Shown here in pieces: positions 1-64,000 of a stretch of 64,000 bases of DNA (position 1 is its first letter; each line of letters begins with the position of its first letter). Below the pieces are notes generated by a model, which saw only the letters and a list, made by a program, of their open reading frames with translations, was not told the origin of the DNA and did not search any database. A program made the translations under genes and the position numbers. The stretch comes from Gulosibacter chungangensis. GTDB taxonomy: Bacteria > Actinomycetota > Actinomycetes > Actinomycetales > Microbacteriaceae. Location: NCBI RefSeq assembly GCF_008831155.1, contig NZ_WBKB01000001.1:310001-374000 (forward strand). The letters run 5' to 3'.

Positions 1-626
1 TTGTAGTTGGTGATCGCCGAGCCGGTCGCGACGACCTTCGCGCCCGAAACGATCAATCCCGAGTCGGTCTCCTTTTCAACCTTCATGAACACATCGCCCA
101 CCTCGTCTGGCGGCAGGTGACGGTCAATCGGCGGGTTCACGATCGCGTGGTTCCAGTAGAGAACTTTCTCTTGCGATTCCTTATACCAGCGCTCAGCATT
201 CTCGCCGTACTCGCCGTAGAACTCGCGGTTTGCGTGCAAGGTGCCGAGGAAGCTGGCCTTGTAGTCGGGGCTGCGGCCCATCCAGCCATAGGTTAGGCGT
301 GCCCAGGAGGCAATCGCGTCGCGTTCTTTGAGCAGGTCTTCGCTCGAAGTGGGGGTGCGGAAGAAGGGGAAGGTAACACCGTCGCTGCCGGTATCGGTGG
401 GGGCGGTGACGACATCCACTTCATCGCCGGTGTGCATCGAGTCGTAGAGTCGAGCCACCGAGCGCACCGAGTTGCGGAAGGCCGGGTGCGTGGTGACGTC
501 ATCGACACGCTCGCCGTGCAGCCACACTTCGCGACCGTCGCGGAGGGACTCGATGTACTCATCGCCCGTCATGGGCTTGGTTACTCGCGTGGTTTCAGTT
601 TCGGTAACCGCCTGCGTCGTTGTCAT
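1..626 (-). CDS. hpaB: 4-hydroxyphenylacetate 3-monooxygenase, oxygenase component (partial, C-terminus beyond left edge)
   Basis: This is the N-terminal ~208 residues of an HpaB/HpaH-family two-component FADH2-dependent phenol hydroxylase; the rest lies outside the window. The start ATG (624-626) has a GAAAGG ribosome site upstream. The N-terminus carries the family pattern [15 protein letters not shown] followed later by [12 protein letters not shown], the same blocks seen in the second HpaB-type protein at 9133-10635. In this family FADH2 from a separate reductase is used to hydroxylate a para-substituted phenol to a catechol. A flavin reductase gene lies 74 bp upstream on the same strand and an AraC regulator beyond it, so a hpaBC-type operon is likely. 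The exact substrate is inferred from family and context only. Confidence 0.88.
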
Positions 627-700
627 TGCGGGTTCCTTTCAATTCTTTGGGTTGTTGAGGTTGAGAAGTGTTGTGGTCGCTACTCGGGCCCGGATGCGCG

Positions 701-1216
701 CTACGCGGCGGAGAGCTCACCGAGGCGGTGGAATTTGCCGCTGTGGAAGAGCAGCGGGTCGATTTCTTCGTGGCTGGCCTCGACGATTTCGCCGATCACG
801 ATGACGTGGTCGCCGCCGTCATATTCCGCCCAGGGCCGGCAGGCGAAGGTCGCACAGACTCCCGCGAGCGCCGGCGCCGTGGCCCCCTCAACCCATTCCG
901 GTGCGAGCTCCTGCGGGCGCCCGGCGAAGTGCATCGCGAGATCCTGCTGGTGGCTGCCGAGCACATTGACGGTGAAGGGTGCATCCTTGATGAGCGATGC
1001 GATCTTGTTCTCGCGGATGAGTGTGACCTGCAGCAGGGCCGGTTCGAGCGAGATTGAGGTGAACGACGAGATCGTTGCGCCGTGCGGATCGCCCTGTTCA
1101 TTGCGGCAGGTAACCACTGTGACACCGCTGGCAAATTTGCCGAAGGTGTTGCGCAGCTGCCGACCGTCGAGTCGCCCTACGGGTGCGGTTTCAAGAAGTG
1201 TTTGCTGAGTAGACAT
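701..1216 (-). CDS. hpaC: Flavin reductase (HpaC-like) partner of HpaB
   Basis: A 171-residue flavin-reductase-domain protein that would reduce FAD/FMN with NAD(P)H for the adjacent monooxygenase. Family hallmarks are FGKFASGVTVVTC near residue 25, a SSFTSISLEPALLQV segment and the C-terminal HSGKFHRLG. The frame is open upstream, but the ATG at 1214-1216 is chosen because a perfect GAGGAG site sits 8 nt before it. It lies 74 bp upstream of hpaB on the same strand and downstream of the AraC gene. It may also supply reduced flavin to the second HpaB-type enzyme at 9133, which has no reductase of its own. Confidence 0.9.
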   Translation of the reverse strand: MSTQQTLLETAPVGRLDGRQLRNTFGKFASGVTVVTCRNEQGDPHGATISSFTSISLEPALLQVTLIRENKIASLIKDAPFTVNVLGSHQQDLAMHFAGRPQELAPEWVEGATAPALAGVCATFACRPWAEYDGGDHVIVIGEIVEASHEEIDPLLFHSGKFHRLGELSAA

Positions 1217-1335
1217 CGTGATCCTCCTCATTGAGTTGCTGGATGTGAGGACCACGTTATGAAGCCGCAAGACTTCCGACTATCCACTTCGCGCGCCGCC
1301 ATCCGGATCACGCGGAAATCCTGGTTTTGGTATCA

Positions 1336-1366
1336 CTGAGCGAGGCTTTCCGCCCTGTTCGCTCAG
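1336..1366 (-). terminator. Hairpin overlapping the end of the AraC gene
   Basis: Perfect 8-bp arms CTGAGCGA / TCGCTCAG (1336-1343 and 1359-1366) enclose a 15-nt loop, and the stem contains the stop codon of the AraC gene. There is no real T-run after it in the gene's direction, so it is only a possible terminator or mRNA-end structure. Confidence 0.4.
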
Positions 1367-2277
1367 GTCATACCCAGCACCCGACGCAAGGTATCAGAGG
1401 GCCGCTCGCCGTAGGTGCGCCGATATGCCGCCGCGAATCGCCCCAAATGCACGACACCATTGGCGAGCGCAATATCGGTCACCGAATCACCGGGAGCCGC
1501 TGCCAACAGCTCCTGCCGAACTCGTTCGAGTCGCACCAAGCGAAGGTAGTCGGTTGGGGTGGTGTCGAGGTGATCTCGGAAGCCTTGTTGGAGTCGGCGG
1601 ATGCTCACACCAGCCACCTGCGCCATATCGGCCGCGGTCCAGGCACGGGCCGGTTCCGCGCGGAGGCGTTCCACGACCGAGCGCACAATCTTCGGGCAGG
1701 CCGCGAGCGTGTCGTCTTCCACGGGTTTTGCGGCAAGCAAGATGGCGGTGGTCAGTGCCCCGGCGAGTTGTTCGCGCACGAGGGGATGTCCGTGCCGATT
1801 TTGCGCAATGGTATTCACCAAATCGGCCCAATCGGAGTCCTGATCCGCGCCAAGCCGGATGGACGGCGGCATCTCGGGCATGGAACCGAAGAGTTTGCTG
1901 GCTTCCTGCCGGAGGTAATCGGCCTCGATGCGCACCCCAATGATGCTCACATTCGCGTCCCACTCGATGATGTGCGCGGGCGTATCGGGCGGGTACACCG
2001 TGGCTTCATTTGGTGTCGCTACTAGCTCAGTGCTGCCAATTCGCGAGGTCAGGCTGCCGTGCACCGGCAGGTTTACTGCGAAGGCCCCCGGGTGGGAGGA
2101 CTGCAGGCGCACCGGAGATCCCCAAGACACCTTCGCGATTCGCACCGGCCCGAGGTCACGACCATCCGCATGCACTCGTTCCGCGTTTGAGCGCCGCTCC
2201 AGCGGCGTCAACTGGTGCGAGAAGTACAGTTCGGATACCGCATCCGAAGCCTCGCCCCAATCGCTATGTGTATCCAC
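1363..2277 (-). CDS. AraC-family transcriptional regulator
   Basis: A 304-residue regulator with an N-terminal cupin-like ligand-binding half (AraC_binding_2 type, about residues 20-180) and a C-terminal double helix-turn-helix (about 205-300) with the AraC signatures VSIRRLQQGFRDHL and LRLVRLERVR. The start is a GTG (2275-2277) with GAGGTGG about 9 nt upstream. It lies directly upstream of the flavin reductase and hpaB on the same strand and divergent from menF, so I infer that it activates the hydroxylase genes in response to the phenolic substrate. The inducer is not evident from the sequence. Confidence 0.85.
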   Translation of the reverse strand: MDTHSDWGEASDAVSELYFSHQLTPLERRSNAERVHADGRDLGPVRIAKVSWGSPVRLQSSHPGAFAVNLPVHGSLTSRIGSTELVATPNEATVYPPDTPAHIIEWDANVSIIGVRIEADYLRQEASKLFGSMPEMPPSIRLGADQDSDWADLVNTIAQNRHGHPLVREQLAGALTTAILLAAKPVEDDTLAACPKIVRSVVERLRAEPARAWTAADMAQVAGVSIRRLQQGFRDHLDTTPTDYLRLVRLERVRQELLAAAPGDSVTDIALANGVVHLGRFAAAYRRTYGERPSDTLRRVLGMT

Positions 2278-2532
2278 GCGTCATCACCACCTCGACCGGT
2301 GCGCGCCAGCATTGCGCGCGACCACACGGCCCACCGTTGGGCGCGTCTGTGATTCTTAGGTAGCTCGGAAATGTAGCCCGGCCGCACGCCGCTCACAAAC
2401 TTTTGTCCCGCCTACTGAGACCGCGATGATGCATCCACATGAGGGCCGGAAGTTGCTGTACAGGACGATGTTCGTGCAGTGCCTGAACCGTGCGTACGTT
2501 TATCTGTCGTCCGCCCTACACCTGCGCGCGGG

Positions 2533-2549
2533 TAATCTGGAGGGCAGTG
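2533..2549 (+). promoter_or_regulatory. -10 box TAATCT and near-leaderless start of menF
   Basis: TAATCT (2533-2538) lies 8 nt before the GTG start of menF; the same stretch also contains GGAGGG (2539-2544). The mRNA is therefore leaderless or has a leader of one or two bases. No convincing -35 box is seen. The remaining 250 bp between the AraC and menF starts shows nothing else recognisable. Confidence 0.5.
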
Positions 2550-3854
2550 AATACCAAGCTGTCTGATTCCGCACTCCCCCGGCTCCGCGCCCGCACCCGC
2601 CCGATCTCCGACCCGGGTGATCTACTGCGCTTCGCTGAACCGCAGGACCCTGCGGTGTGGTTGCGCCGCGGCGATGGCATCGTCGGCGGCGGTTGCCTCT
2701 GGCGGGGTGAATTTCAGGGCGAATCGCGGATTCGGGATGCTCGCGAGGTTTGGGATGCGATCCTCGCGCAGGCGCGGGTCGAGGATGCCGTGCGTGTGCC
2801 GGGTTCCGGCTTGGTTGCATTTGGGGCATTCACCTTCGCAGCGTCTTCCGGCTACGCCAGCGTGTTGCAAATTCCGCAGTTCATCATCGGGCGGATGGAT
2901 GGCAAATCTTTCTTGACGGAACTGTTTGTCACCGACTCGACTGTGGGTTCTGGCCCGGTGCCGACGGTGCCGGTGCGGCTGCCGCTGATCATCCCCGACG
3001 GTCCGGAGGCGGTCACCGATCTCGAGCCCGGCGAGATGACCCAGGAGCGCCACCGCGAAGCGGTCGAGTGCGCCCTGTCGCGAATCGAACAGGGTGAGTT
3101 CACGAAGATCGTCATCTCGCGCGATCAACACGGCAAGATCGAGCCGGATGCGGACCGTCGCCACATTGTGCGCCGACTCGCGAACACCTACCCCGAGACT
3201 TGGACCTATGCGGTGGATGGGTTAATCGGCGCGAGCCCCGAGATGTTGGTGCGGGTGTTAGGACGTTCGGTCACCGCGCGTGTGCTCGCAGGTACGCTCC
3301 CCCGCGGCGCCAATGAGGCTGACGACGCCGCAGCGAAGCGCGCACTCGCAGACTCTGCGAAGAACCGCGTCGAGCACAAATTCGCGATTGACTCCGCAAT
3401 CGAGTCGCTGCGCCGCCTCGATACGCATGATGACCCGGATACCGGGCTCACCGCATCCCCCGAACCGTTCCTGCTCGGGCTCCCCAATGTCTGGCACCTC
3501 GCGAGCGACATTCGCGGGACCTTGCCGCAGGGCTCAAGCGTGCTCGATCTCGTGGAGGCGCTGCATCCGACAGCGGCGGTGGGCGGCACCCCGCGGAAGA
3601 AGGCGATGCCGGTGATCGATGAGCTCGAACCCTTTGATCGCCGCCGTTATGCCGGGCCCGCGGGCTGGCTTTCGGCTTCGGGCGACGGCGAGTGGGTGGT
3701 GGCGTTGCGCGGTGCCGAAGTGGATGCGGATGGTTCCGTGACGGCGTTCGCCGGCGGTGGCATTGTCGCCGGCTCCGAAGCCGCCGACGAGTTTGCCGAA
3801 ACCGGCCCAAAATTCCGCCCCATCACCGAGGCGCTCAAGCCGCTCGCCGAGTAG
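2547..3854 (+). CDS. menF: Isochorismate synthase
   Basis: A 435-residue chorismate-binding enzyme that isomerises chorismate to isochorismate, the entry step of menaquinone synthesis. The catalytic C-terminal half shows GASPEMLVRVLG, NRVEHKFAIDSAIESL and HPTAAVGGTPR, all typical of MenF/EntC. Although the frame opens at 2490, the GTG at 2547 is preferred because of GGAGGG and a -10 box just upstream. The other core menaquinone genes (menD, A, E, B, C) lie within the next 18 kb, which supports a menaquinone rather than siderophore role; no siderophore genes are present. Confidence 0.9.
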   Translation: MNTKLSDSALPRLRARTRPISDPGDLLRFAEPQDPAVWLRRGDGIVGGGCLWRGEFQGESRIRDAREVWDAILAQARVEDAVRVPGSGLVAFGAFTFAASSGYASVLQIPQFIIGRMDGKSFLTELFVTDSTVGSGPVPTVPVRLPLIIPDGPEAVTDLEPGEMTQERHREAVECALSRIEQGEFTKIVISRDQHGKIEPDADRRHIVRRLANTYPETWTYAVDGLIGASPEMLVRVLGRSVTARVLAGTLPRGANEADDAAAKRALADSAKNRVEHKFAIDSAIESLRRLDTHDDPDTGLTASPEPFLLGLPNVWHLASDIRGTLPQGSSVLDLVEALHPTAAVGGTPRKKAMPVIDELEPFDRRRYAGPAGWLSASGDGEWVVALRGAEVDADGSVTAFAGGGIVAGSEAADEFAETGPKFRPITEALKPLAE

Positions 3855-3865
3855 CGTCCACGCTC

Positions 3866-3943
3866 GCTGAGTAGCGCAGCGTATCGAAACACCGCACACG
3901 CAGGCGCGCTTCGATACAAATCACTCCGCGATTCACTCAGCGA
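3866..3943. repeat. 78-bp intergenic repeat, copy 1
   Basis: First of two identical 78-bp copies (see 3958-4035) between the convergent genes menF and ppk2. Each copy begins GCTGAGTAGCGCAGC and ends CACTCAGCGA, and contains GTATCGA and TCGATAC arms, so it can fold on itself. It resembles the other REP-like elements in this window, which share TTCGATAC followed by CTACTC or CACTCAG. Confidence 0.9.
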
Positions 3944-3957
3944 CCAGCAGTTCGTTG

Positions 3958-4035
3958 GCTGAGTAGCGCAGCGTATCGAAACACCGCACACGCAGGCGCG
4001 CTTCGATACAAATCACTCCGCGATTCACTCAGCGA
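3958..4035. repeat. 78-bp intergenic repeat, copy 2
   Basis: Second copy, base-for-base identical to 3866-3943 at a period of 92 bp (14 bp of unique sequence between). Two tail-to-tail genes end on either side of the pair, so the elements may act as bidirectional terminators. Confidence 0.9.
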
Positions 4036-4045
4036 GCGGTAACGC

Positions 4046-4966
4046 TTAGCGGTCGGCGGCGCGCTTGAGTGATTCTTTGAGGAGGCGGGTGGGTTCCTCG
4101 AGGCGCTCGCGCTCCGCGTCCTGGTCGAGCTCGACTTCGGGCCATTCGAGGTTCATGTCGCGCAGCGTTCGCAGCAATACCGCTTTCACAGCGAGGCGCG
4201 CGTACCACTTCTTATTCGCCGGGATCACCCACCATGGTGCATCCTCCGTCGAAGTGCGTTCGAGCGCGATCTGGTATGCCTCGGCGTACTCGCCCCACAG
4301 CGCCCGTTCGTCCAGGTCACCCGTGTTGTACTTCCAGTGTTTGTCGTCGCGGTCGATGCGTTCCAAAAGCCGCTCGGCCTGTTCCTCCGGACCGACGTGC
4401 AGCATGAACTTCAAAACACGAGTTCCTGAAGCAACCAGCCGCTGCTCGAAATCCACGATCGCGCCGTAACGTCGCTCGATCTCTTCCGGCGGCGCGAACT
4501 CCCGCACCCGCTGAATCAGCACATCCTCATAGTGCGATCGGTCAAAGACCCCGATAAACCCGGGCTTCGGGGCGTGCGGTTCGACGCGCCACAAGAAGTC
4601 ATGCGCGAGCTCTTCCTTGGTGGGCGCTTTGAATGAGGTGATCTGCAGACCCTGCGGGTCGACCGAACCGAAGACGTGCCGGACCACGCCACCCTTGCCC
4701 GATGCATCCATCCCCTGGAGTACCACCAGAAGGCTCGGCGCATCCGGGTTCCCGGCGCGAGCCTGCGCGTACATGCGTTCCTGCAGGTCGGCGAGCTCTT
4801 CGTCCCGCTCGGTGAATAGCTCCCGGCCCACCTCTTTGACGTCGCCGTTATCGCCCTCGAGCCCCGGAGTGGAGTCGGGATCGATATCGGCGAGCTGAAA
4901 TCCTTCGCGAACGAGCAGCACTTCGCGGGCATCGGACGCGCTGACCTTGACCTTCTTTTTCCCCAT
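4046..4966 (-). CDS. ppk2: Polyphosphate kinase 2 family protein
   Basis: A 306-residue PPK2-family protein that transfers phosphate between inorganic polyphosphate and nucleotides. It has the Walker A motif GMDASGKGG near residue 90, the lid/substrate segment FKAPTKEEL, the Walker B-like DRSHYEDVL, and the C-terminal WVIPANKKWYARLAV typical of the family. The length matches single-domain class I or III PPK2 enzymes; ADP- versus AMP-phosphorylating activity cannot be told from motifs alone. The ATG start lies 8 nt after a TAGACT -10 box (4975-4980, minus strand), so the transcript is probably leaderless. It converges with menF. Confidence 0.92.
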   Translation of the reverse strand: MGKKKVKVSASDAREVLLVREGFQLADIDPDSTPGLEGDNGDVKEVGRELFTERDEELADLQERMYAQARAGNPDAPSLLVVLQGMDASGKGGVVRHVFGSVDPQGLQITSFKAPTKEELAHDFLWRVEPHAPKPGFIGVFDRSHYEDVLIQRVREFAPPEEIERRYGAIVDFEQRLVASGTRVLKFMLHVGPEEQAERLLERIDRDDKHWKYNTGDLDERALWGEYAEAYQIALERTSTEDAPWWVIPANKKWYARLAVKAVLLRTLRDMNLEWPEVELDQDAERERLEEPTRLLKESLKRAADR

Positions 4967-5102
4967 GCGCCAGGAGTCTACTTGCGGCTACTTGAAGAGC
5001 GGCCGAAAGTGCGGTCCGACAGTACTATCCGGCAGCGTGACCCAGAAGCTACGGCCCAAAGCTGCGGACCAGGATGCGGCCAACGAACACCGCCGGAAGA
5101 AA

Positions 5103-7199
5103 CTACCGGTCGAGGGGGACTTCGATGATCATCCGCAGTTCGGTGCGGTCGGTGAGCGCTTCTTCGAGACTGCCGCGGGTTTCTGCGCGACGGTAGGCCC
5201 AACCGTACGCAGCAGCGAGTGCCTGAATGTGGACGTTCGTGGCGGTGTACTGCACGCGGTCGAAGGATGCCGTATCCGCGGTCTTCGCGACCTCGAGTGA
5301 ATCGAAAATCGTCCCACCGCCGTCGTTCCCAACCACGATCTGGATGCGCGGCGCATCCTCCCCACCCTGCCGAATCAGGAGCGACCCAACATCGTGCAGG
5401 AACGCAACATCACCGACGAGCACACGAGTCTGCCCGCCGTGCGCCGCGAGGTCGTCACCGTGCTGCGACGCTTCGGCAACACCGAGTCCGGTCGCGATTG
5501 TGCCATCGATGCCAGCGAGCCCGCGATTGGAGTGCACGTGGATGCGCTTACCTGGCACCCGCGAGTCAAGGTCACGAATCAGGCGGGATGCGGCGAGCAC
5601 GAGCCGGTCGTGCGGCCAAGTCAACCGCCACATGCTGTCGGCAAGGATTTCGCGGGTCACGCGTTCGCGCGACACTGCGAGTTCGGTGCGACCAAAGCGG
5701 GCACGTTCGCGAAAATCTTGGCTGCGGGATGCGGCCACGTTCGGGGCTTCTGGGTCGGAGTCGCGCTCCTGTCGCAGTGCGAGATCGGCGTTGGTCCAAT
5801 CGGTGAGCCAGCGTTTGGCTTCTTTGCGAAGCAGGTACTGCTCATCGGCATTCGAGAGCATCGTGGAGCCGAAGGCGAGCACCTTCACCTCGTCCACCGC
5901 CTCGACCGATTCGATGGGTCGGTACTGCGGGACTCCGGGCTGGTCAATCACGATGACTCGCAGACCCGGGCGCTTCAGCAGCGCCGGTACCTCGCGGCTG
6001 AGGGTCGGATGCCCGACGACAATGACGAGTTCAATCGCATCGCGCAGCGCCGCAATCGAGCTGTTCTCCCCGAGCAGATCGCGGTAGTTCGCGAGGAGAT
6101 TCCTGCCGTAGCGGGAGCCGCTGGAGACTTCTGCGACTAGCGGCCAACCGCCCTTGTGCGCAAGTTGCTCGCCGATGCGTCCGGCACGGTCGCCCGCCAC
6201 GACGAGCGCATTCGGCCACTCGGCAGGGTCGACCAGCTCGACGCGCTTTTTCTGGGTTGCGATGGATGAACCGTTCACGCTGGATGCTTCAGGCCAGGTC
6301 CCGTAGGCAGCAAGGCTTTCATCAAGGTTGCGGGCGACAGTTGCGTGCGTGGAGGAGACGTTTGCCGATGAGGCACCCCCCGCGGCACTGCTCGAACGAG
6401 AATTATCGCTTGCGTGCGCTGCAAGATCGTTCGCGATCGCCGCGGCGAGGGCGGCGTTCAGCCCTCGCCCGGCAGGCCCCGGACCCTCGCGGAAGCGACG
6501 GTCCCCATCATCTCCCGGCCAGGCCGCGGCGACTTCTTCTGAGACCCCGCTGACCTCAGCATCCGCCAGGGCAGCGCCGGTCACTCGTACCGTCACGCGT
6601 TCCGACAAATCAGGCACGGCATCCGAGAGCGGTTCGCGGTAGGCGACGTTGAGATGCCAGGCGACCTGCGCATCCGCCAGCGCCAAACCCGCCTCACGGG
6701 CGAGACTCAGCGAGGCCTCGCTGCCATCGGGAGCGGGGAGCGTCACGCAGGGCACCAGCTGACCGAAGAGACCCGGTTGACGGGTGGTTTGGTTCGCGCC
6801 GGTACCCATGAGCTCGGCGGGGCGGTCGGCAGTGAGGGCGACCAGCGGGACGCCCGCGTGGTGAGCTTCGAGCATCGCGGGAGCGAGGTTTGCGACCGCA
6901 GTGCCGGAGGTAGTGATCACCGGGACCGGGCGGCCGGATTCGCGGGCGATGCCGAGCGCGAAGAAGCCTGCGGAACGTTCGTCGATACGCACGTGTAACC
7001 GCACCGCGCCGATTCGTTCGAATTCGGCGGCGACGAGCGCCAGCGACTGTGACCGCGAACCGGGGCACACGACAATATCGCGCACTCCCCCTCCGACGGC
7101 CGCGACGAGCAGTTCAATCGCGGCAGCTAGGGCCGGGGAACGCAGGGCTTCTGCATTCACTTCTGAATTAGCTACCGAGCTGGGTCGCTCGGCGCTCAC
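5103..7199 (-). CDS. menD: 2-succinyl-5-enolpyruvyl-6-hydroxy-3-cyclohexene-1-carboxylate synthase
   Basis: A 698-residue thiamine-diphosphate enzyme joining isochorismate and 2-oxoglutarate in menaquinone synthesis. The N-terminal PYR domain has VVCPGSRSQSLAL, HVRIDERSAGFFALG and TTSGTAVANL; the C-terminal PP domain has SNRGLAGIDGT and GDVAFLHDVGSL followed by IVVGNDGGGTIF. It is about 100 residues longer than typical MenD because of inserted Ala/Ser/Asp-rich stretches around residues 225-320. The start is a GTG whose last bases overlap the TGA of the upstream PLDc_N gene (GTGA, 7196-7199), so the two are translationally coupled. Confidence 0.95.
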   Translation of the reverse strand: MSAERPSSVANSEVNAEALRSPALAAAIELLVAAVGGGVRDIVVCPGSRSQSLALVAAEFERIGAVRLHVRIDERSAGFFALGIARESGRPVPVITTSGTAVANLAPAMLEAHHAGVPLVALTADRPAELMGTGANQTTRQPGLFGQLVPCVTLPAPDGSEASLSLAREAGLALADAQVAWHLNVAYREPLSDAVPDLSERVTVRVTGAALADAEVSGVSEEVAAAWPGDDGDRRFREGPGPAGRGLNAALAAAIANDLAAHASDNSRSSSAAGGASSANVSSTHATVARNLDESLAAYGTWPEASSVNGSSIATQKKRVELVDPAEWPNALVVAGDRAGRIGEQLAHKGGWPLVAEVSSGSRYGRNLLANYRDLLGENSSIAALRDAIELVIVVGHPTLSREVPALLKRPGLRVIVIDQPGVPQYRPIESVEAVDEVKVLAFGSTMLSNADEQYLLRKEAKRWLTDWTNADLALRQERDSDPEAPNVAASRSQDFRERARFGRTELAVSRERVTREILADSMWRLTWPHDRLVLAASRLIRDLDSRVPGKRIHVHSNRGLAGIDGTIATGLGVAEASQHGDDLAAHGGQTRVLVGDVAFLHDVGSLLIRQGGEDAPRIQIVVGNDGGGTIFDSLEVAKTADTASFDRVQYTATNVHIQALAAAYGWAYRRAETRGSLEEALTDRTELRMIIEVPLDR

Positions 7200-7675
7200 T
7201 GGCGTCGGCCCTCGTCGTCGTTCCCGTTTTTGTCACCGTTTGTTTTCGAGGTGTCATCCTCGTCGAGGTCTTCGCCCTCGACCGTGGGAATCGCGCCGGT
7301 GTTGTGGTTCGAGGGGTGGTTGCGCATTGTGCTCTGACGGTCACGCTCGATTTCTTCGTCAAGCAGACGCATTTGTTCCTCAAGCTCCGCGATACGCGCG
7401 TCGTGTTCACGCTCCGATTTCGGGTCGCTGATGTAGTTGATGTCGTCCGGGATGATCTGCGTGCCGACCGTCGTCTGCATCACTGAATCGCCAGAGCCTT
7501 TACCGATGAACATCCACAGCAGCGGGCCGATCACCGGGATCAGCAGGATGACGACCAACCAGATCGGTTTTTGCATCACCTTCGTGCGTTTGGAGTCAAA
7601 CATGGCGCAGTCGACGACGGCGTAGACGGTGAGCGCGACTGCGACGACGATGCCAAGAATGAGTGCACGGGACAT
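7196..7675 (-). CDS. PLDc_N-domain membrane protein
   Basis: A 159-residue protein with one N-terminal helix (about residues 3-22) and a second hydrophobic segment reading IWLVVILLIPVIGPLLWMFIG, the two-helix PLDc_N module (the N-terminal part of cardiolipin-synthase-like proteins without the catalytic HKD domains). The C-terminal half is charged and probably cytosolic, with a short coiled coil around EREHDARIAELEEQMRLLDE. The ATG at 7673-7675 is chosen over an upstream in-frame start that would cross the divergent gene's promoter. It overlaps menD by 4 bp and is divergent from DUF4229. Its function is unknown; the coupling to menD suggests a membrane-linked role. Confidence 0.78.
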   Translation of the reverse strand: MSRALILGIVVAVALTVYAVVDCAMFDSKRTKVMQKPIWLVVILLIPVIGPLLWMFIGKGSGDSVMQTTVGTQIIPDDINYISDPKSEREHDARIAELEEQMRLLDEEIERDRQSTMRNHPSNHNTGAIPTVEGEDLDEDDTSKTNGDKNGNDDEGRRQ

Positions 7676-7727
7676 AGACGCTAAGTCTAGTCGGCTTGAC
7701 CTGACGGCAGCCGACAAACCATTTTCG

Positions 7728-7742
7728 TAGACTGGAGGGATG
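7728..7742 (+). promoter_or_regulatory. Leaderless promoter of the DUF4229 gene
   Basis: TAGACT (7728-7733) is followed after 6 nt by the ATG at 7740, so transcription should begin at or next to the A of the start codon. GGAGGG fills the 6-nt gap and is too close to act as a normal ribosome site. No good -35 box is seen. Confidence 0.55.
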
Positions 7743-8096
7743 AAAACTTCCCGCGCCTGGACCATTTACATTCTTGTTCGTGTTCTGGCATTCATTGTCC
7801 CGTTCGGCATCGTCATGCTGGTGCTGCCGACCTGGCAGTGGAACTGGCTCGTCGGCGTCATCGTTGGCGCGATTGTGAGCCTCGCGATTTCGCAGATCTT
7901 CCTTTATCGCGAACGCTTCGCCGTTGCCGAGAGCCTGCAGGAGCGTGCTGAGTCTCGGGCCGCGCAGAAGGACCAGCGCCGCCCGATCGATGTGGAAGAG
8001 GATGCGGACATCGACGCTCAGGTTGAGGGGGCGGGCGAACAGGATGCATCGGGCCCGGCCGATGAAGGCGATGCAGATGGCAAACCTGACGCTTAG
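7740..8096 (+). CDS. DUF4229 family membrane protein
   Basis: A 118-residue protein with two transmembrane helices (about residues 8-30 and 34-56) starting MKTSRAWTIYILVRVLAF, then a cytosolic RERFAVAESLQERAES helix and an acidic Asp/Glu/Ala tail. This is the DUF4229 family of actinobacteria; its function is not known. It often lies beside menA and menD, but here the accessory block separates it from menA. The last 20 bp are overlapped by the LysR gene, which makes an insertion point likely just here. Confidence 0.75.
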   Translation: MKTSRAWTIYILVRVLAFIVPFGIVMLVLPTWQWNWLVGVIVGAIVSLAISQIFLYRERFAVAESLQERAESRAAQKDQRRPIDVEEDADIDAQVEGAGEQDASGPADEGDADGKPDA

Positions 8097-8991
8097 GCAA
8101 CTTGAATACATCATTTCTGTAGCGGAACTGGGATCGGTAACTGCAGCTTCCAAGCAACTTCATGTGGCCCAGTCCGCCATATCTGCCTCGATTGCGGATC
8201 TTGAACGCACCATCGGCATTCAGATATTCATCCGCCATGCCCGAGGCTTGTCACCCACACGGGAAGGGCATGAAATTCTCGACGAGTCACGGAAGATTCT
8301 TCTCGGCGCCGAGGGGCTCGAACAGTACGCCGCCGACCGCTCAGAAGTACTATCCGGATCACTCATCGTGGGGTGTTACACAACTCTCGCTTCCCCGATT
8401 CTCCCGCCGTCTCTCGCCGCGTTTGCGACTAAGCACCCGCAGGTACACGTCGACTTCACCGTGGGTCATTCTGACCAAATCATTGAGCAGGTACAGCATG
8501 GTGAGTGCGACCTGGCGATACTGTATGACTTCCTCCGTGAGGGCAGTTTCACTGAACTCAATCTTCAGTCAACGCCCCTCACACGCAGCCGCCCCTATGT
8601 CCTTCTGCACTCGGAACATCCTCTTGCATCTGCCCACGTAATTGATCTGGCCGACCTCGTGGACGATCCTTTTATCCTCTTCGATCTCGCCCCTGGTGCT
8701 GAATATTTCCTTTCGCTATTCGCATCCGAGGGTGTCGAGCCGCGCATCCAATACCGATCGCGTGATTTCGAACTAGTTCGAGGTCTCGTAGCCCGCGGTC
8801 TCGGCTATTCCATACTCTCGCAGCGCACCGTCATCGGCGAAAGTTACGAGGGTTTGCCGTTGACCATGGTCGACCTGTCGGCACAGCACAAAGGCCTCGA
8901 AGTGATTTCACTTACCCCCGACACTCGCCTCCCAAGCCGACGAGCGCAAGCATTCATCAGCGAATGTCGCGGCGTCCTTGCGAGGCCCTAG
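8077..8991 (+). CDS. LysR-family transcriptional regulator
   Basis: A 304-residue LysR regulator: the N-terminal winged helix-turn-helix begins MANLTLRQLEYIISVAELGS with the recognition-helix block AASKQLHVAQSAISASI; the C-terminal two-lobed effector domain spans about residues 90-300. The frame is open to 7924, but homologous sequence begins at the ATG at 8077, which has GAAGG 8 nt upstream inside the DUF4229 gene; ATG 8071 is an alternative. It is the first gene of the accessory catabolic block and precedes the HpaB-type gene by 141 bp on the same strand, so it probably controls that operon. The effector domain gives no clue to the inducer. Confidence 0.86.
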   Translation: MANLTLRQLEYIISVAELGSVTAASKQLHVAQSAISASIADLERTIGIQIFIRHARGLSPTREGHEILDESRKILLGAEGLEQYAADRSEVLSGSLIVGCYTTLASPILPPSLAAFATKHPQVHVDFTVGHSDQIIEQVQHGECDLAILYDFLREGSFTELNLQSTPLTRSRPYVLLHSEHPLASAHVIDLADLVDDPFILFDLAPGAEYFLSLFASEGVEPRIQYRSRDFELVRGLVARGLGYSILSQRTVIGESYEGLPLTMVDLSAQHKGLEVISLTPDTRLPSRRAQAFISECRGVLARP

Positions 8992-9132
8992 TACCGAACT
9001 CTGCAGGTTTAGGTATTTCCGATCGCAACTAGCTAAAATAACTTCTGGTGCGACATCTCTTCGCCTTCTAGGTTTCTTGTAACGGCATCCGATCAACGGT
9101 GACGGATCCGCTTCAAGGAAGAAGGTGGCCCA

Positions 9133-10635
9133 ATGCTTCGCTCAGGCGCTGAGTACATTGACTCGATCCGAGATGGTCGACAAGTCTGGATCGACGGGGA
9201 AAAGGTTGAGGATGTCCCCTCACACCCCATGTTCAAGCCCATTGTCGATATTCGTGCCCGCATCTACGATCTTGCATACGAGAAAAAGACTGCCGATGTA
9301 ATGACTTACACGGATGCCGCCACCGGCGAGCGCTGTGCGATCGGCTCCAAGCCACCGACCTCCAAAGCAGACTGGCAGCAGAAGCGTGACTCTGTTGATG
9401 CGGTACTCAGCGATGTTGGTGGAGTCGTCACTCGCGTCGGCGATGAAACCACCGGCGAAATGTGGTCCCTCTTTGATGGCCAACAAGTCCTCAATGAAAT
9501 TGATCCCCAGTTCTCGGAGAATATCCGGCGTCATGTCGAACGCACTCGGATCGAAGACCCCTTCCATGTCTCAGCCAACACTGACGCGAAAGGCAATCGT
9601 GCGAAGTGGCCTACGGAGCAGGACCCGGATGTCCTCCTGCGTGTTGTAAAGGAGACTGACTCCGGCATCATCGTGCGCGGTGCAAAGTTTGAAACCGCTG
9701 CAGCCTACGCGAACCAGGCATTCGTCAAACCTACAATCGCTGACTGGGGCAACGCCCCCACTTCCGAATATGCTGTCGGGTTCATCGCGAACATGAACGC
9801 AAAGGGCCTTAAGTTCATTTGCCGTTCCGGCTTTGCACAAAAGGATGCGCGGGATTTCCCCCTGTCGTCGCGATTCGACGAAGTCGACACCATGATTATT
9901 TTTGATGATGTCCTCATCCCATGGGAAGACGTTCTTTTCTACCGCCACACGAAGGCTGCGGCATTCATTCGTGCGACGCTGCACCGATACAGTGCTTTCC
10001 CTTATCTGCAGCGCTACGAGCGATGGGCGGACTTGCTGCTTGGTACCGCATACCTAAGTGCCCAGCAAACCGGTGTCAAGATGCACCAGGGCGTGCGTGA
10101 GAACATCGCCAAGGTCGCAAACTATCGAGAAATGGTGAGCGCGCACCTCACCGCTGCGATCGAAACCGCACAGACAAGCCCCGAAGGCTTCCTGATGCCA
10201 AATCAACAAATTCTCTTTTCGGGCCGTGCCCTCGCAAGCAAGATGCTGCCCGAGATGGTCCACACAGTACGTGACATTTCGGGATGCCAGCAGAGTCTGC
10301 TCCCAAGCGCGTCGACGTTCGATAACCCGGAGGCCGCGGAGTACCTAAACAAGTACTTCGCCGTGGACACGGTTTCGGCTGACGATCGCTTCAAGCTCCT
10401 CGCATTCACGCGCGATCTGCTCAACTCTGACTACGCGACTCACCGGCTTACGTTCCAGCTCTTTGCGCAGTCACCACCGTTCTCGCACCAACTTGCGGTG
10501 TACAACAACTACGACTTCCGAGGCGCCGCTGAACTCGTTCGCGAGGCTGCGGGCATGTCGGAATCCACCAACATTTCTAATGAGGAAAACCTCGCCCGGG
10601 TTGAGAAGGAGCCATCGGAGAAGGTCAGCGTGTAG
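9133..10635 (+). CDS. HpaB-type FADH2-dependent monooxygenase (second paralog)
   Basis: A 500-residue member of the 4-hydroxyphenylacetate 3-hydroxylase / aromatic ring hydroxylase family, full family length. It begins with the family pattern AEYIDSIRDGRQVWIDGEKV, has KETDSGIIVRGAKFETAAAY, then FDDVLIPWEDVLFYRH and YNNYDFRGAAELVREAAG near the C-terminus. The start has AGGAAGAAGG upstream. It differs enough from the hpaB at 1-626 to be a separate paralog. It is the first enzyme gene of the accessory operon and has no linked reductase, so it must borrow one, possibly HpaC at 701-1216. The substrate is unknown; a phenolic or aromatic-amide compound is an inference from its neighbours. Confidence 0.86.
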   Translation: MLRSGAEYIDSIRDGRQVWIDGEKVEDVPSHPMFKPIVDIRARIYDLAYEKKTADVMTYTDAATGERCAIGSKPPTSKADWQQKRDSVDAVLSDVGGVVTRVGDETTGEMWSLFDGQQVLNEIDPQFSENIRRHVERTRIEDPFHVSANTDAKGNRAKWPTEQDPDVLLRVVKETDSGIIVRGAKFETAAAYANQAFVKPTIADWGNAPTSEYAVGFIANMNAKGLKFICRSGFAQKDARDFPLSSRFDEVDTMIIFDDVLIPWEDVLFYRHTKAAAFIRATLHRYSAFPYLQRYERWADLLLGTAYLSAQQTGVKMHQGVRENIAKVANYREMVSAHLTAAIETAQTSPEGFLMPNQQILFSGRALASKMLPEMVHTVRDISGCQQSLLPSASTFDNPEAAEYLNKYFAVDTVSADDRFKLLAFTRDLLNSDYATHRLTFQLFAQSPPFSHQLAVYNNYDFRGAAELVREAAGMSESTNISNEENLARVEKEPSEKVSV

Positions 10636-10683
10636 CAGCAAGAAATACTGATCTGGCGTCGGCCACAAAGAAGGAGGTCCACC

Positions 10684-11862
10684 GTGGGTGTGGTCGCAAT
10701 CAATCACGCATTGAAAACCGAAGCCTTCGATCGCGTGAATGCAGAGTTGGATTCACTCATCAGCCTGGCTGATTGGCTCCACGCGAATCCAGAGATTGCT
10801 TGGGAAGAACACAATTCTGCTAAGCGATTGGCTGAGATTCTGCGTACTCGCGGATTCGATGTAGTCCAAAACTATCTGGAATTCCCGACAGCCTTCCGCG
10901 CAACCTACGGTTCAGGCGATATCAACATCGGTGTGATCGCGGAGTATGACGCGCTTCCAGGCTTGGGGCATGCTTGCGGACACAACATCATCAGCGCCAT
11001 CGCGGTCGGGGCTGCAACTGCACTTGCGGCAATTGCAGACCAGCTCGGTATCACGGTCACCGTCTATGGCACCCCCGCCGAAGAAGGCGGTGGCGGCAAG
11101 ATTGAAATGATCGATCGTGGCGCGTTCACCGAACTTGACTTCGCGATGATGGCTCACCCGGCACCTGCCGATGTAACGCGAGCGGTCCCCTATGCGGTCT
11201 CACACAGCACGATGACCTTTACGGGGAAGGCTGCCCACGCTGCAGCCTTCCCTACCGAAGGCATCAATGCTGCGGATGCAATGGTCATCGCGCAGGTAGC
11301 TATCGGCCTGCTCCGGCAGCAGCTGCCGGCAACCGTTCGCGTTCACGGAGTCGTGACCCGCGGTGGTGAAGCACCCAACGCGATCGCTGAGCAGACCGTC
11401 GGGCGATGGTATGTCCGCGCTAAGGACTTGCAGGAACTCGAAGAGACTGAAGTGCGAGTCCGTCGATGCTTTGAAGCCGGTGCGTTGGCGACTGGTTGCA
11501 CTCTAGAAATTACGCCAGATTCCCAGCCATATTCAGATTTCCACAACGTGGAGGCATTGGAACAGCTCTACGACACGAATATTCGGGCGCTTGGTCGATC
11601 ACCCATCACTGAGGGTCCTGAAGCTCGAATGAGTAGCGCGTCTACGGACATGGCAAACGTTTCACACCTCGTACCGGCAATCCATCCCTATATCGGCCTT
11701 AACTCCTACCCCATTTCTAATCACCAATTTGAGTTTGCCGCGCATTGCATCGGAGATGCCGCCAATGCGGCGATTCGCGATGGTGCGATTGCGCTTGCTT
11801 GGACCGCGATTGATTTTGCAGAACAAACGAGCGCGAAGTCACCTAAACATCTCACCGAGTGA
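10684..11862 (+). CDS. M20-family amidohydrolase
   Basis: A 392-residue M20 metallo-amidohydrolase related to AbgB and IAA-amino-acid hydrolases. The metal-site blocks are visible: VIAEYDALPGLGHACGHN (His and Cys ligands), YGTPAEEGGGGK (catalytic Glu pair) and a dimerisation domain from FTGKAAHAAAFPTEG. The start is a GTG preceded by an almost perfect AAGGAGGT at ideal distance. In this family the enzymes hydrolyse N-acyl amino acids, aminobenzoyl-glutamate, or deaminate aromatic amines. It lies 48 bp after the HpaB-type gene in the same operon, so I infer amide hydrolysis or deamination of the same substrate. Confidence 0.87.
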   Translation: MGVVAINHALKTEAFDRVNAELDSLISLADWLHANPEIAWEEHNSAKRLAEILRTRGFDVVQNYLEFPTAFRATYGSGDINIGVIAEYDALPGLGHACGHNIISAIAVGAATALAAIADQLGITVTVYGTPAEEGGGGKIEMIDRGAFTELDFAMMAHPAPADVTRAVPYAVSHSTMTFTGKAAHAAAFPTEGINAADAMVIAQVAIGLLRQQLPATVRVHGVVTRGGEAPNAIAEQTVGRWYVRAKDLQELEETEVRVRRCFEAGALATGCTLEITPDSQPYSDFHNVEALEQLYDTNIRALGRSPITEGPEARMSSASTDMANVSHLVPAIHPYIGLNSYPISNHQFEFAAHCIGDAANAAIRDGAIALAWTAIDFAEQTSAKSPKHLTE

Positions 11863-11886
11863 AAACTCAATCGACAGGAAGCACTA

Positions 11887-12150
11887 ATGAAAGTTCAACG
11901 GAGAATTTTCCAAACAGTCTCAGGGATTTATTTCACCCTCTGCACACTTGCATTCATTTGGCCGCTCGCGACAATAGCCAACACCATCGAACCAAAAATT
12001 CTTGGTGTGCCTTTCTTCTTTGCATGGAACCTCATCGTCGTTGTAATTATCTTCATCGGCTGTGTGGGCATGTACATCTGGGATACCCGCCTCACCGACG
12101 GCCGCCGCTCACAAATAGTGAGCTCAACACGGGAGGCTGATAATGCCTAA
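11887..12150 (+). CDS. DUF3311-like small membrane protein, partner of the symporter
   Basis: An 87-residue protein with two transmembrane helices (about residues 10-30 and 40-66). The loop EPKILGVPFFFAWN matches the pattern of small DUF3311-type subunits that are encoded directly before sodium:solute symporters. Its last 8 bp overlap the start of the symporter gene, so translation is coupled. Assignment to DUF3311 is from pattern and position, not a search. The gene is notably AT-rich compared with the rest of the window. Confidence 0.72.
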   Translation: MKVQRRIFQTVSGIYFTLCTLAFIWPLATIANTIEPKILGVPFFFAWNLIVVVIIFIGCVGMYIWDTRLTDGRRSQIVSSTREADNA

Positions 12151-13735
12151 CTGGATAATCATTTCAGCGATCACCGGCATATACCTTGTCGCAATCCTGC
12201 TGGTGGGCCTCGCTGCCGGTCGAGGACAGAAGAATTCACTCGAGGGCTACACGACTGGCAGTCGAGACATCAGCATGATCGTCTTGTTCTTCATCTTGGG
12301 TGCCGAAATATTTTCTGCGTTCACGTTCCTTGGCGCTCCGGGCGAAGCGTATCGCTCAGGCGCACCAGCCATGTACATTCTCGCGTACTTGTCACTTGCA
12401 TTAGTGCTTTGGTACGTACTCGGACCAAAAATTGCAACCCTGGGACGTCGATACGGCTACATTACTCAGGCCGATCTCTTCCGCGATCGTTTTAAGAGCA
12501 AAGCACTTACCGTCATCGTCGCTATTTCGAGTGTCGTAGCGTTGGTGCCTTATCTCACCATCCAGATTACGGGCGCTGGTCTCCTCTTTGAATTTGCCAC
12601 GGAAGGAAATCTTCCGTTCTGGTTGGGATCGTTAGCAGCATTCGGTGTCACCACCGCGTATGTATACGTCAGCGGCCTCAAAGGCATTGGTTGGACCAAC
12701 CTGCTGCAGGGAATCCTCATGTTCGTCGTCGCGTGGGCAGTCGGGATCGCGGCTGTTGCACAGCCCTTTGGCACGCTCGGGGAAATGTTCACTCAAATTC
12801 AGCTCTCGAAGCCTGAATTCCTCACACTCCCTGGTGGTGACGGCTCCTGGACCTGGACTGCCTATTCCTCAGCAATCATCTTGAGTGTGCTCGGCTTCGT
12901 CATGTGGCCACACGTGTTCATGAAGTCCTACAGTTCAGGGAGCAACCGATCGATCAAGCGAACCGTAGTGTTCTATCCGCTATACGCGCTGTTGGTCGTC
13001 CCGATCGTTCTTGCTGGCTTCGCAGCCATCATGGTGTTTTCAGACGCACCGCTAGAGCGCGCTGACTCCGCGCTGTTGCAGTTGATCGTATTCGTCCTCG
13101 ATCTGCCGGCTTGGATAATTGGGCTGATGCTCGCGGGGGCCGTCGCAGCAGCCATGTCGACGGGCGCCAACCTAGCGCATGCCGCCGCAACGATCTTTAT
13201 TCGTGACTTCATCTCGGTGGTTGCCCGCAAGCCATTCTCTGATCAGAAGGCCTTGATGTGGACTCGGATTGCGGTGATCGTGATCTCTGCAATTTCATAC
13301 CTATTTGCAATCACAAATTCCAGTTCGATCGTCCAGCTGTTCCTCTCGGCCTACGGCATTGTGATCCAATTTTTGCCGCTAACCCTGGCAGCCCTGTACT
13401 GGCGACGAGCGAATCTCCCCGGCGCACTTTCCGGGCTGATCACGGGTCTGGGTGTATCGGTGCTGTTCACATACTTTGTGGATTCACCGTTCGGCATTGG
13501 CCCAGGTCTGTGGGGCTTTGCAGCAAACATCATTGTGTTCGTGGCCGTCACCGGCCTTACGAAACCGATGCCGCGCTCCCACACCGCACGATTCGCTATT
13601 CAGCCGAGTGACCACGTGCCAGAAGGTATTGAACCCGCCGAGATGGCCGCCGAGCCCAGCGAGACGAAGTCGTCTTCAGATTCCAGTCAGTCCAGTTTTT
13701 CCGAGGACCAAACCACTACCAAAAGGAGTATCTAA
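12143..13735 (+). CDS. Sodium:solute symporter (SSS family)
   Basis: A 530-residue SSS/PutP-PanF-type carrier with about 13 hydrophobic helices, starting at an ATG that overlaps the DUF3311-like gene. Characteristic segments are LEGYTTGSRDIS after helix 1, FSAFTFLGAPGEAYRSGAPA, the VSGLKGIGWTNLLQGILM block, and AGAVAAAMSTGANLAHAAATI, with an acidic and Ser-rich cytosolic tail. It takes up a small organic solute with Na+. Being in the middle of the catabolic operon, it presumably imports the pathway substrate. Its stop codon shares one base with the RidA start (TAATG). Confidence 0.9.
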   Translation: MPNWIIISAITGIYLVAILLVGLAAGRGQKNSLEGYTTGSRDISMIVLFFILGAEIFSAFTFLGAPGEAYRSGAPAMYILAYLSLALVLWYVLGPKIATLGRRYGYITQADLFRDRFKSKALTVIVAISSVVALVPYLTIQITGAGLLFEFATEGNLPFWLGSLAAFGVTTAYVYVSGLKGIGWTNLLQGILMFVVAWAVGIAAVAQPFGTLGEMFTQIQLSKPEFLTLPGGDGSWTWTAYSSAIILSVLGFVMWPHVFMKSYSSGSNRSIKRTVVFYPLYALLVVPIVLAGFAAIMVFSDAPLERADSALLQLIVFVLDLPAWIIGLMLAGAVAAAMSTGANLAHAAATIFIRDFISVVARKPFSDQKALMWTRIAVIVISAISYLFAITNSSSIVQLFLSAYGIVIQFLPLTLAALYWRRANLPGALSGLITGLGVSVLFTYFVDSPFGIGPGLWGFAANIIVFVAVTGLTKPMPRSHTARFAIQPSDHVPEGIEPAEMAAEPSETKSSSDSSQSSFSEDQTTTKRSI

Positions 13736-14175
13736 TGACCGCTCAAACCACCCAGACCACCCACAAACGAATCCGCCCCTTCAACACGAAGGACACTTAC
13801 CCGGAGCAAAGTCTCGACAATGACCTTGCTCAGGCGGTTGTCGCGAACGGCGTTGTTTATATGCGAGGCCAAATCGGCCAAAACCTCGATACCAGCGAAG
13901 TCGTGGGCGTCGGCGACGTTGAGAAGCAAACTGAACAGGCGATGCGTAACATCAAGATGTTGCTCGAAGAGGCCGGCAGTTCTTTGAACGACATCGTGAA
14001 GCTCGTTGTATACATGACCGACATCAGGTACCGCGAACCGGTGTACCGCGAAATGGGCAAGTGGCTAAAGGGTGTACACCCGGCGTCGACCGGAATTGTG
14101 GTTTCCGGATTCGCAAAGCCAGAGTGGGTCGTTGAAATCGACGCGACCGCGGTTATTTCAGATCAGGAGTCATAA
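13735..14175 (+). CDS. RidA-family enamine/imine deaminase
   Basis: A 146-residue YjgF/YER057c/UK114-fold protein. The family blocks are present: GVVYMRGQIGQNLDT, the MLLEEAGSSLNDIVKLVVYMTD segment, and HPASTGIVVSGFAKPEWVVEIDATAV at the end. RidA proteins hydrolyse reactive enamine or imine intermediates; some relatives act as 2-aminomuconate deaminases in aromatic-amine catabolism. Its start overlaps the symporter stop by one base. Its position next to an M20 hydrolase and a hydroxylase suggests a dedicated catabolic rather than housekeeping role. This is an inference. Confidence 0.87.
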   Translation: MTAQTTQTTHKRIRPFNTKDTYPEQSLDNDLAQAVVANGVVYMRGQIGQNLDTSEVVGVGDVEKQTEQAMRNIKMLLEEAGSSLNDIVKLVVYMTDIRYREPVYREMGKWLKGVHPASTGIVVSGFAKPEWVVEIDATAVISDQES

Positions 14176-14177
14176 GG

Positions 14178-14849
14178 ATGACTTTCTCTATCATCGCGCG
14201 CGATCCAGAAACCGGAGCTTTCGGCATCGCTGTTACGTCATCATCTCCCTGCGTCGGGGCACGTTGCATGCACCTACGCAGTAACGTCGGCGTCGTTGCT
14301 TCGCAAAACGTTACTGACCCTCGCTTGGGCCCTGCAATACTGGACCGCATTCAGGCGGGTGCAACAGCAGAAGAGGCGCTTGCGGCGGTACTTGATGGCT
14401 ACGAAACCGCCCGATATCGGCAAATTACAGTCCTCGATAACCGTGGCGGCTCGGCGCACCACAGTGGCAGCGGCACCCTGGGGACAAACCGCGTCGTCGT
14501 TGGCGAGAACGCTATTGCCGCAGGGAATCTGCTTTCAACTGAGCAAGTCCCAGAAGACATGATTCGCTCGTTCGAACTGAGTTCTGGCGAATTGGAGCAC
14601 CGTCTTCAAGGCGCTCTTGCACAAGGTGAAGCCACCGGCGGCGAGCTCGGCGAAGTTCGTTCTTGCGGTCTCGCCGTCGTTCACGACGTGGGCTGGCGAG
14701 TCACCGATATTCGCGTCGACGAGGCAGACCAACCGATTCAGAAGATGGCGAGCATCCTCGATCTGTGGATGAAAGAACGGGACGACTACAAGCTGCGGGG
14801 AATAAACCCTGATCTGGCGCCATCCTATGGGGTACCGGGCGACGAGTAG
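14178..14849 (+). CDS. DUF1028 family protein (Ntn-hydrolase-like)
   Basis: A 223-residue protein of the DUF1028 family: it begins MTFSIIARDPETGAFGIAVT, contains SSPCVGARC, SQNVTDPRLGPAILD and AAGNLLSTEQVPEDM, and ends near the family's usual length. Members of this family are thought to have an Ntn-hydrolase fold but have no settled function. AGGAG and AAGGA lie upstream of the ATG. It starts 2 bp after the RidA stop and is the last gene of the accessory operon. With M20 and RidA it suggests a third hydrolytic or isomerising step on a nitrogen-containing intermediate. Confidence 0.83.
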   Translation: MTFSIIARDPETGAFGIAVTSSSPCVGARCMHLRSNVGVVASQNVTDPRLGPAILDRIQAGATAEEALAAVLDGYETARYRQITVLDNRGGSAHHSGSGTLGTNRVVVGENAIAAGNLLSTEQVPEDMIRSFELSSGELEHRLQGALAQGEATGGELGEVRSCGLAVVHDVGWRVTDIRVDEADQPIQKMASILDLWMKERDDYKLRGINPDLAPSYGVPGDE

Positions 14850-14856
14850 CAATATG

Positions 14857-14899
14857 AAGAGGGTGCGGTGTCCTGCAGGACACCACACCCTCTTTGTTT
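14857..14899 (+). terminator. Rho-independent terminator of the accessory operon
   Basis: A long, almost perfect hairpin: AAGAGGGTG and GGTGTCC pair with GGACACC and CACCCTCTT around a TGCA loop, then TTTGTTTG. It starts 8 bp after the DUF1028 stop and clearly ends the operon before the convergent menA. The following ~140 bp up to the menA stop show no other feature. Confidence 0.92.
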
Positions 14900-15041
14900 G
14901 CATTTGCGAATCGTCAAGCAGACTACCGGTCCCCTTCCCAACGGGCGTTTGCTCACCAGTGTTCCGACACACCCAGCTCTTCCCTGCAAATGACTCCGGC
15001 CAGCAAATCACTCCGGCCAGTAACCGAGATCATTCCGCTGA

Positions 15042-15989
15042 CTACGTGTACAGCGACAACCACATCCCCAGGCCCATCAAGATGGCCCACACGAGCGCAC
15101 CGATCGAGGTCAGTTTCAGCGCGAGGATAAGGTCTTTCGCGGTCTTCGAGGTGGCTGTAATAACCACGGCCGGGCCGATCAGCAGTAGTGCGAAGAAGGC
15201 GAAGAAGGCATTCGGATAGAACAAGCCGAAGAGGATCGTGGCGATGAACGGCAGTAGCGCGAAGAGGCCGAAGGTGATCCGGGAGCCGCTCAGGCCGAGC
15301 TTCACGGCGAGGGTCTTCTTGCCTGCGAGGGTGTCGGTTTCGCGGTCACGGATGTTGTTGACCATAAGCACCGCGCAGGAGAACAGTCCGGCAGCAACCG
15401 CGAGCACCCATGAGTTCATCGGTACCGTCAGGATCTGTACGAAGGTCGTTCCGGCGGTCGCGACGAGGCCGAAGAAGATGAACACGAAGACCTCGCCGAG
15501 GCCCGCATATCCGTATGGCCGCTTGCCGCCGGTGTAGAACCAGGCCGCGAGGATGGCCACCACACCAACTGCGATGAGCCACCACTGCTGGGTGACAATC
15601 GTGAGCGCGAGGCCCGCGAGCCCTGCGATTCCGAAGAATGCAAAGGCGACATTGCGTACGACCTTTGGGTTCACTCGCCCCGATCCGGTTAGTCGCGGCG
15701 GCCCCACGCGGAAGTCATCGGTGCCACGAATGCCGTCCGAGTAGTCATTCGAGTAGTTCACGCCGATCTGCAACGCGAGTGCCACCGCGAGCGCCCCGAG
15801 CGCACGCAGCCAGTGAAATTCGCCCGGCACAGCGGCAACCGCAGCCGCGGTGCCGAGAATAATCGGAACAATCGCGAGCGGCAGGGTCCGTAACCGTGCT
15901 CCCTCGATCCAGTCGCCGACGGTTGCTCTGCGCGCCGCCTCGCGCTTCTGCGGACGCTGGGACGGATTCTTAGACTTCTGCTTAGCCAC
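15042..15989 (-). CDS. menA: 1,4-dihydroxy-2-naphthoate polyprenyltransferase
   Basis: A 315-residue integral membrane UbiA-family prenyltransferase with about eight to nine helices that attaches the polyprenyl tail to dihydroxynaphthoate. The first Asp-rich motif is NYSNDYSDGIRGTDD and the second NNIRDRETDTLAGK. The N-terminus is a basic cytosolic stretch rich in Lys and Arg. The gene faces the accessory operon and lies 47 bp downstream of menE on the same strand. Confidence 0.94.
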   Translation of the reverse strand: MAKQKSKNPSQRPQKREAARRATVGDWIEGARLRTLPLAIVPIILGTAAAVAAVPGEFHWLRALGALAVALALQIGVNYSNDYSDGIRGTDDFRVGPPRLTGSGRVNPKVVRNVAFAFFGIAGLAGLALTIVTQQWWLIAVGVVAILAAWFYTGGKRPYGYAGLGEVFVFIFFGLVATAGTTFVQILTVPMNSWVLAVAAGLFSCAVLMVNNIRDRETDTLAGKKTLAVKLGLSGSRITFGLFALLPFIATILFGLFYPNAFFAFFALLLIGPAVVITATSKTAKDLILALKLTSIGALVWAILMGLGMWLSLYT

Positions 15990-16036
15990 GAGTCAGATTG
16001 TATGCGCTCGCTCGGCACGAGGGTCGCGAGGAGGCG

Positions 16037-17305
16037 CTAAGCAGTCGAGTCGATCACCAAGCGCCGGATCTGCACCCGATCGGGCTTGCCGCTTGCCAGT
16101 CGCGGCAGTTGGTCGAGTTGGATGCATCGCACGGGCCGGGCGGCCGGGCCGAGTTTCGCGAGCTGCTCGGTGGCCTGGATGAGCAACTCCGCTTCCTGCG
16201 CATCCCGATTCGGGAGCACGAGCGCGACCGATTCTCCCCACTCATCGCTCGGGAGCGAAACCGCAACAGCATTCTCGAAGCCGGGCAGCTGGTGCAGTTC
16301 TCGTTCGACCTCGTCGAGGTTGACCTTAATGCCGCCGGAGTTGATGACGTTGTCGAGACGACCGGTCACGGAAACTCGCTGCCCGCTCTCGCCGCCGCGG
16401 GGTGCGGTCGGGTCAAAGGGTGGTTCGACCTCGCCGGCATCATTCGTGCGATACCAGCGTTGGCCGTCCGCTTCTGCGAAGGCTGCCGCCGTGCGTTCTG
16501 GGTCGTCAAGGTAGCCAGCCGCAAGCATGGGCCCCGCAAGCCAGATTTCCCCCTGCTCAACCCGCGCCGAAACGCCCCTCAGCGGAATGCCGTTGTACAC
16601 GCATCCGCCCGCGGTTTCGCTCGAGCCGTAGGTGAGGACGACCGCCCAACCGAACTCGCGCGCGGTCTTCACGATGTGCGGCGGCACCGCTTGCCCGCCC
16701 ACGAGGATGGCGTCGAAACGGCCCATCCGTGCCGAGATGCGCTCGCGCTCGGCGAAGCTGAAGTCCTCGTGGTTCGTGACTGCCTCGACGAGTCGCTGCA
16801 GTTGCACCGGCACGAGCGAAACATAGCGCCGCTCGCCGTCCATCTTCGCGGCCATCTCCTCGAAATAGCGCACGTCGAAGTGATCGGCCATGTAGAGGTC
16901 GGGGCGGGTGCCCGCCTGCAGTGAGCGCGCGAGCACCTGCAACCCCGCAACGTAGTGCGCAGGCAGGCACAGTAACCACTGCCGGGTCGGGAACTGCTCG
17001 TCAACGTTGATGCCACGCTCGGCGGCGAGTTGGTCGAGCCGTTCGTAGGTGGCCGCGGCGGATGCACGCAGTGCTCGGGCAGTGAGCATCACGCGCTTGG
17101 GTTTGGCGGTGGAGCCGCTGGTTTCGATCACCGCGACGACGTCTTGGGGCGCGTTATCCGGCAGGGCGGGCAGCTGGATGTGTTCGGCCGCGACCTCGTC
17201 CGGCACCGGGAGGATCGCCGGGCCGTCGTTCGCCATGGCCTCGTCGAGGGCACGCATGACGGCGAGCGGGTCATCCGCCGAAATCGAAATCAGTTCCCGA
17301 GCCAT
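16037..17305 (-). CDS. menE: o-succinylbenzoate--CoA ligase
   Basis: A 422-residue ANL-superfamily ligase activating o-succinylbenzoate with CoA. The P-loop is IETSGSTAKPKRVML, the A5 region TYGSSETAGGCVYNG, the A8 hinge GRLDNVINSGGIKVNLDEVE, and the C-terminal ASGKPDRVQ carries the catalytic Lys. The frame is open to 17494, but the ATG at 17303-17305 is chosen for its GGAAGGGG site and because the upstream stretch is antisense to menB. At 422 residues it is a short MenE, as is usual in actinobacteria. It lies 49 bp after menB. Confidence 0.92.
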   Translation of the reverse strand: MARELISISADDPLAVMRALDEAMANDGPAILPVPDEVAAEHIQLPALPDNAPQDVVAVIETSGSTAKPKRVMLTARALRASAAATYERLDQLAAERGINVDEQFPTRQWLLCLPAHYVAGLQVLARSLQAGTRPDLYMADHFDVRYFEEMAAKMDGERRYVSLVPVQLQRLVEAVTNHEDFSFAERERISARMGRFDAILVGGQAVPPHIVKTAREFGWAVVLTYGSSETAGGCVYNGIPLRGVSARVEQGEIWLAGPMLAAGYLDDPERTAAAFAEADGQRWYRTNDAGEVEPPFDPTAPRGGESGQRVSVTGRLDNVINSGGIKVNLDEVERELHQLPGFENAVAVSLPSDEWGESVALVLPNRDAQEAELLIQATEQLAKLGPAARPVRCIQLDQLPRLASGKPDRVQIRRLVIDSTA

Positions 17306-17354
17306 TGCTGCCCCTTCCAATTGCTTTGCACCGACGCACTGCGCATCATTCGGC

Positions 17355-18266
17355 CTAGTAGTGATACGGGAAGGCGGACCAGTTCGGGTCGCGCTTCTCG
17401 AGGAAGGAGTCGCGCCCTTCCACGGCTTCATCCGTGCCGTAGGCAAGGCGGGTCGCTTCGCCCGCGAAGATTTGCTGGCCGACAAGTCCATCATCCACCG
17501 CGTTGAAGGCGAACTTCAGCATTCGGATCGCCGTGGGTGACTTACCGAGAATGGTCTCGGCCATCCGAATGCCCTCGGCTTCGAGTTCGGCGTGGGGTAC
17601 GACGCGGTTAACCGCGCCCATCTCATAGGCCCGCTGCGCATCGTAAGTTTCGGCGAGGAAGAAAGCCTCGCGTGCGAACTTCTGGCCGACCTGCTTGGCG
17701 AAGTACGCGGACCCGTAGCCAGCGTCGAAGGACCCGACATCAGCATCCGTCTGCTTGAACTTTGCGTGCTCTTTCGAGGCGACCGAGAGGTCGGTGACTA
17801 CGTAGAGCGAGTGTCCGCCGCCCGCTGCCCAGCCGTTAACGAGTGAGATGACGACCTTCGGCATGAAGCGGATCAGCCGCTGCACTTCGAGGATGTGGAG
17901 CCTGCCGGAGCGTGCCGGGTCGACGGTTTCGGCGGTCTCGCCTTCGGCGTACTTGTAGCCGTCGCGACCGCGAATGCGCTGGTCGCCTCCCGAGCAGAAG
18001 GCGTAGCCGCCGTCCTTCGGGCTGGGGCCGTTGCCGGTGAGGAGGACGACGCCGACTTTGGAGTTTTGGCGGGCGTTGTCGAGTGCACGATAGAGTTCAT
18101 CGACCGTTTGCGGGCGGAAGGCATTGCGGACCTCGGGCCGGTCGAAGGCGACGCGGGCGATGCGGCCCGTGGTGTCGAGGTGGTACGTGATGTCTTCGAA
18201 GTTGAAGCCTTCGACTTCGCGCCAGCGCGTGGGGTCGAAAGTGTCTGAAACGGTCTCGTTGCTCAT
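17355..18266 (-). CDS. menB: 1,4-dihydroxy-2-naphthoyl-CoA synthase
   Basis: A 303-residue crotonase-fold enzyme closing the second ring of the naphthoquinone. Visible are FDRPEVRNAFRPQTVDEL, the oxyanion-hole loop FCSGGDQRIRG, NGWAAGGGHSLYVVTDL, and the family end DSFLEKRDPNWSAFPYHY. The ATG lies exactly 7 nt after TAGCGT (18274-18279 on the minus strand), so the message is probably leaderless. It precedes menE in a menB–menE–menA run on the minus strand. Confidence 0.96.
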   Translation of the reverse strand: MSNETVSDTFDPTRWREVEGFNFEDITYHLDTTGRIARVAFDRPEVRNAFRPQTVDELYRALDNARQNSKVGVVLLTGNGPSPKDGGYAFCSGGDQRIRGRDGYKYAEGETAETVDPARSGRLHILEVQRLIRFMPKVVISLVNGWAAGGGHSLYVVTDLSVASKEHAKFKQTDADVGSFDAGYGSAYFAKQVGQKFAREAFFLAETYDAQRAYEMGAVNRVVPHAELEAEGIRMAETILGKSPTAIRMLKFAFNAVDDGLVGQQIFAGEATRLAYGTDEAVEGRDSFLEKRDPNWSAFPYHY

Positions 18267-18279
18267 GCGCCTAACGCTA
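18267..18279 (-). promoter_or_regulatory. Leaderless promoter of menB
   Basis: On the minus strand TAGCGT (18279 to 18274) is followed by a 7-nt spacer and the ATG of menB. No ribosome site is present. No clear -35 box is recognised. Confidence 0.5.
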
Positions 18280-18356
18280 GCGCGTCGACGCGGTGATTTG
18301 GCCGCGTCGCAGTCGCCTAAGAATCTTCTCGAACAGATCTCGCGCGTGCGCGACGG

Positions 18357-18782
18357 CTACCAGTTGATTGGTGCGTCCGGCAGGGTGCCACCGTTGATGA
18401 TCAACTGAATGATCGTGTTCCAAAACAGCCACGCGGGGGGAGCTCCGACGATAAAGGAGCAGATGAGCGCGAGGATGCCGATCCCGCGACCGGATTTGAA
18501 GAAGATCGCGTAAAGGGATGCGGTGATGCTCGCGAAGCCGAGGATGCCCGCGATCAGAATCCACATTTCGATTTCGAACTGTCGCTCGATGCCGAACATG
18601 TTGAAGATGTAGAGGAACACCATGATGTCGGCAATCAGCGTGAGCACAGCGCCGAAGAAAGCCCAGTGCCCAACCTTCCAATTGAAGGGGCTCAGCATCT
18701 GTTCGGACACGGGCACCGGGATATCGCTGGCATGGCGATACTGCGGGGCCTTGTTGTGGCGCGAGAGGCTCTCAGTCGTCAT
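18357..18782 (-). CDS. Small four-helix membrane protein of unknown function
   Basis: A 141-residue protein with four predicted transmembrane helices (about residues 40-60, 68-88, 92-112 and 115-135) after a polar N-terminus starting MTTESLSRHNKAPQYRHASD. I do not recognise the family. The ATG at 18780-18782 is preferred to an in-frame start 63 bp upstream because the extension has no homologous look. GAAGGAC is about 12 nt upstream. It lies upstream of menB on the same strand with a 90-bp gap. Confidence 0.65.
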   Translation of the reverse strand: MTTESLSRHNKAPQYRHASDIPVPVSEQMLSPFNWKVGHWAFFGAVLTLIADIMVFLYIFNMFGIERQFEIEMWILIAGILGFASITASLYAIFFKSGRGIGILALICSFIVGAPPAWLFWNTIIQLIINGGTLPDAPINW

Positions 18783-18884
18783 CAGTCGCGTTTGTCCTTC
18801 AGTGGTTGGTCGTGCAGCGGCGCTGCATCCACACAGTCTAGCCACGCTCGAGTCGACTTGTCCTGGCGCACTGATCAGTGGATA

Positions 18885-19694
18885 TTAGGGATTCGGTACG
18901 AGAACTGTCGATTGTTCGTATAGTTCGAAGGTCAATCCGGCGGATGTGGCTGCGACGTAGCCGGTGACGGGGATGCTCGTTCCGGCGATAAATACGACCG
19001 CCGAATACGAGACGGTTGCGGTGACCGTGACTTGCCCACGTTCGGTATAGCGATGGCTGGTGGCGGTGTCGGAGAGCTCCGGTAGCCCCTGTGCTGCCCA
19101 GCTCGAGCCGAGGGATTGGGTGGTCCAGGCGTTGCCGTCACCAAAGTCCCAGCGGACGGAGGCGGGTGTGAACTGAATTTGCACCGGTTGGCCGAGGAGG
19201 GTGCCGTCCTGTCGGTGCGTGGTCGCGTCCACCCAGAAGTTCACCGGCTGCCCGAGGACGCCCCAACCGTTGGGTTCCATGTGGAGGACGGGCGTCTGTG
19301 GCGAGATTTCGAGGATGTCGCTCACCGAGAAGGATGCGGGAAGCACCACGCCCGAAGGTCCGCCGGTGCTTGGGTCACCAGGGCGATAGAGATATCCCTG
19401 GCAACGGTCCTGGTTGACGCCACTGACGATCGTGCAGCCGTCGGCGCTGCCTCCCGTGTTGGAACCGCTGGTTGAACCCCCACCGTTCCCGCCTCCGCCT
19501 CCGCTGTTCGACGGATACTCGTACGTTTCGCTGTACTCCACTGACACCGAGGAGCCGTTGTTGTCGACGCATTCACTGAGCCAAGCCCCTGATCCTTCGC
19601 AAGGTCCAGCTGCAGCAGTGACAGGTCCGACGCTGGGAAAAAGCAGCGACCCCACCAATGCTGTTACTCCGAGCAGAAACTTGAATCCGCCCAC
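18885..19694 (-). CDS. Secreted PKD-like domain protein
   Basis: A 269-residue exported protein with a signal peptide (FLLGVTALVGSLLF near the start, likely cleavage around VTAAAG), a Gly/Ser/Asn-rich low-complexity linker (about residues 65-85), a cysteine pair (CTIVSGVNQDRC), and a C-terminal half resembling a PKD fold with VRWDFGDGNAWTT and SHRYTERGQVTVTATVSYS. The start is a GTG with GGAG 6 nt upstream. It overlaps the end of the upstream lipoprotein gene by 31 bp, so the two should be translated together. Function unknown; PKD-like modules usually mediate surface binding. Confidence 0.72.
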   Translation of the reverse strand: MGGFKFLLGVTALVGSLLFPSVGPVTAAAGPCEGSGAWLSECVDNNGSSVSVEYSETYEYPSNSGGGGGNGGGSTSGSNTGGSADGCTIVSGVNQDRCQGYLYRPGDPSTGGPSGVVLPASFSVSDILEISPQTPVLHMEPNGWGVLGQPVNFWVDATTHRQDGTLLGQPVQIQFTPASVRWDFGDGNAWTTQSLGSSWAAQGLPELSDTATSHRYTERGQVTVTATVSYSAVVFIAGTSIPVTGYVAATSAGLTFELYEQSTVLVPNP

Positions 19695-20242
19695 AACTCA
19701 CTCCGATCGACTTTAAAAATGCCCTGGTCTTTTACGACTCGAATTTCATAAGCACGTTGAATTCCGTCACGACTACCTCCAACAGGATTGCCGTCTTCAT
19801 CAAAAGTTTGTGACTGCGAAAAATCCACACAAACATAGGCGTCTATGGAGTCTCCGTCCACCAGTTGGATTTGACTTTTCACAACTGGCATCGTGCCGTC
19901 GGTGGTGTAGTTTCCTTGCTGCGCGAGTTCGAGGGAGTCTTGGTTGATCTTGGCCATATTGGGAGTGGTTATGGCTTGAACTTCATCGAACGATTCGCCA
20001 TTCGTATCGAGCAGTTTTCCTGTCGCGGCCAAGTACTCCTCATACGTCTCCACCGCGATTTGCAGCGCTTCTTCGTCGGTTAGCTCAGGTGCCGTTTCGA
20101 CGGGCGTCTCGTTCGACGTCGCGGCATCGGTGGCGATCTCGGTCAGCGCCGGATCCGCGCCACCGTCTGTGCAGCCGGCGAGCATCCCGCCCAATAACAC
20201 GATGCCCAGCGCGCTCAACGCTCCGCGACCCGTCCTCGGCAT
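19664..20242 (-). CDS. Putative lipoprotein coupled to the PKD-like protein
   Basis: A 192-residue protein with a lipoprotein signal peptide ending LGGMLAGC (lipobox), followed by an Asp/Glu/Thr-rich linker and a globular domain around residues 60-190 with EEALQIAVETYEEYLAA and YVCVDFSQSQTFDEDGNPV. I do not recognise a family beyond similarity in style to actinobacterial secreted proteins with an NTF2-like look. The start at 20240-20242 gives a normal signal peptide; the frame is open to 20365 and the ribosome site is weak, so the start is uncertain. It overlaps the next gene by 31 bp. Confidence 0.6.
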   Translation of the reverse strand: MPRTGRGALSALGIVLLGGMLAGCTDGGADPALTEIATDAATSNETPVETAPELTDEEALQIAVETYEEYLAATGKLLDTNGESFDEVQAITTPNMAKINQDSLELAQQGNYTTDGTMPVVKSQIQLVDGDSIDAYVCVDFSQSQTFDEDGNPVGGSRDGIQRAYEIRVVKDQGIFKVDRSELWADSSFCSE

Positions 20243-20472
20243 CCTGGACAGCTTCTGCGTCCTGTGCGCTCCGGGCGTCGCGTCCATCCGCTGCAGCCTG
20301 CGTACTCCACGCATCCCGCGCATCCTGCCTCCCCATCTGCCGCAATCGCGGCAATTCTCGGCCAATGTCGAGAACCTAACCGATTCTGCAAACGCGAGTT
20401 GGGGTTATCCACAGCGCAGGAGTCGCGCAAATGCGAGGGCCTCCAGTCGGGCACAGATTCGCGTCGGGCATC

Positions 20473-21477
20473 ATGGAAGTCATGCTTCCCTCGCTGTCAG
20501 ACATCCTCGAGCGCACTCGCATTGTCTCGCTCCCGCTGAACACAAAGTTTCGCGGGGTGACCACGCGCGAGGCAGCGATCATCGAAGGTCCGGAGGCTTG
20601 GACCGAGTTCTCACCCTTCCTCGAATACGAGCCCGAAGAAGCCTCACAGTGGCTCGCGGCCGCACTCGAATACGGCTTTGACCCGCTACTGGAACGTGTT
20701 TGTCACGGTTCGGTGGCAGTCAACGCGACGGTCCCCGCGGTTCGTCCCGAGGAAGTTCCGGGGGTCCTCGCTCGGTTTGATGGCTGTCGCACCATCAAGG
20801 TGAAGGTTGCCGAGCGCGGGCAGACGCTCGCGGATGATCTCGCTCGCCTCGAAGCGGTCGTCGCGACAGCCCCCGGGGCCGCGATTCGCATTGACGCGAA
20901 CGCTGGCTGGCAACTGGAGGAGGCTGAAACCGCACTCCGCGAGATCGCAAAACTTGGCATCCAGCTCGAATATGCGGAACAGCCGGTTCCTACCGTGCCG
21001 GAACTTGCGGAACTGCGGCAGCGCATCCGTGACCTCGGCACACCGATCGCGGCCGACGAGTCGGTTCGCAAGGCCACCGATCCGCTCGAAGTCGCGCGGG
21101 CCGGCGCCGCCGATCACGTGATCGTGAAGGTGCAGCCGCTCGGGGGCATCCGCAATGCCCTGCAGGTCGTGCAGGATGCGGGGCTCACGGCGACCGTGTC
21201 GAGCGCGCTTGATACCTCGGTCGGGATTGTCATGGGCGCGCAGCTTGCCGCCAGGCTTCCGGAGCCGCGCTTCGCGGCGGGGCTCGGCACGGTGTCGTTG
21301 TTTGCGGCGGATGTGGTGATCGAGCCGCGCAGGCCGAAGAACGGTGAGGTTTCGCTCGAACCGGCGCTACCCCGTGAGTCGCTGCTGCGAGAGCATCGAG
21401 CGTCCGCCGAGCGAGAAGCCTGGTGGCACGAACGCATCCGCGCGTGCCACGAAATTCTCGTGGCACGCGCGGGGTAG
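20473..21477 (+). CDS. menC: o-succinylbenzoate synthase
   Basis: A 334-residue enolase-superfamily enzyme dehydrating SHCHC to o-succinylbenzoate. The catalytic set is visible: TIKVKVAE (KxK motif), IRIDANAGW (metal Asp), EYAEQPV (metal Glu), IAADES (metal Asp) and DHVIVKVQPLGGI (catalytic Lys). The ATG at 20473 is chosen, but an ATG at 20482 with GGAAG close by is possible and the frame is open from 20431. It is divergent from the lipoprotein gene and is followed by REP-like repeats. It completes the menF-D-A-E-B-C set of the window; menG and menH/menI are not present. Confidence 0.92.
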   Translation: MEVMLPSLSDILERTRIVSLPLNTKFRGVTTREAAIIEGPEAWTEFSPFLEYEPEEASQWLAAALEYGFDPLLERVCHGSVAVNATVPAVRPEEVPGVLARFDGCRTIKVKVAERGQTLADDLARLEAVVATAPGAAIRIDANAGWQLEEAETALREIAKLGIQLEYAEQPVPTVPELAELRQRIRDLGTPIAADESVRKATDPLEVARAGAADHVIVKVQPLGGIRNALQVVQDAGLTATVSSALDTSVGIVMGAQLAARLPEPRFAAGLGTVSLFAADVVIEPRRPKNGEVSLEPALPRESLLREHRASAEREAWWHERIRACHEILVARAG

Positions 21478-21480
21478 GTG

Positions 21481-21580
21481 CCCTTCGATACGGCTACGCC
21501 TGCTCAGGGAACGCCCTCGATACGGCTACGCCTGCTCAGGGAACGCCCTCGATACGGCCTACGGCCTACTCGGGGAACGG
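21481..21580. repeat. Triplicated REP-like element
   Basis: Three tandem, diverging copies of a ~35-bp unit with the core CCCTCGATACGG...CTACGCCTGCTCAGGGAACG; the third reads GGCCTACGGCCTACTCGGGG. It lies between the convergent menC and malic enzyme genes. The ends CCCT(T)CGAT and CTCAGGG can pair, giving hairpins. Confidence 0.85.
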
Positions 21581-21600
21581 GTGCTGCATTCTCGGGAAAG

Positions 21601-22782
21601 CTACTCGGTGACCGCGGCGGCAACAGCCGCTGCAACGGCGGGGCCGACGCGGGGGTCGAGTGCGCTGGGCACGATGTAGTCGGCGGCGAGCTGGTCGCCA
21701 ACGAGGTCGGCGATCGCATCGGCAGCGGCGAGCTTCATCGCTTCCGTGATCTTCTTCGCATCCGCGTCGAGCGCACCGCGGAAGATTCCGGGGAATGCGA
21801 GCACGTTGTTGATCTGGTTCGGGAAGTCACTACGTCCGGTTGCCACGACCTTGGCGTGGCGTGCTGCCACCTCGGGGAGGATCTCCGGGTCGGGGTTCGA
21901 CAGCGCAAACACGATCGCGCCGTCAGCCATCGCGGCAACTTCCTCTTCGGGAATCTTGGCGGCCGAAACACCGATGAACACATCCGCGCCTTCGAGGGCT
22001 TCGCCAGTACCGCCGGTGAGACCCCGCGGGTTCGTGACCTTCGCAAGTTCGAGCTTCTTGCCGGTCACAGCATCCCGGCCCTCGTAGATGATGCCGCGCG
22101 AGTCGGTGATGATGATGTCGGTCACGCCCGCAGCCAGCAAAATTCTCGTCACGGCAACGCCCGCCGCACCGGCACCCGTGATGACGATTCGCAGATCAGC
22201 GAGGTCCTTACCCACCACCTTCGCAGCGTTCTTGAGCGCAGCCAGCGTCACCACCGCAGTACCGTGCTGGTCGTCGTGCATCACGGGCATGTCGAGCGCC
22301 TCGATGAGGCGGTCCTCGATTTCAAAGCAGCGCGGTGCCGAAATATCTTCGAGGTTCACGGCCCCGAAGGTCGGTGCAATGCGGATGATCGTCTCGATCA
22401 TTTCGTCCACGTCGCCGGTGTCGAGGACAATCGGAATCGAGTTCAGCCCGGCAAACTTCTTGAACAGCGCACTCTTGCCTTCCATGACCGGCAGCGATGC
22501 CTTCGCACCGATATTGCCGAGGCCGAGAACCGCGCTGCCGTCGGAGATCACCGCAACCAGTCGCGAGGACCAGGTGTAGTCCTCAGCAGCAGTGACATCC
22601 TGCGCGATCGCGCGGCTCACCTGAGCAACGCCGGGGGTGTATGCGATGGAAAGGTCTCGCTTGGTTTCAAGTGGTCGGTCGACCGTGACCGAGAGCTTGC
22701 CACCCAGGTGCGAGTTGAAGATTTCGTCAAGCCCAATCTGAACGGGGCTCGCAGGGGTGCTACCAGTGGGGTTCTGAGTCAT
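21601..22782 (-). CDS. NAD(P)-dependent malic enzyme
   Basis: A 393-residue oxidative decarboxylating malate dehydrogenase of the short bacterial type without a PTA domain. Key blocks are DLSIAYTPGVAQVSRAIA, VISDGSAVLGLGNIGAKASL, MHDDQHGTAVVTLAALKNA, the nucleotide-binding IVITGAGAAGVAVTRIL, and SNPDPEILPE. The start ATG (22780-22782) has GAAAGG upstream; the open frame extends to 22854 without support. NAD versus NADP preference cannot be judged safely. It converges with menC. Confidence 0.93.
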   Translation of the reverse strand: MTQNPTGSTPASPVQIGLDEIFNSHLGGKLSVTVDRPLETKRDLSIAYTPGVAQVSRAIAQDVTAAEDYTWSSRLVAVISDGSAVLGLGNIGAKASLPVMEGKSALFKKFAGLNSIPIVLDTGDVDEMIETIIRIAPTFGAVNLEDISAPRCFEIEDRLIEALDMPVMHDDQHGTAVVTLAALKNAAKVVGKDLADLRIVITGAGAAGVAVTRILLAAGVTDIIITDSRGIIYEGRDAVTGKKLELAKVTNPRGLTGGTGEALEGADVFIGVSAAKIPEEEVAAMADGAIVFALSNPDPEILPEVAARHAKVVATGRSDFPNQINNVLAFPGIFRGALDADAKKITEAMKLAAADAIADLVGDQLAADYIVPSALDPRVGPAVAAAVAAAVTE

Positions 22783-22963
22783 GGCGCCTTTCAATATGTA
22801 CAGTCGTCGGCGAGCTGGAGCCGGATGTGCATCCGATCCGAAGCGTCGACGCATCGGAGGTTTGCAGTCTGGCTTAAAACCGAGCTGCGTGCACGTCCGA
22901 TATCGCTACAGTCACATGATGAGGCCGGATATTTGGATGTTGGCTACTCTTGACGGTCCGGTG

Positions 22964-22994
22964 CCCTTCGATACGCTTAGCTACTCAGGGAGCG
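22964..22994. repeat. REP-like element between malic enzyme and ccsB
   Basis: A single copy of the element CCCTTCGATACGCTTAG followed by CTACTCAGGGAGCG. Its two ends (CCCT and AGGG) pair. The 219-bp gap in which it lies holds no other recognised feature. Confidence 0.8.
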
Positions 22995-23001
22995 ATTCGG
23001 G

Positions 23002-24087
23002 TTAGAGGCCGGAGTAGGCGTGGAGACCGTCGAAGAAGACGTTGACGATGCCGAAGTTGAAGATCACCGTCGCGAAACCCACCATCGACAGCCAAGCCGA
23101 AGGCGCACCGCGCCAGCCGCGGGTGCCGCGGGCGTGCAGGTAGCCGGCGTAGACCACCCAAATGATGAAGGTCCAGACTTCCTTGGTGTCCCAGCCCCAG
23201 TAGCGACCCCAGGCGCGCTCGGCCCAGATGGCACCGGCAACGAGGGTGAAGGTCCAGAAAATGAAGCCGATCACGTTGACGCGGAAGGCGAGATCTTCGA
23301 GGCGCTCCGAGTTGGGCATCGCGGCTAGCCAGCCGCCGCGTTTCGCTTCGCCCGCGCGAATCTTCGTTTCGCGGCCCTGCTGCAACAGCTGCAGCAGCGA
23401 CAGCCCGAAGCCAAGCGCCAGGAAGCCGGTACCGAGCGAGGCCACGAACACGTGGATCACCAGCCACCAGGACTGCAGCGCCGGCTGCAGCGGCACGACG
23501 TCGACATAGAACCCGATGGTCGCGATCCCGAGCGTGAGCACCGTGAAACCCGCAATGAAGGTACCGAGGAAGCGCAGGTCATTCCAGAACTGCACCCCGA
23601 GGAACACCGCCACGATCAGCAGCGAGGAGGTCATCGAGTACTCGAACATATTCGACCAGGGCACTCGTTCCGCGGCGATACCGCGCAGGACGGTCGCCAA
23701 AAGATGGCCGGCGAAGGCCACCACGGTCAGTACCATCGCAATCTTCAGCGACACAGTCGCCCGCTGGTCACGCCAGCGGGGCTCGTGCTTCTTCGCCTTA
23801 CCGGTAACACCACCCGACCCGGAACTCGCGGCCGAGCTCGACGAGACAATCCCCGCATCCGCTGCCGAACCGGCAACGCCGTCCCCCGCGCCGGCCTCGA
23901 CGCCACCGGCGCCGACCAGCTGCTTCGAACGCGAAGTCGAGCCGGCCGCGGATGACTTGGCCACCGCATCCTGCTTCTTCGTGCCGCGGGTAGCGAGGTC
24001 GAAGGTGAAGAAAATGAACGCCGCTGCGTAGATCACAATCGCGATGTACAGCGAGGTATTCGACCAGTTCGAGAGCGTTTCGGTCAT
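23002..24087 (-). CDS. ccsB: Cytochrome c biogenesis protein CcsA/CcsB (ResC) family
   Basis: A 361-residue membrane protein of the System II cytochrome c maturation machinery that, with ResB, delivers haem to apocytochrome c. It has an N-terminal helix, a low-complexity Ala/Gly/Ser linker (about residues 40-95), then multiple helices with the haem-handling tryptophan-rich motif AERAWGRYWGWDTKEVWTF and conserved histidines. Its ATG overlaps the resB stop by 4 bp. It is the last gene of the phosphatase–tlpA–ccdA–resB–ccsB operon. Confidence 0.93.
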   Translation of the reverse strand: MTETLSNWSNTSLYIAIVIYAAAFIFFTFDLATRGTKKQDAVAKSSAAGSTSRSKQLVGAGGVEAGAGDGVAGSAADAGIVSSSSAASSGSGGVTGKAKKHEPRWRDQRATVSLKIAMVLTVVAFAGHLLATVLRGIAAERVPWSNMFEYSMTSSLLIVAVFLGVQFWNDLRFLGTFIAGFTVLTLGIATIGFYVDVVPLQPALQSWWLVIHVFVASLGTGFLALGFGLSLLQLLQQGRETKIRAGEAKRGGWLAAMPNSERLEDLAFRVNVIGFIFWTFTLVAGAIWAERAWGRYWGWDTKEVWTFIIWVVYAGYLHARGTRGWRGAPSAWLSMVGFATVIFNFGIVNVFFDGLHAYSGL

Positions 24088-25781
24088 TGTCCTGACTTTC
24101 CGTTTCCGGCGTCTCCGGCGGATGCCGGGGTTGCCCTCAACGATACGAGCTTCTGGGTCTGCGTGTCGACCAGTTCATTGACTGCGCGCGCCAGCTGTGG
24201 GTCCTCCCCGCGGGCGAGCCCCGCGAATTCGAGCAGCAGGCCGTCTTCCTGCTTCGTCACCTTGATCCACACGCGGCGGCGCGGCACCAGCAGCGACACC
24301 ACGAGTCCCGCGATGGCGAGGAAGACGAAGGTCGCGACCGGCACGCGCGTGTAGTCGCGGTGCACGTCGAAGGATGCATACCGCGGGATATCTTTATCCA
24401 GCGAGATCGTGCCGAGGCCGTTCGGGAGTTCCAGCGTGTCGCCGGGCGCAAGGATCAGCGCATCATTGTCAGTGTCGCCACCGGCGATCTGCGTGAGATC
24501 GGTGGTGTCGAGGCTGTACACCGACACGGGCATGCCGGTGTCGAGGCCGAGGTCGCCGACGTAGACGTTGAAGCTCAGCACCGGGTTTTGCAGATCCTGG
24601 TGGCCGGAGGTGAGCGCACCCGATTCCAGTTGCACCGCGGTCGGATAGAAGAAGCCGAGGAAGCCGACCTGCTCATCGAGCCCATCCGGAACCTTCACGA
24701 CACCGGTCGAGGTGAGGTAATTGTCCTGCGGGATGAAGGCGACCGAGTCTCGGAAGACTTCGTTGCCCTCCGCATCCCGCACCGTGACGGTCGGGGCGTA
24801 ACCGTTCGCAAGGAGGTACGTGTCGGTGCCGTCGAGACGCAGCGGGTCGTTCACCCGCACGGTTTTGTCGAAGGGTTCGTCACCAGGATGCTGCACCGTG
24901 ACGTGCGCCGAATAGTCGAGCGGGATACCGATCGCGTTCGGGTTTTCGGTCTCGTAGGTGACATCAAGGTCGGTCAGCTGCATCGAGTACGGCGGCAGCT
25001 GGTCGGGCGTGAAAAACCGCCCCGGGTTGAAGGATGAGTAGCTCACGAGGCCGTTCACGAAGGTCTGGCCTTCGACGAGGACGCGCTGGCCGTGCCAGTT
25101 GAACCCCGAGAGGAAACCCACCGAGAGAATCACGCCGAGCATCGCGATGTGGAAGATCAGGTTGCCGGTCTCGCGCAGGTAACCGCGCTCAGCCGAGACC
25201 GAGAGCCCGCCGCGCTTGCCGCCATCGTAAATTTCGGTCCGATAGCGGCTCTTTCGCAGCGTCTCGCGGGCGCTGTCGATGATCTCGCCCTCGCGGCCGA
25301 CCCACTTGTCGTCGAGCTGCAGCTTGGCGTATGCATCCAATCGAGAAAGACGCGCGGGCGTGCGCGGCGGCTTGGAGCGAAGCGCCTTCAGATGGTGCGC
25401 CGTGCGGGGCAGGATGCAGCCGACCAGCGAGATGAACAGCAAGATGTAGATCGATGAGAACCACCACGTCGAATAGACGTCGAACAGGCCCCAGTCGTCG
25501 AGCGTCGGCGCGAGGTCCGGGTTCTCGTTGAAGTAGATCGTGACGCCGTTCGGGTCACTCGAGCGCTGTGGAAAGAGCGACCCGGGCACCGCGGCGAGCG
25601 CGAGCATCAGCAACAGGATGATCGCGGTGCGCATGCTCGTCAGCCACGCCCAAAGGCCCCGCAGTGCGGTCACTACGGGGTTGGTCTTTTTCTTCGCGCC
25701 TGGCTTTTTTGGTTTCGGCCGATTGTCGCGGTCTTCGAATCCCGGTTTGCCGGCGTCAATGTGATCAGATGGGCGAGACAT
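24084..25781 (-). CDS. resB: Cytochrome c biogenesis protein ResB
   Basis: A 565-residue ResB-family protein: a basic cytosolic N-terminus, transmembrane helices around LTSMRTAIILLLMLALAAVP, the SIYILLFISLVGCILPR segment and another near ETGNLIFHIAMLGVILSVG, a large extracytoplasmic domain, and a final helix before a cytosolic tail. It forms the haem-delivery complex with CcsB. The ATG at 25779-25781 lies inside the end of ccdA (17-bp overlap); the open frame upstream is antisense-like and rejected. Confidence 0.93.
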   Translation of the reverse strand: MSRPSDHIDAGKPGFEDRDNRPKPKKPGAKKKTNPVVTALRGLWAWLTSMRTAIILLLMLALAAVPGSLFPQRSSDPNGVTIYFNENPDLAPTLDDWGLFDVYSTWWFSSIYILLFISLVGCILPRTAHHLKALRSKPPRTPARLSRLDAYAKLQLDDKWVGREGEIIDSARETLRKSRYRTEIYDGGKRGGLSVSAERGYLRETGNLIFHIAMLGVILSVGFLSGFNWHGQRVLVEGQTFVNGLVSYSSFNPGRFFTPDQLPPYSMQLTDLDVTYETENPNAIGIPLDYSAHVTVQHPGDEPFDKTVRVNDPLRLDGTDTYLLANGYAPTVTVRDAEGNEVFRDSVAFIPQDNYLTSTGVVKVPDGLDEQVGFLGFFYPTAVQLESGALTSGHQDLQNPVLSFNVYVGDLGLDTGMPVSVYSLDTTDLTQIAGGDTDNDALILAPGDTLELPNGLGTISLDKDIPRYASFDVHRDYTRVPVATFVFLAIAGLVVSLLVPRRRVWIKVTKQEDGLLLEFAGLARGEDPQLARAVNELVDTQTQKLVSLRATPASAGDAGNGKSGQ

Positions 25782-26661
25782 ATCCGGGGAGCGTTGCTGC
25801 GATCGTCGAGAGGAACTGCTGCCAGATGCCGAGCACCATGAGCAGTCCGATGAGGATGATGATGCCGCCACCGATCAGGTTGATGGTGCGGATATTGCGC
25901 TTGAGCCAGCCCACCCAGTTCGTCGCGGCATTCCACCCAACCGCGGCAATAATGAACGGGATGCCGAGGCCAAGGCAGTAGATAAAGGCCAACAGGGCAC
26001 CCCGGCCGGGGGATGCAGTGTCAAAGGACAGCGTCTGGATCGCCACGAGCGTGGGGCCCAGACACGGGGCCCATCCGAGCGCGAAAATCGCACCGAGGAC
26101 CGGCGCACCGACGAGCCCCACGGGTGCATTCTTGAATTTCATGGTGCGCTGCCAGGGCCCCGAAAGGCCCACAAAAATCAGCCCCATCAGGATGACCACA
26201 ATCCCGAGCACTCGAATAATTGGGTCCTGAAAGCGCATGAACCACACGCCGAGTTGGCCAAACACGGCGCCGGTGAGGACGTAAATCACCGAGAAGCCGA
26301 GGACGAACAGGGTCGCCCCGAGTGCCACGCGACCGCGCGCGGGAGCTTGAGTCTTGGTGAGGGTACTGGCCCCCGTGGCGGGAGAGTCGGCTGTGGATGC
26401 ATCCACCACCGTTTTCGAGCCGGTCGTCTTCTGACCGGCCGCGGGCGCCGATACCGAGCCGAGCATCCCCACATACCCGGGAATGACCGGCAGCACGCAG
26501 GGGGATGCGAAGGAGACGAAGCCTGCGAGGAGCGCCAGCGGCATCGCGACGAGCAGCTGCCCGGTCATGATCGTTTCGCCGGGGCTCGCCGCGAGCGTCT
26601 GCGTGGCGGCGAGGGTTTGACTCGCCGCTAGCGTCGCGCTGGCAAGGAAGGGCTCGATCAC
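25765..26661 (-). CDS. ccdA: Thiol-disulfide transporter CcdA
   Basis: A 298-residue CcdA/DsbD-beta-type membrane protein with six or more helices that carries reducing power across the membrane for cytochrome c and TlpA. The two redox cysteines lie in FASPCVLPVIPGY and GWAPCLGPTLVA. A Ser/Thr/Ala-rich loop separates helices 1 and 2. The start is a GTG overlapping the tlpA stop as GTGA. Confidence 0.93.
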   Translation of the reverse strand: MIEPFLASATLAASQTLAATQTLAASPGETIMTGQLLVAMPLALLAGFVSFASPCVLPVIPGYVGMLGSVSAPAAGQKTTGSKTVVDASTADSPATGASTLTKTQAPARGRVALGATLFVLGFSVIYVLTGAVFGQLGVWFMRFQDPIIRVLGIVVILMGLIFVGLSGPWQRTMKFKNAPVGLVGAPVLGAIFALGWAPCLGPTLVAIQTLSFDTASPGRGALLAFIYCLGLGIPFIIAAVGWNAATNWVGWLKRNIRTINLIGGGIIILIGLLMVLGIWQQFLSTIAATLPGYVSPI

Positions 26662-27269
26662 GCGGCCTGCTCTTCGAGGACCGTATTAATCATTTCCGTG
26701 AGTACCGAAGGGTCCGCGATGCCGCGGATCACCGCAGCCACCGAACCGTTCTGGTCGATCACGAGGGTCGAGGGGATCGCCTGCGGCGGCACGTTGTCGG
26801 AGAACGCGAGGCGGACGGATGCGCTGTCCACGTCAAGAATCGACGGATAGGTGATGCCGAACTCGGCGTTGAAGGACTCGGCTGTCGGTGCCTGGTCGTA
26901 GACGTTCACGCCGAGGAAGTTGACACCCTCATCGGCGAAGTCCTGATTGACCTGCTCGAGGTCCGGAGCTTCGATGCGGCACGGCGGGCACGCCGCGTAC
27001 CAGAAGTTCATCACGACGACTTCGCCCGCATAGTCAGCGCTGGAGACGGTGTCGCCGGATTCGATTTCGCCCTCGTAGCTCACGGGTTCGGCACGCTCGG
27101 AGGGAGAGAACACTTCCCAAGAACCGTCGCCGGCGACATAGCCCTGTTCGGCGTCGGCGGCGTACTGCTCGGCAAAACTGTCGTTCGCGCAGCCTGAAAG
27201 CGCGAATGCCGCTGCGATGCTTAATGTGGCGGCAAGGCCACGGCGGTGGCGGCGAATGAGGTTGGTCAC
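26658..27269 (-). CDS. resA: TlpA/ResA-like thioredoxin lipoprotein
   Basis: A 203-residue membrane-anchored thiol-disulfide oxidoreductase: signal peptide with lipobox AFALSGC, a linker, then a thioredoxin-fold domain with the active site FWYAACPPCRIEAP and the cis-Pro loop PQAIPSTLVID. It keeps apocytochrome c cysteines reduced. The GTG start overlaps the upstream phosphatase stop as GTGA, and its own stop overlaps ccdA the same way. Confidence 0.92.
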   Translation of the reverse strand: MTNLIRRHRRGLAATLSIAAAFALSGCANDSFAEQYAADAEQGYVAGDGSWEVFSPSERAEPVSYEGEIESGDTVSSADYAGEVVVMNFWYAACPPCRIEAPDLEQVNQDFADEGVNFLGVNVYDQAPTAESFNAEFGITYPSILDVDSASVRLAFSDNVPPQAIPSTLVIDQNGSVAAVIRGIADPSVLTEMINTVLEEQAA

Positions 27270-27979
27270 ACGGCTCCCTGATCGGTCGCAGAAGCGAGTT
27301 CACTCAGCGCCGGTTCGCGGTACGCGGCCTCGGTGAAACCGGTTGCGGGGTGGTACTCGAGCGCCGTAATGCTCGAAAGCGAGCAGCGGCGCTTCGCCGG
27401 GTTATGCGGCAGCGGTTGATGGGTAACCGCCCGATGCACCATCCAGATCGGCAGCTGATGAGACACCACAATAACATCCGCACCTGGATGCGAATGCTCG
27501 CCGTCAATCCTCCCAGCGTCTGATTTTGTCGCGGTTGAAGTTGCCTCTTCCTTTGCGGCCAGCGCGTGCTCAAGAAGTGCCTCGCGCATCCGCGCCACAA
27601 TCTCGCTGAACGGCTCCCCCCAGCTCGGAACCCAGGGGCGCAAAAACAGCGGCCAGCTCGAGGGACGCTTCAAGACCGAATCCTTGCCGCGCATCCGATG
27701 CCCCTCAAAGTCATTCCACGGCTCGATCACCCGCTCGTCGATGATCATCTCCAGGCCCAGCGCATCCGCAATCGGCTGCGCCGACTCGCGCGTGCGCTGC
27801 AGCGGCGAGACCACGAGCCTCGTGGCCGGCACCTGGCGCTCGGCCAGGTCATCCGCCGCGAGCTTCGCCATGCGGTGACCCTTCTCGCTGAGACCGAAGT
27901 TCGGGAGGCGGCCGTACAGCACCCCATCGGGGTTGAACACTTCGCCGTGACGAACGAGGTGAATACGCTGGGTCATCAT
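27266..27979 (-). CDS. Histidine phosphatase family protein
   Basis: A 237-residue phosphoglycerate-mutase-like phosphatase: IHLVRHGEVFNPDGVLYGR at the N-terminus with the catalytic His, VSPLQRTRESAQ, a catalytic Glu in EPWNDFEG, and VIVVSHQLPIWMV with the second His. Genes of this type commonly head the actinobacterial resA–ccdA–resB–ccsB operon, but the substrate is not known. The ATG at 27979 lies 7 nt after TAGACT (27987-27992, minus strand), which points to a leaderless operon transcript. Confidence 0.9.
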   Translation of the reverse strand: MMTQRIHLVRHGEVFNPDGVLYGRLPNFGLSEKGHRMAKLAADDLAERQVPATRLVVSPLQRTRESAQPIADALGLEMIIDERVIEPWNDFEGHRMRGKDSVLKRPSSWPLFLRPWVPSWGEPFSEIVARMREALLEHALAAKEEATSTATKSDAGRIDGEHSHPGADVIVVSHQLPIWMVHRAVTHQPLPHNPAKRRCSLSSITALEYHPATGFTEAAYREPALSELASATDQGAV

Positions 27980-27992
27980 GCACTCAAGTCTA
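27980..27992 (-). promoter_or_regulatory. Leaderless promoter of the cytochrome c maturation operon
   Basis: TAGACT (minus strand, 27992 to 27987), 7-nt spacer, then ATG. No Shine-Dalgarno is present. The four downstream genes are all joined by 4- to 17-bp overlaps, so this could drive the whole operon. Confidence 0.55.
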
Positions 27993-28047
27993 CGTTTGCC
28001 GGGCTGAATGGGCGTCGTCGATCTCGCGAGAGGCTTGCTCCTGCGGC

Positions 28048-28062
28048 TAAGGTAGTCGGGTG
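28048..28062 (+). promoter_or_regulatory. Leaderless promoter of aspS
   Basis: TAAGGT (28048-28053) is followed by 6 nt and the GTG start at 28060. There is no ribosome site. No good -35 box is recognised. Confidence 0.5.
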
Positions 28063-29370
28063 ACTGAACGTACCCTTATTAACGCACTCGCCGCTCTCGA
28101 AAACGGCCCCGTCAAGATCCAGGGATGGGTCGACACCGTCCGTGACCAGAAGAAGGTGCAGTTCGTCGTGCTTCGCGATGAGACTGGCGCCTGCCAGCTC
28201 GTGAATCCACGCAGCGAGGGTCGCGAAGAAATCAGCGACACCATCTCCAACCTCGCGCAGGGCACGATGCTCACCATCGAGGGTGACCTCAAGATGGATG
28301 AGCGGGTCAAGCTCGGCGGCCTTGAGGTCAAGATTTCCTCGATCAAGGTCGAGTCGGAGGCCAACCCCGAGACCCCGATCGCCGACGACTCCTCGATCGA
28401 CAAGCGCCTCGACTGGCGCTTCCTCGATCTGCGCACCGAGCGCAACAACCTGATGTTCCGCGCCCAGACCACCATGACGCACGCGATGCGCAACTACTGG
28501 TACGACCGCGACTACATCGAAATCTTCACCCCGAAGTTCATGGCCACCGCCTCGGAGTCGAACGCGGAGCTGTTCAAGGTCGAGTACTTCGACGGTGTCG
28601 CCTACCTCGCGCAGTCGCCGCAGTTCTTCAAGCAGATGGCGCAGTCGGCTGGTTTCGGTAAGGCCTTCGAAATCGGCCCGGCTTTCCGTGCCGATCCCTC
28701 GTTCACCTCGCGCCACGCGACCGAATTCACCTCGGTGGATGCTGAGATTTCGTGGATTGAATCGCACGCCGACGTCATGGACATGCAGGAAGAACTCATC
28801 CGCACCGCGCTGGGCGCAGTGAAGGAGCGCTTCGGCGAGGACATCAAGCGCGTCTTCGACGTGGAGATCAACCTGCCCGAGAACCCGTTCCCGCGGGTGC
28901 CGCTGCTCGAGGCTCGCGAAATCGTCGAGTCACGCGGTCACAAGTTTGAGCGCCAGGACCTCGACATGGATCCTGAGGGCGAGCGCGAAATCGGCCGCTG
29001 GGCGCTGGAAGAACACGGCAGCGAGTTCGTGTTCCTCACCGACTACCCCGCGTCGATCCGCCCGTTCTATCACATGCGTCACGAGAACGACGCGTCGCTC
29101 ACGAAGTCCTACGACCTCGTCTGGAACGGTGTCGAGATCTCCACCGGTGCCCAGCGTGAGCACCGCATCGAGCAACTCACCGCGCAGATCGCTGACAAGG
29201 GAATGGATGCGAAGGCGCTCGACTTCTACCTCGACTTCTTCCGCTACGGCGCTCCCCCGCACGGCGGCTTCGGCATGGGCCTGTCGCGCATGTTGATGCT
29301 GATGCTGCACCAGCCGAACCTGCGCGAGGTCACCTACCTGTTCCGCGGCCCCAACCGCCTGCAGCCGTAG
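28060..29370 (+). CDS. aspS: Aspartate--tRNA(Asp/Asn) ligase, archaeal/eukaryal type
   Basis: A 436-residue class II aminoacyl-tRNA synthetase. The OB-fold anticodon domain begins VKIQGWVDTVRDQKKVQFVV; the catalytic core shows FTPKFMATASESNAELF, YLAQSPQFFKQM, FEIGPAFRADPSFTSRHATEF (motif 2) and GGFGMGLSRMLMLML (motif 3). At 436 residues, and lacking the bacterial GAD insertion (bacterial AspRS is about 590 residues), it is the AspS2 type found in archaea and some actinobacteria. Such enzymes can be non-discriminating and also charge tRNA-Asn for Gln/Asp amidotransferase. That cannot be settled here. GTG start, leaderless. Confidence 0.93.
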   Translation: MTERTLINALAALENGPVKIQGWVDTVRDQKKVQFVVLRDETGACQLVNPRSEGREEISDTISNLAQGTMLTIEGDLKMDERVKLGGLEVKISSIKVESEANPETPIADDSSIDKRLDWRFLDLRTERNNLMFRAQTTMTHAMRNYWYDRDYIEIFTPKFMATASESNAELFKVEYFDGVAYLAQSPQFFKQMAQSAGFGKAFEIGPAFRADPSFTSRHATEFTSVDAEISWIESHADVMDMQEELIRTALGAVKERFGEDIKRVFDVEINLPENPFPRVPLLEAREIVESRGHKFERQDLDMDPEGEREIGRWALEEHGSEFVFLTDYPASIRPFYHMRHENDASLTKSYDLVWNGVEISTGAQREHRIEQLTAQIADKGMDAKALDFYLDFFRYGAPPHGGFGMGLSRMLMLMLHQPNLREVTYLFRGPNRLQP

Positions 29371-29385
29371 GGCAGCCCACTTCAC

Positions 29386-29453
29386 CGAGCCGTGGTGGTT
29401 GCGCTGAGCCGGGGTGTTTAACCACCCTGTCTCAGAGCAACCACCACGGCTCG
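29386..29453 (+). terminator. Large hairpin downstream of aspS
   Basis: Perfect 17-bp arms (29386-29402 and 29437-29453), extended inside by CTGAG/CTCAG, about 16 bp after the aspS stop. There is no T-run, so it may be a Rho-assisted terminator or an RNA-stabilising element. The right arm runs into the 21-bp tandem repeats. Confidence 0.6.
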
Positions 29454-29597
29454 CTGCCTTACGACCCCGACTCGCTGTGTTGCGACCCCGGTTCGGTGCC
29501 TTACGACCACGGCTCGCTGCGTTAAAGCCCCGGCTCGGCGCGTTACGGACCCCGGCTCGCTGCGTTGAGGACCCGGTTCGCTGCGTTATGGACCCGG
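29450..29597. repeat. Seven tandem 21-bp repeats
   Basis: Seven units of 21 bp (the fifth is 22 bp), consensus CTCGCTGCGTTACGACCCCGG, each differing at a few positions: starts at 29450, 29471, 29492, 29513, 29534, 29556 and 29577. The array fills the gap between aspS and the DUF1345 gene. Read on the plus strand it encodes a heptad-like LRPRLAA pattern, but no credible gene. Confidence 0.92.
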
Positions 29598-29620
29598 CGC
29601 GGGAGCCCCGTGGTCGAGTA

Positions 29621-30566
<946 letters not shown>

Positions 30567-30580
30567 GAAGCAGGCAGCCG

Positions 30581-30661
30581 GTGCCCCTCGATACGCTCCG
30601 CTACTCGGGGAGCGTGAGGGGACGCTACTCGCGGAGCGGGATGGGCGGAGCGGGATGGGCA
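30581..30661. repeat. REP-like element at the end of the amino-acid permease gene
   Basis: CCCCTCGATACGCTCCG followed by CTACTCGGGGAGCG, then degenerate GCTACTCGCGGAGCG and GGCGGAGCGGGATG duplications. It ends 2 bp before the permease stop codon. Same family as 21481 and 22964. Confidence 0.8.
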
Positions 30662-30662
30662 G

Positions 30663-32057
30663 CTACTTGCTGATTCGCGACCGGCGTCGCTGCGCGATCC
30701 AGAGGCCGACCGCGATTGCGACGGTAAGGCCGACCGTGGCGAGCAGCTGCTCGCGCGGGCCGGGTGTCAAGAGCGCCAGCACAAACACAGCACCAAGCAA
30801 CACCGCCGCACTGAGCGTCAGGATCGCGGGCCGCAGCTCGAGCTGACCCGACGCATCCCGCGCGCCTCGGCCGCGCACCCGCAGCATGTAATACGAGGCG
30901 AGCACCGACAACCAGACCATCAGCACCGTGGAGCCGACGAGGTTGAGCAGGATCGGGAGCACCGCATCCGCCGCGATGAAGTTGAAGACCACGGTGATGA
31001 AACCGACCGCGACCGACGCGAGCACAGCCCAGCGAGGTACGCCGTTCCCCGAGAGCCGCAGCAGCTGCTTCGGGGCGAAGCCGCGCTCGGCAAGCGAGAA
31101 GGCCATGCGGGAAGAACCGTAGAGGTTCGCGTTGAGAGCCGAGAGCAGCGCAATCACAATGAGGATCGACATCAGCACATCCGCACCCGGGATGCGCAGG
31201 TGCTGCAGCACGCTCACGAAGGGGCCATCGGCCACACCTTCCGCGTTCCACGGCAGGATCGAGATGATCACGAACACCGAACCGATGTAGAACACGAGGA
31301 TGCGCCACATCACCGAGCGCACGGCCTTGCGGATGTTCTTGGCCGGGTTCTCGCTCTCGGCGGCTGCGATCGCGACGACCTCGGTGCCGCCAAAGGAGAA
31401 AATCACGATCAGTAGGGCTGCCGAGATACCGGTCAGTCCGCCGGGGAGGAAGCCGTCGTTCTCAGTCCAGTTCGCAAGGCCCGGGGACTGGATGTCCGGG
31501 AACCAGCCGACGAGGAACGCGAACCCAACGCCGAGGAAGATGATGATCGCCGCGACCTTGATGATCGCGAACCAGTATTCGAAGCGGCCGTAGTTGCGCA
31601 CGCCGAAGAGGTTCACCGCGGTGAGCACGACGAGGAAGCCGAGCGCCCAGACGCCCTGGTGTACCTGCGGGATCCACGACCAGGCGATGGCGGCAGCCGC
31701 GGTAGCTTCGGCTGCGATCACGACGACCAGTTGGAACCAATAGAGCACGCCGACAGTGCCGCCGGTGACCGGGCCGAACGCCTTCGCAGCGAAGACCGAG
31801 AACGCACCGGACTGCGGGTCCTCCGCGACGAGTTCGCCGAGCATCCACATCAGGAAGATGACGATGATGCCGGCGACGATGAACGAAATCAGCACCGCCG
31901 GACCAGCAACCGCGATGGCTTCGCCGGAGCCGACGAATAGGCCCGCGCCGATTGCGCCGCCGAGGCCGATCATTGAGAGCTGTCGGCCAGTAAGTGAGCG
32001 CTTGAGGCCCTCGGCTTGGGTGATTTCAGTTACTTGTTGCTGCGATGTTTGTGTCAT
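30663..32057 (-). CDS. APC-family amino acid permease
   Basis: A 464-residue permease with about 12 helices. The first helix motif is SMIGLGGAIGAGLFVGSGEAI; FSFGGTEVVAIAAAES and ENPAKNIRKAVRSV are the conserved loops of the GABA/aromatic/Asn-permease branch of the AAT family, followed by SALNANLYGSSRMAFSLAERGFAP. It takes up an amino acid or GABA with protons; the substrate is not decidable by eye. No metabolic partner is adjacent, but a semialdehyde dehydrogenase lies 11 kb away. Confidence 0.88.
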   Translation of the reverse strand: MTQTSQQQVTEITQAEGLKRSLTGRQLSMIGLGGAIGAGLFVGSGEAIAVAGPAVLISFIVAGIIVIFLMWMLGELVAEDPQSGAFSVFAAKAFGPVTGGTVGVLYWFQLVVVIAAEATAAAAIAWSWIPQVHQGVWALGFLVVLTAVNLFGVRNYGRFEYWFAIIKVAAIIIFLGVGFAFLVGWFPDIQSPGLANWTENDGFLPGGLTGISAALLIVIFSFGGTEVVAIAAAESENPAKNIRKAVRSVMWRILVFYIGSVFVIISILPWNAEGVADGPFVSVLQHLRIPGADVLMSILIVIALLSALNANLYGSSRMAFSLAERGFAPKQLLRLSGNGVPRWAVLASVAVGFITVVFNFIAADAVLPILLNLVGSTVLMVWLSVLASYYMLRVRGRGARDASGQLELRPAILTLSAAVLLGAVFVLALLTPGPREQLLATVGLTVAIAVGLWIAQRRRSRISK

Positions 32058-32177
32058 CGCGCTCCTTCCAGAGCGGGTTTTGCCCGCGTAATTGGCACCC
32101 TATGAGGGTACTCCGCGCTTCATTGCGCAGCGAAGGTGCCAAATGAGTGACTATCAGAGTCGGTGAAGACTCGAGGT

Positions 32178-32257
32178 TTTTACGTTTCCATGCAGAATTT
32201 GAGGGCCGGACCGCTAATAAGGACCTCGAGGCCTCGGAAATGCATGGAACGGTAAAA
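32178..32257. repeat. Imperfect long inverted repeat upstream of the permease gene
   Basis: Left arm 32178-32194 (ending TTCCATGCA) and right arm 32241-32257 (starting TGCATGGAA) pair over 9 bp, then after two mismatches over 6 more (TTTTAC / GTAAAA). It lies in the 276-bp gap between the permease start and the end of the bkd operon; no ORF is inside. Confidence 0.6.
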
Positions 32258-32289
32258 GCAGCGCGATCGGTGCCGCGCTCTGCGCCGCA

Positions 32290-32322
32290 TTTCGGCCCCG
32301 GGGACTCAGCCCGGGGCCGAAA
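32290..32322 (-). terminator. Terminator hairpin at the end of the bkd operon
   Basis: Perfect 13-bp stem TTTCGGCCCCGGG / CCCGGGGCCGAAA (32290-32302, 32310-32322) with a 7-nt loop, 12 bp beyond the E2 stop. It has AAA/TTT at its base but no long T-run. Confidence 0.75.
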
Positions 32323-32333
32323 CTGCACAGCAA

Positions 32334-33920
32334 TTAGAGGTCGGCGAAGAGCAGTGCCGGTTTCTCCATGCGATCGGTGACGTAGGTCAGGAATGCGCTG
32401 GCCGCATCGCCATCGCAAACCCGGTGGTCGAACACGAAGCTGACCGTCATCACGGTGCGCACTGCGAGTTCACCATCGACCACCCACGGGCGTTCCTTCA
32501 GCCGACCGATCCCCAGCATCGCCGCCTGCGGCAGGTTGATGATCGGGCTCGAGCCATCGACGCCGAAGGCACCGTAGTTATTTAGCGTGAAGGTGCCGCC
32601 CTGCAGCTGGCTCGGCGAGTATTTGCCGCGCGGCGCTTCCGCCACGAGTTCACCGATACCGTCACGCAGCTGCCGCAGATTCATTTCGCTCGCGCCGTGC
32701 ACCACCGGCACGGACAGGCCGCGCGGGGTCTGCGCCGCGATCCCGAGATTCACGCGCCCGTATTCGACAATCTCATTTGTCGCCGCGTCAAAGGATGCGT
32801 TCAGTCGCGGATGCTGCTGCAGCCCCGCCACCACGATCCGCGCGATGAGCGTGGTGAGGCTAAACCGCTCGCCGGTGCTCGCCTGCAGTTGAGCGCGCAG
32901 GTCGAGCAGCGGCGTCACATCGACATCGAGCCAGATGGTCGCCTTCGGCACCTGCGCGTGCGACTGCGCCATATGCTCGGCGACGATTCCACGCATTCCT
33001 TCGACGGGGATACGCCGGTCGGCAGCAGCTTGGTCGGTGGCAGTCTCGCTGGCGGTCGCTTGGCCGCTTGTCGGGCCAACGCCCAAGTCGGCTCCTTGGC
33101 CAGCCGGATGCACGGCTCGGCTCGATGGTTCGGCGGCGGTTTGTGTTCCGGGGGCATTGGCACCCCCGGCGGCCGCACCCGAGCCGGTCGCCCCAGGTTT
33201 CGCGGTCCGCGTGCTGCCAATCTGTGTGACCGGCGCAACGATAGAGCCGGACTGCGTTGCGAGTGCACGAGTGCCCTGTAGCGTCGCCGCAGCTTGCTGC
33301 ACATCGGCGCGCAAAACGAGTCCGCCGGGACCACTCCCCCGCAGGTGTCGGGCGTCAAAGCCTGCCGCCTGCGCTTCACGGCGCACGAGCGGCGACATCA
33401 CCGGTGAGTTGCGGCGCTCATCGATGAGCGCCACGCTCGCGGCGACTGGGGTTTGCAGGCCTGCATCGCGAATTTCAGTGCGAGTCTCGGCAGCATGTTG
33501 TTTGCGGCGCTGTTTGAAACGGCCTCCCTCGGGGCGACGCAGGCGAGCAGTCGATTCTTGGGTGCCGTAGCCGATCAGCACGGCACCGGATGCTCCGGCG
33601 GGGGCTTCGACAGGCTCAGCCGATGAGGTAGCGGGCTCAGCCGACGAAGTGACAGCCTCAGCAGGCACCTCAGCACCAACCGGCGCAACCCCCAGTAGCA
33701 CTTGCCCTGCATGCAGCACTTCCCCTTCGGAAGCGCCGAGCGAGACCACGCGCCCCGCGTACGGGGTCGGGAGCTCCACGACCGACTTCGCCGATTCCAC
33801 CTCAACCACGAGCTGGTCGATCGCGACCTCGTCGCCGACGGCAACCTTCCACTCGACGATGGTGGCCTCCACGAGGCCTTCCCCGAGGTCGGGCAGGATG
33901 AACTCTTGTACCTCGGCCAT
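32334..33920 (-). CDS. bkdC: Branched-chain 2-oxoacid dehydrogenase E2 (dihydrolipoamide acyltransferase)
   Basis: A 528-residue E2: one N-terminal lipoyl domain with the lipoylated Lys in VEVESAKSVVELPTPYAG, a Pro/Ala/Ser/Glu-rich linker, a peripheral-subunit-binding domain (SPLVRREAQAAGFDARHLRGS), a long Ala/Gly/Thr linker (about residues 225-300), and the catalytic domain ending FVFDHRVCDGDAASAFL with the HxxxD active site. The ATG at 33918-33920 overlaps the E1-beta stop by one base and has a GGGAGTGG site. It transfers the acyl group to CoA. The E3 gene is not in the window. Confidence 0.92.
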   Translation of the reverse strand: MAEVQEFILPDLGEGLVEATIVEWKVAVGDEVAIDQLVVEVESAKSVVELPTPYAGRVVSLGASEGEVLHAGQVLLGVAPVGAEVPAEAVTSSAEPATSSAEPVEAPAGASGAVLIGYGTQESTARLRRPEGGRFKQRRKQHAAETRTEIRDAGLQTPVAASVALIDERRNSPVMSPLVRREAQAAGFDARHLRGSGPGGLVLRADVQQAAATLQGTRALATQSGSIVAPVTQIGSTRTAKPGATGSGAAAGGANAPGTQTAAEPSSRAVHPAGQGADLGVGPTSGQATASETATDQAAADRRIPVEGMRGIVAEHMAQSHAQVPKATIWLDVDVTPLLDLRAQLQASTGERFSLTTLIARIVVAGLQQHPRLNASFDAATNEIVEYGRVNLGIAAQTPRGLSVPVVHGASEMNLRQLRDGIGELVAEAPRGKYSPSQLQGGTFTLNNYGAFGVDGSSPIINLPQAAMLGIGRLKERPWVVDGELAVRTVMTVSFVFDHRVCDGDAASAFLTYVTDRMEKPALLFADL

Positions 33921-35002
33921 CACCACTCCCATCGATCCATCGCCGCGAGCACACGCTCGGCGGTCGGCAAGAAATACTCTTCGAGCTTCGGTGCCGGATA
34001 GGGCACATCGAAGCCGGTCACGCGTAGAATCGGCGCATCCAGGTAGTAGAAGTTCCGCTCGGTCACCCGCGCGGCGACCTCGGCGCCGTAGCCACCGAAC
34101 TGCTGCGCCTCGTGAATCACGGCCGCACGCGAAGTCTTCCGCACCGATTCCGACACCGTCTCATCGTCAAAGGGCGAGAGTGTGCGCAGGTCAATCACCT
34201 CGAGCGAGAGCTCTTCTTCGGCACCGAGCTGAGCAGCTTCAAGCGCGACATCCACGGTCGGGCCATAGGCGAGCAGCGTCGCGTCGGTCCCTTCGACCAG
34301 CACGCGGGCCCGGTTCATCGGAGCCGCAGCTTCCGCACGATCCACCTCGCACTTGGCCCAGTAGCGACGCTTGGGTTCAAACACGATCACCGGGTCATCC
34401 GAATCGATCGCCCCGCGCATCAGGTGGTACGCATCCTGTGCGTTCGAGGGCGTAACCACCGTGAGCCCCGGAGTGTGCGCCCAGTACGCTTCCGAAGAGT
34501 CGGAGTGGTGCTCGACCCCGCCGATCCCACCGCCATACGGAATCCGGATCACCAGCGGCAGCTCCACGCGCCCCCGCGTACGGTTACGCATCTTCGCGAG
34601 GTGCGAAAACACCTGCTCCAGCGCCGGATAGCTGAACGCGTCAAACTGCATCTCAACGACCGGTCGCATCCCCGACATCGCCATGCCGATCGCGGTGCCG
34701 ACGATGCCCGACTCGGCGAGCGGCGCGTCCCACACCCGGTCTGCCCCGAACTCGGCCGAAAGCTTGTCGGTGACGCGGAATACGCCGCCGAGCGGGCCAA
34801 CATCCTCACCAAATACGACCACGCGCGGGTCTGCCGCGAGCGCATCGCGCAGCGCGGCGTTCAGCGCACCGGCAATCGACATGGTCTCGACGCCGGAGGC
34901 CTGCCCTGGTTCGCCGACAGGATTGGTTGCACCGGTCGCGGCGCCCGGCTGCTTCGGCCGTTCCTCACGCGAGGGCTGGGTCGGCATTGTGAGCGAAGTC
35001 AT
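33920..35002 (-). CDS. bkdB: Branched-chain 2-oxoacid dehydrogenase E1 beta subunit
   Basis: A 360-residue transketolase-type beta subunit. After a ~40-residue low-complexity extension it shows MSIAGALNAALRDALAADP, VVVFGEDVGPLGGVFRVT, APLAESGIVGTAIGMAMSG, IPYGGGIGGVEHHSDSSEAYWAH and LRTLSPFDDETV. It pairs with the alpha subunit to decarboxylate branched 2-oxoacids. Its start overlaps the alpha gene's end by 4 bp (34999-35002). The products feed branched-chain catabolism and iso/anteiso fatty-acid primers. Confidence 0.93.
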   Translation of the reverse strand: MTSLTMPTQPSREERPKQPGAATGATNPVGEPGQASGVETMSIAGALNAALRDALAADPRVVVFGEDVGPLGGVFRVTDKLSAEFGADRVWDAPLAESGIVGTAIGMAMSGMRPVVEMQFDAFSYPALEQVFSHLAKMRNRTRGRVELPLVIRIPYGGGIGGVEHHSDSSEAYWAHTPGLTVVTPSNAQDAYHLMRGAIDSDDPVIVFEPKRRYWAKCEVDRAEAAAPMNRARVLVEGTDATLLAYGPTVDVALEAAQLGAEEELSLEVIDLRTLSPFDDETVSESVRKTSRAAVIHEAQQFGGYGAEVAARVTERNFYYLDAPILRVTGFDVPYPAPKLEEYFLPTAERVLAAMDRWEW

Positions 35003-36252
35003 GAGGTGGCTCCTTGGGTCTCGGCAGCGGATGCAGCGGTTGCGGATGCGGCGGTAGCGCCAACGGGTTCGCGGGCGGCGAGCTCTTCGGCGAGCATGGC
35101 CCGCTGTTCCTCGAGGGATGCGCGCGGGGTTGCGTAGACGTGATCGAAGATTTCGAGCGGATCGATTTCGACCGTTTCGTTCATCGCCGCGCGGGTCTTG
35201 GCGGCGTTGTCCTCGGCCTCGGCGCTGATCTCGGCTTCGAGTTCCGCGGTCAGCAGGTCATTGGCGCGTAGGTAGTTTGCGAGCCGCTCGATCGGGTCGA
35301 AGGCCTTCCAGGATTCGGCTTCTTCGGACGTGCGATAGCGGGTGGGGTCATCCGAGTTGGTGTGCGATTCGAGGCGATAGGTGCGCGCTTCGATCACGGT
35401 CGGGCCCTCGCCTGCACGGGCACGAGCGATCGCATCCTTCGTCACTGCGATCACCGCGGCAATGTCGTTGCCGTCCACCCAGACCCCGCGCATCCCGAGC
35501 CCGGCGGCGCGGTCGGCGATCGACCGCGAGCGCATCTGCTCGTTTACCGGCGTGGAGATCGCATACTGGTTGTTCTGCACGAAGAAGACCGTCGCGGTGT
35601 TCCAGGTCGCGGCGAAGTTCATCGCCTCGTGGGTGTCGCCCTCGCTGGATGCGCCATCGCCCAGGTAGGTGAGGGTGACGGTGTTGCGCCCCTGCAGTTT
35701 TTCGGCGTGCGCGAAGCCAACCGCGTGCAGGGCCTGTGTGGCGAGCGGGGTGGACTGCGGGCTGATCCGGAACTCATACGGATCGAAGGAGCTGTGCCAG
35801 TCGCCGCGGAAGAAGCTCAGCAGATTGCGCGGCGGTACCCCGCGGGTCAGTAGCGCCGAGGAGTCCCGGTAGGTCGGGAACATCCAGTCGTGCGATTCGA
35901 GTGACAGCACGCTGCCGACCTCACCCGCCTCCTGCCCGTAGGCAGAGGGATAGGTGGCGAGGCGACCCTGGCGGGTTAGCGCAGTCACCTGCGCTTCCCA
36001 ACGGCGGGCGATCACCATGCCGCGGTATGCGTTCTGCAGGGTCTCGGCATCCGGCATCGGGTAGCCGGTGGCGTTTTCGACCTCGTTGCCGTGCTCGTCA
36101 ATCAGCTGCACCGGGCTTGCGCCGGGCAGCAGATCAAGCAGCTTCTCGTACTGGGAACCTGGGGTATTGAGCGTGGGGCTGCGGCGGTCGCTTCCGGGTT
36201 GGATGCTGTCCTGTGCGCGGGCCCGTGTCGGCTCGACTTCGTTGTCTCGCAT
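34999..36252 (-). CDS. bkdA: Branched-chain 2-oxoacid dehydrogenase E1 alpha subunit
   Basis: A 417-residue alpha subunit with the thiamine-diphosphate site LTYLGDGASSEGDTHEAMNF...FFVQNNQYAIS and the phosphorylation-loop-like RTYRLESHTNSDDPTRYRT. The N-terminus has a ~30-residue polar extension, and the C-terminus an Ala/Thr-rich tail. It is first in the bkdA-B-C operon. An Lrp-type regulator lies 150 bp upstream on the same strand, a common arrangement for bkd genes. A CATCCT hexamer 6 nt before the ATG could be a -10 box of a leaderless start; there is no ribosome site. Confidence 0.93.
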   Translation of the reverse strand: MRDNEVEPTRARAQDSIQPGSDRRSPTLNTPGSQYEKLLDLLPGASPVQLIDEHGNEVENATGYPMPDAETLQNAYRGMVIARRWEAQVTALTRQGRLATYPSAYGQEAGEVGSVLSLESHDWMFPTYRDSSALLTRGVPPRNLLSFFRGDWHSSFDPYEFRISPQSTPLATQALHAVGFAHAEKLQGRNTVTLTYLGDGASSEGDTHEAMNFAATWNTATVFFVQNNQYAISTPVNEQMRSRSIADRAAGLGMRGVWVDGNDIAAVIAVTKDAIARARAGEGPTVIEARTYRLESHTNSDDPTRYRTSEEAESWKAFDPIERLANYLRANDLLTAELEAEISAEAEDNAAKTRAAMNETVEIDPLEIFDHVYATPRASLEEQRAMLAEELAAREPVGATAASATAASAAETQGATS

Positions 36253-36304
36253 GTACCCAGGATGCGCCGGTCAGGCTGGGATTAGATACCCGGTTTGGCA
36301 ACTC

Positions 36305-36370
36305 CCGACAGCCGGTCATTCTGTCGGCCTGGGTGCGCCATTTGTCCGGGGCCCTCCAGCGTTAAGGGCC
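36305..36370. terminator. Two small hairpins between the Lrp regulator and bkdA
   Basis: CCGACAG/CTGTCGG (36305-36311, 36321-36327) and GGCCCT/AGGGCC (36350-36355, 36365-36370). Either may end the Lrp transcript; neither has a T-run. Confidence 0.35.
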
Positions 36371-36402
36371 AAACGTCCGGCGAAAGTCGATCGGATGGAT
36401 GC

Positions 36403-36891
36403 TCACCAGGCGCCGTCGGAGGGGCCGGGTTCGTAGTCGGCGGGTGGCTGCTGGATGGGGTCTCGGGTTTGTTCGCCGATGATGAGGTGCGTGCGGACCG
36501 AATGCACACCCGGCAGCCGCAGCACCCGTCGCAATACGAGATTGCTCAGCGCATCGTGGGTGGGGGCCGCGATCTCGACCACGTAGTCGATATCGCCGGC
36601 GATGGTTTGTACCCGCACCACGAAGGGGATCTCAAGCAGCGCATCCGCCAGACCCGCGCCCTCGGGGGTTGCGCCGGTATCTACAACGAGCAGGGCCCGC
36701 ACGGTGAGGCCAGCCTGCGCAGGATCCACCACTGCCGAAAAGCCGCTGATCACACCGCGTTCGAGGAGCCGGTTCACCCGTTCGTGCGCGGTCGAGCGCG
36801 ATACGTGGATTTCTTCCGCGAGCGCCCGGATCGATAGCCGTGCATCCCGCCGAAGTGCCCGCACAATCGCGAGGTCAATGTCATCCAGCAC
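36403..36891 (-). CDS. Lrp/AsnC-family transcriptional regulator
   Basis: A 162-residue Lrp-type regulator with an N-terminal HTH (DDIDLAIVRALRRDARLSIRAL, then VSRSTAHERVNRLLERGVI) and a RAM/ACT-like ligand domain (about residues 70-145). The frame is open to 36960, but the GTG at 36889-36891 follows a perfect AAAGGAGG at 5 nt and starts right where the family homology starts, so I place the start there. It lies upstream of the bkd operon in the same direction and probably controls it in response to branched-chain amino acids, as Lrp/BkdR does elsewhere. Confidence 0.87.
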   Translation of the reverse strand: MLDDIDLAIVRALRRDARLSIRALAEEIHVSRSTAHERVNRLLERGVISGFSAVVDPAQAGLTVRALLVVDTGATPEGAGLADALLEIPFVVRVQTIAGDIDYVVEIAAPTHDALSNLVLRRVLRLPGVHSVRTHLIIGEQTRDPIQQPPADYEPGPSDGAW

Positions 36892-36989
36892 GGCAGCCTC
36901 CTTTAGCTGTGTGATCTCAGCTCCCATTATGGGGTGTGCCGTGTCTGTTGACCTTGGCACTGCACCGTGGGGTCAAGCGAACAGCGCTG

Positions 36990-37265
36990 TCATCTCAGTG
37001 CCTGGCGCAGCCGAGCTTCCTGCACGAACCAGGTCGAGTGCTGTTCGCCGTCGATTACGACAACCGGGATGAGCTCGCCGTATTTTCGCTGCAGGTCCTT
37101 GTCTTCGAGGATGTTGTGGCGGCGCAGTTCGGCGCCCGCGCGGGAGGCTTCTGCCTCGACAACCGCGAGTGCGTCCTCGCAGAGGTGGCAGCCAGGTTTC
37201 TCGTAGAAGTCGATGACGTGCCCTGATGCATCCACCCGGCCGCGGCCAAAAAGTCGCCCGATCAC
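36990..37265 (-). CDS. Glutaredoxin-like (DUF836) protein
   Basis: A 91-residue thioredoxin-fold protein with the redox pair in VIDFYEKPGCHLCEDALAVV, the cis-Pro segment ELIPVVVIDGEQH, and a short C-terminal helix. The GTG start overlaps the stop of nhaA as GTGA (37262-37265), so it is translationally coupled to the antiporter. It is probably a small cytosolic dithiol oxidoreductase; the link with NhaA may only be positional. Confidence 0.82.
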   Translation of the reverse strand: MIGRLFGRGRVDASGHVIDFYEKPGCHLCEDALAVVEAEASRAGAELRRHNILEDKDLQRKYGELIPVVVIDGEQHSTWFVQEARLRQALR

Positions 37266-38506
37266 GGCATGCGCACCTTTCCTTCGGGTAGCGCATCCGC
37301 GTGGTGGGCGCGCTCGCGCAGGCGCAGCATGAAGATCGCGGCAAAGGCCGCGGCAATCGATCCAAGGATGACGCCGAGATGTGCGTAGTCAAGCATCGCC
37401 TCATTACCGCGGAACGCAAGCTCACCAATCAGCAGTGACACCGTGAAGCCGATCCCGGCGAGTCCCCCGAGCGCTGCAATATCCCACAGCTTCAAAGCAC
37501 TGTCGAGGCGGAAGAGTTTGGAGCGGTGCAGCAGCGCCACGGTGAGGAAGATTCCGATCGGTTTGCCCACGAACAGCCCGAGGAAGGCGCCGAGGAACAC
37601 CGGGTTCGCGAGTGCTTCGAGGAAGGTGCCGTCGCCGGCGGCGAAGGGTACTCCCGCCGCGAAGAACGCGAAGACCGGCAGTGCGAGGCCCTGGGAGAGT
37701 GCGTTCCAGTCGTGTTCCATGTCTTCGGCGAGGGAGATCTTGTCGTCTCGAATTGGCCGAGCGGGGACAGCCAGCCCGAGCAACACTCCGGCGATCGTGG
37801 CGTGCACGCCCGAGCGCAGCATGAAGTACCAGGCGATCACCCCGAGCGGGATCAGCAGCCAGCGCGGGTTCCAGCCGCGGTTCACGCACAGGGCGTAGAG
37901 CGCGATCACCACGAGCGAGCCGACCAGCCACCACAGTGCGAGCGCATCCGTGTAGAAGATCGCAATCACAATGATGCCGAGCAGGTCATCCATCACCGCG
38001 AGGGTGAGGAGGAATGCGCGGAACGGAGACGGCAGGCCTTTGCCAAACACCGCGAGGAGGCCGAGAGCGAAGGCGATATCGGTGGCGACCGGGATCGCCC
38101 AACCTTCGAGCGCATCCACGCCGGAGGACGAAACTACGACCGTGTAGACGAGCGCCGGGACGGCCATGCCACCTACGGCCGCCGCGATCGGGAGCGAGGC
38201 CTTCCGCGGATCGCGCAGCTGACCGGTCACGAACTCGCGTTTGAGTTCGATGCCGACCACGAAGAAGAAGATCGCCAGGATGCCGTCGCTGGCCCAGTGA
38301 GCGACCGTCATGTGATGCATGCCCAGCGCGGGGATCGACAGGTCGAAGTCGCGGATGAAGTTGTAGAACGGCGCGAGCGGGGTATTCGCGAGGATCATCG
38401 CGATCACGGCAGCGGCGAGCAGCAGCGTGCCGCCGACCTTCCGGGAGTTGAGTCGTTCTTTGAGCGAGAACGTGTCATCTGGGCGGTGCTTCGGCAACAG
38501 TGCCAT
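37262..38506 (-). CDS. nhaA: Na+/H+ antiporter NhaA
   Basis: A 414-residue NhaA with about 12 helices. The ion-binding aspartate pair is in LAVMDDLLGIIVIAIFY; other family blocks are GILAIFFFVVGIELKREFV, DPRKASLPIAAAVGGM and VATDIAFALGLLAVFG. It exchanges two protons for one sodium at the cytoplasmic membrane. Ribosome site AGAGGAA is upstream of the ATG. A strongly structured stretch of about 90 nt precedes the start (see the 38507-38600 entry). Confidence 0.94.
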   Translation of the reverse strand: MALLPKHRPDDTFSLKERLNSRKVGGTLLLAAAVIAMILANTPLAPFYNFIRDFDLSIPALGMHHMTVAHWASDGILAIFFFVVGIELKREFVTGQLRDPRKASLPIAAAVGGMAVPALVYTVVVSSSGVDALEGWAIPVATDIAFALGLLAVFGKGLPSPFRAFLLTLAVMDDLLGIIVIAIFYTDALALWWLVGSLVVIALYALCVNRGWNPRWLLIPLGVIAWYFMLRSGVHATIAGVLLGLAVPARPIRDDKISLAEDMEHDWNALSQGLALPVFAFFAAGVPFAAGDGTFLEALANPVFLGAFLGLFVGKPIGIFLTVALLHRSKLFRLDSALKLWDIAALGGLAGIGFTVSLLIGELAFRGNEAMLDYAHLGVILGSIAAAFAAIFMLRLRERAHHADALPEGKVRMP

Positions 38507-38600
38507 AGGGATTCCTCTGCTATCGCGAGTGGTCAGAAATCAGGTTCGGCAAGCGAACCGCTGACCAGACTTCCCAGCACACCTCGTAGAAGTGTACGCC
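38507..38600 (-). promoter_or_regulatory. Structured 5' leader of nhaA (candidate regulatory RNA)
   Basis: On the minus strand, going towards nhaA: hairpin ACACTTC-TAC-GAGGTGT (38595-38579), then CTGGGAAGTC, then TGGTCAG/CTGACCA arms (38567-38561 and 38536-38530) enclosing a second perfect stem GGTTCG/CGAACC (38559-38554, 38548-38543), then the ribosome site. A TACACT hexamer at the first hairpin could instead be a -10 box. The nested stems look designed rather than random. No known riboswitch class is recognised with confidence. Confidence 0.5.
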
Positions 38601-38649
38601 GTTCCCGCCGCAACGTTGGGCCGACGTCAGGTTCTCGCTCGGAAACTGC

Positions 38650-38685
38650 AAAGCGGGCACGGTTCCGAAGAACGGTGCCCGCTTT
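38650..38685 (-). terminator. Terminator of the bS22-type small gene
   Basis: AAAGCGGGCACGGTTC pairs with GAACGGTGCCCGCTTT (one mismatch) around CGAA; it starts 13 bp beyond the stop of the 32-residue gene. Usable in both directions. Confidence 0.85.
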
Positions 38686-38698
38686 CAGAAGCAGTGAA

Positions 38699-38797
38699 CT
38701 ACTTCTTATTGCGACGCTGGTGGCGAGTCTTGCGAAGCAGCTTGCGGTGCTTCTTCTTCGACATACGCTTGCGGCGCTTCTTAACGACAGAACCCAT
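38699..38797 (-). CDS. AURKAIP1/COX24-domain (bS22-like) basic protein
   Basis: A 32-residue, extremely basic protein starting [19 protein letters not shown] and ending NKK. It is the small COX24-type ribosome-associated protein (called bS22 in mycobacteria) found across actinobacteria. GAGGAAAC lies at a good distance before the ATG (38795-38797), and a strong terminator follows. It is too short for most gene callers. Confidence 0.9.
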
Positions 38798-38960
38798 ATT
38801 GTTTCCTCAAATTGATTACAAGTTGCGAACGGGGAGCATTTCGGCCGTTCGGCCCCGACGAGCGTTAGCCCTCCCCGGAAAATGCGCTCGGGCCAGTCTA
38901 CACCCGCTTTGCCGCACAAGTCAGGTCGTCCGGCGCTTCACCGGCCAACCACATGCCTCG

Positions 38961-39164
38961 CTAAGCGGAGTGCTGCTCACCCTCGGTGGCGGCGCGGATC
39001 GCATCCTTGACCGCCGATTCCGGTACCCGATACGACCGCCCGAATTTCACTGCGGGAAGTTCCCCCGCGTGGACCATGCGATAAATCGTCATCTTCGAGA
39101 CGCGCATAAGCTCCGCGACTTCGGCAACCGTAAGGAAACGGACATCAGACAGGTCATTCGCCAT
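38961..39164 (-). CDS. Excisionase-type helix-turn-helix DNA-binding protein
   Basis: A 67-residue MerR-like/excisionase-fold protein: FLTVAEVAELMRVSKMTIYRMVHAGELPAVKFGRSYRVPESAVKD is nearly the whole domain (split here only by family convention). The ATG (39162-39164) has AGGAGA upstream; the frame runs to 39251 without support. Such genes are conserved chromosomal regulators in actinobacteria beside the bS22-type gene, and are not evidence of a mobile element. Two dyad sequences lie in the 212-bp gap to the divergent trkH. Confidence 0.82.
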   Translation of the reverse strand: MANDLSDVRFLTVAEVAELMRVSKMTIYRMVHAGELPAVKFGRSYRVPESAVKDAIRAATEGEQHSA

Positions 39165-39207
39165 GGTGTCTTGTCTCCTGTCGATCCGCGGCCGTAATGT
39201 AACTAAC

Positions 39208-39221
39208 GTCACTAGAGTGAC
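39208..39221. promoter_or_regulatory. Dyad operator candidate 1 (GTCACTAGAGTGAC)
   Basis: GTCACT and AGTGAC arms with an AG spacer. The core CACTAGAGTG recurs at 39249-39258, about 40 bp away, roughly four helical turns. It lies between the HTH gene and trkH. Confidence 0.55.
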
Positions 39222-39247
39222 ACGAGTTATCTGTGAGTACATCCTCA

Positions 39248-39259
39248 ACACTAGAGTGT
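39248..39259. promoter_or_regulatory. Dyad operator candidate 2 (ACACTAGAGTGT)
   Basis: ACACT and AGTGT arms with an AG spacer, sharing the CACTAGAGTG core with the first dyad at 39208-39221. Confidence 0.55.
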
Positions 39260-39376
39260 CGCTCCCAGATTTGCCAGGCCTGGCAGCTACACTGCCCCGC
39301 TCTACGCGAGTAGCATCGCTGGCGACCCTATCCCACTGCCACCCGCAACATAGCCCTTAGCCACCAGGAGCCAGCC

Positions 39377-40813
39377 ATGCCGTTTCAATACCGGCTTGAG
39401 CACGAAAAACGCTCACCGTGGCAACGCGTACGCGACCAGGCCTCCCACTTCTCGACGAAATCCCCGAGCCGCTTCGCGGTGGGCATCTTCACCGGGATCA
39501 TCGCGCTGTGGACCTTCCTCTTCATGCTCCCCGCAGCTTCGGCAGACGGGCAAGTTACGCCGTTCGCGGATGCGCTGTTCACCGCGGTCTCGACAATTTG
39601 CGTCACCGGCTTGGCGGTGGTCGATATGGCCACACACTGGTCGGTATTCGGCAATATTTTGGTCTTTGTCGGGATCCAGGTCGGCGCGCTCGGCGTACTG
39701 ACGCTCGCCTCCCTGCTCGGCCGCGTAGTCACCCGCCGATTGGGGCTGCGACAAAAACTCCTCGCCGCCTCCGATGGCAATCCCCTGCGCACCCACGCCG
39801 GCCCGGTCGCTGAATCCCAGGCGGTGAAGCTGGATGAGGTCGGCGGCATCCTCGCCACCGCAGCCATCTCGCTGGTGACGATTCAGACCGTCGTGGCCCT
39901 GTGCATCCTGCCGGTATTTCTGGCGACGCCCGGCTATGGCACGCTCTCGGCGTTTATCGATTCCTATTACTACGCGGCGAGTGCCTTCACGAATACTGGC
40001 TTCTCGCACCACCCCGATGGCATCGAGCCCTTCCAGAACAACATTTGGTTTCTTGGCTGCTTGTGCGGCGCGGTTTTTCTCGGCTCGCTCGGTTTTCCGG
40101 TGATTTTTGCGCTCGTGCGGCGGCTGCGCACGAAGCAGCGACTGCCGATTCACGCAAAGCTCACCCTCGTGACCACCGTGCTGCTGTTCTTTATCGGCTG
40201 GGTGGTGATCTATCTGCTCGAGTTCGACAACCCGAGCACACTCGCCGAAGAGGATGCGTGGTTCCGGCCAATTACCGCAGGGTTTATGTCAGCCATGACC
40301 AGGTCCGGAGGCTTCTCGACGATCGACATTGGTCATATGAACGACTCGAGCCTGCTGGTGATGGACATGCTGATGTTTGTCGGCGGGGGTTCGGCGTCAA
40401 CCGCGGGTGGCATCAAGGTGACCACGCTTGCGATCCTTTTTCTGGCGGCCGTGGCCGAGGCCAAGGGCGCGAGTGACATTCAGTCTTTCGGCAAGCGGAT
40501 TCCGGTGGACGTGCTGCGGCTGGCGATTGCCGTGGCGCTGTGGGGCGCGACGATTGTGGCGGTCGCTTCGATCTTGGTCATGCAGCTTTCGGGAGCGGAA
40601 TTCAAATACGCCCTCTTCGACACGATTTCAGCGTTTGCGACTTGCGGTCTGTCGACCGGGCTCACGCAAGAAATGCCCGATTCGGCGACGTATATTCTCA
40701 CCGCGACCATGTGGCTCGGCCGCGTGGGTACCGTGACCTTCGCCGCGGCGCTCGCCTCGAGACACAAGCGGCAGCTGTACACGCTGCCTGAGGAAAGGAT
40801 CATCGTTGGCTGA
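39377..40813 (+). CDS. trkH: TrkH/KtrB-family potassium uptake membrane subunit
   Basis: A 478-residue potassium-translocating subunit with pore-loop filters visible in STICVTGLAVVDMA, YYAASAFTNTGFSHHPDG, TRSGGFSTIDIG and FATCGLSTGLT. It has about eight transmembrane spans. The start has CAGGAGC upstream. The trkA gene starts inside its last 8 bp, so both form one unit. The upstream region holds two dyads. Confidence 0.93.
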   Translation: MPFQYRLEHEKRSPWQRVRDQASHFSTKSPSRFAVGIFTGIIALWTFLFMLPAASADGQVTPFADALFTAVSTICVTGLAVVDMATHWSVFGNILVFVGIQVGALGVLTLASLLGRVVTRRLGLRQKLLAASDGNPLRTHAGPVAESQAVKLDEVGGILATAAISLVTIQTVVALCILPVFLATPGYGTLSAFIDSYYYAASAFTNTGFSHHPDGIEPFQNNIWFLGCLCGAVFLGSLGFPVIFALVRRLRTKQRLPIHAKLTLVTTVLLFFIGWVVIYLLEFDNPSTLAEEDAWFRPITAGFMSAMTRSGGFSTIDIGHMNDSSLLVMDMLMFVGGGSASTAGGIKVTTLAILFLAAVAEAKGASDIQSFGKRIPVDVLRLAIAVALWGATIVAVASILVMQLSGAEFKYALFDTISAFATCGLSTGLTQEMPDSATYILTATMWLGRVGTVTFAAALASRHKRQLYTLPEERIIVG

Positions 40814-41474
40814 ACCAATTCCACCGAATGCCCCGGTGCTCGTGATCGGTTTGGGCCGCTTCGGCGCCGCGGTTGCGGGCCAGCTGGACCGGCTCGGTCG
40901 CGAGGTGCTCGCGATCGATGTGGATCCGACGCTCGTGCAGAAATGGTCGGATCGAGTCACCCACACCGCCCAGCTCGATGCTCGCAATATGGATGCGCTC
41001 ATGCAGATCGGCGCGAAGGAGTTCAAGATCGCAGTCGTCGCCGTGGGAACTTCCCTCGAAGCGAGCGTGCTCATTACCGCGAACCTGTCCGATCTTAAGG
41101 TGCCGCAGATTTGGGCGAAGGCGATGTCGAGTACCCACGGGCGCATCCTAAAACGCATCGGTGCGAATCACGTGATCTACCCCGAGGCCGAGGCAGGTGA
41201 GCGTGCCGCGCACCTGCTAAACGGACGACTCCTTGACTTCATCGCTTTTGACGATCAGTTCGTGCTCGCGAAGATGTATCCGCCGAAGCCGATTCGCGGG
41301 CTGACGCTGCGCGAGGCGGAGATTCGCAGCAAGTATCAGGTGAGCGTGATGGGTGTGAAGTCGCCCGGCAATGAGTTCCGAGAGGCCACGCCTGACATGC
41401 GCATCTCGAACCTCGACCTCATTATTGTGGCTGGCACCGGGGAACGGATCGAGCGGTTTAGCGCGCTGCGCTAG
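40806..41474 (+). CDS. trkA: TrkA/KtrA-family potassium uptake regulatory subunit
   Basis: A 222-residue cytosolic subunit: an RCK_N nucleotide-binding domain beginning VLVIGLGRFGAAVAGQLDRLG with the GxGxxG turn and DVD acidic end, and an RCK_C domain (about residues 140-222). It gates TrkH in response to nucleotides. It starts with TTG overlapping trkH by 8 bp, with AAAGGA upstream. Confidence 0.92.
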   Translation: MAEPIPPNAPVLVIGLGRFGAAVAGQLDRLGREVLAIDVDPTLVQKWSDRVTHTAQLDARNMDALMQIGAKEFKIAVVAVGTSLEASVLITANLSDLKVPQIWAKAMSSTHGRILKRIGANHVIYPEAEAGERAAHLLNGRLLDFIAFDDQFVLAKMYPPKPIRGLTLREAEIRSKYQVSVMGVKSPGNEFREATPDMRISNLDLIIVAGTGERIERFSALR

Positions 41475-41505
41475 CAGCGCTCACGCTTCTGTCGTTGGCT
41501 ACGCG

Positions 41506-41521
41506 TAGGCTCTTTGGCATG
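41506..41521 (+). promoter_or_regulatory. Leaderless promoter of luxS
   Basis: TAGGCT (41506-41511), 7-nt spacer, ATG at 41519. No ribosome site. It is placed just after the end of trkA. Confidence 0.5.
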
Positions 41522-41983
41522 CGCATGAATGTTGAATCCTTCAATCTCGATCACCGTGAGGTCGCGGCTCCCTACGTTCGGGTGGCCGACCGCAAGGAGC
41601 TCCCGGGTGGGGATGTGCTCATTAAGTACGACGTACGGTTCACCCAGCCGAATGAGGACCACCTCGAGATGCCGACGATCCACTCGATCGAACACACCAC
41701 GGCCGAGCTCATGAGAAACCACACCGATAAGCTCATCGATTTCTCGCCCATGGGCTGCCAGACGGGCTTCTACGCGATCACCCTTGGGGTCGAAGAGGAG
41801 GAGTTCTTCGACCTACTCGAGAAGACCTTCCACGACCTGCTTGAGGCGGAAGCGGTGCCGGCGGCGAATGAGGTGCAGTGCGGTTGGGCTGCCAGCCACG
41901 ACTTGGCCGGGGCGAAGGATGCGGTGGCCAAGTTCCTGATGTCCCGTGACGGTTGGTCGAACGTCATGAAGGCGGATGCATAG
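41519..41983 (+). CDS. luxS: S-ribosylhomocysteine lyase
   Basis: A 154-residue LuxS. The zinc and catalytic residues are visible in HSIEHTTAELMRNH (HxxEH) and in GCQTGFYAI; a later cysteine lies in VQCGWAASHDL. It splits S-ribosylhomocysteine into homocysteine and the AI-2 precursor. The ATG at 41519 is chosen over an upstream one at 41495 because of the -10 box. Its stop overlaps the start of the nucleosidase gene by one base. Confidence 0.95.
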   Translation: MRMNVESFNLDHREVAAPYVRVADRKELPGGDVLIKYDVRFTQPNEDHLEMPTIHSIEHTTAELMRNHTDKLIDFSPMGCQTGFYAITLGVEEEEFFDLLEKTFHDLLEAEAVPAANEVQCGWAASHDLAGAKDAVAKFLMSRDGWSNVMKADA

Positions 41984-42792
41984 TGGCCGGTGAGGCCGCG
42001 GGTTCTGATTCCACTTCTGCGCTGCCCGGTTCTGCGTTACCGAACTCTGTCGCCTCGACCGATGCAGACGCTCTCGTCGACGGCCTAGTGCTCATAATCT
42101 GTGCGATGGCCGAGGAAGCAGCTGCCTTTGGTGCGCTGCTGAGCGAGGTCAGCGAGGTTCCAGTGCCGCTGTCCTCCGCGAGCGCCAAGCGGGGCGTGCT
42201 CTCACTTGCCGATGGCCGCTCGGTCGAAGCCCTGCTTCTGACGAGCAATATTGGCCTTGTCGCCGCCGCGAGTGCCGCCACCTGGGCTATCGGCGAGTTT
42301 TCGCCATCGGTCGTAATCTCTGCCGGCACCGGCGGGGGTCTGCCGGCGGATATTTCGGTCGGCGATATTGCCGTGGCCGAATCCTGCACCTATGGCACGG
42401 CGGATGCGACCGAGTTCGGCTACGAGCGCGGTCAGGTGCCGCGTCAGCCGGTGCGGTTCGAGTCCTCGCCGCAGCTCGTTGAAGCTGCCCTGGCCGGCAT
42501 TCCAGGCGCATCCGCGGGAGCGCTGCGGGTAGGCCGCATCCTCTCGGGCGACACCTTTGTGACCGCCCGCAATGTTGCCGATATGCGCGAAGCCTTCCCG
42601 GATGCGGTGGCCACCGACATGGAATCCTGCGCCATCGCGCAGACCGCAGGGGCCTTTGGTGTGCCGTTTATCTCGGTGCGCGGCATCTCGGATCTCTGTG
42701 GCCCACAGGCCGGGCAGGACTTCCACATGGGTGTCGATGAGGCCGCAGCTCGCAGCCGCGACGCGGTGGTGGCGTTGCTCGCCGCGCTCTAG
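41983..42792 (+). CDS. mtnN: 5'-methylthioadenosine/S-adenosylhomocysteine nucleosidase
   Basis: A 269-residue Pfs/MTAN-type nucleosidase, which makes the LuxS substrate from SAH. Family blocks are VLIICAMAEEAAAFGALL, VVISAGTGGGLPADISVGDIAVAE, SGDTFVTA, ATDMESCAIAQTAGAFGVPF (catalytic Glu) and SVRGISDLCG. About 30 N-terminal residues precede the domain. The GTG start at 41983 shares a base with the luxS stop (TAGTG), so the two steps of the activated-methyl cycle are co-translated. Confidence 0.92.
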   Translation: MAGEAAGSDSTSALPGSALPNSVASTDADALVDGLVLIICAMAEEAAAFGALLSEVSEVPVPLSSASAKRGVLSLADGRSVEALLLTSNIGLVAAASAATWAIGEFSPSVVISAGTGGGLPADISVGDIAVAESCTYGTADATEFGYERGQVPRQPVRFESSPQLVEAALAGIPGASAGALRVGRILSGDTFVTARNVADMREAFPDAVATDMESCAIAQTAGAFGVPFISVRGISDLCGPQAGQDFHMGVDEAAARSRDAVVALLAAL

Positions 42793-42810
42793 TCAATTTG
42801 CGGCAAAGCT

Positions 42811-42868
42811 ATTGCCGGTATCGCTAACCATGGCCAATACTTCGGCAATGGTTAGCGATACCGGCAAT
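42811..42868 (+). terminator. Perfect 21-bp inverted repeat after luxS-mtnN
   Basis: Arms 42811-42831 and 42848-42868 are exactly complementary over 21 bp with a 16-nt loop, 19 bp beyond the nucleosidase stop. There is no T-run. It is probably a terminator or a mobile hairpin element. Confidence 0.75.
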
Positions 42869-42930
42869 GGGTGGACGGGGCTGCCCTAGTTCAGGGCAGC
42901 CCCGCCAGCTCAGCTCACGAACGCAACGCG

Positions 42931-42990
42931 GCTAACGCACGCAACGCAACGCAACGCAACACAACCCAACGTGCGCACGCACGCACGCAG
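42931..42990. repeat. CGCAA and GCAC simple repeats
   Basis: CGCAA is repeated in a run around 42941-42960, followed by CAACC variants and ACGC/CACG dinucleotide-like runs (42972-42990), just before the end of the convergent dehydrogenase gene. Low complexity, no ORF. Confidence 0.8.
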
Positions 42991-42995
42991 CGAAA

Positions 42996-44354
42996 CTACT
43001 TCGCGGCGAAGCGGAAGAGCTTCTTGTTCGCAAACTCGAGCATGCCTACGCGGCCAAGCTCGCGACCATAGCCCGACTTCTTGACGCCACCGAAGGGCAC
43101 ATCCGCGCCCTCGAGACCCGCGCCGCCGATGAAGACCATGCCGACGTCGAGCTGGTTACCGATCTGCTCGGCACGCTCGAGGTCATCGCAGATGACTACC
43201 GAACCGAGGCCGTAGGGCGAGGAGTTTGCGAGTTCGATCGCTTCCTCGTCGCTCGAAACACGGTAGAGCTGCGCGACCGGGCCGAAGAGCTCCTGGCTGT
43301 AGACGTCCATGGCCGGGGTGATGTTGGTGAGCACCGTCGGCGTGTAAACGTTGCCCTCGGGGTCGTTGTTCCCCACAGCAACTTCGGCGCCCTGCTTGAT
43401 GGCGTCCTCAACCTGGCTCACGAGGGTCTTCGTCGCGCCCGCCGAGGAGAGCGGACCGAAGTCGCCGTCCGAGTAGGACTGCCCGCCGATTGCGGCCTTG
43501 AACTTCTCCGAGAACTCGTCAAAGTACTTGTCGAGCACCACGATGCGCTTGGAGCCGTTGCAGGCCTGGCCGGTGTTTTCCATGCGACCGCCAACGGCGT
43601 GCTCGACCGCGTGGTCGAGGTCATCGGTGTCGAGTACGAGGAAGACGTCCGAGCCGCCGAGTTCGAGCACGCACTTCTTCAGTGCGCGACCGGCCTGCTC
43701 AGCAACGATCGCCCCGGCACGCTCCGAACCGGTCAGCGAGACGCCCTGCACGCGGTCGTCGGCAATGATGTCCGAGAGTTGCTCGTGCGTGGCAAAGACA
43801 TTGACATAGGCACCCTCGGGGAACCCAGCGTCGCGGAAGAGCTGCTCGAGCGCGAGTGCCGACTCGGGGCACTGCGCGGCGTGCTTCAGAATGATGGTGT
43901 TACCGAGGATGAGGTTCGGCACCGCAAAGCGGGCCACCTGGTAGTACGGGTAGTTCCACGGCATGATGCCGAGGATCACTCCGAGGCCCTGGTAGCGGAA
44001 GAAGGTCTTGAGCCCGTCTTCCACCTCGAGCGGCTCGTCCGCAAGCCACTGCTCGGCGTTCTTCGCGAAGGCCGCGGTGATGTCACCCGAGAACTCCGCC
44101 TCGCCAATCGACTGGTCGAGCGGCTTACCCATTTCGCGGTTAATGATCGCGCCAAGCTCATCCTTGCGTTCGTGGAAGAGCTCGGCGGCACGCTGTGCGA
44201 GAGCCGCGCGCTGCGCGACCGTGGTCTTGCGCGCCCAGTTCTGGTACGCATCCTGCGCCGAGGTGATTGCCTCCTGCACCTCGGCCGCGGTAGCGGTTGG
44301 GTACTCCTTGATCGTTTCGCCGGTGGCCGGGTTGATGACAGCAAACGTCGTCAT
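42996..44354 (-). CDS. Succinate-semialdehyde dehydrogenase-like aldehyde dehydrogenase
   Basis: A 452-residue NAD(P)-dependent aldehyde dehydrogenase. The catalytic Glu lies in VLELGGSDVFLVLD and the catalytic Cys in NTGQACNGSKRIVV; other blocks are MPWNYPYYQVARFAVPNLI and VPFGGVKKSGYGRELG. The GGSD variant and short length match the GabD/Sad (YneI) branch, acting on succinate semialdehyde or similar. The ATG (44352-44354) has AGGAGA upstream. No GABA aminotransferase lies nearby. Confidence 0.87.
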   Translation of the reverse strand: MTTFAVINPATGETIKEYPTATAAEVQEAITSAQDAYQNWARKTTVAQRAALAQRAAELFHERKDELGAIINREMGKPLDQSIGEAEFSGDITAAFAKNAEQWLADEPLEVEDGLKTFFRYQGLGVILGIMPWNYPYYQVARFAVPNLILGNTIILKHAAQCPESALALEQLFRDAGFPEGAYVNVFATHEQLSDIIADDRVQGVSLTGSERAGAIVAEQAGRALKKCVLELGGSDVFLVLDTDDLDHAVEHAVGGRMENTGQACNGSKRIVVLDKYFDEFSEKFKAAIGGQSYSDGDFGPLSSAGATKTLVSQVEDAIKQGAEVAVGNNDPEGNVYTPTVLTNITPAMDVYSQELFGPVAQLYRVSSDEEAIELANSSPYGLGSVVICDDLERAEQIGNQLDVGMVFIGGAGLEGADVPFGGVKKSGYGRELGRVGMLEFANKKLFRFAAK

Positions 44355-44517
44355 TGATGTTCTCCTGATCTCAGTTCTTCGCTGCGTTCTTCGCCATGAA
44401 ATGGCCCTGCGTGAACCTCGTGAATCTATTCCGAATACCAACCTAAAGCGGGAGTATTTGAATCTCCTTATGCCTGGAGACGAAGCGGAATGAGCTTCAT
44501 TGTGCTGATGAACGGAG

Positions 44518-44551
44518 CGGCCCGGCGCGACGCGGAAAACGTCGCCCGGCG
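44518..44551 (-). terminator. GC-rich hairpin after the J-domain gene
   Basis: GCCCGGCGCGACG pairs imperfectly with CGTCGCCCGGC around GCGGAAAA; immediately downstream of the J-domain gene on the minus strand. No T-run. Confidence 0.5.
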
Positions 44552-44554
44552 TAT

Positions 44555-46060
44555 CTACGCCTCAACCTGCAATTCGAGCAGATCTCGCAATAACAGGCGA
44601 TCAACATCGGTGCCGTCTTCGGCGAGCCAATCGCCGACTTCACGCAGGAGCGAGGCTACCGATGCGGGCCGCACGCGACGCCAGGTGCGCGCGTAGTCGA
44701 TGGAAAAATCGCCGGCCGATTCGGGAACCACCGTGAGCCAGCCGCGAACTTCCGCGATGTCCCCGAAATACTCGTGCATCCGCTCCACCCGGTGTGGAAA
44801 CTCCTGCACCGAAGCTGCGAGCGGTACGCCATCACAACACATCTGCCCGCGCGCATCAATCGCGTAAGCCCCGGGGCGCCACAGCACCGAATCGATCACC
44901 GCCAGCCGATGCCCGGCGAGGACCGCGTGCGAGACCGTGGCAACCCGCGGGTCTCCCCCGGGCAACCGCAGGCCGTGCAGGATTCGCACCCCGGGCATCC
45001 GCTCGAGCACTGCCAACCGCTCACCGACGAGCTGTTCGGCGTACATGCGCCGCACGGCATTCACCCCGGGGGTGGAATGCGACATCGCGGTCGCACCGGG
45101 CTGACCCCACTGCCGCTGATCTGAGTCAGCCGCGGGCGCCGAGTCATTGGCGAGGTCTGCGAGCATCCGATCGAATTCCATTCGGCGTGCGCGCGGTTCC
45201 AAACCCCACCAGGCGAGTGCCGCGAGTCCCACACCGGCCAGCGCGATTGCGGCGCGCACGGTCAAGAGCCCCGCACCTTCCGCCGAGTCAAAAATGCGCA
45301 TCATGGCGATGAGAAAAAGCCCCGCGGCGCCCAGGGAAATCCCGGCCAGACTGAGCCAATACACCGCCTTGGTCAGCGCAAGATAGCGACCGCTGGCACG
45401 CATTACGATCCACACAAGGCCGAGCGCCCAAAGCGCCACCGTGCCAAACCACCAGTGCGTGGCCATCGGGGAAGTCGGAATGATTTGCGCGGCGATCAGC
45501 ACCACACCGAGCACCACGAAGGGCAGCACGGTGACGTATTCGCGCACGGTCGGCAGCGGCGGGCTCGGGTGCAGCCCCGGCCAGACGTCCGGATGCTCGG
45601 GCCAGGAGCGCCGGTACCAACCCATTTTTCGCGCGTCCGCGGCAGGTTTCGGGATGCGGTCATACGTGGGTTCGTCGGCTCCGGCGGTGCTTCGCCCGGC
45701 AGCCGAACGGGATGCTGCTGCGGCAGAGCCCGCCTCTCCCGCCGGTTGCGTGGGCGGTTCGAAGGGGCGCGCGCGGGCGGTGCGTTGCTGCTGCCGCAGC
45801 CGCACGCCGTCGGGCCGCGGCGGGGTGACGACCCCGCGTTCGGTGGCAAGCCAGGCATCGTGTTCGGCACGGTGGCGCGGATTCGAGAGCACCTCGACGG
45901 CGAGGCGCACGCGAGTGAAGTCCGCCGCGTTACCACCGAGGTCGGGGTGAGTTTCGCGTTGCCTGCGGCGGGCGGCGCGGCGAATTTCTTCGTCGGTTGC
46001 CGCGGGCGCAACGCCGAGGACCTCGTAGAGGTTCTCGGGAAAGCTCAGCAGCCTATTCAT
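44555..46060 (-). CDS. J-domain membrane protein with NERD-like C-terminus
   Basis: A 501-residue protein with three parts: an N-terminal J domain (residues 8-75) with the conserved HPD in THPDLGG; a cytosolic Ala/Arg/Pro-rich linker followed by four hydrophobic helices (about residues 170-295); and a C-terminal domain (from about 335) with VGERLAVLERMPGVRILHGL and AVIDSVLWRPGAYAID that recalls a NERD nuclease-like domain. The Lys usually seen in the NERD core (IDTKNW) is replaced here. J domains recruit DnaK. The ATG overlaps the proC stop (ATGA). Combined function unknown. Confidence 0.75.
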   Translation of the reverse strand: MNRLLSFPENLYEVLGVAPAATDEEIRRAARRRQRETHPDLGGNAADFTRVRLAVEVLSNPRHRAEHDAWLATERGVVTPPRPDGVRLRQQQRTARARPFEPPTQPAGEAGSAAAASRSAAGRSTAGADEPTYDRIPKPAADARKMGWYRRSWPEHPDVWPGLHPSPPLPTVREYVTVLPFVVLGVVLIAAQIIPTSPMATHWWFGTVALWALGLVWIVMRASGRYLALTKAVYWLSLAGISLGAAGLFLIAMMRIFDSAEGAGLLTVRAAIALAGVGLAALAWWGLEPRARRMEFDRMLADLANDSAPAADSDQRQWGQPGATAMSHSTPGVNAVRRMYAEQLVGERLAVLERMPGVRILHGLRLPGGDPRVATVSHAVLAGHRLAVIDSVLWRPGAYAIDARGQMCCDGVPLAASVQEFPHRVERMHEYFGDIAEVRGWLTVVPESAGDFSIDYARTWRRVRPASVASLLREVGDWLAEDGTDVDRLLLRDLLELQVEA

Positions 46061-46932
46061 CGGTTTTCGGCCGCGAGTTCATCGCTGCGGCGTTGATTCG
46101 CTCGCAGCGCCTGCTCAAAGGTAGCGGTGAGGTCCGCATCCAGCAGCACCTTGATCGACTGTTCGGTGGTGCCATTGGGACTGGTCACCTTGCGGCGCAG
46201 GTCGATGACGTCACGGTGCTCATCCTGCAGCGCCATTTCGATCGCCCCCTTAAACGTCTGCACCGTGAGGTCGAGCGCTTCCTCATAGGCGACCCCGAGC
46301 CGCTCGGTGGCGCGCGCCATCTGCTCGATCAGTAGGTACACGTGTGCCGGGCCGGAACCGGCGACCGCGCCGATCGCGCTGATCTGCGACTCCGGTACCT
46401 CATATACCGAGCCGACCGACTCGAAAATCGTGCGGGCAAGCGCCATGGCCTGCGCATCCGCGGCTTTGCCTGCCGCCACGCCGGTAGCCCCGAGACCGAT
46501 CTGCGAGGGCGTATTGGGCATCACGCGCACCACCCGGATGCCTTCGGGGAGGCGCGCTTCCACCGTCGCGGTTTCGATTCCGGCGGCCACCGAAATCACC
46601 ACGGTTTCGGGATGCAGGACATCGGCGATGTCTTCGGCCACGGCCACGATTTGGGCAGGTTTCACCCCGAGCAGGACGATATCGGCACCGGAAGCGGCCT
46701 TGCGGTTCGCTTCGGGATCGGTTTCGAGTGCGAAAGCGGTGATGCGGTCGTCAGCGGCAAACTTCTCGGCACTGGCCTGCGAGCGCGTGGTAACTCGCAC
46801 GGCGTCACGCGGTGCCACCGGGGAATCAAGCAGCCCGTACAAGATGGCGCTGTTCATATTGCCGGTCCCGATCATGGCGATTGTGGGGAGCGGGGTGGCC
46901 GGAGCGTTCGTCGATTCAGCTGCAGGAGTCAC
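46057..46932 (-). CDS. proC: Pyrroline-5-carboxylate reductase
   Basis: A 291-residue NAD(P)H enzyme for the last step of proline synthesis. The Rossmann motif is PTIAMIGTGNMNSAIL; others are GVKPAQIV, RVMPNTPSQIGLGATGV and VAGSGPAHVYLLIEQMARAT. The usual start would be ATG 46953, but the in-frame GTG at 46930-46932 lies exactly 7 nt after TAGACT, the -10 spacing of many genes here, so I place the start there. It overlaps the J-domain gene by 4 bp. Confidence 0.88.
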   Translation of the reverse strand: MTPAAESTNAPATPLPTIAMIGTGNMNSAILYGLLDSPVAPRDAVRVTTRSQASAEKFAADDRITAFALETDPEANRKAASGADIVLLGVKPAQIVAVAEDIADVLHPETVVISVAAGIETATVEARLPEGIRVVRVMPNTPSQIGLGATGVAAGKAADAQAMALARTIFESVGSVYEVPESQISAIGAVAGSGPAHVYLLIEQMARATERLGVAYEEALDLTVQTFKGAIEMALQDEHRDVIDLRRKVTSPNGTTEQSIKVLLDADLTATFEQALRANQRRSDELAAENR

Positions 46933-46945
46933 ATTCTTGAGTCTA
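46933..46945 (-). promoter_or_regulatory. Leaderless promoter of proC
   Basis: TAGACT on the minus strand (46945 to 46940), a 7-nt spacer and then the GTG. If this is right, ATG 46953 cannot be in the mRNA. Confidence 0.5.
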
Positions 46946-47036
46946 TGGGGCATCAAGGAATTTCTCAGATTACGGCTCGCTTTCGGAACCAGGTCGTATG
47001 CTTTTGACCACATTCACCGTTCCAGAGGGGAGCATT

Positions 47037-47336
47037 ATGCCTAACTCCGGCCCCGCGACACAGATTCGTGAAGCGCTGCTGACCAGTCCGTATATCGAAG
47101 AAGTACTCGTAACCAAGGTTGCGGGTAGTGCGGAAGAGATTGCAGTGGTTGGTGTTCGTGTCTCAATCGCGAACGTGCCGGACCTGGCTTCGCTCCCGCC
47201 GGTGATCGCCGAACTCCGTGCACTGGTGCGCGGCGTCGTTGGCACCGACGTCGCAGTGTTTGTTGAGCCCGACACCACCGCGCCCGAGCGCAAGAACGTG
47301 TCCACCGAGTCGATCGTGATTCGTTCCTGGGACTAG
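47037..47336 (+). CDS. Conserved hypothetical protein, 99 residues
   Basis: A 99-residue soluble protein starting MPNSGPATQIREALLTSPYI with several beta-rich hydrophobic stretches (EEVLVTKVAG, IAVVGVRVSI, DVAVFVEPD). No family is recognised; the shape is like a small alkaline-shock-like domain, but that is a guess. GAGGGGA precedes the ATG at 47037, so the open frame from 46998 is not used. The stop codon lies inside a 14-bp tandem repeat that duplicates the gene's end. Confidence 0.65.
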   Translation: MPNSGPATQIREALLTSPYIEEVLVTKVAGSAEEIAVVGVRVSIANVPDLASLPPVIAELRALVRGVVGTDVAVFVEPDTTAPERKNVSTESIVIRSWD

Positions 47337-47382
47337 TGAGCTGGGACTAATGAGCTGGGACTAGCGAACTGGTTCTAGCCGG
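47327..47382. repeat. Tandem 14-bp repeat over the end of the 99-residue gene
   Basis: CTGGGACTAGTGAG, CTGGGACTAATGAG, CTGGGACTAGCGAA, then CTGGTTCTAGCCGG. The first unit holds the gene's stop codon (GACTAG). It runs into the end of tadA. Confidence 0.85.
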
Positions 47383-47833
47383 TCCGAAAGAACTCGGTGA
47401 GCGGTTTGGCGCATTCCGCTTCGAGCACGCCACCGATTACCTCGGCACTCAGCGGAAGCCGTCGGTCACGCAGTAAGTCATAGCGTGAACCGGCGGCTCC
47501 CGCTTTTTCATCCCAGGCACCAAATACGACGCGATCGACCCGCGCGGTGAGCGCCGCGCCCGCGCACATCGCGCAGGGCTCCAGCGTTGTCACGAGCGTG
47601 CATCCTTCGAGGCGCGAGCTGCCGATGGCCGCGCAGGCTTGCCGGATCGCCACAATTTCGGCGTGCGCCGTGGGGTCCTGTCGCGCCTCTCGCTCGTTCT
47701 TCCCGCGACCCAGGATGCGCCCGGTTGCGTCGACAACGAGGGCACCGATGGGGATGTCCCCGGTTTGCGGCGCTACTAAGGCCTCGGTGAGCGCAATACG
47801 CATGAGCGCTTCGAGCTCTGGCGGTACTCGCAT
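47375..47833 (-). CDS. tadA: tRNA-specific adenosine deaminase
   Basis: A 152-residue cytidine-deaminase-fold enzyme converting A34 to inosine in tRNA-Arg(ACG), which is itself encoded at 54526-54598. The zinc motifs are TAHAEIVAI and EPCAMCAGAAL. The start ATG is 47831-47833, with a TAGAAT -10 candidate about 15 nt upstream. Confidence 0.94.
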   Translation of the reverse strand: MRVPPELEALMRIALTEALVAPQTGDIPIGALVVDATGRILGRGKNEREARQDPTAHAEIVAIRQACAAIGSSRLEGCTLVTTLEPCAMCAGAALTARVDRVVFGAWDEKAGAAGSRYDLLRDRRLPLSAEVIGGVLEAECAKPLTEFFRTG

Positions 47834-47887
47834 GGGTGACTTTCTGGGATTCTAGGCTTCTGGGAGCTGACTTCCCAATTCTCTCAG

Positions 47888-47903
47888 TACCCTTAGTGTC
47901 ATG
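47888..47903 (+). promoter_or_regulatory. Leaderless promoter of upp
   Basis: TACCCT (47888-47893), 7-nt spacer, ATG at 47901. CTGACT at 47867 could be a -35 box at 15 bp. No ribosome site. Confidence 0.5.
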
Positions 47904-48536
47904 CAGTTGCACGTAGCGAACCACCCGCTCATTGACCACAAGATGACCATCCTTCGCGATGAGCGCACCGAATCCCCCGTCTTCCGTTCGCTCGTTGCCG
48001 AACTCGTGAACCTTCTCACCTACGAAGCCAGCCGCGATCTTCGCGTTCAGGATGTACCGGTCACCACGCCCGTTACCGGGATGGTCGGCAAGCACGTGGC
48101 GAGCCCGCTGCCGATTGCGGTGCCGATTATTCGTGCGGGGCTCGGGATGCTCGACGGCTTCTTGCAGCTCATGCCGTACTGCGAGGTCGGTTTTGTGGGC
48201 ATCCGTCGCAATGAAGACACCCTGCAGCCGGAGACCTACGCAAAGCGACTGCCTGACGATGTCTCCGACCGGCAGTGCTTCGTGCTCGACCCGATGCTCG
48301 CCACCGGCGGTTCGCTCGCCGCGACCGTGCAGTTCTTGCTGGACGGCGGCGCAACCGGAATCACCGCAATCTGCCTGGTCGCAGCCCCCGAAGGCGTCGC
48401 GCTCATGCAGGAACGCTTCCCTGACGACAATGTGCGCGTGGTCGTCGCCGCACTCGACGAGGGGCTCAATGAGCACGGCTATATCGTGCCGGGGCTCGGG
48501 GATGCGGGTGACCGGCTGTACGGTTCGGCCGACTAG
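47901..48536 (+). CDS. upp: Uracil phosphoribosyltransferase
   Basis: A 211-residue type I phosphoribosyltransferase making UMP from uracil and PRPP. Visible are [34 protein letters not shown], and the PRPP motif [18 protein letters not shown] followed by [16 protein letters not shown]. Family length is normal. Confidence 0.96.
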
Positions 48537-48597
48537 TCTTACGGTTCGTCCGACTAGTTGTCACGGGGCGTCACGGGGCGACGCAGAAGGTTAAACC

Positions 48598-48636
48598 TTG
48601 ACATTCTTCGTCACCTCGTGGATGCTGAAGCCTATG
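48598..48636 (+). promoter_or_regulatory. Promoter of the cysteine leader peptide
   Basis: TTGACA (48598-48603), exactly 17 nt, GATGCT (48621-48626), 7 nt, then the ATG of the small ORF. This is the best -35/-10 pair I found in the window and it places the transcript start at the leader's start codon. Confidence 0.7.
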
Positions 48637-48735
48637 ACTGAAACGATTGCTCGCCCTGTGTCCGCCTTTGAGGTGGCAGGTCGTGCCGACATGATGATGG
48701 TCGGCATGATGGCGTGTTGTCGAATGTGCCGCTAA
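48634..48735 (+). CDS. Putative cysteine-sensing leader peptide
   Basis: A 33-residue ORF beginning MTETIARPVSAFEVAG and ending MMACCRMCR, with three of its last six residues cysteine. It begins at the predicted transcription start. Short, leaderless ORFs with cysteine codons at their end are known in actinobacteria as attenuation leaders of sulfur and cysteine genes: ribosome stalling at Cys codons alters the RNA ahead. Here 131 nt separate its stop from the orphan winged-helix gene, with a possible TGCTCA/TGAGCA hairpin (48771-48776, 48795-48800). The role is inferred from the pattern and position. Confidence 0.65.
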   Translation: MTETIARPVSAFEVAGRADMMMVGMMACCRMCR

Positions 48736-48866
48736 TTACGCACCGTTAGCCAATCCCGCCTAATCAGGCTTGCTCATCGCTGGATATCTCCACTTGAGCA
48801 CCCGGGCATCGACGCCCCGCTGACTACGCACAAGTCACCAAAACATCATCACCAAGGATTTTTCTC

Positions 48867-49622
48867 ATGACCTTCTCGAATATTGCACCACTGCCCGCGG
48901 GCAAGCCCGCCGCTTCAAAGGCCGGTCGCCCGAACCTTACTGCTGTGCCGAAGCCCGCGTTCACTGCAGCCGCGCGCACTGCCCGGCCCGAGGCAAAGGA
49001 AGCAGCGGCTCCCGAGGCTCGCGGTTTCGCGCTCTACGTTGGTCTCGACAGCGACGCCTCGGAGCTCGACGGTATTTCGCTGACCGACCTCGTCACCGCC
49101 CTTCGCACCGTCATTGCCGAGCGTGCCCCGCATGCCCAGAGCTACGCATCCGTCGCATTCGCACCGGCCGATGCCCGCGGCGAAAACATTGATCTCGTCC
49201 GCCTGGCGCTCCAGGAACCGGGTGCCGTGCGCGACCGTCGCCAGGCACGTCAGGAAGAGGAGCGTGCCGAGGAAGCCAAGCGCGCATCCGCCAAGGTCAC
49301 GATTGACACCTCGCGCAAGCGCGTTGAGGTGCGCGGCGAGAACGCCGAGTTCACCTATAAAGAGTTCGAACTGCTGCAGGCACTGGTGCTCCGTGAGGGT
49401 CGCACCGTGAGCCGTGAAGAAATCATCGATGTGCTGTGGCGCGACACCACCGAAGAGCGTCCGCACGAGCGCACGATTGACGTGCACGTGCGTCGTCTGC
49501 GTCAGCGCCTCGGCGAGTACGCCGACATCGTCCGCACCGTTCGTGGCGCGGGCTACCGCTTTGACCGTCACGCGGATGTCCGCGTGGTGCACGCCCCGAG
49601 CCCTTCACCGGACCGCGTCTAA
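48867..49622 (+). CDS. Orphan winged-helix (OmpR/PhoB-type) transcriptional regulator
   Basis: A 251-residue protein with no receiver domain. The N-terminus (1-50) is Ala/Pro/Lys-rich and disordered; residues 53-120 form an unidentified small domain (FALYVGLDSDASEL...); a charged helix (about 118-145, QARQEEERAEEAKRAS) follows; the C-terminal winged helix (150-240) has FTYKEFELLQALVLREGRTV, RTIDVHVRRLRQRLGEY and TVRGAGYRF. AAGGA is 8 nt before the ATG. The cysteine leader upstream suggests expression tied to cysteine supply or stress. The target genes are unknown. Confidence 0.82.
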   Translation: MTFSNIAPLPAGKPAASKAGRPNLTAVPKPAFTAAARTARPEAKEAAAPEARGFALYVGLDSDASELDGISLTDLVTALRTVIAERAPHAQSYASVAFAPADARGENIDLVRLALQEPGAVRDRRQARQEEERAEEAKRASAKVTIDTSRKRVEVRGENAEFTYKEFELLQALVLREGRTVSREEIIDVLWRDTTEERPHERTIDVHVRRLRQRLGEYADIVRTVRGAGYRFDRHADVRVVHAPSPSPDRV

Positions 49623-49797
49623 CCTGCGACTGCGACTAGGCCACCTGAGTCTGGCGACCACGAGTCTGCGCGCTGGGTCGGTCACGTTCCGCCGCATGGG
49701 CGCGTGAGGTACTTGCCTTATGCGACTCGCGAGGGATTTGCGCCGAATGCGGGCTGATTCTGCGCGCGGCCGCATCCGCCTCTAAGCCAAGGCGCTT

Positions 49798-49812
49798 TAG
49801 GGTGGGTAGATG
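49798..49812 (+). promoter_or_regulatory. Leaderless promoter of the MarR gene
   Basis: TAGGGT (49798-49803), 6-nt spacer, ATG at 49810. No Shine-Dalgarno. The rest of the 187-bp gap after the winged-helix gene shows nothing recognisable. Confidence 0.5.
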
Positions 49813-50262
49813 GGAAATCGAACTGTCCGGCCGAGTGATGCGTGGGAGTCGTTGTTTCGCGCACAGGTTTCGGTCATGCGAGATCTTCGGGAAGAGTTCA
49901 CCGGGGTAGGTATCTCGATGAATGAGTACGACGTGCTCTTCAACATCTACCGCGCTCCGGACCACCGTCTCCGGCTTCGCGAGCTGAACCGGTCAGTGCT
50001 GATTACGCAGTCCTCAGTATCGCGCCTGGTCGATCGGCTCGTGAGCCGCGGCTTTGTCGAGAAGACCGAGGATGCGACGGATGCGCGAGGCACCATCGTT
50101 CGGCTTACCGAGTCGGGCGTTCGGGCATTTCGCAAGGCCGCCGCAGTCCACACCCGCAACATCAACGACCACATGAGTCGCGCACTCAGCCCGGAGCAGC
50201 AAACACAGCTCCACGAGCTGTGCACGGCGCTGCTGCAGGCGCAGAATAATTACGTCGACTAG
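49810..50262 (+). CDS. MarR-family transcriptional regulator
   Basis: A 150-residue MarR-fold protein: winged helix with LRLRELNRSVLITQSSVSRLVDRLVSRGFVEK and the wing EDATDARGTIVRLTESG. It probably senses a small ligand or oxidant. It is followed 27 bp later by an ArsR-type gene on the same strand. Targets unknown. Confidence 0.87.
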   Translation: MGNRTVRPSDAWESLFRAQVSVMRDLREEFTGVGISMNEYDVLFNIYRAPDHRLRLRELNRSVLITQSSVSRLVDRLVSRGFVEKTEDATDARGTIVRLTESGVRAFRKAAAVHTRNINDHMSRALSPEQQTQLHELCTALLQAQNNYVD

Positions 50263-50289
50263 CGTGCCCGACTTCCACGATCGCGAACG

Positions 50290-50619
50290 ATGAACCCCGC
50301 AGGTTTTGCCTGGCCGGGCCGCCCCGACCGGCCGCCCATCGAAGGTGTGGTTGCGACGGATCTCGCCGCGCGCATCCACGCCCTCGCGGATGGGCACCGG
50401 GTTCGCATCCTGTCGATCATTGCCGCCAAGGATGGCCTGCCGATGACCACGAGCGAGATTGTGGCTGCGCTGGGGCTCTCACAATCGACCGTGTCGCATC
50501 ACCTGAAGCTGCTGGTGAGCGCGGGGCTGCTCACGATGGAGCGGTCCGGTACCTGGCAAATGTATCGGGCGGATGCCGAGGCTCTGCGAGAGCTTACGGC
50601 GCTTCTCGCGCCGGGCTAG
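50290..50619 (+). CDS. ArsR-type HTH regulator
   Basis: A 109-residue winged-helix repressor with ALADGHRVRILSIIAAKDG, the recognition block EIVAALGLSQSTVSHHLKLL and the wing SAGLLTMERSGTWQMYRA. No metal-binding CxC motif of classical ArsR is present, so the ligand may not be a metal. It converges with the DsrE-family gene. Start at the ATG 50290 is plausible but lacks a strong ribosome site. Confidence 0.82.
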   Translation: MNPAGFAWPGRPDRPPIEGVVATDLAARIHALADGHRVRILSIIAAKDGLPMTTSEIVAALGLSQSTVSHHLKLLVSAGLLTMERSGTWQMYRADAEALRELTALLAPG

Positions 50620-50681
50620 GCGTAAGCGAGCCCGAGCCACCGCGCCTGACTTCGCCGACTGGATTATCCGACTAGCCGACG

Positions 50682-51038
50682 CTAGCCGCGGATGTACGCC
50701 CAGCCTTCGAACTGACGCTGAGCCGCGTGTGCCGTTGCAGTGGCCGCGAAGTGGACGTCCTCGAGCAAGTCGTCTTCGGAGATCCCGTTTCCGCGGGCCG
50801 CGAGGGAGCACAGCCACACCTGCACGGTCGGTAGCTCCTTGAGCGCCGCAGCGAGGTCAGCTGCCTGCGCAGCAGACCTAGTGGCTCCCGTCACGGCACC
50901 ACCCTGCGCAAGGATGTCGACGCGCACATCATCGCCAAGCGCCGCAATCGCATTGCGGGCTGATGCGGTGGCCATCAGGATGCGGGCAGGGTCGTTGTCG
51001 GCGACGTGGTACACAAATCCGCGGGTGGCGTTGGCCAT
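50682..51038 (-). CDS. DsrE-family protein
   Basis: A 118-residue small protein of the DsrE fold: an N-terminal strand FVYHVADNDPARILMATASA, a central VDILAQGGAV, the conserved cysteine in VQVWLCSLAARGNGISEDDL, and the end RQFEGWAYIRG. DsrE-like proteins handle sulfane sulfur or protein persulfides, though many are of unknown function. It lies beside the ArsR/MarR pair and 2 kb from the cysteine-leader-controlled regulator. GGAG is upstream of the ATG (51036-51038). Confidence 0.77.
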   Translation of the reverse strand: MANATRGFVYHVADNDPARILMATASARNAIAALGDDVRVDILAQGGAVTGATRSAAQAADLAAALKELPTVQVWLCSLAARGNGISEDDLLEDVHFAATATAHAAQRQFEGWAYIRG

Positions 51039-51289
51039 TGGGGCTCCTTCGGAGTGGCTGCTTGGTGGGTCTGCTTGCTGAGATGCTGAATCGGGATGCG
51101 CTGGGCTGCTGCCTGGTTTGCAATTACCCGGTTTGCGATCTTGAGCGGGGCAACGTCGCGGGCCCCGACCCTATTCCGCGCTCTTCCGAGCATCCACCGA
51201 ATATTGCGGATCGCGCACCCGGGTGACGTGGAGGTCATGCCATGGTCGAGAGGCAAGGCTGGGGCCACGCGATCGATTAGGAGGCAACC

Positions 51290-51547
51290 ATGCCGAATCC
51301 GAGCATCAAGGACGAAAAGTTGTACCAGCACCTGCGTGAAGAAGGTGCGTCGGAAGAAAAGGCGGCGCGGATCTCGAACGCCGCGGCAGCCGAGGGACGA
51401 TCAAAGGTCGGTAAGCGCGGCGGCGAGGCCGAGGATTACGAGGACCGCACAGTGTCGGAGCTCCGGGAGCGCGCGAAAGAACTTGGGCTGAGCGGGTATT
51501 CGAAGCTGCGGAAGGGTGAGCTGATCAAGAAGTTGCGGGAGCACTGA
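51290..51547 (+). CDS. Small Rho_N-domain protein
   Basis: An 85-residue protein with an N-terminal helical part (KLYQHLREEGASEEKAARIS, DUF7218-like) and a C-terminal SAP/Rho_N-like helix pair with TVSELRERAKELGLSGYSKL and RKGELIKKLREH. These small proteins bind nucleic acid in the Rho-factor style, but their role is unknown. A perfect AGGAGG lies 6 nt before the ATG. The 250-bp gap before it holds a repeated CCTGGTTTGC / CCCGGTTTGC and nothing else. Confidence 0.82.
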   Translation: MPNPSIKDEKLYQHLREEGASEEKAARISNAAAAEGRSKVGKRGGEAEDYEDRTVSELRERAKELGLSGYSKLRKGELIKKLREH

Positions 51548-51681
51548 GGCGGCGCACCTGACCTAGTGCGTGGAGTGCCGGGCCTTACGGCGGAGAGTCG
51601 TACTGCGCCGGGTTTCGCGGCGCAGAGTCGCCAGGACCAGCGCCGCTGATTCTCTTGGGATCGCCCAGGGCGTATATTCGC

Positions 51682-51716
51682 GAAATCATCACTAGGATGC
51701 TCTCATCAGTGATTTC
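51682..51716. promoter_or_regulatory. Dyad upstream of the MFS gene
   Basis: GAAATCA (51682-51688) and TGATTTC (51710-51716) are inverted 28 bp apart, just after TATATT (51673-51678), which may be a -10 box. It looks like an operator for a repressor of the carrier gene. Confidence 0.4.
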
Positions 51717-51752
51717 ACGCGTCACCGGGCCAGGCCCGCGAGAGGTTCATTT

Positions 51753-52955
51753 TTGTCAGCCGTCATGCGTCGCAAGCTTGCGCTGTTTGCGCTCTTTTCA
51801 ATTCCGGGGCTTGCGATTGCGTCCTGGGTGACGCGCACACCGACGATTCGCGACCAGATTCACGCATCCACGGCTGAGATGGGACTCGTACTATTTGGCC
51901 TGTCGCTCGGATCCCTCGCGGGCATCCTGTGCTCGGGACCGTTCGTCGCGCGTGTTGGCGCGAGGCTTGCGATCACAATCGGCATGTCAGGTCTCGTCGC
52001 GGGACTACCGGTGATCGGCCTCGGTGCGGTGCTCGGTTCCCAGCTGCTGGTGGCGATCGGCCTGGCGATGTTTGGGCTGGGTATGGGTAGCGCGGAAGTG
52101 GCCATGAATGTCGAGGGCGGCGATGTTGAACGCATCACCGGCCGGACGTTCCTGCCGCTGCTGCACGGGTTCTATAGCCTCGGAAATGTGGTCGGGGCCG
52201 TGCTCGGGATTTGGCTCGCTGCGATTTCGTTCCCCGTGTTGTGGCACCTGTCGATCGTCTTCGCGGTGACGCTGGTGCTACTGGTGGCAAGCGTGGGCAA
52301 GCTTCCCCGCGACACGGGTCGAATTAGCCGGCCCAAGAAGGCCGAGGCGCTGGCTCGAGGTATCAAGGCCAGGTCAGATCGCTTCCGTCCGGATGCGCGG
52401 ATTGTCTTGATCGGCTTGATGGTCATGGCGCTCGCGTTGGCGGAGGGCGCGGCGAATGATTGGCTGCCGCTGGTGATGGTCGATGGCCACGGATTCCCGG
52501 AGTCACTCGGCTCGGCAATTTTTGCGGTGTTCGCGTTTGCGATGATGCTGGGGCGTTTCCTCGGCGGCGGTTTGGTGACTCGGTTCGGTCGCGGCACGGT
52601 GCTAGCTGCGAGCGGGTTATTTGCGGCAGCGGGCTTGCTCGTGGTGTCGGTTGCCGAGAATCAAATTGCGGCGGCGGTCGCGGTAATTCTGTGGGGCCTC
52701 GGCGCATCGCTCGGCTTCCCACTTACGCTCTCGGCCGCGGGAGACTCGGGACCGAACCCGACTCAGCGCGTTGCCCTCGCATCCACCTTGGGCTACATCG
52801 CGTTCCTCGTCGGCCCGCCCGCGCTCGGATTCCTCGGCGAGGAATTTGGCCTCCGGAATGCGCTGCTGGTGCCGATGGCTGCAGCGCTGCTGGCGGTATT
52901 TCTGGCGCCCGCCGCCCGGTCCGCGCGGCCGGGTGAGCGGGATGCGCAGGAGTAG
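51753..52955 (+). CDS. MFS transporter (YbjJ-like)
   Basis: A 400-residue major-facilitator carrier with 12 helices. The second-helix region begins RTPTIRDQIHASTAEMGLVL, with GFYSLGNVVGAVLG and AEGAANDWLPLVMVDGHGF later, resembling the fucose-permease-like/YbjJ branch. Substrate unknown. The start is a TTG at 51753 with GAGAGG 7 nt upstream; ATG at 51765 is an alternative. It is expressed alone; a dyad precedes it. Confidence 0.82.
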   Translation: MSAVMRRKLALFALFSIPGLAIASWVTRTPTIRDQIHASTAEMGLVLFGLSLGSLAGILCSGPFVARVGARLAITIGMSGLVAGLPVIGLGAVLGSQLLVAIGLAMFGLGMGSAEVAMNVEGGDVERITGRTFLPLLHGFYSLGNVVGAVLGIWLAAISFPVLWHLSIVFAVTLVLLVASVGKLPRDTGRISRPKKAEALARGIKARSDRFRPDARIVLIGLMVMALALAEGAANDWLPLVMVDGHGFPESLGSAIFAVFAFAMMLGRFLGGGLVTRFGRGTVLAASGLFAAAGLLVVSVAENQIAAAVAVILWGLGASLGFPLTLSAAGDSGPNPTQRVALASTLGYIAFLVGPPALGFLGEEFGLRNALLVPMAAALLAVFLAPAARSARPGERDAQE

Positions 52956-53011
52956 TACCTGACGGAGACGTCACGTGAGTGCCGTCAGGTGGGAGCCAAC
53001 AGGTGGCTAGC

Positions 53012-53611
53012 TCAGCAATCCGGCCCGGGAACCTGGAATGACACTTCCGTGTAGCGGCGGTCAGCTTCAGCCTTGTCGAATGCTTCTTCTTCGATCAGTA
53101 CAACGAAGTCGCCACAGGATTCAGCCACGGCATACGAGAAGTCAAAGCCGGTGGCCTGACCAGGCGGAACATGCACGGTCGTCAAACTGCCAGATCCGGT
53201 CTCACGGAGCCCCTCCTGCGCACCAGTTCCTGGGGCATCCCCTGGTTGATCGCCTGGTTCAGCACCTGATTGTGGCAGCACCGTGATCTTCAACCAACGC
53301 TGGATCATCTCCCCTGACTGGTTATCGACGGTCAGCCGAATATCCATCCGGTAGGGCTCCCGGCTGTCATTCGCACGCCACCCCTGCTCCCGAATCTCCG
53401 GCAGCACCGAGACCGTCACATCCTCACCGAACTGGGCACTCGCCTCGGGACCAGCCACCGGAGTCTGCGTTTCTCCTCCGCGTGGCAGGAGCAACAGCAG
53501 GACAAGCAGAATCACGCTCACCGCCGCCAGCACAATCCAGAACAGTGTGCCCGCGCCCCGAGGTGGAAGGAGCAAAGTGCGAATCTTGCGCATGGCAGCA
53601 GACCCCGTCAT
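53012..53611 (-). CDS. Membrane-anchored protein of unknown function
   Basis: A 199-residue protein with one N-terminal helix (FWIVLAAVSVILLVLLLLLP) and an extracellular domain (about residues 50-199) rich in beta strands (VTVSVLPEIREQGWRA, PYRMDIRLTVDNQSGEMI, WLKITVLPQSG), a Gly/Pro-rich loop, and two cysteines at the end. No family recognised. Its ATG overlaps the stop of the preceding gene (ATGA), so the two are coupled. Confidence 0.62.
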   Translation of the reverse strand: MTGSAAMRKIRTLLLPPRGAGTLFWIVLAAVSVILLVLLLLLPRGGETQTPVAGPEASAQFGEDVTVSVLPEIREQGWRANDSREPYRMDIRLTVDNQSGEMIQRWLKITVLPQSGAEPGDQPGDAPGTGAQEGLRETGSGSLTTVHVPPGQATGFDFSYAVAESCGDFVVLIEEEAFDKAEADRRYTEVSFQVPGPDC

Positions 53612-54213
53612 GGAACATCCCGCTCAGTCGTCATCGTGCCGGTGTCATCGCCAATCGTCAGCTCAAGCTCGTAGTGATCGACCGCAATCGTCGGCGGGTT
53701 GTACGTGAGGGTGAGCCAGAAAGGATCAGTCGTGTAGATCACACCTCCGGGGTATCCGTCCAACGTTCGCTGAGATTGCGGGGAGGGAACGAGCTCTTCC
53801 TTCCGCGTACCGCTGCTATCGACGGCGAACACGCGGAATTCCACCGTGCCGAGGTCCAGCTCGCGCGGTTCAGGTAGCCCTTCGAAACCCTGCGGGTCGT
53901 CAACTTCTTCGGCCGCTCCATCAATGGTGATGACGACCACCACATACCGGTCGCCGCCTATTCCAGGAATGTCAGGAAAAGCAGACGGCTGCTGCTGGTC
54001 TCGCACAGTAATAATGTTGGCGGCGTGGCCTCCAACCGCAATCCGCTCTTTACCGTCCACCGGGTTGTAGAACGTCGTGATGGGGTCGATCGGATCAGCA
54101 CGGACCCAGCCGATAATCGCCGCTATGGCCACCGCGAGGATTGCCCCGTAGATTCCACCCTGCACTGCCCAACGCCAGCGGCTGGCCACGGTACCGGATG
54201 TATTCTCAGCCAT
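53608..54213 (-). CDS. Membrane-anchored protein, partner of the gene at 53012
   Basis: A 201-residue protein with one N-terminal helix (WAVQGGIYGAILAVAIAAII) and an extracellular domain (about residues 45-201) with many beta strands (IAVGGHAANIITVRDQ, RYVVVVITIDGAAE, VEFRVFAVDSSG). No family recognised. The ATG at 54211-54213 lies 6 nt after TATTGT (54225 to 54220), so it is probably leaderless; an in-frame GTG is at 54219. The two-gene unit has no neighbour that explains it. Confidence 0.62.
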   Translation of the reverse strand: MAENTSGTVASRWRWAVQGGIYGAILAVAIAAIIGWVRADPIDPITTFYNPVDGKERIAVGGHAANIITVRDQQQPSAFPDIPGIGGDRYVVVVITIDGAAEEVDDPQGFEGLPEPRELDLGTVEFRVFAVDSSGTRKEELVPSPQSQRTLDGYPGGVIYTTDPFWLTLTYNPPTIAVDHYELELTIGDDTGTMTTERDVP

Positions 54214-54525
54214 GGCCACACAATAGCCACCCGAGGTCAGAGCAAGGTACGGGCGCTGCGCAGGTCCTCAAACCTCGTCACAGCCACACGTTTTGGCCTA
54301 TAAGCCCGGTTCCGCGACCGGAGGCGCTCAGCGAGACAGGGTGTTCACGCTGAGCGGGGTTGTCCTAACGGCCTGGGTCGATGCAAACGGTACGCCTCGG
54401 TGGTATTGGGACCTGGGTCGGTGAGGTTTCAACCCGGTTCGAGGCTGATAGGCCTATAAGCCGGCACTCAGCTTCAACCCCACTCAAGAAACGAAAAGCC
54501 CTGTTCCGAAGAACAGGGCCGATCG
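54214..54525. other. 312-bp gene-free stretch with repeats and a terminator
   Basis: The stretch holds the -10 box TATTGT of the membrane-protein pair, GGCCTATAAGCC at 54295 repeated at 54451, a perfect 9-bp hairpin CGCTCAGCG/CGCTGAGCG (54325-54333, 54348-54356) and the tRNA terminator (54490-54520). I see no ORF in it. Confidence 0.7.
54490..54520 (-). terminator. Terminator of tRNA-Arg
   Basis: Hairpin GCCCTGTTC / GAACAGGGC with a TTCG-type loop (54498-54519), then TTTTCG on the minus strand. It lies just beyond the 3' end of tRNA-Arg. Confidence 0.85.
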
Positions 54526-54598
54526 CGCGCCTGGAGGGACTCGAACCCCCAACCTTCTGATCCGTAGTCAGATGCTCTATCCATTGAGCCACAGGCGC
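54526..54598 (-). tRNA. tRNA-Arg (anticodon ACG)
   Basis: A 73-nt cloverleaf: acceptor GCGCCTG pairs with CAGGCGC, D-loop with GGCTCAATGGATAGAGC, anticodon loop CTACGGA (ACG), T-loop GGTTCGAGTCC, discriminator G. CCA is not encoded. A34 should be deaminated to inosine by TadA, encoded at 47375-47833. Confidence 0.96.
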
Positions 54599-54701
54599 GT
54601 GCCGCCGTGCTGGCGACTGGTCAAGCATAGCCAGATTAATTTTTCTTTGCAAATCGGCTCCGGAAGACTCCGGTCAACGGCGCCCGCTCGCCCGACACGC
54701 C

Positions 54702-54716
54702 TACCCTAGGACTGTG
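54702..54716 (+). promoter_or_regulatory. Leaderless promoter of the YnfM-like carrier gene
   Basis: TACCCT (54702-54707), 6-nt spacer, then GTG at 54714 and ATG at 54717. No Shine-Dalgarno. Confidence 0.5.
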
Positions 54717-55985
54717 ATGAACAACGACCCCGGCTACTCCCTGACAGGCTCGACCTGGATCGGACACCGCCGAGGTACGGGACCCTATGCGCGCATCCAA
54801 CTTGCGATGCTCCTTGCAGGAATCGCAACCTTCGCACAGCTCTACGCACCCCAGGCCCTCCTCCCCCAGATCGCCGACGCCTTCAGCGTCTCGATCGCAG
54901 ATTCATCACTCATGATCTCAATGGGCACGGCAGGCCTCGCCATCGCCGTCGTACCTTGGTCCCTGGTCGCCGACCGAATCGGCCGCAAACGCACCATCTC
55001 CATCGCCGTGGTCGCAGCGACCCTGCTCGGCCTCCTTTCGACCGCCATGCCCAATTTCGAGTTGACCCTCGCGATGCGATTCCTCGAGGGGCTCGCGCTC
55101 GGTGGTGTGCCCGCAGTCGCCATGGCCTATATCAACGAAGAAATTCACCGGTCGGATGCTGCTGCCGCGGGCGGCACCTTCGTGGCCGGCAATACGATCG
55201 GCGGCCTCTCGGGACGAATCATCAGCGGCCCCGTCGGTGAGGCCACCGGCTCCTGGGAGGTCGGTTTTCTCGTTGTCGCGGGGCTGTCCATCCTCGCGTC
55301 CATATTGTTCATGGTGATTACCCCGCAACCCCAGGGGTTCATCCCCATGGGTGGCACCGGCAGCACCATGCGTCAGTCGGTTCAGTTCACGCTCTCGAAC
55401 TCTTGGCAGCACCTCAAGAATCCCGTCCTGATCGCCCTTTATACGCAGCCATTCTTGCTCCTGGGTGGCTTCGTCGCCGTCTACAACTATCTCGGCTATC
55501 ACCTCACCGAGGCACCCTTTTTCTTGCCGGTGTGGGTGTCTTCGCTGGTGTTCCTCGCCTACCTCGCGGGAACCGTCTCCTCACCACCGGCAGGTCGTCT
55601 CGCAGGCAAATACGGCCGCAAACGCGTCATGCTGATCACGCAGGTGATCACCTGGGCCAGCCTCGGAATCATGCTCATCCCGAACCTCATCGCGATCATC
55701 GCTGGGCTCATTCTCTTCACCGCGGCGTTCTTCGGCTCGCACTCGACCGCATCTGGCTGGGCGGGCGCCTACCCGAAGTTCGGCCGTGCGCAATCCACCG
55801 CCCTCTATAACCTCAGCTATTACATCGGCTCGAGCATCCTCGGGTATGTGGGCGGCCTGTTTTTCCAGCAGTGGGGATGGGTGGGGCTGACCGCCATGGT
55901 CGGGTCGCTGTTCCTCATCGCTTTCGTCATCGCCAGCACGATGCTGCCGGGTCGCCCCAAGGAGGCGACCCGACAGCATCCGTAG
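54714..55985 (+). CDS. MFS transporter (YnfM-like)
   Basis: A 423-residue 12-helix carrier. The N-terminal block is AGIATFAQLYAPQALLPQIAD, the A-motif DRIGRKRTISIAV, and GAYP-like FGSHSTASGWAGAYPKFGRA in the second half. The family (YnfM) exports drugs or metabolites; the substrate is unknown. GTG 54714 or ATG 54717 may be the start. It converges with the 2HCT transporter. Confidence 0.83.
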   Translation: MMNNDPGYSLTGSTWIGHRRGTGPYARIQLAMLLAGIATFAQLYAPQALLPQIADAFSVSIADSSLMISMGTAGLAIAVVPWSLVADRIGRKRTISIAVVAATLLGLLSTAMPNFELTLAMRFLEGLALGGVPAVAMAYINEEIHRSDAAAAGGTFVAGNTIGGLSGRIISGPVGEATGSWEVGFLVVAGLSILASILFMVITPQPQGFIPMGGTGSTMRQSVQFTLSNSWQHLKNPVLIALYTQPFLLLGGFVAVYNYLGYHLTEAPFFLPVWVSSLVFLAYLAGTVSSPPAGRLAGKYGRKRVMLITQVITWASLGIMLIPNLIAIIAGLILFTAAFFGSHSTASGWAGAYPKFGRAQSTALYNLSYYIGSSILGYVGGLFFQQWGWVGLTAMVGSLFLIAFVIASTMLPGRPKEATRQHP

Positions 55986-56015
55986 CGGGTCAGAAGGCCC
56001 GAGCCGAGATCTCGA

Positions 56016-57452
56016 CTACGCGACCACCGAGAGCAGTGGCACGAGCAACGCCGTAATGAACAGGGTCAGCGCACCACCGATACGCGTGGCGAGCGCCGCG
56101 AAGGGCATCAGGTGCATCAGGTTTGCTGCCGAAAGCACCGCCACGTCGCCACTACCGCCGGAGTCAGCCATCACCAGCCCCGGGATCACCGCGGCCTCAA
56201 GGAAGTAGAACTTCAGCAGGTAGCCCAGGACACCAGCAACGAGACCCGAAACCAGCACGCAGAGCACCACCAACAAGAGGAAGATCGGGTCGGTGACCGC
56301 CACGAGCACCTCTTCAAGGTTGATGTACGCGATCGACACGCCGACCAGCAGTGCCGGCACGAAGTAGCTCGTCATCAGGTCACCCCACTCGGTGGCAGCT
56401 TCTTCGAACTCGCTCGGGAACAGGTTGAAGACCTTGAGGATTGCCGCCGCGATAATCAACCATGCGAAGGTGTGCAACATCGGCAGGTACGCGTTCACGA
56501 CAGTTGCGAGGCTGAAGAGCACCGCGGTGATCAGCAGGCCCTTACCGAGACTGAGGAAGTTCGCGGAGCCCTTCTTCTTCGGCATGGTGAGGTCGCCGTT
56601 CTTGTCCTCAATACGCATGAGCTGACCGCTCCCGTAGAAGCCGGCGAAGAGGTTCGGCTTCCGCGATCCAATGCCCTTGAATACACCGGCAAAGAGAATG
56701 CAGACACCGTTTGCGAGGGCCGTGACCGCGACCAGCTGCGCGAAGTAGCCGCCGACATCATTACCCGTTTCAGCGGCATACATCTCCGACATCGGGATGG
56801 CCCCAACACCGATACCACCGGCCATCGCCGGCGCCGCGATCAGCAGCATGCTTTCAACGAAGCCGCCGCCGAACAGCGCACCGATACCGCCAATGATCAC
56901 AAAGGTGAGGGTGATGCAGCCAGCCAGAGGGATGAGAAATCGAGGCCCAGCCTTGATGAGTAGCTTTCGCGGCATGCCGAGTACCGCACCGGTGATGATC
57001 GCAGCCACGATGAAGTCGAGGAAACCTACGTCGTTCATGAAGCCGGTCACGGTCTCAATCACGTTCTCAGGCATGACGCCGAGGAAGATGATGGTCGACG
57101 GGATGAACGTGCACAGGAGCGTCGCCAGACCGTAGTCGCGGAGTACCGGAATCATCGTTCCGATCCAGGTCAGTAGCCCGCCCAGTGTGAGCGTGACTGC
57201 AAACCCTCCGAGCAGTGCGCCCGGCAGGTTGCCGGTGTAGACGGCGACAGCAAGTGTGGCTAGTACCGCCAGGAACCACCAGATCGGCATGTCGTTGATA
57301 CGCGTCCAGGTGTATCGCTTCTTCTGCGTGGCCAGAGCCGGGTCGCGCACGGCAATGAGCTCGGTACGCGAGGGGTCCTTGGCCACTTCATCCTGCTCGT
57401 GCATGGCTTCGTCCTGCCTCACGCCGCTCGGCGTTGTGTTATTCGTTGACAT
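56016..57452 (-). CDS. 2-hydroxycarboxylate transporter (2HCT family)
   Basis: A 478-residue transporter of the CitS/CimH/MleP family. It has about 11 helices with a basic cytosolic N-terminus; GGIGALFGGGFVESMLLIAAPAM and MADSGGSGDVAVLSAANLMHLMPF are the two re-entrant GGxG loops typical of the family. It carries citrate, malate or a related 2-hydroxycarboxylate. Two ATGs (57455 and 57452) are possible; AGTAGGA favours the second. It is third in the operon after the dehydrogenases. Confidence 0.88.
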   Translation of the reverse strand: MSTNNTTPSGVRQDEAMHEQDEVAKDPSRTELIAVRDPALATQKKRYTWTRINDMPIWWFLAVLATLAVAVYTGNLPGALLGGFAVTLTLGGLLTWIGTMIPVLRDYGLATLLCTFIPSTIIFLGVMPENVIETVTGFMNDVGFLDFIVAAIITGAVLGMPRKLLIKAGPRFLIPLAGCITLTFVIIGGIGALFGGGFVESMLLIAAPAMAGGIGVGAIPMSEMYAAETGNDVGGYFAQLVAVTALANGVCILFAGVFKGIGSRKPNLFAGFYGSGQLMRIEDKNGDLTMPKKKGSANFLSLGKGLLITAVLFSLATVVNAYLPMLHTFAWLIIAAAILKVFNLFPSEFEEAATEWGDLMTSYFVPALLVGVSIAYINLEEVLVAVTDPIFLLLVVLCVLVSGLVAGVLGYLLKFYFLEAAVIPGLVMADSGGSGDVAVLSAANLMHLMPFAALATRIGGALTLFITALLVPLLSVVA

Positions 57453-57511
57453 CATTGTCCTACTCGATAGTCCGCACCATTGCGGAAATTGTGGTGTGAG
57501 CACCGTCTGGT

Positions 57512-57559
57512 GTTGGCAGCCGGTGGTGTTCGCTGCCGGTGGTGCTGGCAGCCGGTAGC
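57512..57559. repeat. Three 16-bp tandem repeats
   Basis: GTTGGCAGCCGGTGGT (57512), GTTCGCTGCCGGTGGT (57528), GCTGGCAGCCGGTAGC (57544), between the dehydrogenase and transporter genes. The 150-bp gap shows no other feature. Confidence 0.8.
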
Positions 57560-57602
57560 GACCGGATGCCATCCCGGCGGATGCGCAGACCCGCGGATGC
57601 GC

Positions 57603-58595
57603 TCAGGTCGCGTCCGCGGTCTCCCGCGCGAACGTGGTCTCGGTGAGGACGCCTACCGGCGCTTCACCCCGTTGCACCTTCGCGATATTTCCCCAGGCTG
57701 TCGCAATTCGCCGTTGCACGTTCTCCCAACCGACACCGGCCATGTGTGGCGTGCAAATGACGTTCTCGAGGTTCAATAGCGGACTGTTGAGATCCAGCGG
57801 TTCACTGTCAAAGACATCGAGCCCCGCACCGGCGATGCGCCCTTCAACGAGGGACTGCGTCAGCGCATCCTCATCGATCACCTCACCGCGACCGACATTG
57901 ATCAGCACGGCCCTGGACTGCATCCGAGCGAGTTCCTCGGCGCCAATAATGTGCCGCGATCCCTCATTGAGCGGCATGTTTACGCACACGACATCGGACT
58001 GCTCCATGAGCTCGTCGAGCGACACTGGTCGCGCGCCAATGAGCTCCGCAACTGTCAATGGGATCTCGTGGTGGTCGTAATAGATCACATTCGCGCCGAA
58101 CCCGTGGTGCACGATTCGCCCAACCCAGCGCCCGATGTTGCCAAGCCCGACGATGCCGACGGTCTTGCCATAGAGCTCCGCGTAGGAGGTCTCGTCGAGA
58201 TCGGGCCGCCACTTGCCGTCACGGATGAGTTTCGCGGCTTCGGGAATTCTTCGCAGCAATGACAGCATGAGGGTTACCGCATGTTCGGCAACCGAGATCG
58301 AGTGTGTCTTCATCTGCGCAACCGGAACTCCAAGCTCGTTCAACACTTCAACCGGCAGTTGCCCGTAGCCAGAACTCATGTACTGAATGAATTTGACCTG
58401 CTTTGCCGCGCGAAACACCACGTCCGGAATCTCTATCCCCGAAACGATGTAATCCGCATCCGCAGCCTCGCGCACCATCTCTGCCACCGATGCATCCGGC
58501 GACATCAACGTCACTGAGTAGCCTTCCGGCGTCGCGGCTTGAAAGCCTTCGATGTAGTCCTTCAACGGGTTGAGGTACAGCACTTTGTTCGTCAT
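57603..58595 (-). CDS. D-2-hydroxyacid dehydrogenase
   Basis: A 330-residue NAD-dependent dehydrogenase of the D-isomer-specific family. The Rossmann motif is VGIVGLGNIGRWVGRIV; the catalytic set is NVGRGEVIDEDAL, GLDVFDSEPLD and NVICTPHMAGVGWE with the acid-base His. The ATG at 58593-58595 is used; the longer frame upstream has no homologous look. It lies 8 bp after the isopropylmalate-dehydrogenase-type gene and 150 bp before the transporter. Confidence 0.87.
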   Translation of the reverse strand: MTNKVLYLNPLKDYIEGFQAATPEGYSVTLMSPDASVAEMVREAADADYIVSGIEIPDVVFRAAKQVKFIQYMSSGYGQLPVEVLNELGVPVAQMKTHSISVAEHAVTLMLSLLRRIPEAAKLIRDGKWRPDLDETSYAELYGKTVGIVGLGNIGRWVGRIVHHGFGANVIYYDHHEIPLTVAELIGARPVSLDELMEQSDVVCVNMPLNEGSRHIIGAEELARMQSRAVLINVGRGEVIDEDALTQSLVEGRIAGAGLDVFDSEPLDLNSPLLNLENVICTPHMAGVGWENVQRRIATAWGNIAKVQRGEAPVGVLTETTFARETADAT

Positions 58596-58603
58596 GAGTC
58601 GGT

Positions 58604-59686
58604 CTACTTTCCTGCGAGTGCCGCGGTCACGGCGTCGGCAACTTCTTGCGTACCTGCATCGCCGCCGAGGTCTTTGGCCCACGGGCCATTTGCGAGCACG
58701 GTTTCGACGGCTGCTTGGATGCGTTGAGCCACGTCCGTGCAGCGGTCGTCGTCGTGCTGCTCGCCGAGCCATTCGAGCATCATTGCTGCCGAGAGGATCA
58801 TCGCGATCGGGTTGGCGATCCCCTGCCCGGCGATGTCCGGCGCGCTGCCGTGCGAGGGCTGGAAGACACCGTGGGTGAGGCTCACATCTGCCGAGGGCGC
58901 GATGCCGAGCCCACCACCGAGGCCGGCGGCAATCTCCGAGGTAATGTCACCAAAGATGTTCTCCGAGACGATCACGTCATAGCGCTGCGGATCGGTGACC
59001 ATGTACATCGATCCCACGTCGATGTAGAACTTCTGGCTGTCCACATCCTTGTTTTTCGCGGCGACCTCGTCGAAGACTTTCTCCATAAGCACATTGCTGC
59101 GCAGCGCATTGGATTTGTGCAGCAGGGTCACCCGCCCCGGCGTGCCACGCTTGCGCCGCGCACGAGCCTGCGAGAACGCTACGTCGAAGAGCTTTTCGCA
59201 GGTCGCCCGCGTGATGGTCATCCGGTCGGTCGCGGTCTCATCGCTCGGTTCGTGCTTGTCTGCGAGCCCCGCGAACATCCCTTCGGAGATCTCGCGGATC
59301 ACGAGCATGTCCACGTTCTCATCCTTGAGCGGGCCCTCGACCCCGTCAAAGAGCCGCACCGGACGGAGGCTGGCAAGCAGCCCGTAGTGCGCTCGCATCT
59401 CGACCTGGGCCCCGAGCTCGAGCCCTTCCGGACCGCGCACCTCTGGAAGCCCCATCGCACCAAAGAGCACCGCATCCGCCTGCTCACCGATCTCGTCCAT
59501 GTCAGCCGCGGTGATTTTCTTCCCGGTTCGGCGATAGAGCTCCGCACTGAAATCGTGCGTGGTGTAGTTCAGCGACAGTCCATACCGCTCTTGGCAGGCC
59601 TGCAACACCGTCAGTGTGGCGTCAATGACTTCCGGACCAATCCCATCGCCTGGGAAAACAGCGATCTCGTATGTTTGTTTCGGCAT
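58604..59686 (-). CDS. Isocitrate/isopropylmalate-type beta-decarboxylating dehydrogenase
   Basis: A 360-residue dehydrogenase with FPGDGIGPEVID, LLASLRPVRLFDGVEGPL, VIREISEGMFAGLADKHE, VTLLHKSNALRSN and SENIFGDITSEIAAGLGGGLG. It could be LeuB, D-malate/tartrate dehydrogenase (DmlA/TtuC) or a homologue; no other leucine genes are near. Sitting between an IclR regulator and a 2-hydroxycarboxylate transporter, a catabolic role on D-malate, tartrate or an alkylmalate is more likely. It starts at 59686. Confidence 0.88.
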   Translation of the reverse strand: MPKQTYEIAVFPGDGIGPEVIDATLTVLQACQERYGLSLNYTTHDFSAELYRRTGKKITAADMDEIGEQADAVLFGAMGLPEVRGPEGLELGAQVEMRAHYGLLASLRPVRLFDGVEGPLKDENVDMLVIREISEGMFAGLADKHEPSDETATDRMTITRATCEKLFDVAFSQARARRKRGTPGRVTLLHKSNALRSNVLMEKVFDEVAAKNKDVDSQKFYIDVGSMYMVTDPQRYDVIVSENIFGDITSEIAAGLGGGLGIAPSADVSLTHGVFQPSHGSAPDIAGQGIANPIAMILSAAMMLEWLGEQHDDDRCTDVAQRIQAAVETVLANGPWAKDLGGDAGTQEVADAVTAALAGK

Positions 59687-59779
59687 CCCGCCTGCTCCTT
59701 TGCATTTCTAGGAAGGGAATACCCGGAAAGCTACGACGGAACGAGATCTCTTTGCCACAAAACGGGACGACTTTCCCAG

Positions 59780-60427
59780 CTAGTGGGATGCGCGCTCGAT
59801 TCGCTGCGCCGCCGCCTCTAGCTTCGCGACCGCTTCGATCACATCAATTTCTTCCGTGAGATAAACGATCGCCAGGGATGCGGGCACCCCATTGCTGAGC
59901 CGGACCGGCACGGCGATCGAGGTGAGCCCGTTGATCACCTCATCGTGGCTGAGCTCGTACCGAGCCGGTGGATGCACCTCAGGCTGCAGTTGAGAGCGAA
60001 TAACCCGCCCCGGAGCGCCGCTATCGATGGGATGGCGGCTGCCCGGCCGCTGCCCCACCGTGGAGTCGGTGTGCTGCGGCTCCACGGTGACGAGCGTCAC
60101 GACTTCTGCGCCGTCATAGGTGGCGATGAACGCCGTCTTGCCGAGCTCCTGCGCGAGCTGCGTAAGTTCTGCTGTCGCAGCCGCGCGAAGGTCTCGCGCG
60201 GCATTGCGCGCGAGCGCCACAAGGCGCACTCCAACCTCCAGCGCCCCGTCTGCGTTACGAACCACAAAGGCATGGTCTTCTAGGGTCCGCACAAGCCGAT
60301 AGGCCATTGAGCGATGGATGCCGAGCTGCTCAGCAACCTGCGGAACCGTCAACGGCTCACTCGCCTCACTAACGAGCTCGAGCGCTTTCAAGCCGCGTGA
60401 AAGCGTCTGGGATCCTGCCTCAGCCAT
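59780..60427 (-). CDS. IclR-family transcriptional regulator
   Basis: A 215-residue IclR regulator, slightly short for the family (usually about 250). N-terminal winged helix: LSRGLKALELVSEASEPLTV, QVAEQLGIHRSMAYRLVRTL; C-terminal effector domain from LVALARNAARDLRAAA to the end. The ATG at 60425-60427 has AGGCGG 5 nt upstream. It probably controls the downstream operon and itself, through the palindrome at 60451-60467. Another 93 bp separate it from the next gene. Confidence 0.88.
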   Translation of the reverse strand: MAEAGSQTLSRGLKALELVSEASEPLTVPQVAEQLGIHRSMAYRLVRTLEDHAFVVRNADGALEVGVRLVALARNAARDLRAAATAELTQLAQELGKTAFIATYDGAEVVTLVTVEPQHTDSTVGQRPGSRHPIDSGAPGRVIRSQLQPEVHPPARYELSHDEVINGLTSIAVPVRLSNGVPASLAIVYLTEEIDVIEAVAKLEAAAQRIERASH

Positions 60428-60450
60428 GGGCACCGCCTGACTTCAATGAC

Positions 60451-60467
60451 GTTTCGATATCTGAAAC
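60451..60467. promoter_or_regulatory. Candidate IclR operator
   Basis: GTTTCGATATCTGAAAC: 5-bp arms GTTTC/GAAAC with a 7-bp AT-rich centre, 24 bp upstream of the IclR start. IclR-family operators have this kind of TTTC...GAAA symmetry. Confidence 0.55.
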
Positions 60468-60548
60468 AGATTACCAAGTATAGAAACCGTGGGCCAGCGT
60501 TGAAGTGCTGGTGCCAAAGTGTTGACGAGATCGGGAATTGGGAAAGGC

Positions 60549-60595
60549 AAAACCCCCAACTTCGTTGAAACTGCAACGACGCCGGGGGCTTTTCA
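60549..60595 (-). terminator. Terminator of tRNA-Ser(GCU)
   Basis: On the minus strand AGCCCCCGGCGTCGTTG pairs imperfectly with CAACGAAGTTGGGGG, followed by TTTTGCC. It lies just beyond the tRNA end. Confidence 0.8.
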
Positions 60596-60597
60596 TC

Positions 60598-60689
60598 TGG
60601 CGGACACGGAGGGATTTGAACCCTCGGTCCCCGTAATCAGGGACTCCACCTTAGCAGGGTGGTCTATTCGGCCGCTCTAGCACGTGTCC
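60598..60689 (-). tRNA. tRNA-Ser (anticodon GCU)
   Basis: A 92-nt class II tRNA with a long variable arm: acceptor GGACACG pairs with CGTGTCC, anticodon loop CTGCTAA (GCT), T-arm GGGTTCAAATCCC, discriminator G, and CCA encoded. It is charged by SerRS, encoded at 63212. Confidence 0.96.
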
Positions 60690-60733
60690 AGACTCGCCAA
60701 GTGTACATGGATTTTCGCTCCACGTCAGATCGG

Positions 60734-62026
60734 CTAGAACAATCCGCCCGAGTTCGAACAGGATTCTGTATCGGCGGTCTGCCCCGACAGGTCCGGCGTG
60801 GGCGTTGCATCCTGCGTCACGCCCGGCCCCTCGACCTCGTCAGACCCTTCCGCGGTCGACGTTGAGTCGTCCGCAGTCGACTCGCTGCCATCCTCGGAAC
60901 CTTCACCAGCATCCGAAGTCTCGTCCCCCGCATCCGCCGGTTCTTCTTCACCGGCACCGAGGTTGAGCGGCTGGTCGTTCGCGATCAGCTCCCACATTTG
61001 ATCCGCATCCGGGTAGGCAGGCTCCACGCGCCCTGCTTGCCACTCCGAATCCACCACCGGTAGTCGCACGAAGGTGAACTGGTTCAGCGGCACCTGCGCG
61101 AGCGCATTCGCGAGGCTCACGAGGGTGTCAACGCTGTTGAGGTTGCTCGAGAGCACCATGTTCTGCGTCGCCGCACGCGCGAGGCCGTAGACCTTCGTGG
61201 GGTTCGTGAGCGTCTCATTGCTCTTGACCGTGCGCATCAGCGAGGACAGGAACACCTGCTGGTTCTCGATTCGAGCGAGGTCCGAGCCGTCGCCGACACC
61301 GTGGCGGGTGCGCAAGAATTTCAGCGCCTCTTCACCCTGCAGCGAGTGGTAGCCAGCATCCAGGTAGAGATCCGAGTAGGTGTCATTGATTGGCTGCTCG
61401 ACGCAGACCTCGACGCCACCAACGGCATTCGACATTTCGATGACACCGTTGAACATGATCATGCCGGCGTACTGAATATCGATACCGCTCATTTCCTCGA
61501 CGGTGCTGACGATGCAGTTCATGCCACCGTCATTGAGGATCGAGTTGATCATCACGCCGTCTTGCGCGTAGTGCTGTTCACCGTCATCGCCGGTGCAGTC
61601 CGGCCGGCTCACGAGGGTGTCGCGGGGAATCGACACGACGGTCGCGTTCGAATGATCTTCCGACAGGTGGAAGATCATGTTGACGTCGTTCAGCACGCCT
61701 TCGGACTGTCCGGCGGCGACATTCCCATCTGCATCGGCGCGGGAGTCACTGCCGACGAGCAGGATGTTTACCCCGCCTTCGAAGATATTGGTCGGGTCTT
61801 GCTGTTCCGAGTTATCGGCAAGCTCGAAGGTCTCAACACCGGACTGCAGGTTTGCGTAGACGATGCCACCGAAGGTCACCGCCGAGACGAGGATGACACC
61901 CATCACCATGGCGATGCCCTTACCGAGCGACTTCATCACGGTGGTTGTTGGAAGTCGGCCGTGGCGAGCCATGGTTCCGCCGAGGCGCAGCTGCTGCGGA
62001 TCCCGATTGGCGGGGTGACGTGCCAA
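60734..62026 (-). CDS. LCP-family (LytR-CpsA-Psr) cell-wall ligase
   Basis: A 430-residue membrane-anchored phosphotransferase that attaches teichoic acids or polysaccharides to peptidoglycan. It has a cytosolic N-terminus, one helix (about residues 36-58), then the LCP core with ILLVGSDSRAD, VVSIPRDTLV (catalytic Arg) and ALKFLRTRHGVGDGSDLARI. The C-terminal ~75 residues are an acidic Asp/Glu/Ser/Thr-rich tail. The start is a TTG at 62026 with GAGGA upstream. It lies between two tRNA-Ser genes. Confidence 0.9.
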   Translation of the reverse strand: MARHPANRDPQQLRLGGTMARHGRLPTTTVMKSLGKGIAMVMGVILVSAVTFGGIVYANLQSGVETFELADNSEQQDPTNIFEGGVNILLVGSDSRADADGNVAAGQSEGVLNDVNMIFHLSEDHSNATVVSIPRDTLVSRPDCTGDDGEQHYAQDGVMINSILNDGGMNCIVSTVEEMSGIDIQYAGMIMFNGVIEMSNAVGGVEVCVEQPINDTYSDLYLDAGYHSLQGEEALKFLRTRHGVGDGSDLARIENQQVFLSSLMRTVKSNETLTNPTKVYGLARAATQNMVLSSNLNSVDTLVSLANALAQVPLNQFTFVRLPVVDSEWQAGRVEPAYPDADQMWELIANDQPLNLGAGEEEPADAGDETSDAGEGSEDGSESTADDSTSTAEGSDEVEGPGVTQDATPTPDLSGQTADTESCSNSGGLF

Positions 62027-62099
62027 GAAATGTCCTCAAGTCGGTGTGCAACGGTGGTGTCTGGGCGAGGCGCCCAAAGGCACCTCGCCCATCACTGTG

Positions 62100-62184
62100 C
62101 GGAGGGCGTGGGATTCGAACCCACGGGACATTGCTGCCCACTGGTTTTCAAGACCAGCTCCATCGGCCGCTCGGACAGCCCTCC
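62100..62184 (-). tRNA. tRNA-Ser (anticodon UGA)
   Basis: An 85-nt class II tRNA: acceptor GGAGGGC pairs with GCCCTCC, anticodon loop CTTGAAA (TGA), variable arm, T-arm GGGTTCGAATCCC, discriminator G; CCA not encoded. Confidence 0.95.
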
Positions 62185-62322
62185 CGACCAAGCAACAATT
62201 CGATAACGAATTACTTGGCTGCGCACAATAGTAGCGGAGTTCTTCCGGAAGAACCGAACGAATCCTGAGCGCCATTGTGCAAGCTTCCAGTGTAAAGGGA
62301 ATCTCGCTCCCGAACCAGAGTT

Positions 62323-62341
62323 TCTCACCTCAGAAGTGAGA
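62323..62341. terminator. Small hairpin near the end of the HAD gene
   Basis: TCTCAC (62323-62328) and GTGAGA (62336-62341) are inverted with a 7-nt loop. The right arm is part of the first unit of the tandem GAGATCAC repeat. It may help end the HAD transcript. Confidence 0.4.
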
Positions 62342-62390
62342 TCACACGCGGCAGATGTGAGATCACTCGCCGGATGCGAGATCACACGCC
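62336..62390. repeat. Three diverged ~20-bp tandem units with GAGATCAC
   Basis: GTGAGATCACACGCGGCAGAT-like units start at 62336, 62357 and 62376; each holds GAGATCAC. They end at the stop of the HAD gene. Confidence 0.75.
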
Positions 62391-63202
62391 TAGCCCGGAA
62401 TCTTCGCGAGCGCCTTCGCCAAACCCTCGTGATAGAAGTCCGTGGTCAGCTCGTTGCCCGCGTCAATCACTTCCTGGGGCGCATTACCCATCGCAACCCC
62501 GCGACCACCGCCGGCAGCCGCCCATTGCAGCATCTCAATATCATTGCGGCCATCCCCCGCCACAAACACGCGGTCTCGGGCGATTCCGTGTGACTCGCGC
62601 ACTCGTTCCAGGGCAGTTCCCTTATTGACCCCGTCCGGAGCAATATCGAGCCAGGCCGTCCAGCCCACCGAATAACTCACCGAGTGCAGCCCCGACTTTT
62701 CGATATTCGCGAGGAACTCTTCAATGGTCTGGTCCGGTGAGACCACCACGAGGCGGGTCACCGGCTCCTTCGCGAGGTCCGCAAAGGGCACCTCGATTCC
62801 CTGCGCCTCGAAGGTTCCTTCCGGGAAGCGACCCGAGTAGCGATAGATCCCATCCGAGCCTTCGACCGCGAAGCGGGCATCCCGCAGCACCCCGCTGAGC
62901 GCCTCGAGCGCCCCAGAGGGGTCGAAGGTCTCGACCCAGCGAGCCGCATAGCCTCGCGCATCCGCCGCATCCTTCTCGAGCGTCATGGCGCCGTTTGCCG
63001 ACACGACATATTTCGGCTCAATTCCGAGCCGCTCGCGCACCGGCAGGGTGTCGCGAGCGGAACGCCCGGTCGCAAGCATCACCTCGTGACCGGCCGCAAC
63101 GAGCCGGTCAATCTCACGATGCGTGGCATCGGGGATCTCCCCGTCCACATCCAAGATGGTGCCGTCAATATCGAGTGCGATGAGCCAGGGGTCGGTGGTC
63201 AT
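62390..63202 (-). CDS. HAD-superfamily (Cof-type) phosphatase
   Basis: A 270-residue Cof/IIB-type HAD hydrolase. Motif I is WLIALDIDGTILDVDG with the nucleophile Asp, motif II MLATGRSARD, motif III NKGTALERV and motif IV VFVAGDGRNDIEML. It dephosphorylates small sugar or nucleotide phosphates; the actual substrate is unknown. It starts 9 bp after serS in the same direction, so the two are probably co-transcribed. Confidence 0.91.
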   Translation of the reverse strand: MTTDPWLIALDIDGTILDVDGEIPDATHREIDRLVAAGHEVMLATGRSARDTLPVRERLGIEPKYVVSANGAMTLEKDAADARGYAARWVETFDPSGALEALSGVLRDARFAVEGSDGIYRYSGRFPEGTFEAQGIEVPFADLAKEPVTRLVVVSPDQTIEEFLANIEKSGLHSVSYSVGWTAWLDIAPDGVNKGTALERVRESHGIARDRVFVAGDGRNDIEMLQWAAAGGGRGVAMGNAPQEVIDAGNELTTDFYHEGLAKALAKIPG

Positions 63203-63211
63203 TGTGCTTGC

Positions 63212-64000
63212 TTATTCCTTCGGCAGCAGTATCTCTTGACCGCCCAGATACGGGCGGAGGGCTTCTGGGACCAGCACCGAACCGTCGGCCTGCTGGTGGG
63301 TTTCGAGCACGGCCACGAGCCAGCGCGTGGTCGCGATCGTGCCGTTCAGGGTCGCGACCGGATGCGCTTTGCCGTCTTCCCCGCGGGCCCGGATGCCGAG
63401 GCGGCGGGCCTGGAAGGTCGTGCAGTTCGAGGTGGAAGTAAGTTCGCGATACGTGCCCTGGGTCGGCACCCAGGCCTCGACGTCGTATTTACGCGCGGCC
63501 GAGGAACCGAGGTCGCCCGCCGCAGTGTCAATCACGCGGTAGTGGAGGCCCAGCGCCTGCATCATCTCTTCCTGCCAGCCGAGCAGGCGTGCGTGCTCTT
63601 CCGCCGCCTGAGCGGGGTCGGTGTAGACGAACATTTCGACCTTATTGAACTGGTGCGTGCGGATGATGCCGCGGGTGTCCTTCCCCGCCGAACCCGCTTC
63701 GCGGCGGTAGCAGGTGGACCAGCCCACGTAGCGCAGCGGCTCACTCACGTCGATAATCTCGTCGGCGTGGTAGCCCGCGAGCGCAACCTCGCTGGTCCCA
63801 GTGAGGTAGAGGTCATCCGCAGGCAGGTTGTAGACCTCGTCGGCGTGCTCGCCGAGGAAGCCGGTACCGCGCATGATTTCGGGCTTCACGAGGGTCGGCG
63901 GGGTGAGCATCACAAAGCCGTTCGAAATCGCCTTGTTCAACCCCAGCTGCATAATCGCGAGTTCCAGCTGCGCACCAATACCGCGCAGGAAGCTGAATCG
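63212..64000 (-). CDS. serS: Seryl-tRNA synthetase (N-terminus beyond right edge)
   Basis: The C-terminal ~262 residues of SerRS. The class II core is visible: [41 protein letters not shown] (motif 2), [18 protein letters not shown] and [15 protein letters not shown] (motif 3). The N-terminal coiled-coil arm lies outside the window. It sits near two tRNA-Ser genes, an apparent functional neighbourhood. Confidence 0.95.

Follow-up and report, generated by a model that had tools for sequence, protein, structure and literature searches.

A short reading frame ending in cysteine codons precedes an orphan OmpR-type regulator in Microbacteriaceae: conservation and a candidate role in sulfur scavenging

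Amino-acid attenuators usually control genes of one pathway; among them, the leaderless polycysteine short ORFs of mycobacteria, the subject of work by Canestrari et al. in 2020, reportedly control cysteine genes. Passages of PMC13236596 describe translation attenuation of downstream genes by these mycobacterial ORFs, and also present the whiB7/wblC uORF, which precedes a transcription factor in actinobacteria and through which stalling causes induction. Candidate cys leaders of actinobacteria are described, in sections of a 2005 article (BMC Microbiol 2005, PMC1262725), upstream of cys operons in Mycobacterium and in Propionibacterium, as well as upstream of cbs in Bifidobacterium. As for DNA binding by OmpR-type proteins, portions of PMC10704036 report that GlnR, an atypical orphan of this type, recognizes head-to-tail half-sites with the arrangement GTnAC-n6-GTnAC.

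The locus considered here lies in a 64,000-nucleotide stretch of Gulosibacter chungangensis DNA (the window), and a search of the open-licence PMC literature found no paper on its leader or regulator. On the + strand, a -35 element with a perfect match, TTGACA (48598-48603), is followed after a 17-bp spacer by the -10 element GATGCT (48621-48626) and, 7 nt further on, by the ATG (48634) of a putatively leaderless ORF of 33 codons (48634-48735, encoding MTETIARPVSAFEVAGRADMMMVGMMACCRMCR and then a stop), identified from the sequence and by a leader profile. The original prediction spoke of a textbook promoter; the -35 element is perfect, but GATGCT agrees with TATAAT at 3/6 bases only, so that the term is too strong for this single locus, and the promoter is absent from the output of a consensus scan requiring at least 4/6 bases in the -10 element. 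The proposed start of transcription at the ATG fared better: TTGACA occurs with at least 5/6 bases, 28-42 nt from the leader start, in 133/143 Microbacteriaceae-type leaders, at position -36 or -37 in 122 of those 133, so that the transcript is predicted to begin at, or adjacent to, the leader start codon and the leaderless layout appears to be conserved. Three loci (L025, L028 and L032) have a palindrome, GTGCAAGAAACTTGCAC, that overlaps the -10 element of the leader promoter, and it suggests a second regulator in some genera.

The last codons of the ORF read TGT TGT CGA ATG TGC CGC (48715-48732, + strand, the putative stall codons), that is Cys-Cys-Arg-Met-Cys-Arg as first described, and place three Cys within the final six codons, compared with a total of six Cys codons over 67 regulator genes. 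The exact CRMC-type pattern has a single match in this genome, and nine further places differ from it by one mismatch; a second leader-profile match (E 0.027) was discarded as another leader due to its internal stop. An Rfam search of 48500-48900 gave no match up to E 1.

Downstream of the leader, a Shine-Dalgarno sequence, AAGGA (48854-48858, + strand), precedes a regulator gene (48867-49622, + strand) that encodes 251 amino acids, with an N-terminal part containing RGFALYVGLD and an OmpR/PhoB-type winged helix. The latter corresponds to PF00486 at residues 157-232, and the Pfam search up to E 1 returned nothing else, including no phosphorylatable receiver domain; the description of a receiver-less OmpR-type protein is upheld. 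The predicted model of the protein has no strand before residue 144, and the fold-search matches span residues 142-236. The winged helix is nearest to that of GlnR, with 41-42% identity over 88-92 residues.

Regarding distribution, the regulator had a match at E 0.001 in 299/299 sampled family genomes (paralogues counted in) and at 1e-30 or better in 30/31 genomes examined closely, the exception being a 0.9-Mb genome (G015) with no match at 1e-30. The small ORF, whose conservation in relatives had been expected, was found at all of the 30 best orthologous loci, with 26-35 codons, an end made of C-R-M-C plus one or two codons, and a TTG-type -35 element at the leaderless distance. The leader profile matched 65/80 family genomes at E 0.1, adjacency to the regulator being checked for individually read loci, and 11/11 genomes of the genus of the window. 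Among its 15 misses, 11 had a diverged leader by eye (endings such as MMPCSMCMCMCMCR and SCACRRMCCSN), three had the regulator without a leader, and one, G015, lacked the regulator; in one 1.5-Mb genome the leader ends in MPCSMCMCMCMCR. After two spurious leaders (L268 and L279) were dropped from the leader set, a leader is present at 69/80 named loci, which belong to Microbacteriaceae with orthologues in Micrococcaceae.

Outside the family, an order-wide sample of 297 genomes gave a best leader-profile match at E 0.0038, and the N-terminal region of the regulator was clear in two families, f6 (Micrococcaceae-type) and f7, and weak in four more. In f6, 7/13 loci carry a leader, with ends such as CCRMQA, CCRMHA, CCCRMQP and RRMPR; in an eighth (L106) the codons are out of frame with a GTG start, and none was seen in the other 5/13. 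The f7 loci, all from one genus, include 2/6 with Cys leaders containing CGAATG, and none was seen in 4/6. The regulator also stands without a leader at L191, L194, L195 and L196, in genomes of 1.3-1.8 Mb; at L191, L195 and L196 it follows an upp-like reading frame almost directly, the leader being gone, and these three seem to have retained the regulator and dropped its control by cysteine. Some leaders are poor in Cys despite a selection procedure favouring it: G074 has none and eight others have one in the last 14 codons. The family-wide counts are not independent, and all are inflated, because the sequences are related. The existence of a conserved control element based on Cys codons is nearly certain. 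Throughout a family of bacteria from soil and plants, a very small gene with cysteine codons at its end stands in front of a DNA-binding regulator, which a shortage of cysteine probably switches on.

The constraint on the leader was measured on 58 independent leader pairs, and it differs along the ORF. In the last six codons, differences at codon positions 1:2:3 were 20:17:55, and of the codon changes 43 were synonymous and 29 non-synonymous, so the third-position bias that the original prediction called for is found there; the middle codons have a weak third-position excess (78:67:92), and codons 2-17 an even spread (139:158:145), with no coding constraint. Clear coding constraint is thus limited to the last six codons, and the body of the peptide seems not to matter.

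Within this terminal segment, the arginine codon before Met is near-constant. Among 165 distinct leaders, selected for Arg-Met and Cys close to their ends with seven diverged ones added by hand, so that the counts describe leaders of the Arg-Met/Cys type only, this codon is CGA in 160/162 cases, and both exceptions come from leaders that contain CGA-ATG and bear an additional Arg-Met pair further upstream. In 149/165 leaders, CGA stands fourth from the end. The share of CGA is 15/346 among the other Arg codons of the same leaders and 50/1,664 among the Arg codons of 67 regulator genes; Cys is encoded by TGT 311 times and by TGC 156 times in leaders, and 0 and 6 times, respectively, in the regulator genes. 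Since the Cys codons on either side differ in their third bases while CGA stays fixed, a pure RNA-level motif, TGTCGAATGTG, was partly rejected, and CGA is read as a codon-level, perhaps slow-decoding, feature; the leader would be a natural case of a rare CGA codon under strong selection. The tRNA-Arg that decodes CGA owes its inosine to TadA. The tadA gene (47375-47833, - strand) is near the regulator in 53/80 named loci, and CGA is near-constant in the leaders.

The constancy of CGA-ATG (160/165 leaders) raises the alternative of general stalling, in which the CGA and Arg-Met core senses slow decoding or ribosome-targeting drugs instead of cysteine, like the uORF of whiB7, itself a uORF-controlled regulator in the passages of PMC13236596 already mentioned. 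Leaders with a single Cys, including L186, L190 and L201, would fit this reading; however, Cys codons are kept in 4/5 leaders without CGA (L181, L197, L202 and L203, not L178), Cys recurs in leaders of three families despite otherwise unlike peptides, and the linked operator adjoins sulfur-type genes, as described below. General stalling is therefore held to be improbable, and cysteine is retained as the presumed signal.

Upstream of these codons, the leader RNA contains a hairpin, H1 (48685-48705, + strand), formed by GCCGAC, the loop AUGAUGAUG and GUCGGC, and indicated both by synonymous resampling and by covariation. Real leaders folded better in the H1 region than synonymous resamplings, with a mean z of -1.09 in the family (n=127) and a z of -3.57 at this locus. 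The covariation set comprised 83 distinct sequences in two registers, and changes on both sides of a pair numbered 14 (shuffled maximum 12) in one register and 19 (maximum 10) in the other, with the caveat that registers were assigned on the real data, which favours these; a register-free score was 4.59 of 5 pairs, and the shuffled maximum was 4.35. The run of Met codons coincides with the loop of this covarying hairpin, and its interpretation as a methionine sensor was rejected.

The hairpin also bears on whether the ORF encodes a functional protein rich in Met and Cys, for instance a copper or zinc sensor. The conservation of both residues would suit such a protein, and Cys-motif uORFs sensing copper are known elsewhere; nevertheless, the Met run is accounted for at the RNA level, codons 2-17 carry no coding constraint, and searches of Pfam and NCBIfam with the leader peptide gave no match, which makes a functional small protein very improbable.

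The loop of H1 has a counterpart close to the regulator start: GAUGAUG is complementary to CATCATC (48844-48850, + strand), which ends 3 nt before the Shine-Dalgarno sequence. The core of this motif, ATCATC, is found no more than 36 nt from the start of the regulator at 50/164 loci, with a mean of 1.0 and a maximum of 4 after shuffling; by comparison, it is found within 40 nt of the start of other genes in 6/294 cases and elsewhere in the gaps 5 times in 21,835 nt. Its occurrence follows the leader type, with 43/90 for leaders with MMM, 7/39 for MM and 0/15 for those with no Met run. A second motif, ATTCGA/TTCGAC, complementary to the UGUCGAAU codons, occurs alone within 20 nt of the start at 15 loci, and both motifs occur together in one locus; overall, 65/144 Microbacteriaceae-type loci have either motif and 79/144 have neither. 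In the window, CATCGAC (48807-48813, + strand) is a bulged complement of the stall-codon core, with a duplex z of 0.02 that is not significant at this locus; across loci, core-to-gap complementarity had a mean z of -0.56, and a control stretch -0.03 (n=155). A nested thermodynamic fold, which covers nested pairing and not pseudoknots, gave no average opening of the start site when a ribosome footprint of 30 nt covered the Cys codons (openness 0.485 before and after, n=157); when codons 2-11 were masked instead, openness was slightly lower at 0.453, a paired difference of 0.033 (t 3.28). This fold result and the loci with neither motif speak against start-site pairing. The conservation of the RNA extends beyond the small ORF to the hairpin, CGA and the apparent complements of the ribosome-binding site, and translational attenuation in which leader RNA pairs with the start site is the candidate mechanism with the best support.

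Transcription attenuation was considered as well; in a TnaC-like manner, a stalled ribosome would mask a site downstream of the leader stop at which Rho loads, permitting read-through only when cysteine is short. This would agree with the C-rich gap (C 0.42 and G 0.24 in the first 60 nt after the stop), with the fixed place of CGA fourth from the end in most leaders, with the proposal of Rho for mycobacterial cys leaders in sections of PMC1262725, and with a scan of the + strand from 47500 to 50500 that listed no terminator-like site. Yet the coding sequence of the regulator is equally C-rich (0.43), and the complementary motifs at the ribosome-binding site are left unexplained, so the Rho mechanism is regarded as unlikely and start-site pairing is preferred.

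As for the sulfur context, a DsrE-family gene does lie near the regulator (50682-51038, - strand; PF02635, E 9e-7), as had been pointed out, but no counterpart was found in the 80 named loci, each considered together with flanks of up to 6 kb. The neighbours that recur among these loci are upp (56), tadA (53), proC (37), marR (27) and arsR (2); dsrE and three other neighbours in the window occur in 0/80, and the window neighbours were rejected as partners on these counts. A match to NIR_SIR of any quality was found in 22/80 family genomes, better than 1e-40 in 6/80, and none in 58/80; in the genus of the window it was found in 0/7 genomes, and a link to sulfate reduction was rejected for this genus. 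Given this scarcity, the leader most likely serves the scavenging of reduced or organic sulfur.

The sulfur link rests instead on a tandem operator common to the leader promoter and sulfur-type genes. The candidate operator TGTCACGGGGCGTCAC (48559-48574, + strand) contains two GTCAC boxes, at 48560-48564 and 48570-48574, 10 bp apart, and the pattern YGTCAYNNNNCGTCAY has one match in this 3.24-Mb genome, upstream of the leader promoter. Pairs of GTCA exactly 10 bp apart precede the leader promoter at 25/149 loci, among them the two loci of a third family that bear a leader, with a shuffled mean of 0.3 and a maximum of 1; in the genus, the exact tandem boxes occur at the leader in 1/11 genomes, that of the window. 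Over 12 genomes, the double box had 68 matches and the reversed pattern 1, and metF carries it in 4/12; still, a crude ORF test placed 44/68 matches inside ORFs, so the double box alone is noisy.

Triple boxes were searched for in a wider set of 398 family genomes, where the reversed-pattern control had 22 matches in 7 genomes. They occurred in 39 genomes; once 7 whose matches are simple repeats or satellite repeats of 10 bp had been set aside, 34 places remained, distributed over 32 genomes, and 0/34 were flagged as leader. The neighbouring gene was of a sulfur type at 14/34 places, possibly so at 8 more, and had no evident sulfur role at 12. The first group comprises MsuE FMN reductases (L357, L358, L360 and L362), NtaA/DmoA monooxygenases (L361, L365, L366 and L375), whose substrates may also be nitrogen compounds, MetQ with SfnB (L368), a MetN-like protein (L370), a DszC/SfnB-like protein (L377), MsuE with MsnO8 (L379), MetF (L343) and a mercaptopyruvate-sulfurtransferase-like protein (L356). 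The possible cases are a redoxin adjoining MetI-MetN (L383) and its homologue (L384), sulfonate/nitrate-type ABC ATPases (L386, L387 and L392), TIGR04028-type binding proteins (L376 and L389) and a NirA/sulfite-reductase-type protein (L382); the remaining genes are tkt (L363 and L364), a DUF3043 gene (L372-L374, in the genus of the window), pdxS, a sugar-type binding protein, an SDR, a CMD, an OsmC-like protein and two unassigned ones. Among these assignments, MsuE, MsnO8, two of the NtaA/DmoA and one TIGR04028 were above the curated cut-off, and the others are best hits below it; L380, taken by eye for a methionine synthase, had no Pfam match at 1e-5 and was counted as unassigned. Tandem GTCAY boxes also stand before the DUF3043 gene in five genomes of the genus of the window (L321, L341, L372, L373 and L374), and in another genus (g79) three genomes have them before tkt (L363 and L364; also L326 and L333), a gene that one would not expect beside an operator for sulfur genes.

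The operator shared with sulfur-type genes suggests a sulfur regulon, and the head-to-tail GTnAC half-sites of GlnR make GTCAY tandems plausible for the present protein; that the regulon belongs to this regulator is the weakest link of the argument. The leader could be a Cys attenuator while the boxes belong to another OmpR-type regulator, a relative of GlnR or MtrA, as the closeness of GTnAC-n6-GTnAC (in the portions of PMC10704036 cited above) to GTCAY-n5-GTCAY and the missing box at the leader in 10/11 genus genomes would favour. Against this, most assignable neighbours point to sulfur and not to nitrogen, the NtaA-type and nitrate-type hits being ambiguous, and the box is present at a sixth or so of the leader promoters, those of the third family among them; assignment of the boxes to another regulator is a serious alternative, albeit a doubtful one. 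From the operator beside sulfur-type genes and a DNA-binding domain closest to that of GlnR, a cysteine-gated regulator of sulfur starvation is therefore proposed.

In the proposed mechanism, RNA polymerase would start at the leader ATG and ribosomes would load straight on the 5' end. Given an ample supply of charged tRNA-Cys, translation would run through the leader and the hairpin would re-form behind the ribosome; leader RNA would then pair with the ribosome-binding site of the regulator and keep its level low, here through the AUGAUGAUG loop and CAUCAUC shortly before the Shine-Dalgarno sequence, and in other genera through the UGUUGUCGAAU codons and AUUCGAC between the Shine-Dalgarno sequence and the start codon. 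With cysteine as the signal, a shortage would stall the ribosome on UGU UGU, where the next codon, CGA, may help to hold it, and the stalled ribosome would cover either the hairpin's 3' arm or the codons that take part in the pairing, opening rather than closing the start site. The regulator would then rise, bind the tandem GTCAY boxes and act as an activator, not a repressor, of sulfur-scavenging genes, namely FMN reductases, FMN monooxygenases, methionine and sulfonate-type transporters and MetF, with feedback on its own promoter in some genomes.

Comparison of relatives documents, as sequence patterns, the conservation of the leader, the constraint on its last six codons, the covariation of the hairpin and the constancy of CGA, as well as start-site complements in some loci and boxes at sulfur-type genes and at some leader promoters. 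For the cysteine-responsive regulator originally envisaged, the conserved ORF and the bias in its last six codons are in place, and we infer the response itself. Taken as a whole, the model of a cysteine-gated regulator gene with translational attenuation and activation of sulfur genes through GTCAY boxes is considered moderately probable. A broader reading, somewhat short of an even chance, is that this GlnR-like orphan is a master regulator of sulfur starvation in Microbacteriaceae and Micrococcaceae, its own leader reading cysteine, the main input, by a UGU UGU CGA AUG stall and a loop-to-start contact, and that it governs a GTCAY organosulfur regulon, chiefly in genomes where no sulfite reductase is recognised. 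This would be a possible answer to how sulfur shortage is sensed where most sampled genomes have no such reductase, and a conserved, unnamed regulator gains a candidate role; since attenuation would act on the gene of a transcription regulator, a single switch that reads codons could control a regulon of scattered genes.

In conclusion, the leader resembles the mycobacterial polycysteine ORFs, as far as the passages of PMC13236596 describe them, in its leaderless start (predicted here), its Cys codons and the attenuation (proposed here); the mycobacterial ORFs reportedly control cysteine genes, whereas the present one precedes a DNA-binding regulator and has in addition a Met-run hairpin, a near-constant CGA and a loop-to-start-site complement. 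It shares with the cys leaders in the sections of PMC1262725 a short ORF, Cys codons near the stop and no conserved terminator, but there cys or cbs genes lie downstream and here a regulator gene. The whiB7/wblC system likewise has a uORF before an actinobacterial transcription factor; according to the same passages of PMC13236596, however, ribosome-targeting drugs induce it, and its peptide and regulator family differ from those described here. As for GlnR, the winged helices are similar, and its tandem GTnAC sites, in the portions of PMC10704036 considered, parallel the candidate tandem GTCAY boxes; GlnR carries a receiver-like domain and its targets are nitrogen genes, whereas no receiver was recognised here and the boxes, 10 bp apart, adjoin sulfur-type genes. 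The apparent novelty with respect to known cys leaders is that the gene proposed to be under attenuation encodes a DNA-binding regulator.
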